From: Nitrosomonas nitrosa
GTDB lineage: Bacteria; Pseudomonadota; Gammaproteobacteria; Burkholderiales; Nitrosomonadaceae
Direction of reading: 5' to 3'
Assembly: GCF_003051105.1 (NCBI RefSeq)
Contig: NZ_QAOO01000013.1
Span: 1-64,000 of the forward strand
DNA length: 64,000 bases
Each line of letters opens with the position of its first letter. Positions within the stretch are counted from its first letter, which is position 1. Under the pieces are notes generated by a model. It worked only from the letters and a program-made list of their open reading frames with translations. It was not told the origin of the DNA and made no database searches. The translations under genes and the position numbers were made by a program. Positions 1-64,000 of this stretch are shown here, in pieces.

Positions 1-156
1 CAGTTTTCCAGCGGAATTGTCGAGGGTTTCAATACCAAAGCAAAACTGATTACGAGAAAAGCCTATGGCTTTCGAACCTTTCATGCTACTGAAATTGCTC
101 TGTATCATACCCTTGGCGAACTACCTGTGCCTAAAACTACCCACGAATTTTTCTGA
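1..156 (+). pseudogene. 3' end of an ISL3-family transposase (partial)
   Basis: An open frame runs from the first base to a TGA at 154-156 and encodes 51 residues. It contains SSGIVEGFNTKAKLITRKA followed by YGFRTFHATEIALYH, which is the characteristic C-terminal block of ISL3 (IS204/IS1001/IS1165) transposases, including the glutamate of the DDE triad in VEG. The rest of the gene lies outside the window, so I cannot tell whether the element is complete. I could not identify a terminal inverted repeat with confidence in the 120 bases that follow. Confidence 0.75.
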
Positions 157-191
157 CGAGGCATAACTATTAACGCCAGAAGGTAGATATC

Positions 192-230
192 GGATAAAAT
201 AGCAATAAAATTATTAAATATTTTTTATCC
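192..230. repeat. 8-bp perfect inverted repeat between IS remnant and sulfite reductase gene
   Basis: GGATAAAA at 192-199 is mirrored by TTTTATCC at 223-230, separated by an AT-rich stretch. It lies between the transposase stop and the sulfite reductase start. It could be an operator for the cys genes or part of the element end. There is no direct evidence for either. Confidence 0.3.
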
Positions 231-280
231 TCATTGGCAGCAAGCTAGTGTGGTAAAAAACTACGGAGAGAAGAAATAGG

Positions 281-2374
281 ATGAATTATTTAACCGATCT
301 CGCTAATGATGAGGAAATCGACACCTACGATCGAGCATTGCAGGATTACTTTGCGCAGCGTATGGATGTCGATCGTTTTACCGCTACCCGTTTACAAATG
401 GGGATTTATGGTCAGCGCCAGGAAGGTGTCAACATGGTGCGTATCAAGATTCCGGGTGGACGGTTGACCCCCATGCAATTGAATGCGATTGCTGACGTGC
501 TGGAGAACTATGTGCCCCATGGGGAGGCGCATATCACCACTCGCCAAGATATCCAATTGCACTATGTGCCCTTGGCGGATACGCCAGCGGTGATGCGCCA
601 CCTAGCGAAGGGGGGATTAACGACGCGCGAAGCGTGCGGAAATACGATACGGAACGTTACGGCTTGCCCTTTGACGGGTGTTTGTCCGCGTGAACATACC
701 GATATCAGTGAACATCTCAACGGCGTTGTTAAGCATTTTTTGCGCAAGCCGCTGAATCAATTGATGCCGCGTAAATTCAAGATCAGTTTTTCTGGCTGTG
801 AATCGGATTGTGCACAAGGAATGATCCATGACTTGGGCGTAGTCGCGGTAAGACAAGGGGCGCAGTTCGGCTTTAAAGTACTGGTAGGAGGTGGGCTTGG
901 GCATAAGCCTCACGAAGCGATCACAGTTGAATCTTTCATCGAAGAAAAAGATCTGCTGTTGGTGATAGAGGCTGTGCTCACCCTGCATAACAAATACTCG
1001 GATCGGACAAAACGCGCGAAATCGCGTATCAAGTTTTTAGTCGATAAATTTGGTGTGGAAGGGTTCATCGAAAAATATCGGGAAGAACTCGCTCGCGTCA
1101 AGGAAGCATTGGCCACTCAGGATTATCCCAAAGGCATTTGGACGGGCGGAGTGGATAGCGAAGTGCCGGGTCCAGGCGCGCCCCGTGCACTGTTTGCACA
1201 AAAGCAAACTGGATTGTTTGTTTTGCCCATCAGTGTGAAGCTTGGACAATTAACTGTTGAGCAAATACGTGGTATTGCAGGGATATTGAAGCAATATCAT
1301 TTGCAGGAAATTCGAACGACACAAGATCAAAATCTGATGCTGGTTGATGTGCCGCAAGCGCATGTGGCGGCTATCCAGTCAACCTTGTCTGGCCTCGGTC
1401 TGGGCTTGCCAAAAGCGGGTGATAATGTTGTGGCATGCCCCGGAACTTCTACTTGTCGTTTAGGCATCACTTCCAGTCCGACGCTCGGGGGTAAATTATC
1501 GGGTGGAAACGATGATTTGCGTATCCGTGTTTCGGGTTGCCATAATGGCTGTGCTCAGCCAGAAAGTGGGGATATTGGAATTTACGGTGAAGGCAAGCGT
1601 ATGTACGGTAAGCTGGTACCTCATTATCAGATGTATTTTGGTGGTAATGGCATGGCGAATGGTGGTTTGGCTTTCAAAGGTCCATCCGTGCCAAGTGCGC
1701 GTGTTGAAGTCGCTGTGGAGAGGGTAAGATCAGCCTATGCCACAAATCGTGAAGCGGATGAAACATTTTTTAATTGGACACGGCGTGTAGGGCAGGGATA
1801 TTTCGCTGAATTGTTGGCTGACATCGTCGAAGTCAAGCAAGAGGATCTGCAATCGGTATTACGCGATCATGGCCAGGGTGATGATTTCAAAGTGTTGCAG
1901 TTAGGTGGGGGAGAGTGTGCAGGTGCGAAACAATTGCAAATCGGCACGGCTTTCTTTGATGCTGCAAACGAACGTAATTATCGTAACGCGCTCAAATTTC
2001 AGCGTAAATTCGAGGACTCTGTGAAATGTGCGGAGGAGATCGCTCGTTTGATTGGTCAAGGATTGAGCCAATTAGTAGGTGGCCAGAAATGCGAAAGTTT
2101 GCAAGAGCAAGCGGAAGAATTGCAACGTGTCTTGCCAACTAAACCGAATTTGTCCATCACATTGGCAAAGCTTGCTCAAGAATTTGCACGTCCCGCCCAT
2201 GAGTTGAATGATGCCGTATTGACAGAGTGGTATGCCAAATTGGATGCATGGACTGTTGAAGTAGCTGAGTTTTGTACTAATTTTAACAGTCAACTTGATT
2301 TGACCGGCTCACTGCCTCAGGGCATGGTCGAACCGGTGCAATATCAGAAAGTATCGCAGTCGGCCACGGCCTAG
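281..2374 (+). CDS. cysI: Siroheme sulfite (nitrite) reductase with two full cysteine quartets
   Basis: This 697-residue protein is predicted to reduce sulfite to sulfide with six electrons, using siroheme coupled to a [4Fe-4S] cluster, in cytoplasmic sulfate assimilation. The duplicated architecture is clear: ferredoxin-like half-domains near residues 37-107 and 304-370, each followed by a siroheme/4Fe-4S domain. Cluster cysteines are visible in both repeats, C129/C135/C173/C177 and C386/C392/C420/C424; E. coli CysI keeps them only in the second half. Arginines R54, R88 and R345 are candidates for anion binding. Residues about 560-690 form an extra helical C-terminal region, possibly HEPN-like. 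It is first in a tight run with cysH, cysD and cysN. A nitrite reductase role cannot be excluded from sequence alone. The RBS GGAGAGAAG precedes the ATG. Confidence 0.88.
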   Translation: MNYLTDLANDEEIDTYDRALQDYFAQRMDVDRFTATRLQMGIYGQRQEGVNMVRIKIPGGRLTPMQLNAIADVLENYVPHGEAHITTRQDIQLHYVPLADTPAVMRHLAKGGLTTREACGNTIRNVTACPLTGVCPREHTDISEHLNGVVKHFLRKPLNQLMPRKFKISFSGCESDCAQGMIHDLGVVAVRQGAQFGFKVLVGGGLGHKPHEAITVESFIEEKDLLLVIEAVLTLHNKYSDRTKRAKSRIKFLVDKFGVEGFIEKYREELARVKEALATQDYPKGIWTGGVDSEVPGPGAPRALFAQKQTGLFVLPISVKLGQLTVEQIRGIAGILKQYHLQEIRTTQDQNLMLVDVPQAHVAAIQSTLSGLGLGLPKAGDNVVACPGTSTCRLGITSSPTLGGKLSGGNDDLRIRVSGCHNGCAQPESGDIGIYGEGKRMYGKLVPHYQMYFGGNGMANGGLAFKGPSVPSARVEVAVERVRSAYATNREADETFFNWTRRVGQGYFAELLADIVEVKQEDLQSVLRDHGQGDDFKVLQLGGGECAGAKQLQIGTAFFDAANERNYRNALKFQRKFEDSVKCAEEIARLIGQGLSQLVGGQKCESLQEQAEELQRVLPTKPNLSITLAKLAQEFARPAHELNDAVLTEWYAKLDAWTVEVAEFCTNFNSQLDLTGSLPQGMVEPVQYQKVSQSATA

Positions 2375-2402
2375 TAGAAGTTTTGATGTTAATGGGAAAT
2401 AG

Positions 2403-3107
2403 ATGAATCAATTGGATATAACGCCGAAGGTTGAACAGCTCCACGACTTGATGAAGCTGATTGAACGGGATTATATGCCCGCTGTATTGGCCAATAGCCT
2501 GGGTGCTGAGGATATGGTGTTGACCGACTTGATTGCACGGTACTATCCCGCTATAGCTATGTTTACGCTGGATACGGGCCGCTTGCCACAGGAAACCTAT
2601 GATCTGATGCAAACAGTGAGAGATCGCTATGGTGTGGACATTCATGTCTATTTCCCTGATGCGGCTGCGATTGAAGATTATGTCGCTCAGAACGGCCCCA
2701 ATGGGTTTTATCAAAGTGTCGAGCTGCGTAAACGCTGCTGCTTTATTCGCAAAGTAGAGCCACTTCGCCGTGCATTGGCTGGGAAACGAGCCTGGATCAC
2801 GGGAATGCGGCGTGAGCAGGCGGTAACACGTGACAGTTTGACGATATCCTCGTTTGATGTTGAAAATAATCTGCAGAAATTTAATCCACTTTGTGAATGG
2901 AGCAATGCCGAAGTGTGGGCATATCTCAAGCAGCATGATGTACCTTATAACAAATTGCATGATCGCTTCTATCCGAGTATTGGTTGCGCGCCTTGTACCC
3001 GCGCAGTTACCCCTGGGGAAGATGTCCGGTCAGGGCGCTGGTGGTGGGAGAATCCTGAATCCAAGGAATGTGGCTTGCATATAGGCAAAGTTGCCTCAAT
3101 AAAATAA
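2403..3107 (+). CDS. cysH: APS reductase (thioredoxin-dependent, [4Fe-4S] type)
   Basis: This enzyme reduces adenosine 5'-phosphosulfate to sulfite and AMP in sulfate assimilation. At 234 residues it has the cysteine pattern of bacterial APS-type enzymes: C112-C113 and C195-x2-C198 to bind a [4Fe-4S] cluster. Enteric PAPS-only reductases lack these cysteines. The catalytic cysteine is C223 in the C-terminal KECGLH motif. The gene starts 28 bases after the sulfite reductase stop and lies 31 bases before cysD, so co-transcription is likely. APS specificity is supported by the absence of a CysC (APS kinase) domain on the neighbouring CysN. Confidence 0.93.
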   Translation: MNQLDITPKVEQLHDLMKLIERDYMPAVLANSLGAEDMVLTDLIARYYPAIAMFTLDTGRLPQETYDLMQTVRDRYGVDIHVYFPDAAAIEDYVAQNGPNGFYQSVELRKRCCFIRKVEPLRRALAGKRAWITGMRREQAVTRDSLTISSFDVENNLQKFNPLCEWSNAEVWAYLKQHDVPYNKLHDRFYPSIGCAPCTRAVTPGEDVRSGRWWWENPESKECGLHIGKVASIK

Positions 3108-3138
3108 AACATGTTGAATTTATTAGAAGTATAGAAGA

Positions 3139-4044
3139 ATGAGCCATCGAACTTTTACACACTTGGATGCATTGGAAAGCGAAGCGATACACATCATGCG
3201 GGAAGTGGCAGCTGAATGTACTAATCCCGCATTATTGTTCTCCGGAGGGAAAGATTCCATCGTATTGTTGCGATTGGCAGAAAAGGCCTTTCGACCCGGT
3301 CGCTTCCCTTTTCCGCTGCTCCATATTGATACAGAGCATAATTTTCCCGAAGTCATCGAATTTAGAAATCGTCGTGCTGAAGAGCTTGGTGAACGCCTGA
3401 TAGTCCGTAGCATGGAAGATTCCATCAAGAAAGGCAGGGTCGTGCTGCGCTCTGAAAATCAAAGCCGCAATCCCTTCCAGTCAATCACTTTGCTGGATGC
3501 AATTGCCGAATTCCAATTCGATGCTTGTATCGGCGGCGCGCGTCGTGATGAGGAAAAAGCACGCGCCAAGGAGCGCATCTTTTCTTTTCGCGACGAATTT
3601 GGACAATGGGACCCGAAAAATCAGCGTCCCGAGCTTTGGAGTATTTATAACACGCGAACCCACCCTGGAGAGAACATTCGTGTATTTCCTATCAGTAATT
3701 GGACTGAATTAGACGTATGGGAATATATCGATCGCGAACAGCTAGAAGTACCTTCGATTTATTTTGCACATTGGCGGGAGGTGATACCTCGTGAGACGGG
3801 CTTACTGCCGGTATCTCATTTGGTGCAACCCAAAGAAGGTGAACGTGTAGAGAAAATGATGGTACGTTTCCGGACTGTTGGTGATATGAGTTGTACTTGC
3901 CCAGTTGCTTCTCAAGCAAAGGATGTGAGTGAAATTATTGCTGAAACCGCGATGACGCGCATTACTGAGCGTGGAGCTACACGTATGGATGATCAAACAT
4001 CAGATGCTTCGATGGAATTACGCAAAAAAGAAGGGTATTTCTGA
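3139..4044 (+). CDS. cysD: Sulfate adenylyltransferase small subunit
   Basis: This subunit carries out the adenylation step, ATP plus sulfate to APS and pyrophosphate, as a heterodimer with the GTPase CysN. The PP-loop motif SGGKDS is at residues 35-40, and the family-typical NPFQSITLLDA and SIYNTRTHPGENIRVFPISNWTE regions are intact. At 301 residues it is of normal length. It lies between cysH and cysN; the 70-base gap to cysN is short enough for one transcript. Confidence 0.95.
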   Translation: MSHRTFTHLDALESEAIHIMREVAAECTNPALLFSGGKDSIVLLRLAEKAFRPGRFPFPLLHIDTEHNFPEVIEFRNRRAEELGERLIVRSMEDSIKKGRVVLRSENQSRNPFQSITLLDAIAEFQFDACIGGARRDEEKARAKERIFSFRDEFGQWDPKNQRPELWSIYNTRTHPGENIRVFPISNWTELDVWEYIDREQLEVPSIYFAHWREVIPRETGLLPVSHLVQPKEGERVEKMMVRFRTVGDMSCTCPVASQAKDVSEIIAETAMTRITERGATRMDDQTSDASMELRKKEGYF

Positions 4045-4114
4045 TAAGTTTATCACTAGAGAGATAAGCGCCGTTTCTTATATAAAAGCATCAATTGTAA
4101 AGGTTATTGATTAA

Positions 4115-5386
4115 ATGTCAGTAGTTGAAAATGTAGGACTCGATCGTGCCGAGCTGTTGCGGTTTATTGCAGCAGGAAGTGTCGACGATGGAAAAAGTAC
4201 GTTGATTGGACGCTTATTGCATGACTCGAAATCGATTTTTGAAGATCAGTTAAGTTCTATTGCGCGTACCTCAAACAAGCGCGGATTGCAGGTCGTCGAT
4301 CTTTCTTTATTGACCGATGGCTTGCAAGCTGAGCGTGAGCAAGGGATTACCATTGATGTGGCCTATCGCTATTTTGCCACGCCCAAACGCAAATTTATCA
4401 TTGCCGATACGCCTGGGCATGAACAATATACGCGGAATATGGTTACGGGCGCATCCACCGCTAATTTAGCGATCATCTTGATCGATGCACGCAAAGGGGT
4501 GCTTACCCAGTCCCGCCGACACGCTTATCTAGCCAGTTTGGTCGGTATCCCCCATTTGGTCGTGGCAGTCAACAAGATGGATTTAGTTGATTATTCGCGT
4601 GAAGTTTTTACGCAAATATGTAACGATTTTGCCGCCTTCGCAAAGGGACTCCATTTAACCAATATCGCGTATATTCCGATGTCTGCTCTGAATGGGGATA
4701 TGGTGGTGGAAAGAGGTGATCACCTTGCCTGGTATGAAGGCAGGACATTGCTGGATTTGTTGGAAAATATCGATATCGAACATGATATCAATACAGAAGA
4801 TTTTCGCTTCCCCGTTCAGTGGGTCTGCCGTCCTCAAACTGATGAATTACATGATTTCCGTGGTTATATGGGACGGATCGAGTCAGGTTCAATCCGTGTG
4901 GGCGATCCAGTAACGGTGCTGCCTTCCGGTCTATCCTCGCACATCAAGGAAATCCTGCTATTTAAAGATACCTATGAGGAAGCATTCGCCCCCCAATCGG
5001 TCACATTGACTATTGAGGATCATTTGGATATTTCCCGTGGGGATATGTTGGTAAAAGCTGGTGAGCAGCCCCAAATCAAAAAGGAATTTGCTGCGATACT
5101 TTGCTGGCTATCTGAACAGCCGCTTGATCCAAGACGCAAGTATATCATCAAGCATACAACGCGCATGGTCAAAGGATTGGTCAGCCAGATCGACTATCGC
5201 GTCGATGTCAACACGCTCAACCATGAATCGACGGATGCTTTGAAAATGAATGATATTGCTCGGGTAGTGATGAAGGTACTGCAACCCATTGTAATGGATG
5301 ACTATAGGCGGAATCGTGCTACCGGTAGCTTCATTCTCATCGATGAAACGAGTAACAATACCGTTGCGGCTGGGATGATTTGCTAG
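4115..5386 (+). CDS. cysN: Sulfate adenylyltransferase large subunit (GTPase)
   Basis: This GTPase activates the CysD adenylyltransferase. GTP-binding motifs are complete: G1 GSVDDGKS at residues 21-28, G3 DTPGHEQ at 98-104 and G4 NKMD at 153-156, followed by EF-Tu-like domains II and III. The chain stops at 423 residues and has no C-terminal APS-kinase domain, unlike the CysNC fusions found in many proteobacteria. With no separate cysC in the window, sulfate assimilation probably proceeds directly from APS. Start ATG at 4115. Confidence 0.95.
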   Translation: MSVVENVGLDRAELLRFIAAGSVDDGKSTLIGRLLHDSKSIFEDQLSSIARTSNKRGLQVVDLSLLTDGLQAEREQGITIDVAYRYFATPKRKFIIADTPGHEQYTRNMVTGASTANLAIILIDARKGVLTQSRRHAYLASLVGIPHLVVAVNKMDLVDYSREVFTQICNDFAAFAKGLHLTNIAYIPMSALNGDMVVERGDHLAWYEGRTLLDLLENIDIEHDINTEDFRFPVQWVCRPQTDELHDFRGYMGRIESGSIRVGDPVTVLPSGLSSHIKEILLFKDTYEEAFAPQSVTLTIEDHLDISRGDMLVKAGEQPQIKKEFAAILCWLSEQPLDPRRKYIIKHTTRMVKGLVSQIDYRVDVNTLNHESTDALKMNDIARVVMKVLQPIVMDDYRRNRATGSFILIDETSNNTVAAGMIC

Positions 5387-5539
5387 CGATGTTTCTAGCG
5401 GCTAACAAATTGATAGTTGCGATGTAGGGAGTTTGTATCAGCTTATTGCCGAATCAGCTTGATTCAGATTTGATCGGACGGTGCATCTCCCTGACCCAAT
5501 CCACTATTTCATATCTAGAAAAAATTTCAACGAACAATT

Positions 5540-8500
5540 ATGACGAATTCAGCATCAATGCTTAGCAAACCATCGCTAGAAAGCGTAACCCCTGATCTTA
5601 AGTTTGGTATCGCGTTTGAGGATTTGTATTGCCGTGATGGTTTGGTTAAGCTGGATCAAGCTTTTCTTGATTTTTTGCAAACAGGGGATGCAGGGTTGCG
5701 TGCTCGCTTGGATCATGCGCGTTTGCATCCTGATGGATTGGCGCCTAAAGATGAATCTGCTTTTCTGATCGACCTGGCGCCTTGGTTAGAAGATTTTATC
5801 GCACAGTTATTTAGTATAGAAAAAGAAGTACGTGCTTTAGCGGCACGCCACCATGAACTTGCGCCGCTTTATTTTTGCAAGCGGCAATTTGTGCAGCGCC
5901 GCGCAAAAACGAAAGTAAGCGAAGAGGTATTACAAACAATCGACGGCTTTGCGTTGGAAAAGAGGCTTGCAGCCGAATTTGGCGAACCATTTTCGGAGTT
6001 GGTGTTTGCAAAGAACGTATCACGATGGTTAGAGGATGAAGCCAGTAATGCGACACGCTTGAATGATGCATTACATTATGCAGCATGGGCACTACGCACC
6101 AGCGAAGGGCAAAAGCATACTCAGCAAGGTGTGCTATTTAAATCTCCTGCAAAACTTGATTATTTGCATTTACTGTCCCTGTCGACCGATGAGCAGGCGG
6201 GGTATACCGTGCACCGACTCGAGCATCTGCGTCATCGGGAAGGGTTTTCATTGACAGATAAGGGTACCGATTTGGTGGGGGCGCTCGATGAAACCAATTA
6301 TTGTATTTGGTGCCATGAGCAAGGCAAGGATTCCTGTTCGAAGGGGTATATCGTCAAGTCAAAGAACGTAGACGAACCGCCCTCTTTCAAGCGAAGTGAA
6401 CTCGGTGCCTTGTTGGCCGGCTGCCCTCTGGAAGAGCGCATCTCTGAATTTCATAAGCTCAAATCACATGGTGTGGCAGTTGGCAGCTTAGCGATGATCG
6501 TGTTGGATAATCCTATGTGTGCTGGCACAGGGCATCGTATTTGTAACGATTGTATGAAATCGTGCATATACCAGAAGCAGGATCCAGTCGATATCCCGCA
6601 AGCTGAAACCCGTACACTCAAAGACGTACTCGAGTTGCCATGGGGGTTCGAAATATATAGTTTGTTGACGCGCTGGAATCCACTCGATTTACGCAGGCCT
6701 TTGCCTAAGCCTTCGACAGGCAAAAAAGTATTGGTGGTAGGCATGGGACCTGCTGGCTATACCCTCGCACATCATTTGATGAATGACGGTCATACCGTGG
6801 TGGGAATCGATGGTCTCAAAATTGAACCGCTGCCAGCAGAAATTTCGGGAGTCGGCTTGCATGGAGAACGTATTCCTTTTAACGCGATTCGTCATACCGA
6901 TATGCTGCGCGTTGATTTGAACGAACGTATTCCAGGCGGGTTCGGCGGTGTCGCTGAATATGGTATTACCGTACGCTGGGATAAAAATTTTCTTCAATTG
7001 ATCCGCCTTTTGCTGGAGCGGAGACCCGAGTTCGCGCTTTATGGCGGAGTACGTTTCGGTGGAACGCTGACGGTCGATGATGCACTCGCGCTGGGTTTTG
7101 ACCACATCGCACTGGCTGCGGGTGCCGGTCGTCCGACAGTGCTGGAATTGCCGAACGGGCTCGCGCGTGGCGTTCGCGCTGCTTCAGATTTCTTGATGGC
7201 GCTCCAATTATCCGGTGCAGCACAAGCCGATTCGATTGCCAATATGCAGTTACGCTTACCCGTGGTCGTGATTGGTGGCGGGTTGACTGCGATCGATACC
7301 GCAACGGAGGCTTTAGCCTATTATCCAGTACAGGTCGAGAAATTCCTGCAGCGTTACGAAGTACTTGTTTCAGAGCAGGGTGAGGCGACTGTACGTAATA
7401 GCTGGGACGATGAAGAGCGGGAAATCGCTGAAGAATTCCTGTCGCATGCGCGGGCAATACGTGCAGAGCGCGCACAAGCGGCCCATGAGGGACGCCCGCC
7501 CGATATCCTGAAACTATTACAGTCATGGGGGGGGGCAACTATTGCATACCGCAAGCGATTGATCGATAGTCCTTCTTATACCTTGAACCATGAAGAAGTC
7601 GAGAAAGCATTAGAGGAAGGCATCTGGTTTGCTGAAGGGCTTACACCGCTGCGGGTGGACGTTGATCAATGGGAGCATGCACAATCGATCAGATTCTCTG
7701 TCCAGTCAATGGATGAAGCGGGGAAATGGCAAAAAATTAGGGAAGTCGATTTGCCTGCGCGTGCGATTCTGGTGGCGGCAGGAACTCAGCCGAACACCGT
7801 GCTCGCTCGAGAAGATGAAAAATATTTCAAGTTGGATGGACGATATTTTGCTGCCTGTGATGATCAAGGCAACCCGGTAAGCTTGTCGAAAGGCAATCCT
7901 AAACCGGAGTCAATTGCCGTCTTGCTGAGCCAGTGTGATGATGGGCGTTTTATCAGTTTCTTCGGCGATTTGCATCCGTCCTATTCGGGGAATGTAGTCA
8001 AAGCTATGGCAAGTGCCAAGCAAGGGTATCCCGTGGTGAGCCGCGTGCTGGCGCAAGTTGCGCCGGCTTCAACGCAGTTGAATGCGCAATTTTTTGCTGA
8101 AATGAATCATCAATTGAGACCAACCGTACATAAAGTCGAGCGATTGACCCCTAATATCATCGAAGTGGTCGTACGTGCGCCTATGGCTGCGAAACATTTT
8201 CATCCAGGGCAGTTTTATCGTTTCCAGAATTTTATGACGTTGTCGCCCAAGGTTGGCGGTACCCGGCTTGCGATGGAAGGTATCGCTTTAACTGGCGCAT
8301 CAGTAGACAATGCCAATGGCCATGTGTCACTGATCGCGTTGGAAATGGGAGGGTCGGCAAACTTATGCACTTTGCTCAAACCAGGAGAGCCCGTGGTGCT
8401 GATGGGGCCAACTGGGACACCTACTGAGATTTTGCACGATGAGACGATCGTCCTGGTTGGCGGTGGACTTGGCAATGCGGTCTTGTTCTCAATCGGCGCA

Positions 8501-9076
8501 GCAGCCCGAGCGGCTGGATGCCGTGTTTTATATTTTGCAGGTTACAAAAAATTAGTTGATCGTTATAAAGTCGCTGAAATTGAAGCGGCAGCCGATACGG
8601 TCATCTGGTGTTGTGATGAAGCGCCAGGGTTTGAGCCATCGAGACCCGGGGATTTTAGTTTCGTCGGTAATATCGTGCAGGCGATGGTGGCCTATGGTAG
8701 TGGAGCGTTGGGTGTCCAACCGATACCGCTAGCAGAAGCGGATCGTATCATTGCCATTGGATCGGACAGAATGATGGCGGCGGTGGGTTATGCGCGACAT
8801 CACCAGCTTCAACCTTTTCTAAAGGAGAACCACTTTGCCATTGGTTCGATCAACTCACCGATGCAGTGCATGATGAAGGAAATTTGTGCCCAGTGTTTGC
8901 AGCCGCATAAGGATCCAGAAACAGGTGAAGTCACCTATATTTTCTCTTGCTTCAATCAGGATCAGCCACTCGACTGGGTCGATTTTGGTAGCTTGTCATC
9001 GCGCTTGAGACAAAATAGCACGCAGGAAAAATTGACTAGTCAATGGCTCAACCGTTGCTTAAAAAATTTAAATTGA
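5540..9076 (+). CDS. Nfn-like fused Fe-S flavoprotein, putative electron donor of the sulfite reductase
   Basis: This 1178-residue cytoplasmic protein has three parts. Residues 1-250 are unassigned. From 255 to about 840 it resembles the GltD/NfnL type: cysteines C255, C258, C266, C295, C327, C335, C338 and C342 could hold two [4Fe-4S] clusters. They are followed by an FAD motif GMGPAG (401-406) and a second dinucleotide motif GGGLTAID (579-586). From about 860 on it resembles PyrK/NfnS: an FNR-like FAD domain with GGGLGNA (974-980) and a C-terminal [2Fe-2S] set C1110, C1116, C1119, C1137. The pair matches the two subunits of NADH-dependent ferredoxin:NADP oxidoreductase joined in one chain. 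Its position directly after cysN, and the lack of cysJ, suggest it feeds electrons to the sulfite reductase; that role is inference. A 153-base gap upstream leaves room for a separate promoter. Confidence 0.75.
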   Translation: MTNSASMLSKPSLESVTPDLKFGIAFEDLYCRDGLVKLDQAFLDFLQTGDAGLRARLDHARLHPDGLAPKDESAFLIDLAPWLEDFIAQLFSIEKEVRALAARHHELAPLYFCKRQFVQRRAKTKVSEEVLQTIDGFALEKRLAAEFGEPFSELVFAKNVSRWLEDEASNATRLNDALHYAAWALRTSEGQKHTQQGVLFKSPAKLDYLHLLSLSTDEQAGYTVHRLEHLRHREGFSLTDKGTDLVGALDETNYCIWCHEQGKDSCSKGYIVKSKNVDEPPSFKRSELGALLAGCPLEERISEFHKLKSHGVAVGSLAMIVLDNPMCAGTGHRICNDCMKSCIYQKQDPVDIPQAETRTLKDVLELPWGFEIYSLLTRWNPLDLRRPLPKPSTGKKVLVVGMGPAGYTLAHHLMNDGHTVVGIDGLKIEPLPAEISGVGLHGERIPFNAIRHTDMLRVDLNERIPGGFGGVAEYGITVRWDKNFLQLIRLLLERRPEFALYGGVRFGGTLTVDDALALGFDHIALAAGAGRPTVLELPNGLARGVRAASDFLMALQLSGAAQADSIANMQLRLPVVVIGGGLTAIDTATEALAYYPVQVEKFLQRYEVLVSEQGEATVRNSWDDEEREIAEEFLSHARAIRAERAQAAHEGRPPDILKLLQSWGGATIAYRKRLIDSPSYTLNHEEVEKALEEGIWFAEGLTPLRVDVDQWEHAQSIRFSVQSMDEAGKWQKIREVDLPARAILVAAGTQPNTVLAREDEKYFKLDGRYFAACDDQGNPVSLSKGNPKPESIAVLLSQCDDGRFISFFGDLHPSYSGNVVKAMASAKQGYPVVSRVLAQVAPASTQLNAQFFAEMNHQLRPTVHKVERLTPNIIEVVVRAPMAAKHFHPGQFYRFQNFMTLSPKVGGTRLAMEGIALTGASVDNANGHVSLIALEMGGSANLCTLLKPGEPVVLMGPTGTPTEILHDETIVLVGGGLGNAVLFSIGAAARAAGCRVLYFAGYKKLVDRYKVAEIEAAADTVIWCCDEAPGFEPSRPGDFSFVGNIVQAMVAYGSGALGVQPIPLAEADRIIAIGSDRMMAAVGYARHHQLQPFLKENHFAIGSINSPMQCMMKEICAQCLQPHKDPETGEVTYIFSCFNQDQPLDWVDFGSLSSRLRQNSTQEKLTSQWLNRCLKNLN

Positions 9077-9209
9077 ATATAAAGGAAACGATTTTCAGCG
9101 TTTTTGTTAAAGCCTGGATGCCGCAAAAAAACGAGATTAACGATCAATTAGAAGATAAACCGTTTACACGATGACTTCAATCAAGTAAATGCATTTATCG
9201 AGTTTCAAT

Positions 9210-9215
9210 TATAAT
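9210..9215 (+). promoter_or_regulatory. Candidate -10 element for pntAA
   Basis: A perfect TATAAT lies 74 bases upstream of the pntAA start in an AT-rich gap of 212 bases. No good -35 hexamer is seen at 16-18 bases, so it is only a candidate. Confidence 0.35.
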
Positions 9216-9288
9216 CGTACATTCAAAGTAAATTATGCAAAGCATTAGGTTTTTTTCAAGTTTGAATAAAAAATAAGGGAGATAATCG

Positions 9289-10410
9289 ATGCACATAGGC
9301 ATACCTGCAGAAATTTATGCGGGAGAAACACGTGTAGCAGCTACACCGGAAACGGTTAAAAAATATACTGCCAAGGGTTTTCATACTGTTCTGGTCCAAT
9401 CTGGTGCAGGTGCTGGTGCAAGTATTCCCGATGCTGCGTATCAAGAAGCCGGCGCAGTGATCGTTGACGACGTTTCGCAATTATACAGTCAGTCACAAGT
9501 TGTCCTTAAAGTGCGTGGCCCGGCAGCAAACGAGCTTGTCATGTTACGCAAAGATGCAGTTCTGATTGGTTTACTGTCGCCTCATCAAGCAGAAGGGATC
9601 GAAGCACTGGCAAAACAGGGTGTTACTGCATTTGCCATGGAAAAATTACCGCGTATATCGCGTGCGCAAAGCATGGATGTCTTGTCCTCTCAAGCAAATA
9701 TTGGAGGATATAAGGCGGTTATTATGGCCGCACATGTTTATCAGAAATTTTTTCCGATGTTGATGACGGCCGCTGGCACGGTGAAAGCTGCGCGAGTATT
9801 GGTGCTGGGTGCAGGTGTCGCTGGGTTGCAGGCAATTGCAACAGCTAAAAGGCTGGGCGCAGTGATTGAAGCGTTTGATGTACGTCCAGCAGTTAAAGAA
9901 CAGGTTGAGAGTCTCGGTGCTAAATTTGTCGAGGTTCCGCTTACTGAAGAAGAAAAAGCTAAGGCTGAAACTGCTGGAGGTTATGCGGCTGAAATGTCGG
10001 ATGACTACAAACGCCGGCAAGGTGAGTTGATTCATGAAAGAGCCGTTGCTGCAGATATTATTATTTCAACAGCATTGATACCTGGACGCCCTGCGCCTGT
10101 TTTGATCAAGGAAGAGACGGTTCAAGCAATGAAACCAGGTTCGGTAATCGTGGATATGGCCGTCGAAGCAGGTGGAAACTGTCCTTTGTCGGAATTGAAT
10201 AAGACGGTAGTTAAACATGGTGTCCATCTCATCGGTATTGCAAATTTGCCCGGTTTGGTTGCTGCCGATGCGAGTGCGCTGTATGCGCGTAATCTTATGA
10301 ATTTCCTTAATTTAATGCTCGATGCAAATAATGGGGAACTCAACATTAACCGTGAAGACGAGATCATAGCGGGAACACTCATTTGTATGGGTGGTGAAGT
10401 GGTCAAGTAA
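9289..10410 (+). CDS. pntAA: NAD(P) transhydrogenase alpha subunit, part 1 (NAD(H)-binding domain I)
   Basis: This is the soluble NAD(H)-binding domain of the proton-translocating transhydrogenase, which uses the proton motive force to make NADPH from NADH. At 373 residues it carries SRAQSMDVLSSQANI (124-138), the nucleotide-binding GAGVAGLQA (174-182) and the closing DMAVEAGGNCPLSE region. It lacks the membrane part, which is the next gene, so the alpha subunit is split as in Rhodospirillum. AAGGGAG stands before the ATG. Confidence 0.95.
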   Translation: MHIGIPAEIYAGETRVAATPETVKKYTAKGFHTVLVQSGAGAGASIPDAAYQEAGAVIVDDVSQLYSQSQVVLKVRGPAANELVMLRKDAVLIGLLSPHQAEGIEALAKQGVTAFAMEKLPRISRAQSMDVLSSQANIGGYKAVIMAAHVYQKFFPMLMTAAGTVKAARVLVLGAGVAGLQAIATAKRLGAVIEAFDVRPAVKEQVESLGAKFVEVPLTEEEKAKAETAGGYAAEMSDDYKRRQGELIHERAVAADIIISTALIPGRPAPVLIKEETVQAMKPGSVIVDMAVEAGGNCPLSELNKTVVKHGVHLIGIANLPGLVAADASALYARNLMNFLNLMLDANNGELNINREDEIIAGTLICMGGEVVK

Positions 10411-10488
10411 CAAGATCAGATTAGGCGTGACACGTGTTTTAACATCCGCCTCGATTTCATAAAGTTAACGAATTGAAGAGGAACAAAC

Positions 10489-10797
10489 ATGATTGGTGAA
10501 ATTGATCCAACGATAATTCATCTTACGGTTTTCGTATTGGCAGTGTTTGTTGGCTACCACGTGGTGTGGAATGTAACGCCTGCTCTACATACACCACTGA
10601 TGTCTGTAACGAACGCTATTTCAAGTATTATTCTGGTTGGCGCAATGCTGGCGGCAGGACCTGCTGAGACTGATTGGGGTGTCTGGCTTGGCGCTGCGGC
10701 GGTTGTTTTAGCTTCCATCAACGTATTCGGTGGCTTTCTGGTCACTCAGCGTATGCTGGAAATGTTTAGAAAAAAAGATAAAAAAGGAAATGCCTAA
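10489..10797 (+). CDS. pntAB: NAD(P) transhydrogenase alpha subunit, part 2 (membrane domain)
   Basis: This 102-residue inner-membrane subunit has three to four hydrophobic helices (about residues 8-26, 32-55 and 60-85). It contains [19 protein letters not shown], the typical domain II block of split transhydrogenases. It ends with a lysine-rich cytoplasmic tail. The stop codon TAA is immediately followed by the ATG of pntB, so the two are translated together. The gap to pntAA is 78 bases. Confidence 0.94.
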
Positions 10798-12177
10798 ATG
10801 TCTGCTGATTTAATTGCGCTGGCCTATCTGGTTGCAGCGGTTTTTTTCATTCTGGCACTGAAAGGCCTAAGTTCACCTCTTTCCGCCCGACGTGGCAACG
10901 TGTTTGGGATGGTAGGGATGGCGATTGCTGTGGGTACCACGTTGACGATTACCGAGAATTGGGCATTAATTTTGGGTTGTATTGCGATCGGTGGAATCAT
11001 CGGTTCAATTGTGGCGCAGCGCGTGCAAATGACCGCTATGCCCGAGCTGGTTGCTTTCATGCACTCACTGGTCGGTTTAGCTGCCGTATTCATTGCAATC
11101 GCGGCTGTCAACAATCCTGTGTCATTCGGCTTGCCGGAGATATTACCGACGGGGAGTAAGTTGGAATTGTTTCTGGGTACGTTTATCGGTGCGATGACGT
11201 GGTCAGGTTCCGTCATCGCATTTCTAAAGCTTTCCGGTCGCATGAGCGGCGCTCCGGTCGTGTTTTCTGGCCAGCACATGGTCAATCTGCTCCTCGCGCT
11301 TGTCATGATCGGTTTTGGCTTATGGTTTTTCTTTAGCGAAACCACCAACTGGACCGCATTTATTGCAATGACGGCGATTGCATTCTTGCTCGGTTTTCTG
11401 ATCATTATCCCAATCGGCGGTGCGGATATGCCTGTTGTGATATCCATGCTGAATTCTTATTCGGGCTGGGCTGCAGCGGGTATTGGATTCTCTCTTGGTA
11501 ATCCGATGTTGATCATTGCGGGTTCTCTCGTGGGTAGCTCAGGTGCGATTTTGTCTTACATCATGTGTAAGGCCATGAACCGTCCTTTTCTTTCTGTGAT
11601 ACTGGGTGGCTTCGGAAGCGATGGTGGAAGCCAGACAGTTGGGGATGGAACACAAAAATCATACCGTAGCGGTAGCGCGGATGATGCAGCCTTCCTGATG
11701 AGCAATGCAGATAGCGTTATCATTGTTCCTGGATATGGTCTAGCCGTTGCACGCGCACAACACGCTGTCAATGAGCTTGCAGAAGTACTCCATCAAAGGG
11801 GGGTCAACGTGCGCTTTGCCATTCATCCTGTAGCGGGTCGTATGCCTGGCCATATGAACGTTTTGCTGGCAGAAGCGGAGATACCCTATGAACAAGTCCT
11901 GGAAATGGAAGAAATAAACAGTGATTTTTCCAATACCGATGTCGTGCTGGTATTAGGCGCAAACGATGTCGTCAATCCGGCAGCAAACGTACCTGGCAGC
12001 CCTATTTATGGCATGCCAATTCTCGATGCACATAAGGCACGGACTGTTATCGTCGTCAAGCGAAGCATGGCAGCAGGGTATGCTGGTCTTGACAATGATT
12101 TGTTCTATATGGAAAAGACCATGATGGTGTTTGGAGATGCCAAGAAAGTGGTAGAAGATATGGTTAAAGCTGTGTGA
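10798..12177 (+). CDS. pntB: NAD(P) transhydrogenase beta subunit
   Basis: This 459-residue subunit combines the remaining membrane helices (residues 1-265) with the NADP(H)-binding domain III. H89 in FMHSLVGLAA corresponds to the conserved proton-channel histidine of E. coli PntB. Domain III shows PGYGLAVARAQ (311-321), HPVAGRMPGHMNVLLAEA (343-360) and GANDVVNPAA (387-396). Together with pntAA and pntAB it forms a complete enzyme supplying NADPH for biosynthesis. A strong terminator follows 39 bases after the stop. Confidence 0.96.
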   Translation: MSADLIALAYLVAAVFFILALKGLSSPLSARRGNVFGMVGMAIAVGTTLTITENWALILGCIAIGGIIGSIVAQRVQMTAMPELVAFMHSLVGLAAVFIAIAAVNNPVSFGLPEILPTGSKLELFLGTFIGAMTWSGSVIAFLKLSGRMSGAPVVFSGQHMVNLLLALVMIGFGLWFFFSETTNWTAFIAMTAIAFLLGFLIIIPIGGADMPVVISMLNSYSGWAAAGIGFSLGNPMLIIAGSLVGSSGAILSYIMCKAMNRPFLSVILGGFGSDGGSQTVGDGTQKSYRSGSADDAAFLMSNADSVIIVPGYGLAVARAQHAVNELAEVLHQRGVNVRFAIHPVAGRMPGHMNVLLAEAEIPYEQVLEMEEINSDFSNTDVVLVLGANDVVNPAANVPGSPIYGMPILDAHKARTVIVVKRSMAAGYAGLDNDLFYMEKTMMVFGDAKKVVEDMVKAV

Positions 12178-12216
12178 TTTTGCTGTTTCGGGTATTTCTT
12201 ACTTTTCCATTAGAAG

Positions 12217-12250
12217 AAAAAGCTACCGTTATTTGTCGGTAGCTTTTTTT
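12217..12250 (+). terminator. Rho-independent terminator after pntB, probably bidirectional
   Basis: AAAAAGCTACCG (12217-12228) pairs perfectly with CGGTAGCTTTTT (12237-12248) around an 8-base loop and runs into a T-tract. The A-run on the 5' side gives a U-tract on the other strand, so it can also end the minus-strand gene whose stop lies at 12298. Confidence 0.9.
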
Positions 12251-12297
12251 ACGTATTTTGCTCATCAATGTTTAGTTTGATGCATTGAACACTACCT

Positions 12298-13095
12298 TCA
12301 TTTGGAATAGCGTTTATGTTGGCTGGCAAGCCAGTCTCGCGATGCTTTCTGTGCTTGAACGAGCTGTTTTGTGCTAAGGGAATGCATGACTTTGTCTCGG
12401 GCTGCTGCTGCTTGCTCAATGCCTGCAGCGGCAGCTAAGTTAAGCCACATATAGCTTTTCTCATTGTCAAGATCAACACCCAGACCCTTATGATAGAGTA
12501 AACCTAATTGATATTGTGCAGGCGCATGATTTTGTTCCGCAGCAGATGAAAACCACTTGGCTGCTTCCTGAAAATCTTGCAGCGTTCCTCTTCCTGTCAA
12601 ATAAAGCGAGCCAAGCTGATATTGCGCATCGGCGCTTCCTTTCATCGCTTTTTCAAGATAGAGCTGAACAGTATAGAGTCTGTGATCGGCAACATCAGGT
12701 GGTGCCGCATAAAAATTCTGCTCGCTAATCGAGTTTGCTATGGCTGTTTGATTTTCCTGCTCTCCAGGCAGGGTATTTGCAAAGATTTCTGTACCTAAAA
12801 TGGGTGGATGATCAGTCTTCCCAACCGCTAACGCATGCTCAGATTCAAGAGAAGGGTTCCTGACCGCGATTTCATCGAATGGAACAATGACCCAAACAAA
12901 AGCGATTAACAAAAAGATCCCACTGAGCAGAAAAGCCGCGACAAGGTATATATCACGGTTCTGTATCCAGAAGCGTGCTTTGCAGTCTTGGCAGCGGAAT
13001 GGTACGAGATGCCAATTCAAAACAGTGCGCTCGCCTGGTCTGAGACGTGATCTATGAATACGATCGCTTCCGCATTCAGGGCATTGATGACTCAT
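12298..13095 (-). CDS. Zinc-ribbon, single-pass membrane protein with Sel1-like repeats
   Basis: This 265-residue protein starts with a zinc ribbon (C5-x2-C8 and C35-x2-C38). A hydrophobic segment follows at about 50-72, and then a periplasmic-type region. Two or three Sel1/TPR-like repeats lie at about 150-225 (AQYQLGSLYLTGRG, AQYQLGLLYHKGLG). The topology suggests a cytoplasmic zinc ribbon and exported repeats. Sel1 repeats usually mediate protein-protein contacts; no enzymatic residue is evident. It is downstream of, and in the same direction as, the TPR lipoprotein at 13348-16137, from which it is separated by 252 bases containing a long inverted repeat. Function unknown. Confidence 0.7.
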   Translation of the reverse strand: MSHQCPECGSDRIHRSRLRPGERTVLNWHLVPFRCQDCKARFWIQNRDIYLVAAFLLSGIFLLIAFVWVIVPFDEIAVRNPSLESEHALAVGKTDHPPILGTEIFANTLPGEQENQTAIANSISEQNFYAAPPDVADHRLYTVQLYLEKAMKGSADAQYQLGSLYLTGRGTLQDFQEAAKWFSSAAEQNHAPAQYQLGLLYHKGLGVDLDNEKSYMWLNLAAAAGIEQAAAARDKVMHSLSTKQLVQAQKASRDWLASQHKRYSK

Positions 13096-13263
13096 GGTTC
13101 CATTGGCTCTTAAAATACCTAATTTTTATATGGAAACTAATTACGAGCAAGCTTTATTATGCATACAAACGCCAATAGCAGTCAGTAGATGAATGCTATG
13201 GCGTGCAAAAGAAAATTGAAGAGATGGGTTCTTCTTACGATTTTTATATACTGTGGCGACGAT

Positions 13264-13324
13264 CTCGGGTAATCCGTCCGACCTCTTGAGTCTTCTAGCT
13301 TGATACTGAGCATGATTACCCGAG
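13264..13324. repeat. 11-bp perfect inverted repeat with 39-base spacer
   Basis: CTCGGGTAATC (13264-13274) is mirrored exactly by GATTACCCGAG (13314-13324). It lies between the TPR lipoprotein stop (13348) and the start of the zinc-ribbon gene (13095). No T-tract adjoins either arm, so it is not a classic terminator. On the minus strand it would be a stem-loop in the leader of the zinc-ribbon gene or the 3' end of the TPR transcript. Confidence 0.6.
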
Positions 13325-13347
13325 CATGGGGTTGTGGTAGCGATTGC

Positions 13348-16137
13348 TTACAATTCTTTTAATAATTTTTTTGCAGCTTCTATTTCTGGGAAAGACTGTC
13401 CAGAGGCGAGTAATTGCTCAAGTTCTTTTTTTGCATTGGTTTTATCACCTGATTTAAATAAGCCGACCGCGTAATGATAACGAATTGTTGCGGCATTAGG
13501 TGCAAGAGAAGTTGCTTTTTGCAAAAGAGGAAGCGCTCTGTTTATCTCACCCTGCTCAATCAAGATCCATCCAAGTGTATCAAGGATGGCGGGGCTCTCA
13601 GGAGCTTGCTGATATGCTTTCTCAGCATATTCGAGCGCAGCGGGATCTTTCTTTTGCTGATATGCCCAAGCAAGATTGTTGAGTGTTGCCGCATGATCAG
13701 GATGGTCTTTCAGGATAATGTGGTAATGCTGGATGGCGGAATCATATTGCTTCTTCGCAAGTAAAGTGCCAGCAAGGTAGAGTCGAACTGCCGAATCGGC
13801 TGGGTTTTCATTCAACCATTTCGTTAATCGGTCATTTGCTTGCTTTTCTTTCCCACTTTGATTAAGCGCTGCATGCTGCTTGATAACTAGTTGATTAGTT
13901 TTGTTGAGTGAAAATGCTTTTTCGTAGGCACCGATCGCTTGAGTGAATTTATTCTGCTGCATCAACAGATCTCCTTCCAGTTCGTAGCCTGCTGGTGACT
14001 GGGTATGCTGTTTCTGGATTTCCTTGGAAAGCTTGAGTGCGCCATCTAGGTTATTATTTTTAATTTCTAGCCTAGCTTGCGCTATTTGTGCCTCCAAATA
14101 ATCTGGCTTTAAAGCCAATGCTCTTTTAAGTGCATCCGCGGCGGCTCGTGGGTTTTGCATTGCTTCATGGAGGGAGGCAACACGAAAATGTGCGGTTGGT
14201 GAATCGGGTAGCCTGGCAACAAGTCGTTGATAATTTTCAAGAGCGGCTGCTTTATCATCGTTGGCTAATTGAGCTTGCGCGAGTAGCTCAATGACAGGGA
14301 GGTTGTCAGAATGTATGCCTTGTAGTCTTTTGGCGAGATCGAGTGCTTTCTTGTTTTCACCGATGCGTAAATAATGCGCTCCCAGTTGCAAGGCAGGCTG
14401 GATCTCGCCTGGATTTTCGTTACGGGCACGCTCCAACCAAGCCGTTGCTTCATCATTCTTTCCTTGTGATAGCGCGATACCGGCCAGCGCATTCATCGCC
14501 TGAATATGTTTCTTGTCTTTCTTCAGGATGTCTTCGAAACGTTTTTTGGCAACATCTGGTTTATTTTCTTGCATATCAATCCTGGCGAGGTTCGATACAG
14601 CTGGAAAATAATCTGGTTGAAGCGAAAGCGCCTTATTAAAACTCGCACGTGCGCTGGCTAGATCATTTTTACCAAGATAAACACCCCCTTTTAAGTTATG
14701 GAAAACGGGGTTGTCGGGTTGTTCTTTCTCAAGCTCCTCCACGGCTGATAGGGCTTTATCAAATTCTCTCGTTTGTAGGTGAGCCATTACTAGCAGTACG
14801 CCTGCTCGGGAAGATTGTGTATCGAGATCAACTGCGGTTTCCAGCTCATTGATTGCACTTTGCCGGTCGCCCTGGCCTAATTTACTCAGGGCTAATGCTG
14901 TATGGAGTGCGGCATTGTCCGGTGCAAGTGAATTTGCTTTCTCAAAATATTCGGTTGCCTTGGTAAAATCCCGAACCTGCATATAACTTTCTCCGGCCAA
15001 TGCAAACAATTGAGGATCCTGCTGGATAACCTGTAAGGCCGGGGTCAAGACTTCGATAGCCTGTTTTGCTTGACGATTTCTTAATAGAATCGAAGCCATT
15101 AGTTTTATCGCATAAAGATTGTTTGGGTCAGCTCTCAAGTAGCGTCTTACATGTTGTTCGGCTTGTAATAACGATCCCAGTGAAAATTGGGTGGCGCCGG
15201 CTAATAACACACTTGGCATATGGTCAGGGGCTGCGCTCAATACCTTTTGGATCGTTTCTAGTGCAACCGCGTGTTTCCCCTCAGTGAAATCAAGTAATGC
15301 CTGGGTATACATGACTAGCAGATTGCCCGAGGCTATTCTGCGTGCTGTCTCTAAATCGGTGCGAGCTGCGTCGAAATTTCGCTTGCCAATGGCAATAGAA
15401 GCGCGATTGATATAGGCTGCAATATGGTCGGGTTTTAATTTGATGACTTGATCATAGGCTTCGCTAGCAGAATCAACCTTTCCTTGCGCACGCAGCAGGT
15501 CGCCTTTAAAAAACCAAGCATTAGTATTTTCTGGATGGCTTGCGATTGCTTGGTCTGCCAAATGCATGGCAGATTCGATATCTCTTTGAGAGAAAGAATA
15601 TTTAGCTAGACCAATAAGGGCATCAGGAAAATCTGGTATTTCGTTAAGAGCTTGCTCAAAATGAGTCTTAGCATCTTCCAGTTTACCGAGGGCAAGTAAA
15701 GCATTTCCCCGAATAACCAAAATTTCGGCCAAATTGGCATCTTCAGGAAGTGCCTCAGTTTTATCCAACACTTGCTGGAATTGCCCTAGATTGAGTAGCG
15801 CTTGACCTAAGTCAGGCAAAACTTTTGCTGGGTCCATTCCAAGGTTTATCGCTCTGCTGAGTTCTTTTTCTGCTGAATGTGGGTCACCGGTCTTGTTGTA
15901 GAGGGTACCTAAAAGATAGCGTACTTCTTGGTTGTCAGGATCTTGCTGGAGTGCATTTTTTAATTGAATAATCGCCGCCTTATCGTCTCCTTTTTGCTGG
16001 TGTTGTTTTGCCTCAGTAATAAGCGTTTCAACATCTTTCGTATTGCCACAGGCAGTTATCGTGAAGATGACAAGAGCGATCGAAACAAGAACTGTTGATA
16101 ATTTCTTTCTCGTGGTACTTTTACTTAAGGTATTCAT
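13348..16137 (-). CDS. prsT: Giant TPR lipoprotein of the PrsT (PEP-CTERM system) type
   Basis: This 929-residue protein begins with a lipoprotein signal peptide whose lipobox ends at C30 (ITAC). It then consists almost entirely of tetratricopeptide repeats of 34 residues, for example LKPDYLEAQIAQARLEIKNN and NPADSAVRLYLAGTLLAKKQ. Length, lipobox and repeat style match the PrsT family found with exosortase/PEP-CTERM and exopolysaccharide loci in betaproteobacteria. No exosortase, prsK or prsR is present in the window. It is divergently oriented from two UDP-sugar enzyme genes, which fits a role in polysaccharide assembly or export; that role is inferred. Confidence 0.82.
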   Translation of the reverse strand: MNTLSKSTTRKKLSTVLVSIALVIFTITACGNTKDVETLITEAKQHQQKGDDKAAIIQLKNALQQDPDNQEVRYLLGTLYNKTGDPHSAEKELSRAINLGMDPAKVLPDLGQALLNLGQFQQVLDKTEALPEDANLAEILVIRGNALLALGKLEDAKTHFEQALNEIPDFPDALIGLAKYSFSQRDIESAMHLADQAIASHPENTNAWFFKGDLLRAQGKVDSASEAYDQVIKLKPDHIAAYINRASIAIGKRNFDAARTDLETARRIASGNLLVMYTQALLDFTEGKHAVALETIQKVLSAAPDHMPSVLLAGATQFSLGSLLQAEQHVRRYLRADPNNLYAIKLMASILLRNRQAKQAIEVLTPALQVIQQDPQLFALAGESYMQVRDFTKATEYFEKANSLAPDNAALHTALALSKLGQGDRQSAINELETAVDLDTQSSRAGVLLVMAHLQTREFDKALSAVEELEKEQPDNPVFHNLKGGVYLGKNDLASARASFNKALSLQPDYFPAVSNLARIDMQENKPDVAKKRFEDILKKDKKHIQAMNALAGIALSQGKNDEATAWLERARNENPGEIQPALQLGAHYLRIGENKKALDLAKRLQGIHSDNLPVIELLAQAQLANDDKAAALENYQRLVARLPDSPTAHFRVASLHEAMQNPRAAADALKRALALKPDYLEAQIAQARLEIKNNNLDGALKLSKEIQKQHTQSPAGYELEGDLLMQQNKFTQAIGAYEKAFSLNKTNQLVIKQHAALNQSGKEKQANDRLTKWLNENPADSAVRLYLAGTLLAKKQYDSAIQHYHIILKDHPDHAATLNNLAWAYQQKKDPAALEYAEKAYQQAPESPAILDTLGWILIEQGEINRALPLLQKATSLAPNAATIRYHYAVGLFKSGDKTNAKKELEQLLASGQSFPEIEAAKKLLKEL

Positions 16138-16429
16138 TCCCCTATTCCTCTAATTCGCGTTGGCCAGCTCTGTTTTAGAAAATATATCGTCCGTGTGAGA
16201 TTACTTGTTGATTCGTTCTGACAACTTAGTTATAACACATCTAAGCAAAAATTGAATTTGTGGAATTGACAGTCATTTGATGGTTTGATTTAGGTGCACT
16301 CTGGTCTCTAGTGATGATACGCTTTGGTTGCTTATTTTGTCAGGCCTGATTCATAGCCTAGAGAGTATTTCTCAATAATTTAAACACGATAACTTTGAGC
16401 GAAAAAATTTGTGTATAAAAGGATAGCGT
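16138..16429. other. Divergent intergenic region between prsT and the tviB-like gene
   Basis: About 290 bases without a gene separate two divergent start codons. A TTGACA is present at about 16266 on the plus strand but no matching -10 is seen at standard spacing. AAAAGGA precedes the plus-strand ATG. I see no clear operator. Confidence 0.5.
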
Positions 16430-17710
16430 ATGTCTATAGTTGCTGTAGTTGGTTTAGGATATGTAGGATTACCTCTTGCTGTTGAGTTTGGAAAAAAACA
16501 GCAAACGATTGGATTCGATCTGTCAACAAGTAAAATTGAAAGCTATAAACGTCATATCGATCCAACGGGCGAGGTTCCATCAGCAGCCTTTCAAGAAGCG
16601 AGTCAGCTGATGGTCACATCCGATCCAGCCGCACTTTCCCAGGCAGACTATATTATTGTTGCGGTTCCAACACCGGTTGACGCTGCACATCAACCCAATT
16701 TTGCAGCACTCGCAAGTGCGAGTGAAATTGTCGGTAAACACATGAAACATGGCGTGACGGTTATTTATGAGTCTACGGTTTATCCAGGTGCAACGGAAGA
16801 GGTGTGTATTCCCGTCCTGGCGAAATGTTCCAGCGCACAATGGAAAAAAGATTTTTTTGTGGGTTATTCTCCGGAGCGTATCAACCCTGGGGATAAGCAA
16901 CATACGCTTACCACCATTACTAAGATCGTTTCTGGCGATACACCTGAAACCTTAGAGAAAATTGCCAGGCTATATGAATCGGTGGTTACTGCAGGTGTTT
17001 ATCGTGCATCGAGCATTAAAGTCGCAGAAGCGGCCAAAGTGATCGAAAATACACAGCGCGATCTGAACATTGCCTTGATGAACGAGCTAGCGATAATTTT
17101 TGACAAGCTAGGAATCGATACCTTGGAAATTTTGCAAGCAGCAGGTACCAAGTGGAATTTCCTACCTTTCAGGCCCGGCCTCGTGGGTGGCCATTGTATT
17201 GGCGTCGATCCCTACTATCTTACGCATAAGGCGGAGATGATGGGGTATATGCCACAAGTTATACTGGCGGGGCGCCGAATCAATGACAATATGGCTAAAT
17301 TTGTCGCTGAGCAGACAATTAAGCAAATCATCAAAGCAGGCTTTAATGTAAAAGGGGCAAAAGTCAATGTACTTGGGTTGACTTTCAAGGAGAATTGTCC
17401 TGATTTGAGAAATTCTAAAGTGGTTGATGTGATTTCAGAATTATGCGATTACGGGGTTGAGGTATTTGTTCATGATCCGGTCGCCGATGTTGAGGACGCA
17501 CGGCATGAATATGGTATTGAACTTCAACCGTGGGATCAGTTACCGCAAGCGCACGCAATGATTGTTGCAGTATCGCATCAGGAGCTTATTCAAAAACCGC
17601 TCGGTGAGCTTCAATCTAAGATCGTGGAGCAGGGATGTTTTATCGACGTCAAATCTCAGTTTGATGAACAGTTGTTACGCAAAGCAGGTTTGAGCGTGTG
17701 GCGGCTCTAA
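16430..17710 (+). CDS. tviB: UDP-N-acetyl-hexosamine 6-dehydrogenase (TviB/WbpO type)
   Basis: This 426-residue enzyme belongs to the UDP-glucose/GDP-mannose dehydrogenase family and should oxidise a UDP-N-acetylhexosamine to the uronic acid with two NAD. The N-terminal Rossmann motif [10 protein letters not shown] starts at residue 8. The catalytic block includes K203 in [11 protein letters not shown] and the nucleophile C256 in [25 protein letters not shown] marks the UDP-binding domain. The resemblance to Vi-antigen TviB and Pseudomonas WbpO, plus the epimerase 25 bases downstream, points to UDP-GlcNAcA/GalNAcA for a surface polysaccharide. WecC-type ManNAc specificity is less likely but not excluded. 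Confidence 0.85.
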
Positions 17711-17735
17711 GTTTTTTAACGAAAAATATCAACGA

Positions 17736-18764
17736 ATGACAAAATATCAGCAGCTTCAGCAAGCTTTAAAAGAGAAACCGTATCGCTGGTTGATTACTGG
17801 CGTTGCGGGTTTTATTGGCTCAAATTTACTTGAGGCTTTACTCAAATTAGACCAAGTCGTGGTTGGGCTAGACAATTTTTCGACGGGCTATCAGCATAAC
17901 CTGGATCAAGTGAATGCCGCGGTTGGACAGCATGTCTGGTCAAATTTCAGATTCATTCAGGGGGATATTCGCGATTTTCGTGATTGCTCGGCAGCATGCA
18001 AGGATGTTGATTTCATTCTGCATCATGCTGCACTAGGTTCTGTACCTCGTTCAATCGAAGATCCTATCCAGTCGAATGAAAATAATATTTCTGGTTTCGT
18101 CAACATGCTAGTGGCGGCACGTGATGCGAATATCAAACGCTTTGTCTATGCTGCGTCAAGTTCCACTTATGGAGACCACCCTGGTTTGCCAAAGGTTGAG
18201 TCAGTCATTGGGCAGCCGCTTTCTCCCTACGCCGTAACAAAATATGTGAATGAATTATATGCGGATGTATTTGGCCGTTGCTATGGAACGCAATCTATAG
18301 GGCTTCGATATTTTAATATTTTCGGCCCACGGCAAGACCCCAACGGCGCTTATGCAGCTGTGATTCCTCAGTGGATTGCCGCTTTGATCCGTAACAAAAC
18401 GCTTTATATCAATGGAGATGGAGAGACCAGTCGCGATTTCTGTTTTGTAGAAAACGTGATTCAGGCAAATTTACTTGCAGCACTCACTAATGAACCTGAA
18501 GCGATCAACCAGGTTTACAATATCGCCCTCAATGAGCGCACGAGCCTCAATCAGCTTTACGGAATGATGCGTGATTTGCTGATTGAACGATTCCCCCATT
18601 TGGAAAATCATCAGCCCACCTACGTGGATTTCCGTAAAGGGGATGTGCGTCATTCTCAAGCAGATATTTCCAAGGCCTATAGGTTACTGGGCTACGAGCC
18701 AACACACCGCATTGGTCAGGGACTTAAGCAGGCCATGGATTGGTATGTAATGCATCTCTCATAA
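17736..18764 (+). CDS. tviC: UDP-GlcNAc(A) C4-epimerase (TviC/WbpP type)
   Basis: This 342-residue extended short-chain dehydrogenase/epimerase is predicted to interconvert UDP-GlcNAc and UDP-GalNAc or their uronic acids. It has the NAD motif G22-VAG-FIG28, the SSSTYGD active-site strand near residue 141 and the catalytic YAVTK (Y165, K169). The N-terminal extension [19 protein letters not shown] is typical of WbpP/TviC. It pairs with the dehydrogenase upstream, with only a 25-base gap. No glycosyltransferase follows; the next genes are convergent Fe-S assembly genes. Confidence 0.87.
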
Positions 18765-18782
18765 ATACTTTATGCAGGGGAA

Positions 18783-18810
18783 GGATGGCTATACAAAGGT
18801 ATAGTTATCC
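18783..18810. repeat. Hairpin between convergent tviC and nfu genes
   Basis: GGATGGCTATAC (18783-18794) pairs with GTATAGTTATCC (18799-18810), with two G-U pairs and a 4-base AAAG loop. There is no T-tract on either side. It may stop or stabilise the 3' ends of the two converging transcripts. Confidence 0.4.
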
Positions 18811-18918
18811 CAACGCATTGACGTCAAATGCTTTCCTTATCTCAAGGATGAGATGATACAAATTTTCCAGTACCGAATCCCTAAGGGTGCTTCTAAATTT
18901 CTCAAATAGAAAAGAACA

Positions 18919-19479
18919 CTAAGCAGAAATAAGTTGAATATCAGGCTCTATGGTTCTCAGAAGACGTTCAATCCCTCTGAGCGTGCCCGAAATAGAGCTT
19001 GGGCAGGTGCCGCATGCGCCTTGATAATGAATTTTTAGAATATTCCCTTCCAAACCAAGAATATGGAGATCGCCGCCATCATTTTGCAAGTAGGGGCGTA
19101 CTTCTTCATCGAGCAAGATATTGATGCGCTCTAGCCGTTCTTGATCTTCAGGGCTTAAGCCGGCCAAAATTTCGTTTGCTGCGGCAACTGTTTCGGCGGA
19201 TTGCGCATTGGCTGCAGGTGCAGCCCGAATTGGATCAGCAACAGCACGCGCGAGGTCTTGCCAATCAGCCTCACCATCTTGGGTGATGGTAATCCACCGG
19301 TCGACATAAAATACATTGGTTACATGATCGATTTCAAATAACGCTGATGCAAGAGGATCATCCTTTGCTTGTTCAGCACTATCGTAAGAATGACTTACTC
19401 CCCAAGTAAGCGGTTCTTTCAAAACGAATTTAAGTGCGTTGGGATTAGGGGTTCCTTCGATTTCAGTAATTTTAGGCAT
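18919..19479 (-). CDS. nfu: NifU-family Fe-S scaffold/carrier (Nfu_N plus NifU C-terminal domain)
   Basis: This 186-residue protein has an N-terminal Nfu_N-type domain (about 1-88, with TPNPNALKFVL) and a C-terminal NifU domain. The latter contains the cluster-binding C156-x2-C159 in GACGTCPSS and the preceding PYLQNDGGDLHILG. Such proteins carry [4Fe-4S] clusters from the assembly machinery to target enzymes. It is the last gene of the minus-strand iscR-suf run, 51 bases after sufU. A short alanine-rich linker (87-106) joins the domains. Confidence 0.9.
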   Translation of the reverse strand: MPKITEIEGTPNPNALKFVLKEPLTWGVSHSYDSAEQAKDDPLASALFEIDHVTNVFYVDRWITITQDGEADWQDLARAVADPIRAAPAANAQSAETVAAANEILAGLSPEDQERLERINILLDEEVRPYLQNDGGDLHILGLEGNILKIHYQGACGTCPSSISGTLRGIERLLRTIEPDIQLISA

Positions 19480-19530
19480 TTTGATGATTATTATATTGAA
19501 TACTAATAATGCAAAATAACTTTATTCTAG

Positions 19531-20010
19531 TTAAGCATTGGTTGCGGTTTGTGCCGAATTTTCCGTTGCCTCGGTCGAGGCCATAGCTACGGAATTCAGA
19601 GCAGCATGCAGTGTATGCCATGGTAGAATTGCACACTTGACACGTGTGGGCAGATCACGGACACCCGCGAATACCGCAAGTCTACCGAGATGATGCGGTC
19701 CTTCAAGATCAAGATCGCCCACGACCATTTCTCGAAATTCCTTAATCAGTGTTTCCGCTTCTGCGCGTGATTTTCCTTTGACGTTAGCAGTCATCATCGA
19801 GGCAGATGCTTTACATATTGCGCAAGATTCACCATGAAACGCTATGCGATCAATTTTTTCTCCTTCCAGATGCAGGGCCACTTCGATACGATCGCCGCAA
19901 AGCGGATTGTGCCCTAAGGCATGATGATTGGCATCATCAAGCGTTCCATAGTTACGTGGTTTGCGATTGTGATCAAGAATGACTTCCTGATAAATTGATT
20001 TCAAATTCAT
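19531..20010 (-). CDS. sufU: SufU-type zinc sulfur acceptor
   Basis: At 159 residues it resembles SufU/IscU. It has the sulfur-acceptor and zinc ligands C38 and D40 (PLCGD), C63 (ESCAIC) and C126 (VKCAILPW). The insertion around residues 85-110 (ETLIKEFREMVVGD...) separates SufU from IscU. In SUF systems of this layout, SufU accepts sulfur from SufS and passes it to SufBCD. Its start overlaps the sufS stop (TAATG), implying translational coupling. The C-terminal tail after about 140 (ASTEATENSAQT) is low in complexity. Confidence 0.92.
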   Translation of the reverse strand: MNLKSIYQEVILDHNRKPRNYGTLDDANHHALGHNPLCGDRIEVALHLEGEKIDRIAFHGESCAICKASASMMTANVKGKSRAEAETLIKEFREMVVGDLDLEGPHHLGRLAVFAGVRDLPTRVKCAILPWHTLHAALNSVAMASTEATENSAQTATNA

Positions 20011-21272
20011 TATGAGAAAACCTTTTGTACAGATTGAATACCTGCCACCAGCGCATCAACCTCGGCCTTGGTATTGTAAAAAGCGAATGAAGCACGTGAA
20101 GTGGCGGGTATATTGTAGCGTTGCATGATGGGCTGTGCACAGTGGTGACCTGTACGTACAGCGATACCTTCTTGATTGAGAAGTGTGCCGACATCATGTG
20201 GATGTACACCCTCGATTGTGAACGATATGACAGCTACTTTTGTGCGCGTATTGCCAATAATACGAACCCCCGGCATCCCCTCAAGCTGCTCGGTTGCGTA
20301 ACTGAGCAATTCATGCTCATAAGCTGCAATTGTATCCATGCCGATTTTTGATAAATATTCAATCGCGCTACCGAATCCGATCGCTGCGGCAATCGGTGGC
20401 GTACCTGCTTCGAATTTATATGGGATAGTGTTATAAGTTGTTTTCTCAAAAGTAACTGAAGCGATCATGTCGCCCCCACCCTTGAAAGGCTGCATGGATT
20501 CCAATAAATGTGCTTTCCCATACAGAATACCAACGCCAGTAGGACCGCACATTTTGTGAGCAGAAAAAGCGTAGAAGTCACAATCAAGATCTTGCACGTC
20601 AATTTTTATATGGGCAGCAGCTTGAGCGCCATCAACTAACACAGGCACGCCCTTCATGTGGGCAAAGGCAATCATGTTTTTAATTGGATTGATCGTGCCT
20701 AGCGCGTTTGAGACATGAGTGATTGCGACAAAGCGCGTTCTGGAGTTGAAGAGCTTTTCGTATTCCTCAATTAAAAGCTCGCCAGCATCGTTGATGGGCA
20801 CGACACGTATCCTTGCGCCTTTTTCTTCGGCGAGCATTTGCCATGGCACAATGTTCGAATGATGCTCCAGATTGGTCAGTATGATTTCATCGTCTTGCTG
20901 AATAAACTTGCGGCCGTAGCCATGCATAACTAAATTAATCGACTCAGTCGTGCCGCTAGTGAAAATGATTTCTCTATCTTCTCGTGCGTTAATAAAATGC
21001 TGCAATGAACGTCGCGCAGTTTCGTATTCATGTGTGGCGACTTCGGAAAGATAATGTACCGCCCGATGAATATTGGCATGTTGTGCCGTCTGGTAGCGTA
21101 CCAAGCGATCAATGACCTGTTGGGGCATTTGACTTGATGCGGCATTATCCAGATAAACAAGCGATTTATCATTTACGCAAATATCAAGAATCGGGAAGTC
21201 GGCACGATAGCGTGTTGCGAGCTCGGAAGGGGAGAAAGTGTTCGTATTCAATAAAGCGTCAACAATTTTCAT
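20010..21272 (-). CDS. sufS: Cysteine desulfurase, SufS class
   Basis: This 420-residue PLP enzyme converts cysteine to alanine and loads persulfide sulfur for cluster assembly. The PLP lysine is K240 in FSAHKMCGPTG, and the persulfide cysteine is C378 in RTGHHCAQP, the class II (SufS) arrangement. It lies between sufD (3 bases upstream) and sufU (overlapping), which fits a SufS-SufU pair rather than SufS-SufE. No sufE is present. Confidence 0.95.
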   Translation of the reverse strand: MKIVDALLNTNTFSPSELATRYRADFPILDICVNDKSLVYLDNAASSQMPQQVIDRLVRYQTAQHANIHRAVHYLSEVATHEYETARRSLQHFINAREDREIIFTSGTTESINLVMHGYGRKFIQQDDEIILTNLEHHSNIVPWQMLAEEKGARIRVVPINDAGELLIEEYEKLFNSRTRFVAITHVSNALGTINPIKNMIAFAHMKGVPVLVDGAQAAAHIKIDVQDLDCDFYAFSAHKMCGPTGVGILYGKAHLLESMQPFKGGGDMIASVTFEKTTYNTIPYKFEAGTPPIAAAIGFGSAIEYLSKIGMDTIAAYEHELLSYATEQLEGMPGVRIIGNTRTKVAVISFTIEGVHPHDVGTLLNQEGIAVRTGHHCAQPIMQRYNIPATSRASFAFYNTKAEVDALVAGIQSVQKVFS

Positions 21273-21275
21273 GTT

Positions 21276-22577
21276 TCAGGAAATCTGTGTTCTTGCAAGT
21301 ACAATGCCTTCAAGTTGTTTCTTAAGCGAAGGGATCGAAATGCGATCAATCACTTCGCCACCAAATGCATAAGTAAGTAAATTCCGTGCAGCGAGATCAG
21401 AAAGACCACGGCTCTGTAGGTAGAATATTTCTTCTTTGTCGAGTTGACCCACTGTTGCTCCATGAGCACATTTCACATCATTAGCAAATATTTCAAGTTG
21501 CGGTTTAGTATCGACACGAGCCTTATTGGTCAGTAAGAGATTACGACTCAGTTGCGAGGAATCAGTTTGCTGCGCATGGGGGCGCACCATGATTTTTCCA
21601 TTGAAAACACCGTGTGCCATGCCGTCAACGATACATTTGTGGAGCTGCCGGCTCTTGCCATGCGGTTTTACGTGATCAATGAAAGTATGGGTATCTGCAA
21701 GTTGTTGATCAGAAATCAATGCCAAACCGTCTGCTGTGCACTCGGCACCTTCGCCATTCAAGAGGATATTCAAGTTATAGCGTGAGATAAAAGCTCCGAG
21801 AGTGATGCTGATCGAATGATATTGACTTGCAGGGGCAAGTGATACAGTACAGTTTCCAATATGAAAAGCCTGCTGATTATCACGTTGAACACGAATATGT
21901 TCGACGTGCGCATTACTGCCAAGACTCATTTCAACAACGGTGTTGGTGACATAAGCATCTTTCTCGGTACCGATGTAATCTTCCAAGATCCTCACTTTGC
22001 TGCCAGATTCAGCGATTACTAAACATCGTGGGTAACTGGTCACTGCTTTTTGGTTAGCAATAAATAGCAGATGAATCGGTGCTGTCTCAGATACATGCTG
22101 TGGAACGATAATGCAGGCACTGTCACGCAGAAAGGCAGTATTCAATGCAGTAAAGATATCGTTCCGATATTCTGCTAAGTTACCTAGCTTGTGTGCGATT
22201 TTCTCACCATGGGTTGCCATGAGTGAAGATAAGCTGCCTACAACGATACCTGTGGTATCACCAATACTGGAAAGTTCGGGCGCGAATTGACCGTCTACGA
22301 ATACCAAACGATGGGCGGTTTCTGCGAGATAATAGGGTTCCCCAGCAGAAAGGGATAATTCTGCTGTAGGGTAAGCCGCGGGATATGGCAGGCGGTTAAG
22401 CGGCGAAATATCAGTAAAACGCCATTCTTCATCTCCTGTTGTTGGCATTCTGAGCGTGCCGACACTTTCCATTGCATTGGCGCGCAGCTGATCGAGCCAA
22501 TTTGATGAAGCAGCAGGCGGCCGCTGCCACGACTGGACCAAATTCTCGAGATAACCATTGCTGGTCATGGTACTCAT
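21276..22577 (-). CDS. sufD: SufD, component of the SufBCD scaffold
   Basis: This 433-residue protein belongs to the SufB/SufD beta-helix family and carries the C-terminal block ([23 protein letters not shown]) typical of SufD. With SufB and the ATPase SufC it forms the cytoplasmic scaffold on which Fe-S clusters are built. The start codon overlaps the sufC stop by 4 bases. The order sufB-sufC-sufD-sufS is conserved across SUF operons. Confidence 0.93.
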
Positions 22578-23371
22578 ACCTGGACTCCTGTGGCATTATG
22601 GTGGCTTTTGGCATTTATCCAATCATAGCCGCGCGCTTCCAATTCCTTGGCAAGCTCTTTGCCGCTTGTTTTAATGATTCTTCCCGCTTCCATCACATGC
22701 ACATAGTCCGGTACGATGTAATCTAGCAAACGTTGATAATGTGTCACGAGTATGATTGCATTGTCTTTATTGGCAAGCTGGTTTACGCCATTTGCAACAA
22801 TTCTTAGCGCATCGATATCCAATCCTGAGTCTGTTTCGTCAAGTATGGCGAGCATGGGCTCAAGCAACGCCATTTGCAAAATTTCATTACGTTTTTTCTC
22901 TCCCCCAGAAAATCCTTCATTCACACTACGATCCAGAAAATCTGGATTCATTTCAAGCAATTTCATTTTTTCGCGCACGAAATCATCGAATTCAAGCGGG
23001 TCGAGCTCTTCTTTGCCTCGTTGGGACTGTACGGTATTATAGGCTAATCTCAAAAATTGATTGTTAGCAACGCCTGGAATCTCGATAGGGTATTGGAACG
23101 CAAGAAATACACCCGCGCGTGCGCGCTCTTCCGGTTTCAGATCAAACAGATCTTGGCCATTGAAAAGAATAGTACCTGCGGTTACTTCATAGGCAGGGTG
23201 CCCTGCTAAAACTTTGGCGAATGTGCTTTTTCCTGAACCATTGAGTCCCATGATCGCATGTATCTCACCACTTTTTATTGTGAGATTGACACCTTTTAGT
23301 ATCTCAATGCCGTTTACATTGGCATGTAAATCTTGAACTTCAAGGAGTGTTCTGCTGTTTTGTTCGATCAT
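22574..23371 (-). CDS. sufC: SufC, ATPase of the SufBCD scaffold
   Basis: This 265-residue ABC-type ATPase has Walker [10 protein letters not shown] (42-50), the signature FSGGEKKR (154-161) and Walker [13 protein letters not shown] (174-185). It has no membrane domain, consistent with a cytoplasmic role powering conformational change in SufBCD. It overlaps sufB upstream and sufD downstream by 4 bases each. Confidence 0.96.
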
Positions 23372-24804
23372 CCGACGCTTCCTTCTAATTTAAAACTGAG
23401 TAATTTCGTTGCTTCAACGGCAAATTCCATGGGAAGTTGCTGGAATACTTCTTTACAGAATCCATTGATGATCATTGATACCGCTTCTTCGGTACCAATA
23501 CCGCGTTGCATGAAGTAGAAAAGTTGATCTTCACCTATTTTTGAGGTCGAAGCTTCATGCTCAACTTTGGCGCTGTTGTTATGCACCTGGATGTAAGGGA
23601 AAGTATTGGCGCCGCATTGATCACCTATGAGCATCGAGTCGCACTGCGAATAGTTACGTGCATTTTCAGCAGTAGGTGTGACTCTAACTAGTCCGCGGTA
23701 GCTACTATTTGAGCGGCCAGCCGAAATACTCTTGCTGATAATTGTGCTGCGTGTATTTCTGCCAATATGGATCATTTTGGTACCCGTATCAGCTTGCTGA
23801 AGATTATTGGTTACGGCAACTGAATAGAATTCTCCGACCGAATTTTCGCCACGTAAAATGCATGAAGGATACTTCCAGGTAATTGCAGATCCTGTTTCAA
23901 CTTGAGTCCAAGAAATGCGTGAGTTAACACCTTTTGCTAAACCTCGTTTAGTAACAAAGTTGTATATTCCACCAATTCCATTTTCATCACCTGCGTACCA
24001 GTTCTGAACGGTTGAGTACTTTATCTCAGCATTATCCAATGCAATTAACTCAACGACAGCTGCGTGCAGTTGGTTGGTATCGAACTGGGGAGCGGTACAA
24101 CCTTCCAAATAGGAAACAGATGCGCCTTCCTCGGCAATAATCAGCGTACGTTCAAACTGCCCTGATCCTTCGGTATTGATCCGGAAATAAGTGGATAAAT
24201 CCATCGGGCATTTGACGCCTTTCGGAATGTAACAAAAAGAGCCATCCGTAAACACAGCCGAATTGAGTGCAGCGTAGAAATTGTCACCAACAGGTACAAC
24301 CGTTCCAAGATATTTTTTTACTAATTCTGGATGGTTGCGAACAGCCTCGGAGATAGAGCAAAAAATAATGCCTACCTCCGCAAGTTTTTCTTTATAGGTA
24401 GTTGCAACCGATACGCTGTCGAAAATTACATCCACGGCAACACCTGCTAGCGCTGCTCGCTCGTGCATGGGTACCCCTAGTTTTTCGAAGGTACGGAGTA
24501 ACTCTGGATCGACTTCATCCATACTAGCAAGTTTTTTCTTGGGTTTGGGAGCCGAGTAGTAACTGATGGACTGATAGTCAATTTTGGGGAATTTGACGTT
24601 CTGCCACTGCGGCTCTTTCATACTGAGCCACTTTTCATAGGCTTGTAATCTGAACGTCAGTAACCATTCGGGTTCATTTTTCTTGGATGAAATCAGCCGG
24701 ATGATATCTTCGTTAAGTCCTTTGGGCGCTACATCCGATTCTATTTCTGTAACAAAGCCATGTTTGTATGGCTGATTTACAAGATTCTGCAGTACAGCAC
24801 TCAT
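23368..24804 (-). CDS. sufB: SufB, cluster-building subunit of SufBCD
   Basis: This 478-residue protein is of the usual SufB length and carries the SufB-specific segments [34 protein letters not shown] and [20 protein letters not shown]. The last segment bears candidate sulfur-accepting or cluster cysteines. It starts 2 bases after the iscA stop and overlaps sufC by 4 bases. Confidence 0.96.
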
Positions 24805-24806
24805 TT

Positions 24807-25160
24807 TTATATGTTTTCCTTAGACTTTTCAGATGTTTTGAGACTGAAGCTTTCACCGCAGCCGCATGTATTTTCAATGTTGGGATTGCTGAACTTAAAC
24901 GTGCTATTCAAGCCTTCCTTAACAAAATCTAGCTCTGATCCATCCAAATAAGATAAATAATCACGCTTTACGAGAACTTTGGCATTGTGAAACTCAAAAA
25001 CACAATCATCTTCTTGTAACTCGTCGGCGTAGTCAAAGCTATAGGCATAACCAGAGCAACCAGATTTTTTTAAACTGATACGTAAAGCTAATCCCTTGCC
25101 ACGTTTTGTCAGTTGTAGCTGGATTTGTTTGGCCGCACGCTCGGTCAGTGTGATTGCCAT
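24807..25160 (-). CDS. sufA: A-type Fe-S carrier (SufA/IscA)
   Basis: This 117-residue A-type carrier has the invariant cysteines C35 (KSGCSGYAY), C99 and C101 (NTCGCGESF). It probably binds a [2Fe-2S] or [4Fe-4S] cluster and hands it to apoproteins. It sits between iscR (26 bases upstream) and sufB. A-type proteins are hard to subdivide by sequence; the symbol follows the operon context, and the numbering of the cysteines equals that of IscA. Confidence 0.92.
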
Positions 25161-25186
25161 GATATTCTCTCTGTCGTTGGGTATAG

Positions 25187-25654
25187 CTAAAATGCGGCTT
25201 CACGCATATCGTATAATTTGACGACAGCTTGTTCGCGTTGTTGATCGCGTTGTTTTTGCTCGTCGACCAATTGTTTTAATGTTACGCCACCTAAGTAATT
25301 AAAGATAATGTCATTGAGTTCCGCCCACAGATCATGGGTCATGCATTTGCCGTCATTTAGACAATTTTCTTTTCCGCCGCAACGTGTATTGTCGATGGGT
25401 TCATCAACAGCCAAGATGATATCGGCGATAGATACTTGATCCAAACTTTTGGCTAAACAATAACCTCCTCCAGGTCCACGGACACTGTCAACGAGTTCGC
25501 GTTGGCGTAATTTTGCGAACAATTGTTCAAGATATGACAGTGAAATTTTTTGTCGCTGACTGATATCAGCAAGTGTGACGGGTCCACTACTGTGCTGCAT
25601 CGCGAGATCCAGAAGTGCTGTCACTGCGAATCGTCCTTTCGTTGTCAGTCTCAT
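25187..25654 (-). CDS. iscR: Rrf2-family Fe-S cluster regulator IscR
   Basis: This 155-residue winged-helix regulator has the IscR cluster ligands C92, C98, C104 and H107, at the same numbers as E. coli IscR. It also has the DNA-binding LSYLEQLFAKLR helix at about 39-50. The [2Fe-2S] form of IscR represses its own promoter at type 1 sites; two such sites lie 60-112 bases upstream of the start. It leads the suf operon, a place often held by SufR or IscR in organisms lacking the isc genes, so it likely senses cluster status and tunes the whole operon. Confidence 0.95.
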   Translation of the reverse strand: MRLTTKGRFAVTALLDLAMQHSSGPVTLADISQRQKISLSYLEQLFAKLRQRELVDSVRGPGGGYCLAKSLDQVSIADIILAVDEPIDNTRCGGKENCLNDGKCMTHDLWAELNDIIFNYLGGVTLKQLVDEQKQRDQQREQAVVKLYDMREAAF

Positions 25655-25713
25655 ACCAGATTCCTTAGTACAGTAAAAAGTTTTGATAAATAAGCGATAA
25701 GCTGCTTGCGTTA

Positions 25714-25738
25714 ATACTTGATTATTTTAGTCAACTAT
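25714..25738 (-). promoter_or_regulatory. IscR type 1 binding site, proximal
   Basis: Read on the minus strand it is ATAGTTGACT, then AAAATAATCAAGTAT, which matches the known type 1 pattern (ATAGTTGACT and a mirrored AGTC..GTAT half). It overlaps the predicted -10 and start region of the iscR promoter. Confidence 0.75.
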
Positions 25739-25762
25739 ACAATACCCGACTGAACTAGTCAA
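25734..25762 (-). promoter_or_regulatory. Promoter of the iscR-suf operon
   Basis: On the minus strand TTGACT (25762-25757) and TATAGT (25739-25734) are separated by exactly 17 bases, a strong sigma-70 promoter. Transcription should start near 25727, about 70 bases before the iscR start codon. Both hexamers fall inside the IscR sites, so binding of holo-IscR would block RNA polymerase. Confidence 0.8.
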
Positions 25763-25766
25763 CTAT
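25742..25766 (-). promoter_or_regulatory. IscR type 1 binding site, distal
   Basis: The minus strand reads ATAGTTGACT then AGTTCAGTCGGGTAT, a near-perfect type 1 site. It covers the -35 element TTGACT, the same arrangement as at the E. coli iscR promoter. The two sites are 28 bases apart, centre to centre. Confidence 0.85.
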
Positions 25767-27015
25767 ATTGATATGAATTTTTTAAAGTAATCCCGAGGAG
25801 AAGAATGGGAGAGAAATGATCTACATTTAGCTGCGGTCAATCTTATTGATGGCAATATAGATCGTATTTTTGGTACTGGGCGTCTGAATCTCATTTTCTA
25901 CGGGTAATTAAGATTGGAAATATCCGACTAGGAAAGGGTTTGTTCCGGAATTCGACGAATTGACAATAATCATAAGGGTTTCCAGGATAAATTCAGTCGT
26001 ATGCGGTTTCAATCTCAAGGCAGGTAATTGCTTGATAAAATCAAAAGTAGCACCCCGGTACAGGTTGAACTTCTGAGGCATATAAAAAGTGATTTGGCAG
26101 CGTAGATAAGCTGATCCGGCAAATCAAGAATCTATTTTCGGATAAGGCATTTCATTTTCTTTGATTTAGCTTTTTTACGCTTGAGAGTTAGTCATACGAA
26201 AAAAGGGTCAGACGCAGTCTTCGCGCATTGTGAGTTTAGGATTCCAAAACTGTAAATTAGTTCTTTGCTGGTGTCTTTTCGATGGATTACGTTGATCGCA
26301 TCAAGCGTTTTATCGGCTATTCTATTAGTTATACTGACAAAATTGCATGATTGCGCTTGATGAATCTCTGCTCCCTTTGTTGGATTCAATCAGTATAAAG
26401 CAAAATAAAATAACATCTCTTTAGCGAGCCTACCCAGTTAAGTAAATTAAAGATCAAATTAATGAGGGGTTTGAATGATCTAGGGGTGAATTTTAGTGGT
26501 TTTCTAGCAAAAAAGTTGACGCAAATCAGCCTTATTGCAAGTTGCATGGATGTTGAAAGCCGTTTGTGGTTTGCAAAGTGAAGCGGGTTATGATTCTTGT
26601 GTATAAATCATGGCTGCAGGTTTGCGTTCAGCAAGTAAGTGTTCTTATCCGGCGATCTTCTTCATGGTGCGCCAGATCAAAGCGGTAAGGGGGGTGTGCT
26701 TGAGTGGTTGATGAGTTGCAGTATTAATATGTTATAGGCTCAAGCCCTTGGGTCAGGAAATTAAAATTATTGTTTCGAATACATTGTTTCGAATACATCA
26801 ACTACGCTCAATTTCCCAACCCAGTTAGGTTATATCCCCATAAGAATATAGCTTGCCTGGTGGTATGAGTGGGGTCCATCTGCTTCATACCTGGTGCTTA
26901 GCTATGTCAATAGTCACCGAATGCTTATTTTTTGCACCAAGCATGTTCTGGATTTTTTTGTTGGAAGCTTTGGAATCCCTGCGTTGGCAGAAATATTTCC
27001 GTTACAATTGCTGCT
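25767..27015. other. Gene-poor region, probably decayed sequence
   Basis: About 1.25 kb contain no supportable gene on either strand. Short frames such as one on the plus strand at about 25791-25900 (RNDLHLAAVNLIDGN) and one on the minus strand near 26650-26740 (ending TALIWRTMKKIAG) look like pieces of coding sequence cut by stops, but I cannot name a parent. A 14-bp tandem duplication lies at 26769-26796. No tRNA, CRISPR or IS inverted repeat was found. Confidence 0.55.
26769..26796. repeat. 14-bp exact tandem duplication
   Basis: ATTGTTTCGAATAC occurs twice back to back (26769-26782, 26783-26796) in the non-coding region before aroK. It looks like slippage or the footprint of a lost insertion. 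Confidence 0.7.
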
Positions 27016-27699
27016 ATGCAATTAATTAAAAATACAGCTAAAAAGAATCAGAATGTCAAGTTTCTACAAGGGAATATTATTCTTGTGGGAATGATGGGTG
27101 CGGGAAAAACAACAATAGGTAAATTGTTGGCAAACCATATGGGTAAAACATTTATCGATTCTGATCATGAGATTCAGCAACGAACAGGGGTTAAGATTCC
27201 CGTAATTTTCGAAATTGAAGGAGAGGCTGGATTTCGTCGTCGTGAAACCGAGGTGCTGCAAGAATTAGTTCAGGCAGAAAATATCGTGCTGGCGACTGGG
27301 GGTGGCGCTGTGCTAAGTGGGGAAAATCGCACCTTATTAAGACAGCATGGCATTGTCGTTTATTTAAGTGCATCCGTGGATGAATTGCAGCGTAGGACAC
27401 GCTCCGATAAAAATAGACCGCTCCTTCAGACGGATGATTTACATGCTCGGTTAATGGAGCTGCATGCGCAGCGCGATGCGCTCTACCGAGAAACAGCGCA
27501 TATAATTATTGATAGTGGAAAACAAGGCGTGCGCTCTTTGGTTCAGCGCTTGGCCCGTAAGCTACTTTTCTTCAAAATAAAAAAACTTCGTGCTGAAGCT
27601 GTAAATCGAAAAAAATGTGGTCTCGCTTTATCAAGCAAACAAACATTAGATTCAAGTCAAACTGATTTCCCGGAAACAAAAAATAGTCTTTATGAATAA
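27016..27699 (+). CDS. aroK: Shikimate kinase
   Basis: This enzyme phosphorylates shikimate with ATP in the chorismate pathway. From the ATG at 27016 it has 227 residues; a longer frame from a TTG at 26932 adds 28 residues with no family resemblance. The P-loop GMMGAGKTT is at 25-33, followed by the shikimate-binding DSD and GFRRRET and the TGGGAV motif. A basic C-terminal extension of about 45 residues (from [15 protein letters not shown]) exceeds the usual length of 170-180. The stop overlaps the aroB start by 8 bases. Confidence 0.9.
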
Positions 27700-28804
27700 T
27701 AGTATGCAGACAGTTAGGGTGGAATTGCATTCTGGCGATGAAGATCGAAGCTACCCTATCCATATCGGCAAAGGATTGTTGGCGCAAACCGATCTGCTCT
27801 TGCCGCACTTACCACAAAAACGGGTTGCTATTGTAACCAATACAACTGTCGGACCTTTGTATCTGGCGCTGTTACGTACCGCTCTCGAGGGGCAAGGTAT
27901 TGCATCGATTGAAATTACTCTGCCTGATGGCGAAGATCATAAAAATGGCCAAACATTAAATTTGATTTATGAAGCACTGCTTGCGCAGCGCTGCGAGCGA
28001 AAGACAACTCTTATTGCATTGGGGGGTGGGGTGATTGGTGATTTGACGGGATTTGCCGCTGCAACTTATTTGCGGGGTGTGCCCTTCGTTCAGATACCCA
28101 CGACTTTGTTGGCGCAGGTTGATTCTTCTGTTGGCGGTAAAACGGGTATCAATCACCCCCTTGGTAAAAATATGATCGGTGCGTTTTATCAGCCGCGGGT
28201 GGTCATTGCCGATAGCGATACATTGAACACTTTGCCTGATAGAGAGTTGCGTGCGGGCATAGCTGAAGTGATTAAATATGGCCTCATACGCGACGTGCAA
28301 TTTTTTGAGTGGTTGGAGCTGAATATGATCAGGCTTGTTGCGCGCGACCCTGATGCGCTCAATACAGCCATTCGCCGCAGTTGTGAGATCAAAGCCGAAA
28401 TCGTTGCGGCGGATGAACGTGAAGGTGGTGTGCGATCATTACTCAATCTCGGCCATACCTTCGGTCATGCAATTGAAAATGCGATGGGTTATGGGGTTTG
28501 GCTACACGGGGAAGCGGTTGCGGCCGGTATTATTATGGCTGCAGAATTATCTAGGCGACTTAAATTAATTAATGAATATGATTTAGAACGTATACGCAGG
28601 ATATTCCAATTGGCAGGGTTACCCATCGTTGCCCCCAAATTTTTGTCGGAGGATTACTTTAGCCTGATGAAACTTGATAAAAAAGTTGAGGAAGGAAGAA
28701 TGCGTTTTATTTTGTTGAACAAGATTGGGAAAGCGATGATGAGTCATGAAGTTCCTACATCAATTTTAACTGAGACATTGGTAACTTGTATGGCGAATGA
28801 ATAG
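27692..28804 (+). CDS. aroB: 3-dehydroquinate synthase
   Basis: This 370-residue NAD- and metal-dependent enzyme converts DAHP to 3-dehydroquinate, the second step of the shikimate pathway. GGGVIGD (111-117), the [19 protein letters not shown] block and the metal-binding E and H residues in [11 protein letters not shown] and [10 protein letters not shown] are intact. The first ATG at 27692 overlaps aroK; an in-frame ATG at 27704 is an alternative. The aroK-aroB order is standard in beta- and gammaproteobacteria. Its end overlaps dgt by 8 bases. Confidence 0.95.
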
Positions 28805-29921
28805 TTTGGCGTCCTACGCTGTCACAATCGCTAATTCGCGCGGACGTGCTATCAAGGAGGAACCTCCTGCTGGTAGGAGTGAATTTCAGCGCGATCGTGA
28901 CAGAATTATCCATTCAACCGCTTTTCGCCGTCTTGAGTATAAAACGCAAGTCTTTGTCAACCATGAAGGAGATTTGTTTCGTACGCGTCTGACGCATAGC
29001 CTGGAAGTCGCGCAGATCGGGCGCTCTATTGCGCGTAATTTACAGCTGAATGAGGATTTGGTCGAAGCAATTGCGTTAGCACATGATCTTGGGCATACCC
29101 CTTTTGGTCATGCAGGCCAGGATGCCTTGAATAACTGCATGAGCGCGTATGGGGGGTTCGAGCATAATTTACAGTCTCTCAGGGTGGTTGATGTTCTGGA
29201 AGAACGTTATGGCGCGTTTGATGGTTTGAATTTATGCTTTGAAACCCGTGAAGGGATTTTGAAGCATGCTTCAAAGAAACATGCTGAAAAACTGGGTGAG
29301 GTGGGCAAGCGTTTTTTAGTTAACCAACGGCCTTCGCTGGAAGCGCAGCTTGCCAATTTGGCCGATGAAATTGCGTATAATAATCATGATGTAGACGATG
29401 GTTTGCGTTCTGGCCTGATAACTTTAAAGCAACTAGAGGAAGTGGTCATTTTTTCCAGACATTTGTTTCAGGTAAAAAAAGCTTATCCTCATCTTGCTAA
29501 TCGTCGCTTAATTCATGAGACGATTCGTGGGATGATAAATAGTCTTGCGTCAGATTTGACGCGGCAAAGTAAAATCAATCTTGATCATACTCAACCGAGG
29601 GATCCCGATGCGGTGCGATTGGCACCATGTCTGATAGGATATAGTGAGCAAATTAAATTAGAGCAGCAGGAATTGAAACGTTTTTTGCGACAAAACCTTT
29701 ATAGGCACTTTCAAGTGGTACGCATGAGTAATAAAGCGCGCCATACGATACAAGCATTATTTAATGCATTTAGCTCGGATATTCGAATGCTGCCTCCAGC
29801 TTATCAGGACAAATTTTCAAAATATGGCCATCAAGCGATCGCTGATTACATTGCGGGTATGACTGATCGATTCGCAATCAAGGAATACCAGCGATTGTTT
29901 GCCATCAGTGAAGATTCATAA
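28797..29921 (+). CDS. dgt: Deoxyguanosinetriphosphate triphosphohydrolase-like HD protein
   Basis: At 374 residues this is the shorter dGTPase-like type. The HD-domain metal ligands are visible: H67 in [11 protein letters not shown]96-D97 in [11 protein letters not shown], and an aspartate in [11 protein letters not shown]. Such enzymes hydrolyse dNTPs to nucleosides and triphosphate; substrate preference cannot be read here. The start overlaps the aroB stop by 8 bases, so it probably shares the aroKB transcript. Confidence 0.88.
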
Positions 29922-30003
29922 TCATTCTGTGTGCAGGTAGCATTGTGATGGACTCATAGGATTCCCAACTGAGTAGATACATTATATGAACAAGGAGAAT
30001 GTA

Positions 30004-30759
30004 ATGCTCTGGTCTAAAAATAGCTTTACTTTATGCGCCTTGGTGGCGTTGTTACTGTGTTTTTCCAGTCATTTAATAGCTAGCCCAGGAAAGAGTGATC
30101 TAATCAATGCGGTCGAGCGTGGCAGTTTATCTCAAGTCAGGGCACTCTTGAACCAATCTGATAGAACAATTGAAGCTCACGATAAAAGCGAAGCCTTGTT
30201 AAGCTCAATTCAACAAGGTCATGAGGGTATTGCTAAGCTGCTAATCGCATCGGGATCAGATGCGAATGTCAGAGCAGAAGATGGTTATTCGGCGCTTATG
30301 CTGGCGACGAGGAACGATCGGATAGGCATAGTGCAGGCGCTGCTGGATGCCGGAGCCGATATCAACGCCGCTGGTGACGATGGGATGACTGCCTTGATGG
30401 TGGCATCCCAAAGAAATCATATGGAGATCGCTCGCCTATTGCTTGATTCAAGTGTCGATGTCGATGCGGCGAATGACGCTGGCGTCACCGCACTCATGCT
30501 GGCTTCTCAAATGGGGAATCAAATTGTGATCCAGTATTTGTTGCAAGCCAATGCTCAAATCAATAGCCAAGCAAAGAACGGTGCGACAGCTTTGATGCTA
30601 GCAGCGCAAAATGGTCATCAGGCGGCGACGATGGTTTTGTTGGCAGGTGGCGCAGATGTGAATATTGAAGCTGAGAATGGTGCTACTGCGTTATTGTTGG
30701 CAAAAGTATATAAACACAAGGGGGTTGTTGATTTGCTACGAAAAGCGGGTGCCAAGTAA
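30004..30759 (+). CDS. Exported ankyrin-repeat protein
   Basis: Using the ATG at 30004, which has AAGGAG six bases upstream (29992-29997), the protein has 251 residues; an ATG at 29986 has no such site. A signal peptide (hydrophobic stretch FTLCALVALLLCFSSHLIA) precedes about six ankyrin repeats, recognisable as GYSALMLATRNDRIGIVQALL, GMTALMVASQ, GVTALMLASQ and NGATALMLAAQ. Ankyrin stacks bind proteins; the partner is unknown. It follows dgt in the same direction and precedes a Sel1 lipoprotein gene, also exported. Confidence 0.82.
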   Translation: MLWSKNSFTLCALVALLLCFSSHLIASPGKSDLINAVERGSLSQVRALLNQSDRTIEAHDKSEALLSSIQQGHEGIAKLLIASGSDANVRAEDGYSALMLATRNDRIGIVQALLDAGADINAAGDDGMTALMVASQRNHMEIARLLLDSSVDVDAANDAGVTALMLASQMGNQIVIQYLLQANAQINSQAKNGATALMLAAQNGHQAATMVLLAGGADVNIEAENGATALLLAKVYKHKGVVDLLRKAGAK

Positions 30760-30810
30760 GAAGCTATGCACTAAGACAGTTGAAGGCGCCTGATTTTAAT
30801 AGAATCAGAG

Positions 30811-30819
30811 TGTTATAAT
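30811..30819 (+). promoter_or_regulatory. Extended -10 promoter element before the Sel1 lipoprotein gene
   Basis: TGTTATAAT combines a TG dinucleotide with a perfect TATAAT hexamer (30814-30819), 48 bases before the ATG at 30867. The -35 region is weak, as is usual for extended -10 promoters. Confidence 0.45.
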
Positions 30820-30866
30820 ATTTTTTGTTTCTATCCTAATATATAAAAGAAAAGCGAAATAATTCG

Positions 30867-31541
30867 ATGAATATACGTATTTTTACATTGTTGGTCTTGA
30901 TTTTGCTCATGGTTGCTGGCTGTGGTGACGAGTCTTCAACGAGGGAATCTGCTGCTGAAAAATCCTCCACGGTTTTGCCGCCTGAGATTACGACGCTTAG
31001 TGAATTGCCCTCAGTGCTGCGGGAAGGGTTGACATCGGAAGAACAGACTGAATTGCTAAAAAAAATCATGCCAAGTGCCGATGATGGCTTAACGCCGGAA
31101 GAACGCTTTTTAAAGCTACGTGAGGAAGCCGAGGCTGGGGATGCGGAAGCACAAAACGCAATGGGTACTTTATTCTATACTGGGGATGCGATATCCAGAG
31201 ATGAAACAGGAAAAATCAAGGACCACGACCTTGAAGCGGCAGCAGGATGGTTTTTCCGAGCAGCTGAGCAGGGGCATGCAGGAGCTCAATTCAATCTAGG
31301 ATTGTTGTTTGCAGAAGGTCAGGGCGTTCCCCAAGACTCTGCAAAAGCGGCTGAGTTATTTACCAAATCTGCGGAACAGGGTAACGTGGATGCGCAGAAC
31401 AATATTGGGGTGATGTATTTGATCGGTGAGGGTGTGGAAAAAGATACCGAGAAAGCAATAGCGTGGTTTGAGAAAGCCGCGGCTCAGGGAAATGAGGATG
31501 CTCAGGAAAATCTGAAAGCGATACGTAATACTGGAAACTAG
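30867..31541 (+). CDS. Sel1-repeat lipoprotein
   Basis: This 224-residue protein has a lipoprotein signal peptide with lipobox VAGC (C19). A linker and an acidic region (about 22-85) follow, then at least three Sel1 repeats from about residue 90 on (AQNAMGTLFYTGD, AQFNLGLLFAEGQGVPQD, AQNNIGVMYLIGEGVEKD). It should be anchored in the inner or outer membrane, facing the periplasm. No catalytic motif is seen. A convincing terminator follows. Confidence 0.8.
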   Translation: MNIRIFTLLVLILLMVAGCGDESSTRESAAEKSSTVLPPEITTLSELPSVLREGLTSEEQTELLKKIMPSADDGLTPEERFLKLREEAEAGDAEAQNAMGTLFYTGDAISRDETGKIKDHDLEAAAGWFFRAAEQGHAGAQFNLGLLFAEGQGVPQDSAKAAELFTKSAEQGNVDAQNNIGVMYLIGEGVEKDTEKAIAWFEKAAAQGNEDAQENLKAIRNTGN

Positions 31542-31588
31542 CTTGGTGTGGACGGCTGCATTAAGCGTTGAGGAATCTGTACGATTAA

Positions 31589-31627
31589 GCTTTGTGGGTG
31601 CTTAAACACCCAATAAAGCGAATTTTT
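31589..31627 (+). terminator. Terminator after the Sel1 lipoprotein gene
   Basis: GCTTT-G-TGGGTG (31589-31600) pairs with CACCCA-AT-AAAGC (31607-31619) around CTTAAA, followed by GAATTTTT. The hairpin lies between converging genes and may act in both directions. Confidence 0.7.
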
Positions 31628-31668
31628 CAGGTTGACTTTCGTGCTTGTCTTCCGGCTATCATGGCTTA

Positions 31669-32271
31669 TTAGAATGAATTGTAAACAACGATTTCTTCCA
31701 AAAGCAATTGCCCGCCGCGCGGCCATGCTTCCTTAACGCCCTTACCGATCACAACGAACATGGAAATTACATAGTCTTCAGGCAGATGAATGAGGTTTGC
31801 GACGGCTTCGAAATCGAACCCATCCATAGGGCACGATGCGTACCCCATTTCCTCTGCAGCAAGCATCAGTGTCATGGCCGCCATACCGCATGAGCGCATG
31901 GCTTCATCGCGTTGTGCCTGTTCTTGGTCACGATAATATTGATCAATGGCCGGTAAAAGAAATTCACGAGTTGCCGGGGGTACGTTTTTCCAGTAACGTG
32001 CCGGTTCTTTTTGCCAAGCTTTTAAGTCTGCTGCCAGAATAATCAATAACGAAGCGTCGGTAACCTGCGCCTGATCCCACGCGACCGACCTGATTTTGCG
32101 TCGCACCTCAGGATCGTTTACCAAAACAAACCGCCAATTCTGGATGTTGAAAGCCGTAGGTGAAAGTGCAGCAAGCGAAAGTAAATGCTTGATTTCAGCA
32201 TCGCTCAATTTGTGGCTTGGATCAAATGTCTTGATCGATCTACGTTTTTGGATGGCAGTGGATACATTCAT
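31669..32271 (-). CDS. Nitroreductase-family flavoprotein
   Basis: From the ATG at 32271 the protein has 200 residues; an upstream in-frame start at 32337 adds 22 residues without family similarity. It begins MNVSTAIQKRRSIKTFDPSH, the FMN-phosphate-binding start of the nitroreductase fold. SPTAFNIQNWRFVLV and the EEMGYASCPMDGFD segment complete the fold. These enzymes use NAD(P)H and FMN to reduce nitro compounds, quinones or related substrates; the physiological substrate is not predictable. It is a single gene convergent with the Sel1 lipoprotein gene. Confidence 0.88.
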   Translation of the reverse strand: MNVSTAIQKRRSIKTFDPSHKLSDAEIKHLLSLAALSPTAFNIQNWRFVLVNDPEVRRKIRSVAWDQAQVTDASLLIILAADLKAWQKEPARYWKNVPPATREFLLPAIDQYYRDQEQAQRDEAMRSCGMAAMTLMLAAEEMGYASCPMDGFDFEAVANLIHLPEDYVISMFVVIGKGVKEAWPRGGQLLLEEIVVYNSF

Positions 32272-32481
32272 TTTCGTTATTTTTATCTTCTGAATTGACA
32301 GGGTCGCAATCAAACGGAATGCAGGTGATCCCGGCAAATTAGCGGCAGAGCGATGTTGAAACGCTAGCCTTGACGAAGCATAGGGCGTTCTCTACCATGA
32401 AGCGGGCTAAATTTTTATATACTTTAGGTGTCGTTGTTGATTGTAGTGCGTTGAAATTATAAATATCTTCGAGGGTTGATT

Positions 32482-33090
32482 ATGTCACAGTTTAAAAAAA
32501 TGATGTTAGTCGGTCTGACGCCATTGTTGTTATCAGGTTTATTGGTCGGGCAGGTCAACCGGGTTTCGGCAGCTCAACATCAAAACGGTCAGCATAAAAA
32601 CACAGAAACAACGTTCGCGCATTTCAATAAAAGCGGGTTGTTGCTGATGCCTAAAAATTATCGAGAATGGATTTTTATCGGCTCACCCGTGACGCCCAAA
32701 GATATGAACGATGGAAACCCGGCTTTCCCTGAATTTCACAATGTGTATATTGATCCAGCTAGCTGGGCGCACTGGAAAAAAACAGGGCAATTCCGTGATG
32801 GAACGATTATCGTCAAAGAGTTGGTCAGTGTTGGCGCCAAGCAATCGGCAAGCGGCAATGGTTACTTCCAAGGTGAATTCCTTGGGATAGCTGCAACAGT
32901 CAAAGACTCAAAACGTTTTGCCGAGCGCCCCAACTATTGGGCGTATTTCGGTTTCAACGGTTATCAAAGTAAAAGCGCAGAACCACAACCTGATGAATCT
33001 TGCAATGCCTGTCATCAAGCTAATGCAGCTGAAGATAATGTATTTATCCAGCATTATCCGGTGTTGCGTGCGGGTAAGCCTGGCAAATAA
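32482..33090 (+). CDS. cytL: Cytochrome P460
   Basis: This 202-residue periplasmic heme protein, starting at ATG 32482 with GAGGG six bases upstream, has a signal peptide (about 1-30, ending VSA-AQH) and the c-type heme motif C174-NA-C177-H178. The body (LLMPKNYREWIFIGSPVTPKDMNDG, VYIDPASWAHWKKTGQFRDG) matches Nitrosomonas cytochrome P460 as I recall it. K112 in VKEL would correspond to the heme-crosslinking lysine 70 of the N. europaea mature protein. The family oxidises hydroxylamine with NO to N2O and is a hallmark of ammonia oxidisers. A redoxin gene follows after 74 bases. Confidence 0.9.
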   Translation: MSQFKKMMLVGLTPLLLSGLLVGQVNRVSAAQHQNGQHKNTETTFAHFNKSGLLLMPKNYREWIFIGSPVTPKDMNDGNPAFPEFHNVYIDPASWAHWKKTGQFRDGTIIVKELVSVGAKQSASGNGYFQGEFLGIAATVKDSKRFAERPNYWAYFGFNGYQSKSAEPQPDESCNACHQANAAEDNVFIQHYPVLRAGKPGK

Positions 33091-33164
33091 GCAAAGTCAC
33101 GCGCGGCTGTTTTTATTCAATGCTAACAAACATAAAGTTGGGATACACGAGAGGTCATTAATTA

Positions 33165-33737
33165 ATGAAAATAGATCAAGCGGTTAAGAAAATTATTGCG
33201 CCAGAACTACAAACTGTAGGCTGGTTGAATACAACGGAGTCAATTACGCTGGCTTCCCTGCGTGGCAAAGTGGTGTTGCTTCATGCTTTTCAGATGTTGT
33301 GCCCTGGGTGCGTGCAAGTTGGGATTCCTCAGGCGCAGCGTATCTATGAAGAATTCAATCCTGATCAAGTTGCAGTGATTGGCCTTCACACTGTCTTTGA
33401 GCATCATGCCGTCATGGGCCGCGATGCATTGGAAGTCTTTGCCTATGAATATCGACTGCGTTTCCCGATCGGGATCGATAAGCCGAGCGATCAGCATGTC
33501 ATTCCCCATACTATGATGGCCTATCAGATGCAGGGTACGCCTACCACGATCTTAATCGATAAAACGGGTCATCTTCGTTTGCATAAGTTTGGTCATATCA
33601 ATGATTTTATTTTGGGAGTTTCCATCGGTACACTGCTTGCCGAAGAAGTGGATGAGGGCGAACTTGAGCGATTCGATCAGCCTAAAGAAAAGGATGCAGC
33701 ATCCACTGCCTGTGGGCCAGATGGTTGTGCCGTTTAA
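33165..33737 (+). CDS. Redoxin (AhpC/TSA or TlpA-like) with C-terminal Cys pair
   Basis: This 190-residue thioredoxin-fold protein carries an active-site-like C46-PG-C49 (FQMLCPGCVQ). The cis-proline region is GTPTTILIDKTG. No signal peptide is seen, so it is likely cytoplasmic. The very C-terminus reads TACGPDGCAV, a CxxxxC pair that could bind a metal or act as a resolving pair. It lies immediately downstream of cytochrome P460. A role in thiol redox or peroxide handling is plausible; substrate unknown. Confidence 0.75.
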   Translation: MKIDQAVKKIIAPELQTVGWLNTTESITLASLRGKVVLLHAFQMLCPGCVQVGIPQAQRIYEEFNPDQVAVIGLHTVFEHHAVMGRDALEVFAYEYRLRFPIGIDKPSDQHVIPHTMMAYQMQGTPTTILIDKTGHLRLHKFGHINDFILGVSIGTLLAEEVDEGELERFDQPKEKDAASTACGPDGCAV

Positions 33738-33791
33738 ATGCTAGGTTTGATATGAATCGGGTCCTAGGCTCAAGCTAATTGTTTTACACGC

Positions 33792-34556
33792 CTAAAATAG
33801 ATCTTTCCATCGGCGGATTTCGGTAAAAACGCTTACTGGATCTGACAACACACGGCCAGCATGCTGGTTGGCCGCATCGATCAAAGCGGGCTGGTTGCTA
33901 CGCAAGAAAGGATTGGTCGCTTTTTCCAGAGCCAATGTCGAAGGGAGCGTGGGGAGGTCGCGTTTTCGTTGCGCTTCTGCTTTGCTGGCACGTTCTGCCA
34001 AAACCGGGTTGTTAGGATCGATTGCCGTCGCAAAGCGCATATTGGCGAGTGTATATTCGTGCGCACAATAGATGAGCGTGTCGTCTGGTAATTTTGTAAG
34101 TTTCTGCAACGAGGTATACATTTGCTGGGGCGTGCCTTCGAAGATACGTCCGCACCCGCAGGCAAATAGCGTATCGCCACAAAACAGCAGATTTGCGCCA
34201 TAATAAGCAATATGCCCTGCTGTATGCCCAGGGATATCCAGTATAGAAAAATCGAGTGAGAGTTCAGCGAGATGAATGGTATCGCCTTCGCTGAGGCGAT
34301 GTGTGAGTCCCGGAATGCTTTCTTTTGCAGGCCCATAGACCGGTAGAGCAAATGCTGTCAATAAAGCTATATTGCCACCTGTATGATCATGATGATGATG
34401 TGTATTGAGAATGGCGATAGGCTGCAAGTTTTGTTGCTGTAAATAGGCCATAACGGGCACAGCGTCGCCAGGATCGACAATGGCCGCATAATGCTGATCG
34501 CGAATTACCCAGATATAGTTGTCTTTAAAGGCACGAACAGGGTAAATAATAGGCAT
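33792..34556 (-). CDS. gloB: Hydroxyacylglutathione hydrolase (glyoxalase II)
   Basis: From the ATG at 34556 it has 254 residues, the normal glyoxalase II length; a longer frame starting at 34643 adds 29 unrelated residues and would overlap the divergent methyltransferase gene. The metallo-beta-lactamase motif THHHHDHTGG lies at 52-61, with further metal ligands in DIPGHTAGH, FCGDTLF and the glutathione-site CAHEYTLANMRF. It hydrolyses S-lactoylglutathione to lactate and glutathione in methylglyoxal detoxification. Confidence 0.93.
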   Translation of the reverse strand: MPIIYPVRAFKDNYIWVIRDQHYAAIVDPGDAVPVMAYLQQQNLQPIAILNTHHHHDHTGGNIALLTAFALPVYGPAKESIPGLTHRLSEGDTIHLAELSLDFSILDIPGHTAGHIAYYGANLLFCGDTLFACGCGRIFEGTPQQMYTSLQKLTKLPDDTLIYCAHEYTLANMRFATAIDPNNPVLAERASKAEAQRKRDLPTLPSTLALEKATNPFLRSNQPALIDAANQHAGRVLSDPVSVFTEIRRWKDLF

Positions 34557-34590
34557 GATATATCTCTTGGTTGAGTGAGGGCGGGGTGAG

Positions 34591-35355
34591 ATGAAGTTGA
34601 ACGCTAACAGTATGGTGATCCTTTCCACGTATGCACAGGGCATGCAACAGTGGTTTGAGGGCTCGCTCGGACAATATTTGTTGAAAGAGGAGCAAAATTA
34701 TTTCGATCGTGTAGTCGTCGATATTTTTGGTTTTCATGCTTTGCAAGTTGGTTTTCCTCAGTTCAATTTCTTGCGTGCCAATCGCATTCCGTTTCAATTT
34801 CGCATGGGTATCAGCCAGGGTGCTTCCTTTTACGCACTACCCGATTTTCTCCCAATCGATAGTTGCAGTCTGGATTTGATATTATTGCCGCATATTCTGG
34901 AATTCAATTCTAATCCACATCAGATTTTACGCGAAGTGCAGCGTGTTTTAATACCGGGCGGACAAATCGTGATCAGTGGTTTCAATCCGCTTAGTCTGTG
35001 GGGTTTAAATCGTTATTTCAAATCGGCAAAGCAAGAGTTCCCTTGGTGCGGTCAATTTATCTCGTTGCCGCGCCTAAAGGATTGGTTGAAGCTGCTCAAC
35101 TTTGAGATTGTCGGCGGGCGCCTTGGTTGCTATGTGCCTCCTTGCAGTAAAGATCGATGGATAAAGCGTTTCCATTTTATGGAAGCGGCAGGAGATCGAT
35201 GGTGGCCCATTTCAGGCGGAGTATATTTTTTGCAGGCGGTCAAGCAAGTGCATGGCATGCATATCATCAAACCTTGCTGGGAAAATAGCCTATCAGCCAG
35301 GAGGAAAATTGCGTCGGCAACTCAGAAATTCAAAGGAACAGTAAAAAATGAGTGA
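34591..35355 (+). CDS. SAM-dependent methyltransferase (class I, type 11)
   Basis: This 254-residue protein has the class I methyltransferase fold: a modified motif I region ([14 protein letters not shown]), the acidic [13 protein letters not shown] strand and the conserved [19 protein letters not shown] block. It resembles the uncharacterised methyltransferases that accompany gloB and rnhA in many betaproteobacteria. The gene is divergent from gloB (34 bases between start codons) and overlaps rnhA by 8 bases. Substrate unknown. Confidence 0.8.
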
Positions 35356-35887
35356 AATTATCCCTGACAATCAATCACCGAATCAACAAATAAAAACAGA
35401 CATGCTAGAGGTAACGGACGTGGTGGAGATTTTTACCGATGGCGCATGCAAAGGTAATCCAGGCGTAGGCGGATGGGGCGCGTTGCTCGAATATGGTGGG
35501 AAGAAATTGGAGCTCTTTGGAGGTGAGGCGAGAACGACCAATAATCGCATGGAGTTGATTGCGGCCATTCGTGCATTACAGGCATTGGCGTCTCTGCCAT
35601 TATCGCCTGAGGCATGCAAAATAAGGCTCCATACGGATTCTCAGTATGTTCAGAAAGGTATCAACGAATGGATACATGGCTGGAAGAGGAATGGCTGGCG
35701 CACGGCGGATAAGAAGCCAGTCAAGAATGAGGCGTTATGGAAGGAGCTGGATAGTTTATCGCAACGTTATTCAGTTGAATGGTTCTGGGTGCGGGGTCAC
35801 GCGGGCCATGATGGCAATGAACGTGCAGACGGATTGGCTAACCGGGGAGTGGAATCGATACTGATGAATGAAATGGATCCAACTTAA
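35348..35887 (+). CDS. rnhA: Ribonuclease HI
   Basis: This enzyme degrades RNA in RNA-DNA hybrids. It has 179 residues with a 24-residue N-terminal extension before VVEIFTDG. Catalytic residues D31, E69, D97 and D161 and H151 match D10, E48, D70, D134 and H124 of E. coli RNase HI. The start overlaps the methyltransferase gene and has AAGGAA upstream; an ATG at 35405 would give a more standard length. The pair rnhA-dnaQ is conserved in proteobacteria. Confidence 0.95.
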
Positions 35888-35906
35888 CTGATAAGGCTGA
35901 GGATTG

Positions 35907-36602
35907 ATGCGGCAAATTTTTCTTGATACAGAGACGACTGGCCTGGATCCTAAGTTGGGCCATCGCATTGTTGAGCTGGCAGCAGTCGAAATGTGCAATC
36001 GGCAGTTAACCGGCCGTCATTTTCATAATTATCTCAACCCTGAGCGGGACAGCGACGCAAGCGCACTGCAAATCCATGGTTTGACCAGAGATTTTTTGCA
36101 AGATAAACATAAATTTCATGAGATTTGTGATACTTTCTTAGAATTCATCGAGGGCGCCGAACTACTGATTCATAATGCACCGTTCGATGTGGCGTTTCTC
36201 GATCATGAACTGGGGTTGATCAAACTCCCGCCGCTACAAAATTACTGTGCAGGGATTACCGATACCCTCGTACTCGCCAAGGAACGCCATCCTGGCAAGC
36301 GGAACAATTTGGATGCTTTGTGCGAGCGTTACCAAGTTGATCATTCTAAACGAACTTTGCATGGTGCATTGCTAGATGCTGAACTCCTCGCCGAGGTTTA
36401 TTTGGCAATGACCAGGGGACAAGAAAGCTTGCTGATGGAATTGGAGGTTGCTCCTCCCATTGACGATGTGGCGGAGAAGATCGCTGACTTGCGTTTACTT
36501 GTTTTGCCCGCTAGCGAAAGTGAACTGGAATGCCATGCGAGGCAACTCGAGAAGATCGATAAAGAGAGCAATGGGCGATGCTTGTGGAAGCTGAATGGCT
36601 AG
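35907..36602 (+). CDS. dnaQ: DNA polymerase III epsilon subunit (3'-5' exonuclease)
   Basis: From ATG 35907 it has 231 residues; the TTG just before it is possible. Exonuclease motifs are complete: D7-T-E9 (FLDTETTGLD), HNAPFD with D94, and H152-x4-D157 (LHGALLDAE), the DEDDh type. It proofreads replication as part of the polymerase III core. It follows rnhA after 19 bases, the usual arrangement, and is convergent with the aminotransferase gene. Confidence 0.94.
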   Translation: MRQIFLDTETTGLDPKLGHRIVELAAVEMCNRQLTGRHFHNYLNPERDSDASALQIHGLTRDFLQDKHKFHEICDTFLEFIEGAELLIHNAPFDVAFLDHELGLIKLPPLQNYCAGITDTLVLAKERHPGKRNNLDALCERYQVDHSKRTLHGALLDAELLAEVYLAMTRGQESLLMELEVAPPIDDVAEKIADLRLLVLPASESELECHARQLEKIDKESNGRCLWKLNG

Positions 36603-36658
36603 ACTGATATACCTTCAGATTCCCGTAGACAAATTTTATGGTCACGTCTTTTTCAGGA

Positions 36659-38044
36659 TTAAGTGCCTGCTTTGAATCGCAGGGCTTTGCTCGCGAGCGT
36701 TTTGCCCAAATCCCACACTGCGGCTGGGCCGCGGTGAGCATCTTTTATGACGCTTTGGGTTGCATCGGTGATCCACCGGATATCGGATTCTGTGAGGATA
36801 AGCGGCGGAATGAATTTGACGATATTCATGCCATGTCCTGCCACTTGAGACAAAATTCGATGTCGTGAAAACAGAGGCACGGTAATCATCTGCGAAAACA
36901 AACCTTTGTTGGCTGCTTCCAGCATTTTCCACGACATCTTTAGAGAAAGACTCTTGGGTTCGGTAAATTCCAGCGCGATCATCATGCCTTTGCCGCGTAC
37001 TTCCTTGAAGCATTCATACTCGCCTACTAGTGGCCGTAACGCGTCGATGATCGATTGACCGGATTGAGCGGATTTTTCGATTAACTTTTCGGATTCGAGA
37101 ACTTCGAGTGTGGCTAGGCCGGCGGCCATGGCTAGATTATTTTTACCAAAGGTGCTGCCATGAACGACTGCCCGATCCATTCGGTTGAATACTCGGTCAA
37201 AAATCCATTCCTTGCAAGTCAGCGCGCCAACAGGAACGAATCCCCCTGATAGAGCTTTGGCCATACAGAGAATGTCTGGTGTGACTGACCAATGTTCGAC
37301 AGCCCACCATTTGCCGGTGCGGCCAAGCCCGGTTTGCACTTCATCTGCGATGAATAACGCGCCATAACGGCGTGTCAACTCAGCAGCTTCCGGTAAATAA
37401 TGATCATCCGGTATCCAGACCCCATGGCCTTGAATGGGTTCCGTAATGAAAGCGGCAACATCTTGTTGGGAAAGCGCTGCTTCCAGCGCATTCAGATCAT
37501 TGAAAGGAATTTCAATAAAATCTGGCACCAATGGCCCAAAACCCTGTTTGTAGTGGGAATCGCCAGTAGCGGACAATGATCCGAGGCTGAGGCCATGATA
37601 TCCGCCTCGGCAATAGATGATCTTAGATTTGCCGGTTGCGTATCGGCTAAATTTGATGGCGGCTTCGATGGTTTCGGTGCCAGAATTAGCAAAGAAAACG
37701 CGGTCAAGGCCATCGGGGCTAATGGCAACCAGTTTTTCAGCAAGTAAACCGGAAAGTAGCGAGACATCTAATTGAACGAGGTTGGGTAAATCTGCACAAA
37801 GGACATCTTGGAGCGTTTGGACGATCTGCGGATGATTGCGTCCTAGTGCGAAAACACCAAAGCCACTGAGTAAATCGAGATAGCGATTACCTTGGTCATC
37901 GAATAGATAAGCGCCTTCAGCTTTTACATAATGACGATCGAATCCGATGGTTTTGAGCACTTTGACCATCTGGCTGTTGAGATAGCGATCATGTAGCGCA
38001 AAATTCTTTTTTTCACGCTGCTGAATTAGCTCTTTAATATTCAT
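36659..38044 (-). CDS. Class III PLP aminotransferase, HpnO-like candidate
   Basis: This 461-residue protein is a fold-type I, class III aminotransferase. SGTE is at 121-124, the cofactor-binding DEVQTGLGRTG at 234-244 and the Schiff-base lysine K263 in CMAKALSGGF. The long N-terminal region (NFALHDRYLNSQMVKVLKTIGFDR) and overall length resemble HpnO, the aminotransferase that makes aminobacteriohopanetriol. Nitrosomonas species are known hopanoid producers. No other hopanoid gene is in the window, so this is a candidate only; an acetylornithine-type or other amine substrate is possible. Confidence 0.6.
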   Translation of the reverse strand: MNIKELIQQREKKNFALHDRYLNSQMVKVLKTIGFDRHYVKAEGAYLFDDQGNRYLDLLSGFGVFALGRNHPQIVQTLQDVLCADLPNLVQLDVSLLSGLLAEKLVAISPDGLDRVFFANSGTETIEAAIKFSRYATGKSKIIYCRGGYHGLSLGSLSATGDSHYKQGFGPLVPDFIEIPFNDLNALEAALSQQDVAAFITEPIQGHGVWIPDDHYLPEAAELTRRYGALFIADEVQTGLGRTGKWWAVEHWSVTPDILCMAKALSGGFVPVGALTCKEWIFDRVFNRMDRAVVHGSTFGKNNLAMAAGLATLEVLESEKLIEKSAQSGQSIIDALRPLVGEYECFKEVRGKGMMIALEFTEPKSLSLKMSWKMLEAANKGLFSQMITVPLFSRHRILSQVAGHGMNIVKFIPPLILTESDIRWITDATQSVIKDAHRGPAAVWDLGKTLASKALRFKAGT

Positions 38045-38366
38045 AAACCATGCTCCGCAATAGAACAGTTGTGTGTGAAATGCTGCAAATTTTCTAGGGG
38101 CCGTATGTCATCAGAAAAGCGCTTTGCTTATTTTCTTTCAGGCCGCTCAGACCAGAAAAAGAATAGCGATGTGGTGAAATGCCGGAATGTTAAAAAATCT
38201 GATCAGATAGTGGGGATTGAGAAAAAGTAATGTCTAGCGAGGGTCATTCTGAGTAACATCCAAAGTGGCTTTCTTTTGTGAATCAGAGCATTATCCTCGT
38301 CTGAACATCAAGCTGTCAATACTGCATTGATCGTATTCAGTTGGCTGACTCAAAATCGATAATTTG

Positions 38367-38393
38367 TAAGACAAACGATAACGTCTTGTCTTA
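38367..38393. promoter_or_regulatory. Candidate operator dyad upstream of ndk
   Basis: TAAGACAA (38367-38374) and TTGTCTTA (38386-38393) form a perfect 8-bp dyad with an 11-base spacer, just upstream of the likely ndk promoter. This is the size of a typical dimeric repressor or activator site; the factor is unknown. Confidence 0.4.
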
Positions 38394-38425
38394 AGCGCGC
38401 TTTTTCGGAATCCTTAAGCTTTTTT

Positions 38426-38434
38426 TGCTAAAAT
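38426..38434 (+). promoter_or_regulatory. Extended -10 promoter of ndk
   Basis: TGCTAAAAT (TG followed by TAAAAT at 38429-38434) lies 35 bases before the ndk ATG. A good -35 is not seen. Confidence 0.4.
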
Positions 38435-38468
38435 ACCTCTCTATTTTTTTAATTTCCTGGAGTGTTTG

Positions 38469-38894
38469 ATGGCTGTTGAAAGAACGTTGTCTATTATCAA
38501 GCCGGATGCGGTAGCTAAAAATGTCATTGGTCAAATCTATTCCAGATTTGAAGCAGCTGGATTAAACATTATTGCTGCGCGCATGATGCATCTTTCCCGG
38601 AGAGAAGCAGAGGCATTTTATGCGGTACATCGCGAACGTCCCTTTTTTAAAGATTTGGTGGAATTTATGATCTCAGGACCTGTCATGGTGCAGGTGCTCG
38701 AAGGTGAGAATGCCATTAGTAAAAATCGCGAACTGATGGGCGCAACCGATCCCAGAAAAGCGGAAAAAGGGACCATCCGCGCTGATTTTGCAGCGAGTAT
38801 CGATGCGAATGCGGTGCATGGTTCTGATGCACCCGAGACAGCGGCGATTGAAATTGCTTGTTTTTTTCCTACGCTAGCTATTTTTTCACGCTAA
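38469..38894 (+). CDS. ndk: Nucleoside diphosphate kinase
   Basis: This 141-residue enzyme transfers the gamma phosphate between nucleoside triphosphates and diphosphates via a phosphohistidine. H117 in NAVHGSDA matches the catalytic histidine of E. coli Ndk, and KPDAV, RPFF and GATDP motifs are intact. The ATG at 38469 has GGAG upstream (38458-38461) and is preferred over the TTG three bases earlier. It opens the ndk-rlmN-pilF-rodZ-ispG-hisS run, which is widely conserved in beta- and gammaproteobacteria. Confidence 0.96.
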
Positions 38895-38921
38895 TGAGAT
38901 TGATAGCCAGGATTGCTTAGC

Positions 38922-40046
38922 ATGGGTGCTGCAGTTAACTTATTGGATTTGGACTCGGCTGGCCTTACGCGTTTTTGTGAGGAAATCGGTGAGAAACCCT
39001 ACCGAGCAAAACAATTGTTACGCTGGATACATCAGCTCGGTTGCTCCGATTTTTCTGAGATGAGTGATTTGGCGAAAGCATTCCGGCAGAAATTGACTGA
39101 GCTGGCCGTCATTCGATCACCTGAAGTGATGAGTGATCATGTGGCTGCAGACGGTACTCGTAAATGGCTTTTGTCGACGGGTGAAGGAAACGCTGTAGAA
39201 ATGGTCTTTATCCCAGAAGTCAATCGGGGAACATTGTGCATTTCAAGTCAGGTAGGTTGCGCGCTGGCCTGTAGTTTTTGTTCGACTGGAAGACAAGGTT
39301 TCAATCGTAATCTGACAGTAGCCGAGATCATTGGCCAGTTATGGTGGGCAAACAAAACGCTTAGAGATGATGAGGCTATTCGTTTTAACCAGGATAATCC
39401 GAACAAAGAGACTGGGCGGGTGATCAGCAATGTCGTGTTCATGGGTATGGGGGAGCCGCTGGCCAATTTCGAGCATGTCGTGACAGCACTGGATTTAATG
39501 CTGGATGATCGAGCGTATGGATTGTCCAGACGGAGACTCACGGTAAGTACTTCTGGTCTCGTGCCAGCAATGGATCGGCTTCGTGCACGTTGTCCCGTAG
39601 CCCTGGCAGTCTCTTTGCATGCGCCAAACGATTCCTTGCGTGACGAGTTGGTTCCCATAAATAAGAAGTACCCTATTCACATGCTGCTGGCTGCCTGTGA
39701 GCGCTATCTGGCTGCTGCGCCGAGAGATTTCATTACTTTCGAGTATGTCATGCTCGACGGTGTCAATGATCGTATTGAGCATGCGCGTGAATTGGTACGG
39801 CTCGTTCGATCCATTCCGTGTAAACTTAATTTAATACCTTTTAATTCATTTATTGGATCGGGCTATCGACGTTCCTCACCCGAAGCGATTCGCGTATTCC
39901 GCGATATTTTGATGCAAGCGGGGCTCGTGACTACAGTGCGCAAGACGCGTGGTGATGATATCGATGCTGCGTGTGGGCAGCTTGCTGGGCAAGTGTTGGA
40001 TAAAACTCGTCGGGCCCAACGTAGTCTGATAAGGATGCCCGGATGA
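38922..40046 (+). CDS. rlmN: 23S rRNA (A2503-C2)/tRNA (A37-C2) methyltransferase RlmN
   Basis: This radical SAM enzyme methylates C2 of adenosine 2503 in 23S rRNA and adenosine 37 in some tRNAs. From ATG 38922 it has 374 residues. The cluster cysteines are C113, C117 and C120 (CALACSFC), and C351 near the C-terminus is the catalytic, transiently methylated cysteine. [14 protein letters not shown] and the SLHAPND motif are typical. It follows ndk by 27 bases and its stop overlaps pilF (ATGA). Confidence 0.96.
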
Positions 40047-40822
40047 ATTCCGTGCTAAATGGTATCGCGGCGGGAATATTTGTGTTGTTGATTGCGGGGT
40101 GTGCGCAAACACCTACCAAAGGAACGCCGGCTGCCGAAGAAGCGAAAAAGCGGGCACTTCAGAGTGCGCGGATTCATACGGAACTTGCTGGGCAATATTT
40201 TAGTCGCCGTCAATATCGGGTTGCGATCGAAGAGGCCGAAATTGCACTACGTGCAGACCCGACTTATGCACCCGCTTATAATGTGCTAGGCTTGGTTTAT
40301 ATGGATTTGCAGGAAGATACGCGCGCAAAAGCGAATTTTGAGCGTGCACTTAGGATTGCGCCCAATGATCCCGATGCGCATAATAATTTTGGTTGGTTTC
40401 TTTGTCAGCGTCAGCCCGAACAAATGGAACGCGCAGTAGATCATTTCATGAGCGCGCTAAGGGATCCTCTGTATGAAACCCCAGAAAAAACATATTCGAA
40501 TGCCGGTATCTGTGTTTTAAAAAATAACGAGTTTGAGCGTGCCCGCACCTTCTTTCAAAAAGCATTGGTCATTCATCCCAACTTTCCATTGGCGGTACTC
40601 GGATTGATTGAGATCGACTACAAGCGTGGCGAAATAGGAGCGGCAAAATCCGGCATGACACAGTATATGCAGACTTATGCGCTTACACCGGAAAGTTTGT
40701 GGCTAGCCATTCAAATCGAACGGGCGAGCGGGGATCATCAGGCTGAGGCGAGCTATGTTTTTCAATTACAAAGACGTTTTCCAGATTCAAAAGAAGCAAG
40801 AGCGCTGCGTGAAGGCAGATAG
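40043..40822 (+). CDS. pilF: Type IV pilus secretin-assembly lipoprotein PilF/PilW (TPR)
   Basis: This 259-residue lipoprotein has lipobox LIAGC (C20) and about six TPRs. The typical start of the first repeat is [24 protein letters not shown], and the hallmark segment [13 protein letters not shown] is present. PilF is an outer-membrane pilotin that helps assemble the PilQ secretin. Its location directly after rlmN, with a 4-base overlap, and before rodZ supports the call. Confidence 0.92.
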
Positions 40823-40825
40823 GAT

Positions 40826-41773
40826 ATGAATGAGCGTAACGAGAATAATCAGAATATGCTGGAACCGAAAGGGGGTATTCAGGAAGGCGCAAGTGAATAC
40901 GCAGGGGAGAAATTGGAGGCGGCAGGTGGATTTGGTCAACTGCTGCGCGCTGAGAGGTTAAAGCGTGGATTAAGCATAAATGAAGTCGCGCGACGACTTC
41001 ATTTATCAGCCCAGCAAATTCATGCTATAGAGGAAGAAGATTTTAGTAAACTTCCTTCAGGTACATATTTGCGTGGTTTTATCAAAAATTACAGCAACTT
41101 GCTTCAACTCGATACCAATGCGATGCTCCGATTGTTAACGCAATCGGCGCCCGTAGCATCGCGCCAAAGCATCTTGAAATCGAGCAGTACGGTGCCTTTG
41201 ACCGTATCGAAACGATCCTACAGTGGACGGCGTGGATTGGGGACGATCATGGTATTGATACTGGCACTTCTGGGTTATGGTGTTTATCAAGGTGGTGATT
41301 GGGATCAAGAATCAGTGACGATACTCAAGGAGCCTTCAGGTGATTTGTCGAACTCACAAACGGAGCATGGCCAGGTAACAATGGAACTGCTGTTGCCGCA
41401 ATCTTCTCTGGCACCTTTACCAAGCTTAGAGAAACAGCCAGTACCGGAAACACGTTCACCCGAATTTGGCATAGCGCCAACTACGCCTTCTGTGATTGAA
41501 CCTCCAGTGGTCGAATCCCCTGTCAGTAGCGATAAAACACTGCATTTATCCTTTTCCAAGGATTCGTGGGTGGAGATAAGGGATAGCGATAAAAAAGTGA
41601 TTTTTGTCAAAACAAATCCCAAAGGCACGGAGCAAGTCATTACTGGAGTACCGCCTTTTTATTTGGTGATTGGCAATGCGAGCGGAGTCAATCTTACGTA
41701 CAATGGCAGATCTGTCGATATGACGCCCTATACACGAAAGAGTGATGACGTGGCACGTTTTTCGTTAGAATAG
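40826..41773 (+). CDS. rodZ: Cell-shape protein RodZ
   Basis: This 315-residue inner-membrane protein links MreB to the elongation machinery. A cytoplasmic helix-turn-helix domain (about 35-100: GFGQLLRAERLKRGLSINEVARRLHLS) is followed by one membrane helix (about 138-154), a proline-rich periplasmic linker and a C-terminal DUF4115 domain (about 230-315, with LHLSFSKDSWVEIRD). The gene lies between pilF and ispG, as in many proteobacteria, where its transcription with ispG is usual. Confidence 0.93.
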   Translation: MNERNENNQNMLEPKGGIQEGASEYAGEKLEAAGGFGQLLRAERLKRGLSINEVARRLHLSAQQIHAIEEEDFSKLPSGTYLRGFIKNYSNLLQLDTNAMLRLLTQSAPVASRQSILKSSSTVPLTVSKRSYSGRRGLGTIMVLILALLGYGVYQGGDWDQESVTILKEPSGDLSNSQTEHGQVTMELLLPQSSLAPLPSLEKQPVPETRSPEFGIAPTTPSVIEPPVVESPVSSDKTLHLSFSKDSWVEIRDSDKKVIFVKTNPKGTEQVITGVPPFYLVIGNASGVNLTYNGRSVDMTPYTRKSDDVARFSLE

Positions 41774-41823
41774 ATTGTTCAATTTTTTTCTCCAAACGGT
41801 AGATTTTTTTAGGTTTTTTGGAT

Positions 41824-43068
41824 ATGTCTCAAAATAAGATTTCTTTTCCACGGCGCAAAAGTGTGGGTGTGCGCGTTGGCGCCATTACCATTGGGGGCGA
41901 CGCGCCTGTCGTCGTGCAGTCAATGACGAATACCGATACGGCAGATGAAGTTGCAACTGCCATACAGGTTGCGCAATTGGCGCGTGCGGGCTCCGAGTTG
42001 GTACGCATTACTGTCAATACTGCAGAAGCCGCGAGCGCGGTACCGGCGATACGCGCAAGATTGGATGATATGGGCTGCGATGTCCCGCTGGTAGGGGATT
42101 TTCATTTCAATGGCCACAAACTGCTGACGGCTTACCCCGATTGTGCGAAGGCACTTGCAAAGTATCGTATCAATCCGGGGAATGTCGGCCATGGCAAGAA
42201 GCGTGATGAGCAATTTGCCACGTTGATCGAGACGGCATGTAAATACGACAAACCCGTACGTATCGGTGTCAATTGGGGAAGCCTCGATCCGGAAATGCTG
42301 GCGCGTATCATGGATGAGAACGCCCGTTCCGCTGAGCCGATGGATGCGGGTTTTGTGATGCGTAAAGCGCTTATTACCTCGGCTTTGGAAAGTGCGGCTA
42401 AGGCCGAGGAATTGGGTTTGCCACGGGACCATATTGTGTTGTCGTGTAAAGTTAGCGGCGTGCAGGATTTGATTGCGGTTTATCGCGATCTGGCAGCGCA
42501 ATGTGATTACGCGCTACACTTGGGTTTGACCGAGGCCGGAATGGGTTCAAAGGGGATTGTCGCTTCGACTGCGGCACTGGCTGTGCTATTGTTTGAAGGT
42601 ATCGGCGATACTATCCGGATATCGTTAACGCCTGAACCTGGAGGAGATCGTACACGAGAAGTCATCGTCGCCCAGGAAATCTTGCAGACGATGGGGCTGC
42701 GTGCTTTTGTTCCGTTGGTGGCGGCATGCCCAGGTTGCGGGCGCACGACCAGTACTTATTTCCAGGAACTGGCTGAAAGTATCCAGCTTTATGTGCGCGA
42801 GCAGATGGTGACTTGGCGGCAAGAATACGATGGGGTAGAAAACATGACACTCGCAGTAATGGGGTGTGTGGTCAATGGCCCAGGAGAAAGCAAGCATGCC
42901 AATATCGGTATTAGCTTGCCGGGCTCGGGCGAGAATCCAGTTGCGCCCGTTTATGTCGATGGGCGAAAAACGGTTACCTTGAAAGGTGATAATATTGCCG
43001 GCGAATTTAGGCATATCGTCGACGAATACGTGCGCACCAAGTATCAAAAAAAATCGATCAATGTCTAA
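41824..43068 (+). CDS. ispG: 4-hydroxy-3-methylbut-2-enyl-diphosphate synthase
   Basis: This enzyme carries out the penultimate step of the MEP isoprenoid pathway, reducing MEcPP to HMBPP. From ATG 41824 it has 414 residues, with cluster cysteines C302, C305 and C348 and the fourth ligand E355 in NGPGE. The TIM-barrel start [24 protein letters not shown] is intact. A TTG six bases upstream is a less likely start. The stop overlaps the hisS start by 8 bases. Confidence 0.96.
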
Positions 43069-44320
43069 TGTAATTCAGGCGATCCGCGGGATGAACGACA
43101 TCCTGCCGGATGAAACGCATTGTTGGGCCTTTTTCGAAGATACCGTCCGCAGCTGGTTAGATGGTTACGGTTATCGTAATATCCGTATGCCTATCGTCGA
43201 GCAGACCGATTTATTCATCCGTTCCATTGGTGCCATAACCGATATTGTCGAGAAGGAGATGTACACGTTTGTGGACCATCTGAATGGCGACAGTTTAACA
43301 TTACGCCCAGAAGGAACCGCTTCTTGTGTGCGTGCCGTGCTCGAACATAATCTATTGTATGCGGGACCTCAAAGGTTGTATTACCATGGGCCGATGTTTC
43401 GTCACGAGCGCCCACAAAAAGGACGCTATCGTCAATTCCATCAAGTTGGTGTTGAGGCGCTTGGTTTTTCAGATCCGGATATCGATGCGGAATTGATCAT
43501 CATGTGTGCCCGGCTGTGGCGTCGATTGGGCATCTCGGGGGTACGTTTAGAAATTGGCACGTTAGGAAGCCCGGAGTCGCGCTCGGTTTATCGTGCGAGA
43601 CTCATCAAATATTTTGAGCAGTTTCAGAATGACCTTGATGAGGATGCACGCAGACGTTTGTATAGTAATCCACTGCGTATTTTGGATAGTAAAAATCCAC
43701 TCATGCGCGAGATCCTGGCAGGAGCGCCGCGACTATTAGATGATCTGGATGAAGATTCCTTGAAGCATTTTGAAGTGTTGCAGCGCTTGCTGCACGACCA
43801 GGGTGTGAGTTTCGAGATTAATTCTCGACTGGTAAGAGGATTGGATTATTACAATCGCACCGTATTCGAGTGGGTGACCGACAAGTTGGGCGCTCAGGGA
43901 ACAATCTGTGCCGGTGGCCGTTATGATGGACTGATTGCTCAGATGGGCGGCAAATCTGCACCTGCGTGCGGGTTTGCGATGGGAATAGAGCGGATTCTCG
44001 CATTGATGGATGAAACTGAGATAGCTAGACCGGTGGTCGATGTTTACGTCGTTCATCAAGGAGAGCAGGCGACGAGATTTGCCTGGAAAACAGTGGAGCA
44101 CTTTCGCGATGAAGGTTTAAATGCGATTTTGCATTGCGGTGGTGGAAGCTTCAAATCACAAATGAAAAAAGCGGATGCGAGTGGAGCACGTTTTGCTGTC
44201 ATCATTGGTGATGACGAAGCAAAAGAGGACGAAGTCAGTATCAAACCATTGCGTGAAGCGGCTGAGCAGGTAAGAGTAGGATTAGAAGAAGCTGGCGTAC
44301 TACTCAAACGAGTTGAATGA
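43061..44320 (+). CDS. hisS: Histidyl-tRNA synthetase
   Basis: This class II synthetase charges tRNA-His. The ATG at 43061, just inside the end of ispG, gives [16 protein letters not shown], the standard N-terminus and 419 residues; a longer frame exists but would overlap ispG by 83 bases. Motif 2 ([17 protein letters not shown]), the histidine-A box ([12 protein letters not shown]) and motif 3 (GFAMGIERI) are present. Confidence 0.96.
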
Positions 44321-44346
44321 TTTAATTATCTGGACGGGTAAATAAA

Positions 44347-44994
44347 ATGGCGGCATATAATCCGGAAGAGCAGGAAAAAATTGAAGGACTAAAGGCTTGG
44401 TGGACAGCGCATGGCAATACGGTGATTATTATCCTGACCACTTTGATCGCTACGATCGTCGGTATACAAGCCTGGAATTACTATACAAGACAGCAAGCGC
44501 AGCAGGCAGCCGACCTATTCACCGTATTGCAACAACAGGTCGAGAAAAGTGGCGATCCTGTAAAAATCAATGATGCAGCTTACTTGCTGATGGAAGGTTT
44601 TCCCTCGAGCGGCTATGCAGCACGCGCAGCGCTGATTGCTGCGCAAGCGAATGTCAATGCTGGAGATCTAGCAGAGGCAAGTGGAAAACTGCAATGGATC
44701 CTTGATCATAGCAAGGAGCCTGAGCTGAAAGATATTGCTCGGCTACGCCTTGCAAGAGTCTTGCTGGATGAACAAAAATATGATGAGGCTTTGCGCCATT
44801 TGAATGCTGCACATGGAGAATCGTTCGCAGGACTTTATGCCGATATGAAAGGGGATGTGCTAGCCGCTTCTGGAAGCATAGAGGAAGCTCGTGCTGCATA
44901 TCAGCAAGCTATTGACAAATTAAGTGAAGGGCGAAGTGCCTATCAGAACATCGTGCAGATGAAGCTAGATGGTTTGAGATCACACGCAGAGTAA
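44347..44994 (+). CDS. yfgM: YfgM-type membrane TPR protein
   Basis: This 215-residue inner-membrane protein has a short cytoplasmic N-terminus, one transmembrane helix (about residues 22-42, TVIIILTTLIATIVGIQAW) and periplasmic TPR-like repeats. E. coli YfgM associates with PpiD and the Sec translocon. Its place between hisS and bamB is the conserved one. No catalytic motif. Confidence 0.9.
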   Translation: MAAYNPEEQEKIEGLKAWWTAHGNTVIIILTTLIATIVGIQAWNYYTRQQAQQAADLFTVLQQQVEKSGDPVKINDAAYLLMEGFPSSGYAARAALIAAQANVNAGDLAEASGKLQWILDHSKEPELKDIARLRLARVLLDEQKYDEALRHLNAAHGESFAGLYADMKGDVLAASGSIEEARAAYQQAIDKLSEGRSAYQNIVQMKLDGLRSHAE

Positions 44995-45009
44995 GAAGGA
45001 TTTTTCAAT

Positions 45010-46221
45010 TTGTGTTCGGTGCGCGTTTCGTTGCTTAGAATCGACCCTTCTTTTCGATCCCTCATTTTAGCCTTTGTGCTGGCGACGCTGTCCGGTTGCG
45101 CAAGTATGGGCGATCTCGGCATTAGCAATCTCGTCGACATGATGAGTAGTAAAGAGGAAGTTGAGGTCGATGAGGAGGAGATTGCAGCGTTAAAAGCTGC
45201 ACCTGAAATACCCCAGCTCTGGCATTACAGCATGAGTGAGAGCAAGGTCGCCGTATTTTCTCCGGTATATGAAAATGGCGCAATCTATGTTGCCGATACT
45301 AAAGGCGTGCTCGCGCGCTTAAATCCCGATACAGGCAAAGAAATTTGGCAAATCAAGACCCGTCACCGCTTTTCTGGAGGAGTCGGTGCAGGTCAGGGTA
45401 TGCTCCTGGTCGGTACTTTCAAGGGTGAAGTGCTTGCGTTTGATGAAAGGGGGGATGAGCTCTGGAAGGTGCGCGTGACTAGCGAAGTGTTGAGTCCACC
45501 ACAGGCCGATAATGATGTCGTTGTCGTTCGCAGCGGTGATGGGCGGATTTTTGGTTTGGATGCGGCTGATGGTACGCGCAAATGGATTTACCAAGGACCA
45601 ACGCCTGCCTTGACCATAAGAAATTATGCCAGCGTGTTGATAACCCGTGGTGCCGTATTCGCAGGTTTGGCGGGTGGTAAGCTGGTGGCTATGAATTTGT
45701 TTAACGGAAATGTGGGTTGGGAGTCGACCGTTGCTCAACCCCGGGGTGTGACCGAGCTGGAGCGTATGACGGATATTGTAGGCTTGCCAGTGATTGATGA
45801 TCAGCAAGTCTGTGCCGTGGCTTATAACGGACGTATCGGTTGTTTTGATATGATGGATGGCAGCCAAATTTGGGCAAGGGATGCATCCAGCAACGCAGGC
45901 CTTACCATGGATGGCAACAATGTTTATGTCAGCGAAGATCGTGGCGCGGTAGTGGCTTATGATAAAAGAAGCGGAGCTATGATGTGGAAACAAGCCAAGC
46001 TCGGAAGCCGTAAGTTGTCTGCACCGCTGCTTGTTCGTGGTGGATTGTTAGCGGTGGGCGATGCAGATGGCAATGTGACTTTGCTAAGACGCCATGATGG
46101 TAGTGTGATAGCACGCGCTGCCACGGATGGCAGCGCTATTCTAAGTAGCCCAGGGTACCTGCCTGACGGCTTTGTCGTGCAAACCTCAAAAGGGGGTGTT
46201 TATGCGTTTGCTGTACAATAA
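45010..46221 (+). CDS. bamB: Outer-membrane assembly lipoprotein BamB
   Basis: This 403-residue lipoprotein has a lipobox LSGC (C30) and PQQ-like beta-propeller repeats. Each blade has an AxDxxTGKxxW-type signature, for example ARLNPDTGKEIWQIKT, VLAFDERGDELWKV and GCFDMMDGSQIWARD. It is a subunit of the BAM complex that inserts outer-membrane proteins. The start is a TTG with AGAAGGA upstream (44994-45000); a GTG at 45019 is an alternative. It lies between yfgM and der, as in E. coli. Confidence 0.93.
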   Translation: MCSVRVSLLRIDPSFRSLILAFVLATLSGCASMGDLGISNLVDMMSSKEEVEVDEEEIAALKAAPEIPQLWHYSMSESKVAVFSPVYENGAIYVADTKGVLARLNPDTGKEIWQIKTRHRFSGGVGAGQGMLLVGTFKGEVLAFDERGDELWKVRVTSEVLSPPQADNDVVVVRSGDGRIFGLDAADGTRKWIYQGPTPALTIRNYASVLITRGAVFAGLAGGKLVAMNLFNGNVGWESTVAQPRGVTELERMTDIVGLPVIDDQQVCAVAYNGRIGCFDMMDGSQIWARDASSNAGLTMDGNNVYVSEDRGAVVAYDKRSGAMMWKQAKLGSRKLSAPLLVRGGLLAVGDADGNVTLLRRHDGSVIARAATDGSAILSSPGYLPDGFVVQTSKGGVYAFAVQ

Positions 46222-46262
46222 CATCGCTTTGTGACTCACTTTATACGATAGCACTTTCAGTA

Positions 46263-46289
46263 TTTTCACTACTGGCCTGGTGGTGAAAA
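46263..46289 (+). repeat. Hairpin between bamB and der
   Basis: TTTTCACTAC (46263-46272) pairs with GTGGTGAAAA (46280-46289), one G-U pair, around a 7-base loop. Only a broken C/T-rich tract (ACCCTTTTC) follows, so it may attenuate rather than terminate transcription into der. Confidence 0.4.
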
Positions 46290-46323
46290 CACCCTTTTCA
46301 GGCACCCATTATTCCCGGTAATC

Positions 46324-47727
46324 ATGAAACCTACGCTTGTATTGGTCGGGCGACCCAATGTTGGTAAATCAACGCTCTTTAACCGTCTGACGCGAAGCCG
46401 TGACGCTATCGTGGCAGATATTCCCGGATTGACGCGTGACCGGCACTATGGCCACGGTAAATTAGGCGACAAACCTTATATCGTAGTGGATACGGGAGGA
46501 TTCGAACCTGTTGTGAAATCGGGAGTGCTGCATGCGATGGCTCGGCAAACACTGCAAGCCGTGGATGAATCCGATATGGTCTTGTTTGTGGTCGATGGCC
46601 GCCAAGGAGTGATGCCGCATGACAAAATCATTGCTGATCAATTACGCCAGACAGGCCGAAAAATTATGTTGGTGGTGAATAAAACCGAGGGTATGCGGAC
46701 TGCGTTTGCTACATCGGAATTTTTTGAACTGGGTCTCGGCGAACCTTGTGCCATTTCAGCGATTCATGGCGATCACGTGGGTGAATTGGTCGAATTGGCT
46801 TTGAGCGGCTTTCATACACAACTAGAGGAGGCGGAGGCGGAGGCGGGAAAGTACCCAAAAATTGCCGTTGTGGGCCGCCCCAATGTCGGTAAATCAACAT
46901 TGATCAATACGCTATTGGGAGAGGAACGTGTCATCGCCTTCGATCAACCAGGCACTACCCGGGACAGTATTTATATCGATTTCGAATACAATCGGCGTCG
47001 CTACACGCTGATTGATACAGCAGGTTTGCGTCGTCGTGGAAAAGTATTTGAAACCATAGAAAAGTTTTCAGTCATTAAAACGCTGCAGGCGATCGAGGAT
47101 GCCAATGTGGTGGTGCTGGTGCTGGACGCAAGGAGCGAAATTTCTGACCAGGATACGCATATCGCAGGATTCATACTGGAAACAGGCAGGGCATTGGTTA
47201 TCGCCATCAATAAGTGGGATGGGATGGATAACTATCAGCGGGAGATCGTCAAACGCGAAATTGCGCGAAGATTCGGATTCCTGGATTTTGCCAAATATCA
47301 CTTTATTTCTGCGCTTCATGGAAGCGGTATAAAAGGGTTGTTTCCTTCGATTGATGCGGCGTATGCGGCAGCAATGGCGCATCTACCCACACCCAAGCTG
47401 ACAAGAGCATTATTGGCTGCAGTGGCTAAGCAAGCACCTCCGCGGGGCGGCATGTCACGCCCTAAGTTGCGTTATGCTCACCAGGGTGGCTCCAATCCTC
47501 CACTGATTATCATTCATGGCAGTATGCTGAATCATGTGCCCGAAACTTACCGGCGTTACCTGGAAAATACGTTTCGAGATACCTTTCAATTAGAAGGGAC
47601 ACCGCTGCGCGTGGAATTCAGGACAGGCCATAACCCTTATGCCAATAAAAAGCCCGCGCCATTGACTGAAGAGGAAGCCAAACGCGCCCATAGCCGTCGG
47701 CGACGGAACAGAAAGAAATATGGCTGA
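46324..47727 (+). CDS. der: Ribosome-assembly GTPase Der (EngA)
   Basis: This 467-residue essential GTPase has two tandem G domains with GRPNVGKST at 9-17 and 184-192. Further G motifs are DTGGF (56-60) and [10 protein letters not shown] for G3, and NKTEG (119-123) and NKWDG for G4. A KH-like C-terminal domain ends in a basic tail. It acts in maturation of the 50S ribosomal subunit. Last gene of the ndk-der run, convergent with the aas gene. Confidence 0.97.
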
Positions 47728-47757
47728 GCGAGCTTTATCCGTCCTGGAAAATCGAAT

Positions 47758-50700
47758 TTAGGCGTTTTTTGTTTCGAGATTGGCCGTCTGCTCCATAACC
47801 CACTCTCTGAGCGCTACGTAATCGGTTTTTCCGGTACCAAGATGCGGTATTTCGTCGACGAAGAGAATGGTTCTGGGGATATTCAGTTCACCGAGACCGT
47901 GTTCTTGAACATAAGCTATCAAATCATTGCGATTGGCGGCCGGATGAGTCGTGATAAGTACAAGCTGCTCTCCTTTTTTGGCATCGGCAATGGGGACTAC
48001 GGCATGGGCATGATCTGGCCAAAGTTGGCTGATATATTCTTCAACCGCGGTCAGGGAGACCATTTCTCCCCCGATTTTGGCGAAGCGTTTGGCACGCCCT
48101 CTAATAAATAGATAGCCTTCATTATCGATTTCAACGATATCGCCGGTGTCATACCATCCGTTAGGTGGGGGTACGATCTGACCAGGCACATCGAGCAAAT
48201 AGTAGCCTTTCATCACATTGGGTCCAGCGACCCATAATTTGCCACCACCTTTAATACCCGTTATTTCTTCTAATCGGTAGCGGATACCCGGCATTAAACG
48301 GCCTACCGAGCCTGCACGATTGTGCATGGGTGTATTGATACTCAAAATGGGAGCCGTTTCAGTGGCGCCATAGCCTTCAAAAATGCGCACACCAAAATTC
48401 TCTGACCAGGTCCTGCGCGTGCTTTCCCGTAATTTTTCCGCACCGGCGAATACATAGCGAAGACTATAGAAGTCGTAAGGGTTGGCGTAACGAGCATAAC
48501 CTGTCAGGAATGTGTCGGTACCGAATAAGAGAGTAGCATTGCTGTCATACACCAGTTCGGGAATGACACGATAATGCAGGGGGGAGGGATAAAAAAATGT
48601 TTTTATTCCGGAGAAAATCGGGAGCAATGTTCCCCCTGTCAGGCCGAATGAATGAAAGACGGGCAATGCATTGAATACGATATCTGTCGGACCAAAATCG
48701 ATGAGAGAAGCGGCCTGGAAACGGTTAGCCTGCAAATTGAGATGGCTGAGTGCCACTCCTTTTGGTGCACCTTCGGATCCCGAAGTAAACAGCACCACTG
48801 CTGCTGCATCGGCATCCCGTGCGGGATGCGTGATGCGGTAAGCAAATCTTGGCAACCATCCAGCAAGAGTTCCTGCCAGCTTGTTCCACCAGTGCAGGTT
48901 TTTACGGATGTCTTCCAAATAAAGTACCGAAATCGACTGGGTTTGCAATTCATCGATCCTATCGGTCAGTTTCCCCGCTTCGACGAACCGTCTCGAAGTA
49001 ATGACTATTTCGATTTGAGCGAGCCGGCAGGCATCGATCAGATTTTTTTTGCTGGCTGAGAAATTGAGCATGGCTGGAACGCGCCCATAGGCTTGCAAGG
49101 CGAAAAAGCCAATCAACGTACTGGTCATATTGGGCAATAGTATGCCTACATTATGGCGCACTGGTGCCATTTTTTGTAGCACACTGCCCAGGATGAAACT
49201 GCGGGTGATCAATTGAGAATAGGATAAAGTAATGCGCTCAATATCTTCAGCAATAACATGCCTTCTGCCATGAATCGTTGCGGCGTCGAGCAGGGACTCA
49301 AACAAGGTTTGCTTTAGCGTATTACTTTGAAACATCATGGTGGTCATGATGTCGTAAAGTTTGATGCCGGCCATGCGTCGTCGCTGTTTTCCCTGTATTT
49401 GTGGCGGCAGCGCAAAGGATTCGGGTGGCATGCAGGTAAGTGTTATTTTAGGAAACCAGCGTAGCCGAATTTTACCTTTTAGTCGGGAGAAGGGCGTGTA
49501 TTGAGCCCCTGAAATACAGATCGGCAGAAGAAGCGCATCCGATTTGTCGGCGATGACAGCTGGCCCTTCGTATACTTTCATGAGTGAGCCAGTGAGCGTC
49601 AGCCTGCCTTCGGGGAAAATAACGACTTTCCGGCCATTTTTTACCTTATCGATCAATAAGCGCATCGACATGGGATTCGTGGGGTCGATTGTGACAATGT
49701 CGGCAAGAAATAGAAAAGGACGGATCCACCAGCGCCGCGCAATATGCGTGTTGATGGCGAAACACAATGGCTCGGGAATGCTAGCGCTTAGTAGCAGCGC
49801 ATCCAGGAATGATAGATGATTGGCAATGATGATCGTTCTGCCGCCTGCTTGTTGATAGTGTTCCATTCCCTTGATTTCCAATCGATAGAACGTATGGAAA
49901 ATGGCTTGCAGAAGTGATCTGATCAGTGCCTGCGGCAGCAGACTCGTAATATAAATCGCTACCAGTCCATTCAAGAGGGCAATCGTCAAAAAAACTTCGG
50001 TGACAGAAAAATCGCTTGCCAGCATCAAGCTAATAGCCAGTGCAGAGGCCACCATGAAGAGTGCATTCATGATGTTGTTACCGGCGAAGACACGTGACCG
50101 ATGGGAAGATTGGGCGCAGTGCTGGAGAAGAGCGTATAGCGGCACGATATAAATCCCACCACAAATAGCGAGGCCGAACAGATCCGCTAAAATACGCCAG
50201 TGAGTCCATGAATCCAAAAATGTGATTGCACCGATCAGCTCGCTTTTTTCGACAACCGGTATGATGGCGTGGCTTGCAAAAAATAAGTCGACGGTAAAAA
50301 CAGTCATGCCGAGAATCCCGAGCGGCGTATAGGTAGTTACCACTTCACTTTTTAGTAACTTGTTGCACAGTAGTGAGCCGATGCCGATCCCAACCGAAAA
50401 TACAACTAGAAATAAGGTAACGACTTGCTCATTGCCACCAATGATTTCCTTTGCAAAAATCGGGAATTGAGACAAAAAAGCCGCGCCAAACAACCAGAAC
50501 CAGGAAATACCCAGGATGGTGCGAAAAATGATTTTGTCTTGGCGAATATACTGAAGAATCGCGCGTGTTTCGCTTAACGGGTTAAACCCGATCATGATTC
50601 CCGGGGATGCGGGCTGGGCTGGCGGAATATACAAGCTGGATAGCCAGCCCAGGAGCGCAGCTATGATCACCAGCGCTGTGATGATAGCGATGCCATTTTC

Positions 50701-51213
50701 AACCATGATAAACAGACCACCCAGCATCGTGCCGAGCAAGATCGATAAAAATGTACCTGCTTCGATCAGGGCGTTGCCGCCGATCAACTCATGCTCATGA
50801 AGATGGTCTGGCAGGATGCCGTATTTGAGTGGCCCAAAGAAAGCGGATTGTGCTCCCATCAGAAAAAGGATACCTAGCAGCAGAATGACGTTTTCCAGAT
50901 AAAAACCTATTGCTGCACTGGCCATCAACAGGATTTCAATGAATTTGATCACTCGGATGAGCTGCGCTTTATCCCTTTTGTCAGCGAGTTGACCTGCAAT
51001 CGCAGAAAAAAGAAAAAACGGGAGAATGAATATTCCAGCTGCCAGTGTCACCATGATGTGCGGAGCGATGCCAGCACTATCCATGACTGCATAGGTAATC
51101 AGAATGATCAGCGCATTTTTGAAAACATTGTCATTCAACGCACCCAAAAACTGCGTGATAAAAAGCGGTAGAAAACGTCTTGTGCCAAGTAGGCGCCACT
51201 GGTTTACGTGCAT
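47758..51213 (-). CDS. Fused lysophospholipid transporter, acyltransferase and acyl-ACP synthetase (LplT-Aas)
   Basis: This 1151-residue inner-membrane protein has three parts. Residues 1-425 form an LplT-like MFS transporter with about 12 helices. A PlsC acyltransferase (about 440-620) has NHLSFLD at 465-471 and FPEGR at 533-537. An AMP-forming acyl-ACP synthetase (about 630-1140) has LFTSGSEGAPKG at 807-818, and GYGATETAPILS and YDTGDIVEID further on. In E. coli LplT and Aas are separate neighbouring genes; together they flip lysophosphatidylethanolamine inward and re-acylate it. The fusion suggests channelling of lysolipid to the acyltransferase. Single gene, convergent with der. Confidence 0.9.
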   Translation of the reverse strand: MHVNQWRLLGTRRFLPLFITQFLGALNDNVFKNALIILITYAVMDSAGIAPHIMVTLAAGIFILPFFLFSAIAGQLADKRDKAQLIRVIKFIEILLMASAAIGFYLENVILLLGILFLMGAQSAFFGPLKYGILPDHLHEHELIGGNALIEAGTFLSILLGTMLGGLFIMVENGIAIITALVIIAALLGWLSSLYIPPAQPASPGIMIGFNPLSETRAILQYIRQDKIIFRTILGISWFWLFGAAFLSQFPIFAKEIIGGNEQVVTLFLVVFSVGIGIGSLLCNKLLKSEVVTTYTPLGILGMTVFTVDLFFASHAIIPVVEKSELIGAITFLDSWTHWRILADLFGLAICGGIYIVPLYALLQHCAQSSHRSRVFAGNNIMNALFMVASALAISLMLASDFSVTEVFLTIALLNGLVAIYITSLLPQALIRSLLQAIFHTFYRLEIKGMEHYQQAGGRTIIIANHLSFLDALLLSASIPEPLCFAINTHIARRWWIRPFLFLADIVTIDPTNPMSMRLLIDKVKNGRKVVIFPEGRLTLTGSLMKVYEGPAVIADKSDALLLPICISGAQYTPFSRLKGKIRLRWFPKITLTCMPPESFALPPQIQGKQRRRMAGIKLYDIMTTMMFQSNTLKQTLFESLLDAATIHGRRHVIAEDIERITLSYSQLITRSFILGSVLQKMAPVRHNVGILLPNMTSTLIGFFALQAYGRVPAMLNFSASKKNLIDACRLAQIEIVITSRRFVEAGKLTDRIDELQTQSISVLYLEDIRKNLHWWNKLAGTLAGWLPRFAYRITHPARDADAAAVVLFTSGSEGAPKGVALSHLNLQANRFQAASLIDFGPTDIVFNALPVFHSFGLTGGTLLPIFSGIKTFFYPSPLHYRVIPELVYDSNATLLFGTDTFLTGYARYANPYDFYSLRYVFAGAEKLRESTRRTWSENFGVRIFEGYGATETAPILSINTPMHNRAGSVGRLMPGIRYRLEEITGIKGGGKLWVAGPNVMKGYYLLDVPGQIVPPPNGWYDTGDIVEIDNEGYLFIRGRAKRFAKIGGEMVSLTAVEEYISQLWPDHAHAVVPIADAKKGEQLVLITTHPAANRNDLIAYVQEHGLGELNIPRTILFVDEIPHLGTGKTDYVALREWVMEQTANLETKNA

Positions 51214-51436
51214 AAAAAGCCTGTGAAGAAAGGAATGAGCCGTTGCTAGTTTCTCATAACATGATTCGTCTTCAAATATGGAAAAAGCGGTGAATCGTAT
51301 TAATACTGGGTTGTATTAACGGCCTTGCTATGAATTGCATTTTTTGACCTTGCTTTGGATTGAATGATTACGATTCATTATCAATCGGTTAATAAAAAAT
51401 GTAGGTTGTTTTTCTGAAAAGGCGATAATTTTTTGC

Positions 51437-51465
51437 TGGACGCACATACAAAACTTCGGTATAAA
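51437..51465 (+). promoter_or_regulatory. Candidate nrdA promoter
   Basis: TGGACG (51437-51442) and TATAAA (51460-51465) are spaced by 17 bases. The predicted start near 51472 lies directly before the NrdR-like box, so a repressor bound there could block transcription. Confidence 0.4.
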
Positions 51466-51476
51466 TTTACTACTTG

Positions 51477-51492
51477 CTACAATATGTAGTAT
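51477..51492. promoter_or_regulatory. NrdR-like box
   Basis: CTACAATATGTAGTAT matches the NrdR consensus ACACWATATATWGTGT at 12 of 16 positions and is nearly palindromic. NrdR usually binds two boxes about 31 bases apart; I see only a poor second match upstream. Confidence 0.4.
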
Positions 51493-51581
51493 CTGGTGTC
51501 ATTTTACTAATGATGAGTAAAAGCAGTAACAATTCCCTCTTTTATTTTTCTCAGTCCCAACAAATCAAGGAGAAGTCGACT

Positions 51582-54446
51582 ATGCAACTAACAGCCGACA
51601 GCACAAATTTAGATCCTGTTCTTCGGAGTGACTTTTCAGAAATTCCTGTTACACCTAGTTTGCAATACGCTCAATATAAAGTGATTCGCCGTAATGGCGC
51701 CGTGGTTGCTTTTGAGCCAAGCAAAATCTCTGTCGCGATGACCAAGGCATTTATCGCAGTGGAGGGTGGTCAAGGTGCCGCATCTGCGCGGGTGCGTGAA
51801 GTGGTGGCGCGTCTGACGCAAGATGTGGTTGGTGCATTGACGCGGCGCCAACCGGATGGTGGCACGTTTCATATTGAAGATATTCAAGATCAAGTTGAGC
51901 TGGCATTGATGCGTTCGGGAGAACACGACGTGGCGCGTTCATACGTGCTGTATCGTGAGGCACGTGCGCGTGAGCGGGCAAAACAGCAAGAAAAACTGAC
52001 GGCCGAGAAACAGGCGCCGGTGTTACATGTGCTGGAAAATGGGCTGAGAGTCCCACTCGATATTGCGCGTTTGACAGCCCTGGTCGACTCGGCTTGTGTC
52101 GATCTCGGCGATGCGGTGAACAGCGCCCTCATCCTCAAGTCGACCTTAAAAGATTTGTACGATGGCGTGCCGGCGGAAGAAGTCAGAAAATCGTTGATTT
52201 TGTCTGCACGTTCCTTGATCGAGAAAGATCCTGCTTACAGTTACGTAACGGCAAGATTGTTATTGCATACGATCCGTTTTGAAGTACTGGGAGAGGATGT
52301 TACACAAAACGAGATGACATCGCGTTACGCCGAATATTTTCCAGGGTTTGTCAAAAAAGGGGTCGAAGCCGGTTTATTGGATGAGCGGCTTGCCCAATTC
52401 GATTTGGTACGCTTGGCGGAAGTGCTGGATGCGGATCGAGATATGCAATTTGGTTATCTTGGTCTGCAGACATTGTATGATCGCTATTTTCTACATATCA
52501 AGGAAAAACGTATCGAGCTGCCGCAGGCTTTTTTCATGCGGGTTGCGATGGGGCTGGCGCTCAATGAGATCGATCGAGAGGCGCGTGCCATCGAGTTCTA
52601 TCAGCTATTGTCGAAATTTGACTTCATGAGTTCGACACCGACGTTGTTCAATTCAGGTACTTGTCGCTCGCAGCTTTCTTCGTGTTATCTGACCACCGTC
52701 TCCGATAGCCTCGACAGTATTTATGAAGCGATTAAAGAAAATGCCTTGCTTTCGAAGTTTGCGGGCGGGCTGGGTAATGACTGGACACCTGTACGGGCGA
52801 TGGGGTCGCGCATTAAAGGAACCAATGGCAAATCGCAAGGCGTGGTGCCTTTTCTCAAAGTCGTTTCCGATACGGCTGTTGCAGTCAATCAAGGCGGTAA
52901 ACGCAAGGGTGCGGTTTGTGCTTATCTGGAATGCTGGCATCTCGATGTCGAAGAGTTCCTGGAGCTGCGTAAAAATACCGGTGATGATCGCCGTCGAACG
53001 CATGATATGAATACGGCCATTTGGGTACCCGATTTGTTCATGAAGCGGGTGATGGAGGGCGGGGATTGGATGCTGTTTTCGCCTTCCGACGTGCCGGATC
53101 TGCATGACAAGTATGGTAAGGTATTCGAGCAGGCCTATCTTGCTTACGAGAAGAAAGCGGCAGACGGTGAAATTGCTCTGCATAAAAAACTTCCTGCGCA
53201 GCAGTTATGGCGAAAAATGCTCACCATGCTATTCGAGACAGGGCACCCCTGGATTACCTTCAAAGACCCTTGCAATATTCGTTCGCCTCAAAATCACGTC
53301 GGTGTGGTGCACAGCTCCAATCTTTGCACCGAAATCACTTTGAATACCAATGAGCAGGAAATCGCTGTCTGCAACCTCGGCTCGATTAATCTGCCTGCGC
53401 ATATCATTGATGGCAAACTCGATATGGACAAATTGAAACGCACTATCAGCACAGCGATGCGCATGCTTGATAATGTGATCGATATCAATTTTTATGCGGT
53501 TGCCAAAGCGCGCAATGCAAATCTGAAACATCGGCCAGTCGGCCTGGGTATCATGGGATTCCAGGATTGCTTATATAAACTGGGGATTCCCTACGCATCC
53601 GAAGAAGCGATCGAGTTTGCGGATCGTTCGATGGAAGCGATTGCCTATCATGCTTATTGGTCTTCAACCGAATTGGCGGAGGAACGAGGCTGTTACGCTT
53701 CTTATCGTGGCAGTCTATGGGATCGCGGGATTTTGCCGCAAGACACCCTGGCGTTGTTGCGCGAAGAGCGTGGTAATAATGTGGAAGTGGATATATCCGC
53801 TACACTGCAATGGGATAAGCTTCGAGCGCGCATCAAGAAGCACGGCATGAGAAATTCGAATTGTCTGGCGATTGCGCCGACCGCAACGATTTCAAATATC
53901 GTTGGCATCTCGGCGAGTATCGAGCCCACTTATCAGAATCTTTATGTTAAATCGAATTTATCTGGTGAGTTCACGATGGTTAACAAATGGTTGGTGAATG
54001 ATCTTAAACAACGTGATCTTTGGGATGAAGTGATGATTGCTGATCTTAAATACTACGATGGCGCGATCGGCAAAATAGACCGGATACCCGCCGATATGCG
54101 GAACCTGTATGCAACCGCGTTCGAAATCGATCCCCGGTGGTTGGTTGAAGCGGCTGCTCGACGGCAGAAATGGATCGATCAAGCCCAGTCACTCAATATT
54201 TATATAGCGGCCGCATCAGGCAAAAAGCTTGATGAGCTCTATAAACTTGCTTGGTTGCGGGGGCTCAAGACGACCTATTACCTGCGTTCGCTAGGGGCAA
54301 CGACAGCGGAAAAATCGACGGTCCATACCGGCGCACTCAATGCGGTGCCAGCAAGCGGTGGAATGGCTGCTGCAGGCATACAGCAGATGACAGCCGAAAT
54401 CAAGTATTGTGCAATTGATGATCCTGGCTGCGAATCATGCCAATGA
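51582..54446 (+). CDS. nrdA: Ribonucleotide reductase class I alpha subunit
   Basis: This subunit reduces ribonucleotides to deoxyribonucleotides. The ATG at 51582 has AAGGAG nine bases upstream and gives 954 residues; the longer frame from 51474 would swallow the regulatory region. An N-terminal ATP-cone (about 31-125) provides allosteric control. Active-site elements are SSCYL, SNLCTEI (N, C and E of the catalytic triad) and the partner cysteine in IAVCNLGSINL, and the C-terminal redox pair is CESC. nrdB follows 43 bases downstream. Confidence 0.96.
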   Translation: MQLTADSTNLDPVLRSDFSEIPVTPSLQYAQYKVIRRNGAVVAFEPSKISVAMTKAFIAVEGGQGAASARVREVVARLTQDVVGALTRRQPDGGTFHIEDIQDQVELALMRSGEHDVARSYVLYREARARERAKQQEKLTAEKQAPVLHVLENGLRVPLDIARLTALVDSACVDLGDAVNSALILKSTLKDLYDGVPAEEVRKSLILSARSLIEKDPAYSYVTARLLLHTIRFEVLGEDVTQNEMTSRYAEYFPGFVKKGVEAGLLDERLAQFDLVRLAEVLDADRDMQFGYLGLQTLYDRYFLHIKEKRIELPQAFFMRVAMGLALNEIDREARAIEFYQLLSKFDFMSSTPTLFNSGTCRSQLSSCYLTTVSDSLDSIYEAIKENALLSKFAGGLGNDWTPVRAMGSRIKGTNGKSQGVVPFLKVVSDTAVAVNQGGKRKGAVCAYLECWHLDVEEFLELRKNTGDDRRRTHDMNTAIWVPDLFMKRVMEGGDWMLFSPSDVPDLHDKYGKVFEQAYLAYEKKAADGEIALHKKLPAQQLWRKMLTMLFETGHPWITFKDPCNIRSPQNHVGVVHSSNLCTEITLNTNEQEIAVCNLGSINLPAHIIDGKLDMDKLKRTISTAMRMLDNVIDINFYAVAKARNANLKHRPVGLGIMGFQDCLYKLGIPYASEEAIEFADRSMEAIAYHAYWSSTELAEERGCYASYRGSLWDRGILPQDTLALLREERGNNVEVDISATLQWDKLRARIKKHGMRNSNCLAIAPTATISNIVGISASIEPTYQNLYVKSNLSGEFTMVNKWLVNDLKQRDLWDEVMIADLKYYDGAIGKIDRIPADMRNLYATAFEIDPRWLVEAAARRQKWIDQAQSLNIYIAAASGKKLDELYKLAWLRGLKTTYYLRSLGATTAEKSTVHTGALNAVPASGGMAAAGIQQMTAEIKYCAIDDPGCESCQ

Positions 54447-54489
54447 CAATCGATGTGCAGATAAAACTCAATAAAAGCAAGGAGAAAAA

Positions 54490-55674
54490 ATGATGTTGAC
54501 GTTTGACGATGAACCGCTGCAGCCAGAAAAAAATCGATCCAAGGGCCTCTTGAGCGGCCTGCCCAATGAATCAATCTTGGGTTCTTCTGCAGAGATCGAG
54601 TCTGCAGTGAAGGATAGTATCGATCCGGTATATGAGCAATCAGCGGAAGATATGTATCGCCGTATTTCGGTTGAAGATAAGCGCATCATCAATTGCAAGG
54701 CGGATGTGAATCAACTGGTTCCATTCAAGTATAAGTGGGCATGGGAAAAATATTTATCTGCTTGTGCCAATCACTGGATGCCTCAGGAAATCAATATGAG
54801 TCGCGATATTGCGCTGTGGAAAGATCCAAATGGATTGAACGAAGACGAGCGCCGCTTGGTTAAGCGTAATCTTGGTTTTTTTGTGACGGCGGATTCGTTG
54901 GCGGCAAACAATATCGTGCTGGGGACGTATCGCCATATTACCAATCCTGAGTGTCGGCAATATCTTTTGCGTCAGGCCTTCGAGGAGGCCATTCATACGC
55001 ATGCCTATCAATATATCGTCGAATCGCTTGGCTTGAATGAAGGCGAGATTTTCAACGCCTATCATGAGATCGAATCGATTCGCGACAAGGATGAATTCTT
55101 GATCCCCTTCATCGATACACTGACTGATCCAGGGTTTAAAACAGGAACGTTAGAAGCGGATCAAAAATTATTGAAGAGTTTAATCGTATTTGCGTGTATC
55201 ATGGAGGGGTTGTTCTTCTATGTGGGATTTACCCAGATTTTGGCACTCGGCAGACAGAATAAAATGACGGGTGCTGCCGAGCAGTATCAGTATATTCTGC
55301 GTGATGAGTCGATGCATTGTAATTTTGGTATCGACGTTATCAACCAGATCAAACTGGAAAATCCTCAACTCTGGACGAAAGCATTTCGTGAGGAGATTAG
55401 CGCTTTGATGCAAAAAGCGGTCGAGCTTGAATACCGTTATGCCGAAGATACGATGCCACGCGGCGTGCTCGGGTTGAATGCGTCGATGTTTAAGGAATAT
55501 TTGCGCTTTATCGCAAATCGCCGATGCCAGCAAATCGGTCTCGATATTCTTTTTCCAGATGCGAGCAATCCATTTCCATGGATGTCGGAAATGATCGACT
55601 TGAAGAAAGAAAAGAACTTTTTCGAAACGCGCGTCATTGAATACCAAACAGGCGGCGTATTGAGCTGGGATTAA
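54490..55674 (+). CDS. nrdB: Ribonucleotide reductase class I beta subunit
   Basis: This 394-residue ferritin-like protein houses the radical-generating metal site. By spacing, D135, E166, H169 and the radical tyrosine Y173 ([12 protein letters not shown]) match D84, E115, H118 and Y122 of E. coli NrdB. The second set lies in [12 protein letters not shown] and [10 protein letters not shown]. Presence of the tyrosine argues against a class Ic phenylalanine-type enzyme. GGAG is upstream of the ATG; another ATG follows immediately. Confidence 0.96.
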
Positions 55675-55681
55675 CAAGCGA

Positions 55682-55723
55682 GCACTATCGGCAAATTGAT
55701 TTCAATTTGCCGAAGTGTTTTTT
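55682..55723 (+). terminator. Terminator after nrdB
   Basis: CGGCAAATTG (55689-55698) pairs perfectly with CAATTTGCCG (55703-55712) around ATTT, extended by CACT/AGTG pairing, and is followed by TTTTTT (55718-55723). Confidence 0.9.
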
Positions 55724-55731
55724 AAAATTTA

Positions 55732-55757
55732 AATTACATCAATTAATTACATCAATT
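55732..55757. repeat. 13-bp exact tandem duplication
   Basis: AATTACATCAATT occurs twice in direct succession between the nrdB terminator and the mltD gene. Confidence 0.7.
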
Positions 55758-55913
55758 ATTAGGAGCAAGCACAGAAGCAATGATGTAGCACTTGTCTGCA
55801 ATGGATAAAAATTGAGTGTTATCCCTAACAGGTGGCATAGGGATGGGCCACCTCTTTTGCAGGCATGATCGAATCTGAATTTTCAGAGATATTGATCATT
55901 TTGAAAATTAAGG

Positions 55914-57314
55914 ATGCACACACTCATGCTAGAAACAAGAACCATACGAAATCTACTAGTAATCATGGCGGCCAGTATGCCGCTAGCCTTTTTACCAATA
56001 ACGACAGAAGCAAGGGAAACTTTAGAAAATAATTATCGTACTTCAATTTCAAAAGTAAAAAAAACATCAGTAAATTCGAACAAGCCTTTAGATGATTTAT
56101 GGACACGTATCCGCAGCGGTTTTAGTCTCGCGGATATGCACAGTCAAGAAGTTCGCCATAACGAAAACCAGTTTACTCGTCATCAAAAATATATCGATCA
56201 CATCGTTGAACGAAGCAGGCGCTATTTATTTTATATAGTCGAAGAAGTGGAACGGCGCGGTATGCCGACCGAGATCGCATTGCTCCCCATCGTGGAAAGC
56301 GCATTCGATCCAGTAGCTTACTCCCGGCAGCATGCATCTGGCTTATGGCAGTTTATTCCCTCGACTGGCAGGGCATATGGCCTCGAACAGAATTGGTGGT
56401 ATGACGAACGGCGTGATGTGGTCGCTGCGACCCGAGCGGCGCTGGATTACTTGCAAAAGCTTCACACGATGTTTGGTGATTGGCAGTTGACGCTGGCGGC
56501 CTATAACTGGGGTGAGGGGGCATTGAAGCGATCTATCGATGAGACGACGCAGAAGGGCAAGAAACGTATTCGCCTCCATGACCTTCAGTTGCCCACCGAA
56601 ACCAAAAACCATGTCGCAAAGCTCATTGCTGTAAGAAACATTATTGCCAAACCAGAAAATTATGGTATCAGACTTAAACCACTTCCCAACCGGCCCTATT
56701 TCGAGCAAGTGGAAATCACGCGTCCCATTGACGTAAAATTGGCAGCAGAGCTTGCCGACGTGCCAGAAGCTGAATTTGCCGCGCTAAATCCGGCCTACCA
56801 TCGTCCTATCATAAGAATCAATGATGCGCCGCGCACCTTGTTGCTGCCAGTCAATAAAGCGAGAACTTTCGTCGCTAATCTAGAGAATTACGATAAATCG
56901 CTTGTTTCTTGGCGTATTTACCGTGTGAAAGAAGTGGAAACCCTCGAAGAATTGTCTGATAAATACGCTATCGATGTCGCTGAATTGGCTGAAATCAATG
57001 GTCTTTCGGAAAGGAGCGCGCTCAGGCGTGGGCAGATCGTCTTGGTTCCGCGTGGCAAGAGTAAGGCAAAAGAACCCGATTACTTCGTGCAGAACACCCA
57101 GAACGGCAAGCGTCGCGCTTATTCGTCATGGGATGACCAAATTATCTATGTGGTCAAAAAAGGCGACACACTGTATGACATCGCCAAGCGATATGGTCTT
57201 GATGTAAAAGAAATCAAATCATGGAACGGCAACAGCGAGCGACTTTCCATTGGTCAAAAACTGACCCTTCGATTGGTCAACTCAAACAAAATACGCTTGG
57301 CAGATAACTCGTAG
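55914..57314 (+). CDS. mltD: Membrane-bound lytic murein transglycosylase D-like
   Basis: This 466-residue exported enzyme cleaves peptidoglycan glycan strands. A signal peptide (about 1-33) precedes the SLT domain with catalytic E128 in LLPIVESAFDP, ASGLWQFIPSTGRAYGL and AAYNWGEGAL. Two LysM domains follow (about 337-383 and 412-455, the second YVVKKGDTLYDIAKRYGL), which bind peptidoglycan. No lipobox cysteine is seen in the signal peptide, unlike E. coli MltD, so membrane anchoring may differ. Confidence 0.92.
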   Translation: MHTLMLETRTIRNLLVIMAASMPLAFLPITTEARETLENNYRTSISKVKKTSVNSNKPLDDLWTRIRSGFSLADMHSQEVRHNENQFTRHQKYIDHIVERSRRYLFYIVEEVERRGMPTEIALLPIVESAFDPVAYSRQHASGLWQFIPSTGRAYGLEQNWWYDERRDVVAATRAALDYLQKLHTMFGDWQLTLAAYNWGEGALKRSIDETTQKGKKRIRLHDLQLPTETKNHVAKLIAVRNIIAKPENYGIRLKPLPNRPYFEQVEITRPIDVKLAAELADVPEAEFAALNPAYHRPIIRINDAPRTLLLPVNKARTFVANLENYDKSLVSWRIYRVKEVETLEELSDKYAIDVAELAEINGLSERSALRRGQIVLVPRGKSKAKEPDYFVQNTQNGKRRAYSSWDDQIIYVVKKGDTLYDIAKRYGLDVKEIKSWNGNSERLSIGQKLTLRLVNSNKIRLADNS

Positions 57315-57334
57315 CCACCAAACTTATCGAAGAA

Positions 57335-58858
57335 TCAGCTTGTCAGGAATTTTTGTAGAAACGCCATAGCCCAAGCTACGCCGAAACCTGTAATATCGGT
57401 ACCGACGGCACCTAATCCCCCTTTATGATTGCAAGCTGAGAGATCCATATGCAGCCAGGGTATGTCATTGACGAATCGGCTGAGGAAGCGGCTAGCCAGG
57501 ATATGATCGAAATCGCTGTCTAGCAAGCACTGCTTGATATCGGCGATTTTGCTTTCAAGCTCCACGTCGTAATCTGCATCCATGGGAAATGCGCACACAC
57601 GTTCGCCGCTTGATTTCCCCACGGCAAGCGCTTTCTGGATCAGCGGTTCGTGATTACTGAAAACGCCGCTGTAGCGTGATCCCAGCGCGGTGTAGAGGCT
57701 GCCCGTCAGGGTGGCGAAATCAATTATCAAGTCGGGCTTTTGCCTTTCCGCCAGTGTCAGGGTATCGGCCAGTACCAGGCGACCCTCCGCATCGGTATGG
57801 ATAATTTCGATCGTCATACCATTCAATGCCGTGATGACATCATTTTGCTTGTAGGCGCGTGGGCTGATATGGTTTTGTGCGATGGCCAGCCAGCAATCGA
57901 TATTGACAGGTAAATCTGCGCGCGTTGCTGCCAACAATACGCCGAGCGCTACAGCGGAGCCATTCATATCCTCATGCATACCATGCATGAAACGCGCGGG
58001 CTTAAGATTATGCCCACCGGTATCGAAGCATATACCTTTGCCGACGAGCGCGATGGTCTTGCCCGGTTTTTTTCCATTGTGCCGCTGCAGATGAACGATC
58101 GCAGCATCTTCGGTATCGCTGCCCTGAGCGACGGCAACAAAGGCACCCGCGCCCAGCTTCCGTAATTTGGCTAGGTCATATTCCTCATATTTCCACTGTT
58201 CTCTGATTGCGAGTTTTTCAATTTGCTCCCGGTATGTCTTAGGTGTCAACTCATTGGGCGGTAAACCTGTCAATCCACGTGCCAGCAGGTTTCCTTCCGC
58301 CTGCGCGCGCAAAGATAGAAAGTAATCGGGATCTTCGTGTCCATGCAGAACGATCGATTCCAGCGGTTTTCTATCTGGCTTGAGTTTGCGGACAGGCAAG
58401 ACCGCGCCATTGATCCAGGAAATATATACCGCTAATCGCGCCAACAGTTCTCTTTGATGCGCGTTACCGTGAACCGATACATGAATTTGCGTAGGCCCTT
58501 CTTCCAGCAGTAGCTGTAATGCTTTGCGGACATGGGTGTGCTGGTCAAATACCGGCTTGCTTAAATCCACCATTGCCCACGCGCATAACGCACCGTTTTG
58601 CAGGTTGGCACATACGGGCATCTCGCTAATCTGACCTAACGGTATATCGCGCCGCAGCAACAAGGCTTTGAGTGTATGTTCGCCAGGGAGATCGATTTTG
58701 CCCGGCAGTTTTTCCAGCCTGGGAAGGAGCGTTAGAATGTGTGTGGTTTTAACGGATTCATCAAGAGGTGAGTTATTTTGTAAAAGTGTTGCAAGCATCA
58801 GCATTCCAGACAGTGTAATTAACGATATTATATCTGCTATCCTGGTGATATTTAGCAC
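57335..58858 (-). CDS. M17 leucyl aminopeptidase family protein
   Basis: This 507-residue metalloaminopeptidase has the M17 metal and catalytic residues: GKGICFDTGG, NLKP, the aspartate in HEDMNGSA, and the TDAEGRLVLAD segment. It removes N-terminal residues in peptide turnover. The frame opens at a GTG (58858) and starts with a hydrophobic segment (IISLITLSGMLMLATLL) unusual for a cytoplasmic M17 enzyme; the in-frame ATG at 58804 or one further in may be the real start. It is divergent from thyA with only 35 bases between, which also argues for a later start. Confidence 0.85.
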   Translation of the reverse strand: MLNITRIADIISLITLSGMLMLATLLQNNSPLDESVKTTHILTLLPRLEKLPGKIDLPGEHTLKALLLRRDIPLGQISEMPVCANLQNGALCAWAMVDLSKPVFDQHTHVRKALQLLLEEGPTQIHVSVHGNAHQRELLARLAVYISWINGAVLPVRKLKPDRKPLESIVLHGHEDPDYFLSLRAQAEGNLLARGLTGLPPNELTPKTYREQIEKLAIREQWKYEEYDLAKLRKLGAGAFVAVAQGSDTEDAAIVHLQRHNGKKPGKTIALVGKGICFDTGGHNLKPARFMHGMHEDMNGSAVALGVLLAATRADLPVNIDCWLAIAQNHISPRAYKQNDVITALNGMTIEIIHTDAEGRLVLADTLTLAERQKPDLIIDFATLTGSLYTALGSRYSGVFSNHEPLIQKALAVGKSSGERVCAFPMDADYDVELESKIADIKQCLLDSDFDHILASRFLSRFVNDIPWLHMDLSACNHKGGLGAVGTDITGFGVAWAMAFLQKFLTS

Positions 58859-58893
58859 GGATTTTTACTACCGCTTTATTTTAACTATTACGC

Positions 58894-59688
58894 ATGCATC
58901 AATATCTCGATCTTATGCGACATGTGCTCAAGCACGGGCATCAAAAATCGGATCGCACCGGCACCGGCACACTGTCTGTTTTTGGCTACCAAATGCGCTT
59001 TGACTTGTCAGCAGGGTTCCCGCTGGTCACAACCAAGAAATGTCATGTCAAATCGATCATTCATGAGTTGTTGTGGTTTTTGCGGGGCGATACCAATATT
59101 GCCTACCTCAAGGAAAACGGTGTATCCATCTGGGATGAATGGGCAGACGAGAAGGGTGATCTGGGGCCCATCTATGGTCATCAATGGCGTTCCTGGTCGA
59201 GCCCAGCCGGCGGCTCGATCGATCAAATCGCGCAGGTTATTGAGCAAATCAGGAAAACACCCGACTCCAGGCGGCTGATCGTGTCTGCCTGGAATGTGCA
59301 TGATCTGGATAAAATGAAATTGGCGCCATGCCATGTGCTGTTTCAGTTTTATGTGGCGAATGGCAAACTCTCCTGCCAGCTTTATCAGCGCAGTGCGGAT
59401 ATTTTTCTCGGTGTGCCGTTCAATATCGCTTCATATGCGCTGCTAACCCTAATGATTGCCCAGGTTTGCGATCTGGAGCCGGGCGATTTTGTGCATGCCT
59501 TTGGCGATGCCCATCTCTACTTGAATCATCTTGAACAGGCTAGGGAGCAGTTGCAGCGGGAGCCAAGAACATTGCCAACGATGCGCATCAATCCCTCGGT
59601 TCGCAATATTTTTGATTTTAAATATGAAGATTTTATATTGGAAAACTACCATCCCCATCCCGCTATTAAAGCGCCGGTAGCCATATGA
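58894..59688 (+). CDS. thyA: Thymidylate synthase
   Basis: This 264-residue enzyme converts dUMP to dTMP with methylene-tetrahydrofolate. The nucleophile C146 (APCHVLFQF) and the phosphate-binding R126-R127 have the same numbers as in E. coli Thy[20 protein letters not shown] and the C-terminal PAIKAPVAI are typical. The stop overlaps folA by 4 bases, coupling the two partners of the folate cycle. Confidence 0.97.
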
Positions 59689-60191
59689 CGCGCCGTCTAT
59701 CCCTTCTGGCCGCGATGGCCAGCAATCGCGTCATCGGTCGGAACAATGCGCTTCCCTGGCGCCTCCCGGCTGATCTCAAGCGCTTCAAGGCGCTGACCAT
59801 GGGGCAGATCATTGTCATGGGCCGAAAGACCTATGAATCGATCGGCAGGCCGTTGCCAGGAAGAATCAATATCATCGTCACTCGACAGCCCGATTTGTCG
59901 GTTGCAGGCGTAACGGTTACCCGCTCGGTGGAGGAAGCGCTGACGGCCTGTCTAATTCACCCGGACAAGGAAATATTCATCATTGGCGGGGCAGAGCTTT
60001 ACCAGCAAACCTTGAAGCATTGCCAGCGCCTTTATCTAACGGAAGTACAGAAAGCATTCGAGGGCGATGCTTTTTTTCCGGAATTCGATCGCAGTGACTG
60101 GCATGAAATCGTGCGCGAGAGGCATGTGCAGGAAGAAGGCGAAAAGCTTGAATATCACTTTGTGGTGCTCGAGCGGAAACTTGTTGCATAG
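59685..60191 (+). CDS. folA: Dihydrofolate reductase
   Basis: This 168-residue enzyme regenerates tetrahydrofolate from the dihydrofolate produced by ThyA. The catalytic acid is D30 in [11 protein letters not shown] (D27 in E. coli); [16 protein letters not shown] and FIIGGAELY are the NADPH-binding segments. It overlaps thyA by 4 bases and is the last gene of the pair. Confidence 0.96.
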
Positions 60192-60348
60192 ATAGCTATC
60201 GGTCTGGGGTACAGGGTAATGCAATACAAGACTGATTTGTAAGGAAACATTCTTGGTAGATCACAAGGTGTCGTGATGAAATTTAGGCTATTAGAGATGT
60301 CCATGAGCTGATCAAGGTGACCCACGAGTGTTGCCATGTTCAACAAGT

Positions 60349-61023
60349 TTATTTGCCGGGTTTGTTAGTTTCAGGTTGAGTCGCGCTTGCTTGTTCGATT
60401 GCAGGGTGATTAGATTTCGCTGCTCCAAAAAACTGGCCTATTCTGCGCAGCATTCCCTTGAGCAAGGTCCATAACTTGGGTAGCAGCCAGATAGCGAGAC
60501 CGATGAAAATAACGAACAGTATCAGAAACAGTATCGGATGATTCAGTGCCGTCCAAAGGCCCGCGATAACCAGCACATCTTCGCCGATAGAAGCGGACCA
60601 GTTCGTTACCGGTTCAGGCGAGGTGTTGATCATAAGGCGCGTACCAGCTTTGGCTGCATGACTGGTTGCCGCTATGCTCCCGCCTAGAATCCCTGCAGCG
60701 ATTTCCAACGCGGGGGTGACATCGCCTACTGCGCCAGCGGCCAGCATCACCCCTGCGGGAATGCGGACAAAGGTATGCAGGGTATCCCAAGCGCTGTCCA
60801 CGCCCGGCACCTTATCGGCGAAAAATTCAATTGCGTACATCAACCCTGCTGCACCGATGACCAGAGGGTTTTCTAAAACGGCAAGTTCAGCGGGTAGCTG
60901 AATATTGTCTGTTGCGCTGCCGATGCCCAGTACCAGCATGACCGCATACAGATTGATGCCGCTTGCCCATGCGGTGCCCATGGATAACGCCAAAGTTGCT
61001 ATGAGTGCTTCATATCCGTTCAT
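60349..61023 (-). CDS. DUF4126 membrane protein
   Basis: This 224-residue inner-membrane protein has about five hydrophobic segments. The DUF4126-type stretches are ASGINLYAVMLVLG, EFFADKVPGVDSAWDTLHTFVRIP and GGSIAATSHAAKAGTR. The C-terminal 30 residues are hydrophilic. The family has no established function. It is transcribed toward folA and may form an operon with the glucokinase upstream (85 bases). Confidence 0.78.
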   Translation of the reverse strand: MNGYEALIATLALSMGTAWASGINLYAVMLVLGIGSATDNIQLPAELAVLENPLVIGAAGLMYAIEFFADKVPGVDSAWDTLHTFVRIPAGVMLAAGAVGDVTPALEIAAGILGGSIAATSHAAKAGTRLMINTSPEPVTNWSASIGEDVLVIAGLWTALNHPILFLILFVIFIGLAIWLLPKLWTLLKGMLRRIGQFFGAAKSNHPAIEQASATQPETNKPGK

Positions 61024-61108
61024 TTCATATTCTCAAAAAAATGGCTATTCTAAAAAATGGATTGAATCAATGCCACTATAGAGCAAGCCGATTGAATCGA
61101 CGATCAAC

Positions 61109-62110
61109 TCAGTCGGCTATCAAACGTTGCGCTTCCAGCTCTGCCCCCAACATCCCTACTTGAGGGTTCATGATCACATGCACCGGTATCTCGCTCATTA
61201 ACCCCGAGAAACGGCCTTTGTTTTGAAAAGCGCGCATGAAGCCGCCTTGCCTTAGGCTATCGATGATTCTGGGAGCAATGCCCCCTGCAATATAGACGCC
61301 GCTCCGACATAATCCGACCAGAGCAAGGTTTCCGGCAAAGGCACCATAGATTTCAACGAATAAATCCATTGCTTGCAATGCGACCGGATGCCGTTGTTCG
61401 AATGCGAGCGTTGTGATGGTTGCCGCGCTATCCTCATCCAACTCGACAGGCGCTATACCCGGGAACCGTGTTGGATCGGACTGCAAAAAACCGAAAATAT
61501 TGGTCAGCCCGGGTCCTGAAAGAAGACGCTCGATCGAGACACGGCCGAATTTCTTCGTTAGAAAATCGAGTAATTCCATTTGCAGGGGGGAGGTCGGTGC
61601 AAAATCAATATGCCCACCCTCGGTCGGAAGGGGGATGTAGCGTTTATTCTGCCAATGAAGCCAAGCAACACCCATGCCGGTGCCTGCACCTAATACGACA
61701 CGCATGCTGGGCTCTGTTTCTGCACCATTTTGCAGTGTCACCAGATCGGCCGGCGCTAATTTCTCGACGCCAAGTGCAATCGCCTCGAAATCGTTGATAA
61801 GTTTTACCTTGGGGATGGAAAAATCGGCTGAAAGTGCCGAAGCTTCCATCAACCACGGCAAGTTGGTCAGTTGCGCTTGCTGTGCAACGATTGGCCCGGC
61901 AATCGCAAAGCAGGCCGATGTCGGATAGCGGTTTTGTTTTTCCATTCCGGCTTTATGTAAGAAATCAGCCAGAATGTCATCGAAATCATCGTAAGCTTGG
62001 CTGTCGTATCGCTGCTCATGACAAACTTCGGTATCACCTTCTTTGACTAAGGCTATGCGTAATAAAGTCTTTGTGCCTCCGATATCGCCATAAATTAGAT
62101 AGTTATTCAT
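61109..62110 (-). CDS. glk: Glucokinase
   Basis: This 333-residue ROK/hexokinase-fold enzyme is of the proteobacterial Glk type. It has the ATP phosphate loop GDIGGTKT (8-15), the catalytic D107 in LINDFEAIA, GAGTGMGVAWL and the GGIAPR C-terminal segment. It phosphorylates glucose to glucose 6-phosphate. In a lithoautotroph it may serve turnover of stored sugar. It is 14 bases after the mtfA-like gene. Confidence 0.92.
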   Translation of the reverse strand: MNNYLIYGDIGGTKTLLRIALVKEGDTEVCHEQRYDSQAYDDFDDILADFLHKAGMEKQNRYPTSACFAIAGPIVAQQAQLTNLPWLMEASALSADFSIPKVKLINDFEAIALGVEKLAPADLVTLQNGAETEPSMRVVLGAGTGMGVAWLHWQNKRYIPLPTEGGHIDFAPTSPLQMELLDFLTKKFGRVSIERLLSGPGLTNIFGFLQSDPTRFPGIAPVELDEDSAATITTLAFEQRHPVALQAMDLFVEIYGAFAGNLALVGLCRSGVYIAGGIAPRIIDSLRQGGFMRAFQNKGRFSGLMSEIPVHVIMNPQVGMLGAELEAQRLIAD

Positions 62111-62124
62111 CTGTTACGTCCTCT

Positions 62125-62898
62125 TTATCCGTGTGAACGTTCTGCCGCCGGATCCTGGCGATAGAACGCCACGAGTTGCTGATAAACGTCTGGAAAATAT
62201 AGTTTTATTTGGCAAGGCTTTACAAAGAAAGCTTCACTCAGTACCGCAAAGAATTCAGCTGGACTGGTTGCAGCATAAGGATCGATGGCCGCTATCTCTT
62301 CCGCATCGACGCGATCGCAAAATGTGGCATACGCTTCGCTAAAAACCCGTGTCCATTCTTGTGGGTCCATGTCGGCATGGAGCGGTGGAAAGCCATTGGC
62401 TGCACCATTCAACATATCCAATTTGTGTGCGAATTCGTGAATGACGACATTATAGCCCTGATCATTATCGGTATCGGCGACATCTTCCCAGGAGAGGATA
62501 ATCGGCCCAGCCAGCCAGGATTCACCCGACACTGCCATGTGCACTGCGTGGACGACACCATTTTCGTCGACATATTCATGATCAAGAATGAACTGGCTCG
62601 GATAGACGATGATTTCCACCCAGTTACGGTAGTAATCGAGGTCCAGCCTCAGAATCAAAACACAAGCCTGTACAGCGATCATGACACGTACTACCTCGGT
62701 GACGAGAAAACCCTGAGCGCCGTTGATCACTTTTTCGTGCAAGAAAATTGTTGTCCGTTGCCGTAGAAGCGTGACTTCTGATGGCGTTAGCCTATGCAGG
62801 AAGTGCAGGCGCGCCAGCACATTCTGCCAGACTGCCTCAGTAATCGGTTCATGTTTTAAGATATGGCGTTGCCACCATTTTTTGAGCGGTCCTATCAT
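62125..62898 (-). CDS. mtfA: MtfA-like zinc-dependent peptidase (DUF980)
   Basis: From the ATG at 62898 it has 257 residues; a GTG at 62946 would add 16. The gluzincin motif H154-EFA-H158 and a downstream glutamate (E215 in AEFFAVLSEAFF) match the MtfA zinc site. The N-terminus LKKWWQRHILKHEPI is typical. E. coli MtfA binds the repressor Mlc and so affects glucose uptake; here the neighbour is glucokinase, a suggestive but unproven link. Confidence 0.88.
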   Translation of the reverse strand: MIGPLKKWWQRHILKHEPITEAVWQNVLARLHFLHRLTPSEVTLLRQRTTIFLHEKVINGAQGFLVTEVVRVMIAVQACVLILRLDLDYYRNWVEIIVYPSQFILDHEYVDENGVVHAVHMAVSGESWLAGPIILSWEDVADTDNDQGYNVVIHEFAHKLDMLNGAANGFPPLHADMDPQEWTRVFSEAYATFCDRVDAEEIAAIDPYAATSPAEFFAVLSEAFFVKPCQIKLYFPDVYQQLVAFYRQDPAAERSHG

Positions 62899-63139
62899 AA
62901 CGCCCCGGCCAGCATCAGCTTGGCAGAATGAAAAAAATGAATACACAGGTGGTTTGACTATAGCATCGTTCTGCCCGCTTTCTGTGGTTTTGGTGGCTTA
63001 AGCGATGTTAGCGCTTGAAACTGTGCCTAGATTCGTTTAAGGTCTAGCATAATGAGTGATAGACAGTCGAGAGATTGCAAAGGCTACATTTTCACAACTT
63101 CCGAGTCGGACATCAACCAGCCAATAAGGACTCCATGCT

Positions 63140-63658
63140 ATGTTCAATTTAGGTTCCATGCTCAACTTAGGTTCTACGGACCCTGTCGTGGGCAAAGCTT
63201 CTACCTTAGTGGAATGTTCGGCCATGGCTTTATTCAAGTTTATTGGTGAGGACCTCTTTCAGAATTATCCAAAATGGTCGCCAGAAGTAAAAGAACTGGA
63301 ACAACTCACGCCAGGTCCCGTGAAATTGGGAACGGAAGGGCGGCAAGTGCGGGTCGATCAAGGACGTCGTTCAGAATCTCGATTCAAAATCACTGCTTAT
63401 GAACCAGGCGAACGCTTGATACTTGTGGGAGTAGCCGAACCATTTCGTTGCGCATATGAATTGCAGGCAGTTAATCCTGATAAATCGACCAAGTTGACAT
63501 TTACTTTTGAGCTTCTGGAACTATTGGTCGTGATGCGGCCTTTCGAAGGGTTGGTCCGTGTTGCGATAAAAGATGGAGCGGCACGGACAGTGCAAAACAT
63601 CAAACGTTTGGTCGAAGCCCAACCATCCCTGAATGCTTCACTGGATACAGAGCCTTAA
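63140..63658 (+). CDS. SRPBCC-domain protein (polyketide cyclase/START-like)
   Basis: This 172-residue protein has the SRPBCC pattern: a hydrophobic start strand (VECSAMALFKFIGEDLFQNYPKWSPEVKELEQ), beta strands (GRRSESRFKITAYEPGERLILVG, TKLTFTFELLEL) and a C-terminal helix (GAARTVQNIKRLVEA). These helix-grip folds bind hydrophobic ligands or act as cyclases. AAGGA precedes the ATG. The O-methyltransferase 106 bases downstream suggests a joint role in making or modifying a small hydrophobic molecule; this is inference. Confidence 0.75.
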   Translation: MFNLGSMLNLGSTDPVVGKASTLVECSAMALFKFIGEDLFQNYPKWSPEVKELEQLTPGPVKLGTEGRQVRVDQGRRSESRFKITAYEPGERLILVGVAEPFRCAYELQAVNPDKSTKLTFTFELLELLVVMRPFEGLVRVAIKDGAARTVQNIKRLVEAQPSLNASLDTEP

Positions 63659-63764
63659 GTGCATGGCAAGTAAATTCCAGCCATCCATCATAATTAGCAA
63701 GTGAGTGGGTATCGATAGCGAGCCAGTTGGCTTCAACAAATCAGCAAAAGAAAAAGGAGGCGTA

Positions 63765-64000
63765 ATGGCACTAGATAATGGTTCCAATGTTCAAGTACCC
63801 CTGGTGGATGATAGGCCGGTATGGGATGTGGTCTTTGCGATTTATGGCTATCCAGCATTACTCCTCGCGCACCGGTTAAAGGTTTTTCCATTACTGGCGG
63901 AAGGTGCGCGCACGTTGCCGGAGATTTGTGATGCATTGAATATCAAGCCGCGTCCGGCTGAAGCGATATTGACGGCAGCAACGGCGTTAGGTTTTTTGTC
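63765..64000 (+). CDS. O-methyltransferase, N-terminal part (runs off the window)
   Basis: The gene starts at ATG 63765 with a strong AAGGAGG four bases upstream and remains open to the end of the window (78 residues). The sequence (VWDVVFAIYGYPALLLAHRLKV, ARTLPEICDALNIKPRPAEAILTAATALGFL) is the dimerisation/winged-helix domain of plant-type and CrtF/BchU-like O-methyltransferases. The catalytic domain is outside the window, so the substrate class cannot be judged. Confidence 0.7.
   Translation, partial: MALDNGSNVQVPLVDDRPVWDVVFAIYGYPALLLAHRLKVFPLLAEGARTLPEICDALNIKPRPAEAILTAATALGFL

Follow-up and report, generated by a model that had tools for sequence, protein, structure and literature searches.

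The locus and its genes

The window, i.e. the whole 64,000-nucleotide stretch of Nitrosomonas nitrosa DNA that was analysed, encodes a single-chain flavoprotein, referred to as P0001, among genes of sulfate assimilation. The gene order is SiR (sulfite reductase), cysH, cysD, cysN, the P0001 gene, pntAA, pntAB and pntB. These genes and the features lying within two of them are the following:

281..2374, + strand: sulfite reductase of ~700 aa, 'type B', with two NIR_SIR/ferredoxin-like halves and a C-terminal extension (PF01077, 9.1e-48; PF03460, 5.7e-36)
1754..2371, + strand: C-terminal extension of this sulfite reductase, in which an ECA motif is conserved
2403..3107, + strand: cysH, APS-reductase type (TIGR02055, above cut-off)
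3139..4044, + strand: cysD, sulfate adenylyltransferase small subunit
4115..5386, + strand: cysN, sulfate adenylyltransferase large subunit
5540..9076, + strand: P0001, single-chain Nfn-like flavoprotein of 1178 aa (open reading frame with ATG start)
5597..6163, + strand: all-helical N-terminal domain, residues 20-208 (homologues carry Pfam label PF27156; predicted model)
6134..8056, + strand: NfnL/GltD-type FAD and NAD(P)-binding module, residues 199-839
6302..6607, + strand: iron-sulfur region, predicted to ligate two [4Fe-4S] clusters (invariant residues, 55/55 sequences each)
7283..7525, + strand: helical stretch, residues 582-662, between GGGLTAID (second dinucleotide motif) and the YRKR strand (secondary structure of the model)
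8117..9073, + strand: NfnS/PyrK-type FAD/NAD(P) and [2Fe-2S] module, residues 860-1178 (fold, sequence matches)
9289..10410, + strand: pntAA, proton-translocating transhydrogenase alpha part 1 (PF01262, PF05222)
10489..10797, + strand: open reading frame that we take to be pntAB, from position and an order conserved in 12/100 loci
10798..12177, + strand: open reading frame that is presumably pntB, on the same grounds

The order of open reading frames agrees with the initial annotation, which had placed the P0001 gene directly after cysN in a sulfate-assimilation locus. The gene is separated from its neighbours by 153 nt upstream and 212 nt downstream, and neither gap holds a promoter-like or terminator-like site on the + strand. 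Promoter-like sites are not in excess (6, shuffled mean 6.1) and terminator-like sites are slightly so (7 versus a shuffled mean of 4.3, sd 1.9). The frame is not a chance one, because it has homologues of 76-90% identity and is found in 59/61 Nitrosomonadaceae genomes. At least 7,999 proteins match P0001; the identity range applies to the best 119 other matches, over 98-100% of the length. The names among the 120 homologues listed are generic, e.g. FAD-dependent oxidoreductase.

Architecture of P0001

A conserved all-helical N-terminal domain is followed in P0001 by a GltD/NfnL-type module and then by a PyrK/NfnS-type FAD/[2Fe-2S] module. Both modules had been recognised earlier and are now backed by family models, PDB sequence matches and the predicted fold; the Nfn-like architecture in a single 1178-residue chain is likewise supported by module order and fold. 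The best family model is NCBIfam PRK06567 (NF005128), with 802.2 bits in three stretches, the best of which spans residues 20-736 and includes the N-terminal domain. This score is below the curated cut-off of 1072 bits, which was reached in 0/397 genomes of the phylum. The title of the model, 'putative bifunctional glutamate synthase subunit beta/2-polyprenylphenol hydroxylase', is a name without a tested function, and no paper on the PRK06567 names was found among openly licensed articles.

Eight cysteines had been assigned to the first iron-sulfur region. Seven of them (C255, C258, C266, C295, C335, C338 and C342) are invariant in 55/55 sequences, as is E356, but the eighth, C327, is a cysteine in 17/55 only. 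In Pyrococcus NfnL the residue aligned with E356 is E126, a Glu ligand. A Glu is also present near this place in the GltD chain 7mfm_I and is therefore no marker of bifurcation. NfnL and GltD are tied in similarity to the predicted fold of P0001. GltD is not known to reduce ferredoxin. Residues 582-662 are skipped by profile alignments to NfnL.

The predicted fold of the C-terminal module resembles 5jca_S (TM 0.83 by target), and its PDB sequence matches are 5jca_S, 4ylf_A and 1ep3_B. C1110, C1116, C1119 and C1137 (positions 8867-8950) are invariant in 55/55 sequences. Four conserved cysteines are enough for an all-Cys cluster; the cluster region alone matches no PDB chain by sequence.

The first 250 residues had been described as matching nothing recognisable. 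The domain is indeed unusual, with no PDB match found, but its homologues carry PF27156, the sole Pfam label in 117/120 of the short homologues listed (3/120 also carry PF14691). Residues 20-208 were modelled with a pLDDT of 94.0 and a pTM of 0.70.

Sulfite reductases and CysJ

CysJ is lacking in many bacteria whose sulfite reductase is of the ferredoxin type. To our knowledge, the reductant of the enzyme in these CysJ-less bacteria is mostly unassigned, and openly licensed articles gave no answer on its donor for the Nitrosomonadaceae lineage. The window sulfite reductase scores below the curated cut-offs of 11 listed NCBIfam families and is closest to NirA-like models. Its C-terminal extension has no Pfam match in 14 members and no recognisable relation to DUF934 or to the N-terminal domain of P0001.

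CysJ had been reported as missing. This is true of the locus, but contig C2 of the same genome carries, one directly after the other, genes for a CysJ-like diflavin protein of 486 aa and a CysI of 560 aa. That this CysJ could be a broken leftover was rejected: its best 120 matches are themselves 479-512 aa long, including those of Nitrosomonas Nm33 and Nm34. Among 397 genomes of the phylum, CysJ is present in 5/18 with the P0001 gene versus 118/379 without it (Fisher p = 1.0), a rough count because the TIGR01931 threshold used (E <= 1e-60) also catches longer other flavoproteins in open frames of 1,000-1,500 aa. A match above 300 bits defines the 18 genomes, G000 among them; another 33, at E <= 0.001, had partial matches under 27 bits and were left out. 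Given the lack of anti-correlation, replacement of CysJ by the P0001 family across the phylum was rejected.

The type-B extension occurs in 6/18 genomes with the gene versus 41/379 without a strong match (Fisher p = 0.012). A single family (f47) makes up 38 of the 47 extension-positive genomes, 5 with the P0001 gene and 33 without, and the extension is therefore not counted as a mark of dependence on P0001.

Distribution and gene neighbourhoods

Beyond Nitrosomonadaceae, the P0001 family extends to Alpha- and Betaproteobacteria, Acidobacteriota and Planctomycetota. According to coordinates, a sulfite reductase lies on the same contig within ~9 kb of the gene in 55/59 family genomes, the sulfite reductase types in the 61 genomes being assigned from open-frame length only. 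In G007 and G011 the nearby enzyme is the CysI of CysJI.

NIR_SIR proteins were sought in 18 genomes, i.e. 17 of the set above 300 bits (without G000) and the relative G045. The P0001 gene is retained without a ferredoxin-type sulfite reductase in several genomes. In the relatives G007, G011 and G031 CysJI contributes the sole NIR_SIR protein, its CysI; here cysH, cysD and cysN adjoin the P0001 gene, and CysJI is encoded divergently beside these cys genes or elsewhere. Its divergence between G007 and G011 indicates purifying selection, with synonymous sites near saturation. The small genomes G348 and G450 carry the gene and have no NIR_SIR match at all.

A locus was scored as cys-linked if the 6 kb upstream held, on the same strand, either cysN or a sulfite reductase, the latter alone or together with other cys genes. 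On a FastTree tree of 100 homologues, on which the long branches L052, L056 and L066 are of unsure placement, linkage falls into three separate groups with three state changes, each of them possibly a gain or a loss, versus a shuffled mean of 20. The sulfur link of the family is thus real. In 4/5 members of one group cysNC ends 2-3 nt upstream of the P0001 homologue or overlaps it. In L072 the same-strand gene immediately before the P0001 homologue is a sulfite reductase, 121 nt away; L133 has the same arrangement over a gap of 702 nt, which may contain a frame on the opposite strand. Other frames separate cysN from the gene in L057 (gap 3958 nt) and L119 (gap 2178 nt). No cysN or cysD was called in L132 and L136 by the choice of frames used, and L147, with sulfite reductase downstream on the other strand, was scored unlinked.

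The tie to sulfate assimilation proposed earlier thus recurs in separate groups but is rare outside Nitrosomonadaceae, where 2/48 loci having >= 4 kb of upstream sequence are linked; L071 and L077, with < 4 kb, are linked too. Shorter upstream sequence (< 4 kb) could hide linkage in 22 loci of a set of 80. This set was taken from the top of 566 loci ordered by similarity to the L058 protein and is hence no even sample.

The genes pntAA-AB-B lie just downstream of the P0001 gene in the window and in 11/14 fetched Nitrosomonadaceae relatives (the exceptions being L057, L068 and L132); the pnt order is conserved in 12/100 loci. In two of the three cys-linked groups the stretches fetched contain no pnt genes. 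Outside Nitrosomonadaceae, most of the homologous loci have neither cys nor pnt genes beside them. The next neighbour clusters reach 9/100 loci each and are lineage-bound.

Proposed role and alternatives

The reading preferred here, which we consider about equally likely to prove right or wrong, is that P0001 is a single-chain Nfn-like enzyme which takes electrons from NAD(P)H and hands them on at low potential, to sulfite reductase as an important client but also to others. A hydride from NADPH would most likely enter at the NfnL/GltD-type FAD, and single electrons would most likely leave through the two [4Fe-4S] clusters towards a low-potential acceptor. This acceptor would probably be ferredoxin or, directly, a siroheme sulfite reductase of the ferredoxin type. 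The C-terminal FAD/[2Fe-2S] module may serve as the site for NAD(H) or as an internal second branch. In the nitrifiers of the family, the neighbouring PntAB could feed P0001 by holding NADPH high through the proton motive force. Since the gene is present where sulfite reductase is absent or self-supplied, P0001 is probably a broader electron supplier. Points against the preferred reading are the tie between GltD and NfnL in fold similarity, the loci outside Nitrosomonadaceae that mostly adjoin neither cys nor pnt genes, the lack of downstream pnt genes in L057, L068 and L132, and the type-B extension in genomes without a strong P0001 match, which indicates that ferredoxin-type sulfite reductases occur without the gene.

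P0001 could instead be a general Nfn-type transhydrogenase balancing NADPH, NADH and ferredoxin, its position between cysN and pntAA reflecting redox housekeeping and not sulfur metabolism. Such a role is conceivable if rather doubtful. It would fit the Nfn modules, the pnt neighbourhoods and the spread of the family through lineages in which it is mostly not cys-linked; it accounts poorly for cys linkage in three groups, two of them without pnt genes in the fetched stretches, and for the near-zero gaps to cysNC.

It is unlikely that P0001 stands in for CysJ and serves the ferredoxin-type sulfite reductase of the cys cluster alone, a role close to the dedicated supply of the initial annotation. 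The proximity of the two genes in 55/59 family genomes, the linkage in three tree groups and the adjacency in L072 and L133 argue for it. A dedicated donor should, however, be absent where sulfite reductase is absent or self-supplied, and the gene is present in G348, G450, G007, G011 and G031, with purifying selection between G007 and G011, in which CysJI is the sole sulfite reductase. The window's own genome encodes CysJI as well, CysJ is not anti-correlated with the gene in the phylum, and type-B sulfite reductases are common without it.

A service to another step, i.e. to the APS reductase CysH, a thiol partner or the repair of Fe-S clusters of these enzymes, would suit the cysH, cysD and cysN genes adjoining P0001 where CysJI is the only sulfite reductase, but is most improbable given that the window CysH matches the thioredoxin-dependent type and that no thioredoxin-like domain was found in P0001.

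The preferred reading of P0001 as a supplier of low-potential electrons can be carried further. The electron source of ammonia oxidisers is far too oxidising for biosynthesis. In these organisms cysHDN, the Nfn-like gene and pntAA-AB-B might form one energetic unit, in which PntAB, driven by the proton motive force, would raise NADPH/NADP+, P0001 would bifurcate the electrons of NADPH to NADH and a low-potential branch, and the helical N-terminus would dock clients, sulfite reductase first. This extension is speculative and quite improbable as a whole. If true, an obligate aerobe would couple bifurcation to assimilation, at the expense of a transhydrogenase. A bifurcating P0001 would in any case be an aerobic Nfn; the relevant part of one review names one organism as the sole known aerobe to carry an Nfn homologue (PMC6405883). 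The P0001 gene, near-universal in Nitrosomonadaceae and met with repeatedly in cys clusters across separate lineages, can be tested as a candidate donor for ferredoxin-type sulfite reductase; it could also show what a large orphan family does.

Comparison with known systems

P0001 could share with CysJ the role of NADPH-side donor to a siroheme sulfite reductase. Unlike CysJ, it has no flavodoxin (FMN) domain PF00258 at E <= 1. With NfnSL it shares the NfnL and NfnS folds, with FAD/NADP and FAD/NAD modules, the predicted set of two [4Fe-4S] clusters, one [2Fe-2S] cluster and two FAD, and the Glu at the place of NfnL E126. The identity of its L part to 5jfc_L is 24%. It differs from NfnSL in being one chain, L then S, and in the extra helical N-terminal domain and the helical stretch 582-662. 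The [2Fe-2S] site may differ too: P0001 has four invariant cysteines, whereas the NfnS cluster reportedly has a non-Cys (Asp) ligand, according to the passage concerned in PMC9503767.

The earlier statement that known Nfn enzymes are heterodimers was incomplete, as fused single-chain homologues have been described, among them AadN (PMC6405883; PMC9973337). The review's section on fused forms reports an uncharacterised 'Pattern C' in Alpha- and Gammaproteobacteria and Actinobacteria, a single chain with the FAD/NAD/[2Fe-2S] part C-terminal as in P0001 (PMC6405883). The NfnL-then-NfnS order (GltD-type 199-839, PyrK-type ~860-1178) is shared with Pattern C / PRK12779, although P0001 scores 79.5 bits against NCBIfam PRK12779, far below its cut-off of 1519. 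AadN of Rhodopseudomonas palustris belongs to another fusion pattern, 'Pattern B', and its description, as far as consulted, mentions no helical N-terminal domain (PMC9973337). Like P0001, it is a single-chain Nfn homologue; it is proposed to serve one demanding enzyme, benzoyl-CoA reductase (PMC9973337).

Genomic context and distribution

The 1178-aa Nfn-like protein is encoded directly behind cysN, as the initial annotation stated, in the following gene order:

281-2374, sulfite reductase
between sulfite reductase and cysD, cysH
between cysH and cysN, cysD
4115-5386, cysN
5540-9076, forward strand, Nfn-like gene
9289-10410, pntAA
between pntAA and pntB, pntAB
10798-12177, pntB

Genes 5' of the sulfite reductase lie outside view because the window starts at the contig's first base. 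At least 7,999 candidate proteins matched the Nfn-like protein, and all 7,999 scored candidates passed; among the matches listed, the closest named homologues (88% identity) are from Nitrosomonas communis and Nitrosomonas sp. Nm58. The 80 named loci on genome contigs, the best of 566, belong to Alpha- and Betaproteobacteria, Acidobacteriota and Planctomycetota. The gene is present in 59 of 61 Nitrosomonadaceae genomes (50 of the 51 of good quality), the exceptions being G033 (51% complete) and G016 (92% complete). A strong match was found in 18/397 Pseudomonadota genomes. When 17 of these and the relative G045, replacing the window's own genome, were searched with the sulfite reductase profile NIR_SIR, 16/18 matched; none was detected in the small genomes (1.3-1.4 Mb) G348 and G450.

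The fold and module order are of known kinds. What sets the protein apart as a variant without described function is a helical N-terminal domain, four invariant cysteines at the C-terminal cluster and a recurrent tie to sulfate assimilation; no publication on the family was found in the open-licence literature searched.

Linkage to sulfate assimilation

For the tree below, loci were considered cys-linked when cysN or a sulfite reductase lay on the same strand within 6 kb upstream. Linkage was seen in 12 of the 58 loci with at least 4 kb upstream available, 10 of them Nitrosomonadaceae. Across the 100 loci compared, the genes met most often nearby are cysN or cysNC (17), cysD (16), sulfite reductase (15, one downstream on the opposite strand), cysH (14) and pntAA, pntAB and pntB (12 each); the next clusters reach 9. 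Mapped onto a 100-homologue tree, cys-linkage (22 rows) requires 3 changes, gains and losses not being separated, against a shuffled mean of 20.0, and the starred branches force all 3.

Three separate groups are thus cys-linked. The first is Nitrosomonadaceae (15 rows including the window), with cysN. The second (L053, L058, L059, L071, L077) carries cysNC, whose APS kinase part was seen in L053, the one locus checked, and which lies 2, 2, -4, 3 and 772 nt upstream of the Nfn-like gene. The L053 operon reads sulfite reductase, siroheme-synthase-like gene, cysH, cysD, cysNC, Nfn-like gene; no CysJ match was obtained in the genomes of L053, L058 and L059 (G123, G430, G360). The third (L072, L133) has only a sulfite reductase next upstream, of the window's type (722 or 744 aa; gaps 121 and 702 nt). 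This recurrence with differing operon make-up, absent from the initial argument, upholds the proposed tie and is the strongest evidence for a role in sulfur metabolism.

At L057:8006-11176, in a single genome from the same genus as the window, cysN and the Nfn-like gene are separated by genes for a receiver-EAL protein and a hybrid histidine kinase (PAS, HisKA, receiver, Hpt).

CysJI and the question of exclusivity

CysJ, initially reported missing, is represented in the same genome: another contig (C2; L051:7447-10634) encodes a 486-aa CysJ-like diflavin protein directly followed by a 560-aa CysI. This CysJ matched only the final quarter of the FAD_binding_1 profile, but its best 120 matches are similarly short (479-512 aa), Nitrosomonas Nm33 and Nm34 among them. 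Named matches in this set include Nitrosomonas and Alphaproteobacteria. CysJ-like flavodoxins were matched (E < 1e-29) in 4/61 family genomes (the window's own, G007, G011, G031). The expected co-occurrence with absence of cysJ did not hold either, CysJ being no rarer with the Nfn-like gene (5/18 genomes) than without (118/379). The extension marking the window-type sulfite reductase also occurs in 41/379 genomes without a strong Nfn-like match. These counts speak against exclusivity.

Assigned from open-frame length, the 61 family genomes comprise 17 with a 580-594-aa sulfite reductase, 41 (window counted) with a ~700-aa one or fragments, and three (G007, G011, G031) with a CysJI pair whose CysI is the sole NIR_SIR protein. 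All three keep the Nfn-like gene, contrary to a dedicated donor. In G007 and G011 the pair is divergent and adjoins cysH-cysD-cysN, the Nfn-like gene and pntAA-AB-B; in G031 it lies ~0.9 Mb away, the Nfn-like gene remaining behind cysH-cysD-cysN. Between G007 and G011 the Nfn-like gene (pN 0.087, pS 0.726) resembles cysN (pN 0.094, pS 0.693), and its protein is clearly constrained despite synonymous sites near saturation. Since it is kept under constraint in CysJI-only genomes, the protein has a role beyond the ferredoxin-type sulfite reductase, unless CysI is also served.

Sulfite reductase variants

Five loci encode 780-797-aa sulfite reductases with the ECA-motif extension and a further C-terminal segment:

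L151:5730-8072
L152:5978-8335
L153:5772-8117
L154:6137-8530
L155:6617-9007

In L151, the one scanned, this segment is a TusA sulfurtransferase domain (PF01206, 6.5e-18), with which those of L152-L155 align. One ORF combining radical SAM-like and sodium:sulfate symporter parts (PF04055 + PF00939; L151:8036-10726, L152:3298-5946) sits between sulfite reductase and cysH or cysD. DUF934, an accessory required for sulfite reductase in Pseudomonas stutzeri according to PMC5554334, is fused to a PAPS/APS reductase domain in L158:577-1896 (PF06073 + PF01507). In the cys-linked Nitrosomonadaceae loci compared, a DUF934 relative was found only beside the ~580-aa reductase (L057:2070-4357, L117, L119, L132, L136); with the ~700-aa enzyme the extension takes its place (L121, L124, L125, L135, L143, L144), and comparison of the two revealed no recognisable homology.

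Possible electron path and comparison with known systems

Judging from the modules, electrons would pass from NADPH through FAD and two [4Fe-4S] clusters before reaching a low-potential acceptor, and the C-terminal FAD/[2Fe-2S] module may be an NAD(H) site or second branch. PntAB would raise NADPH/NADP+; the window has pntAA-AB-B downstream of the Nfn-like gene, as do Candidatus Nitrotoga (L104) and 11 of the 14 Nitrosomonadaceae loci retrieved, the exceptions being L057, L068 and L132. Bifurcation is not required for sulfite, because CysJI can reduce it with NADPH alone. AadN, a single-chain Nfn homologue that PMC9973337 proposes as the supplier of one demanding enzyme, offers a precedent.
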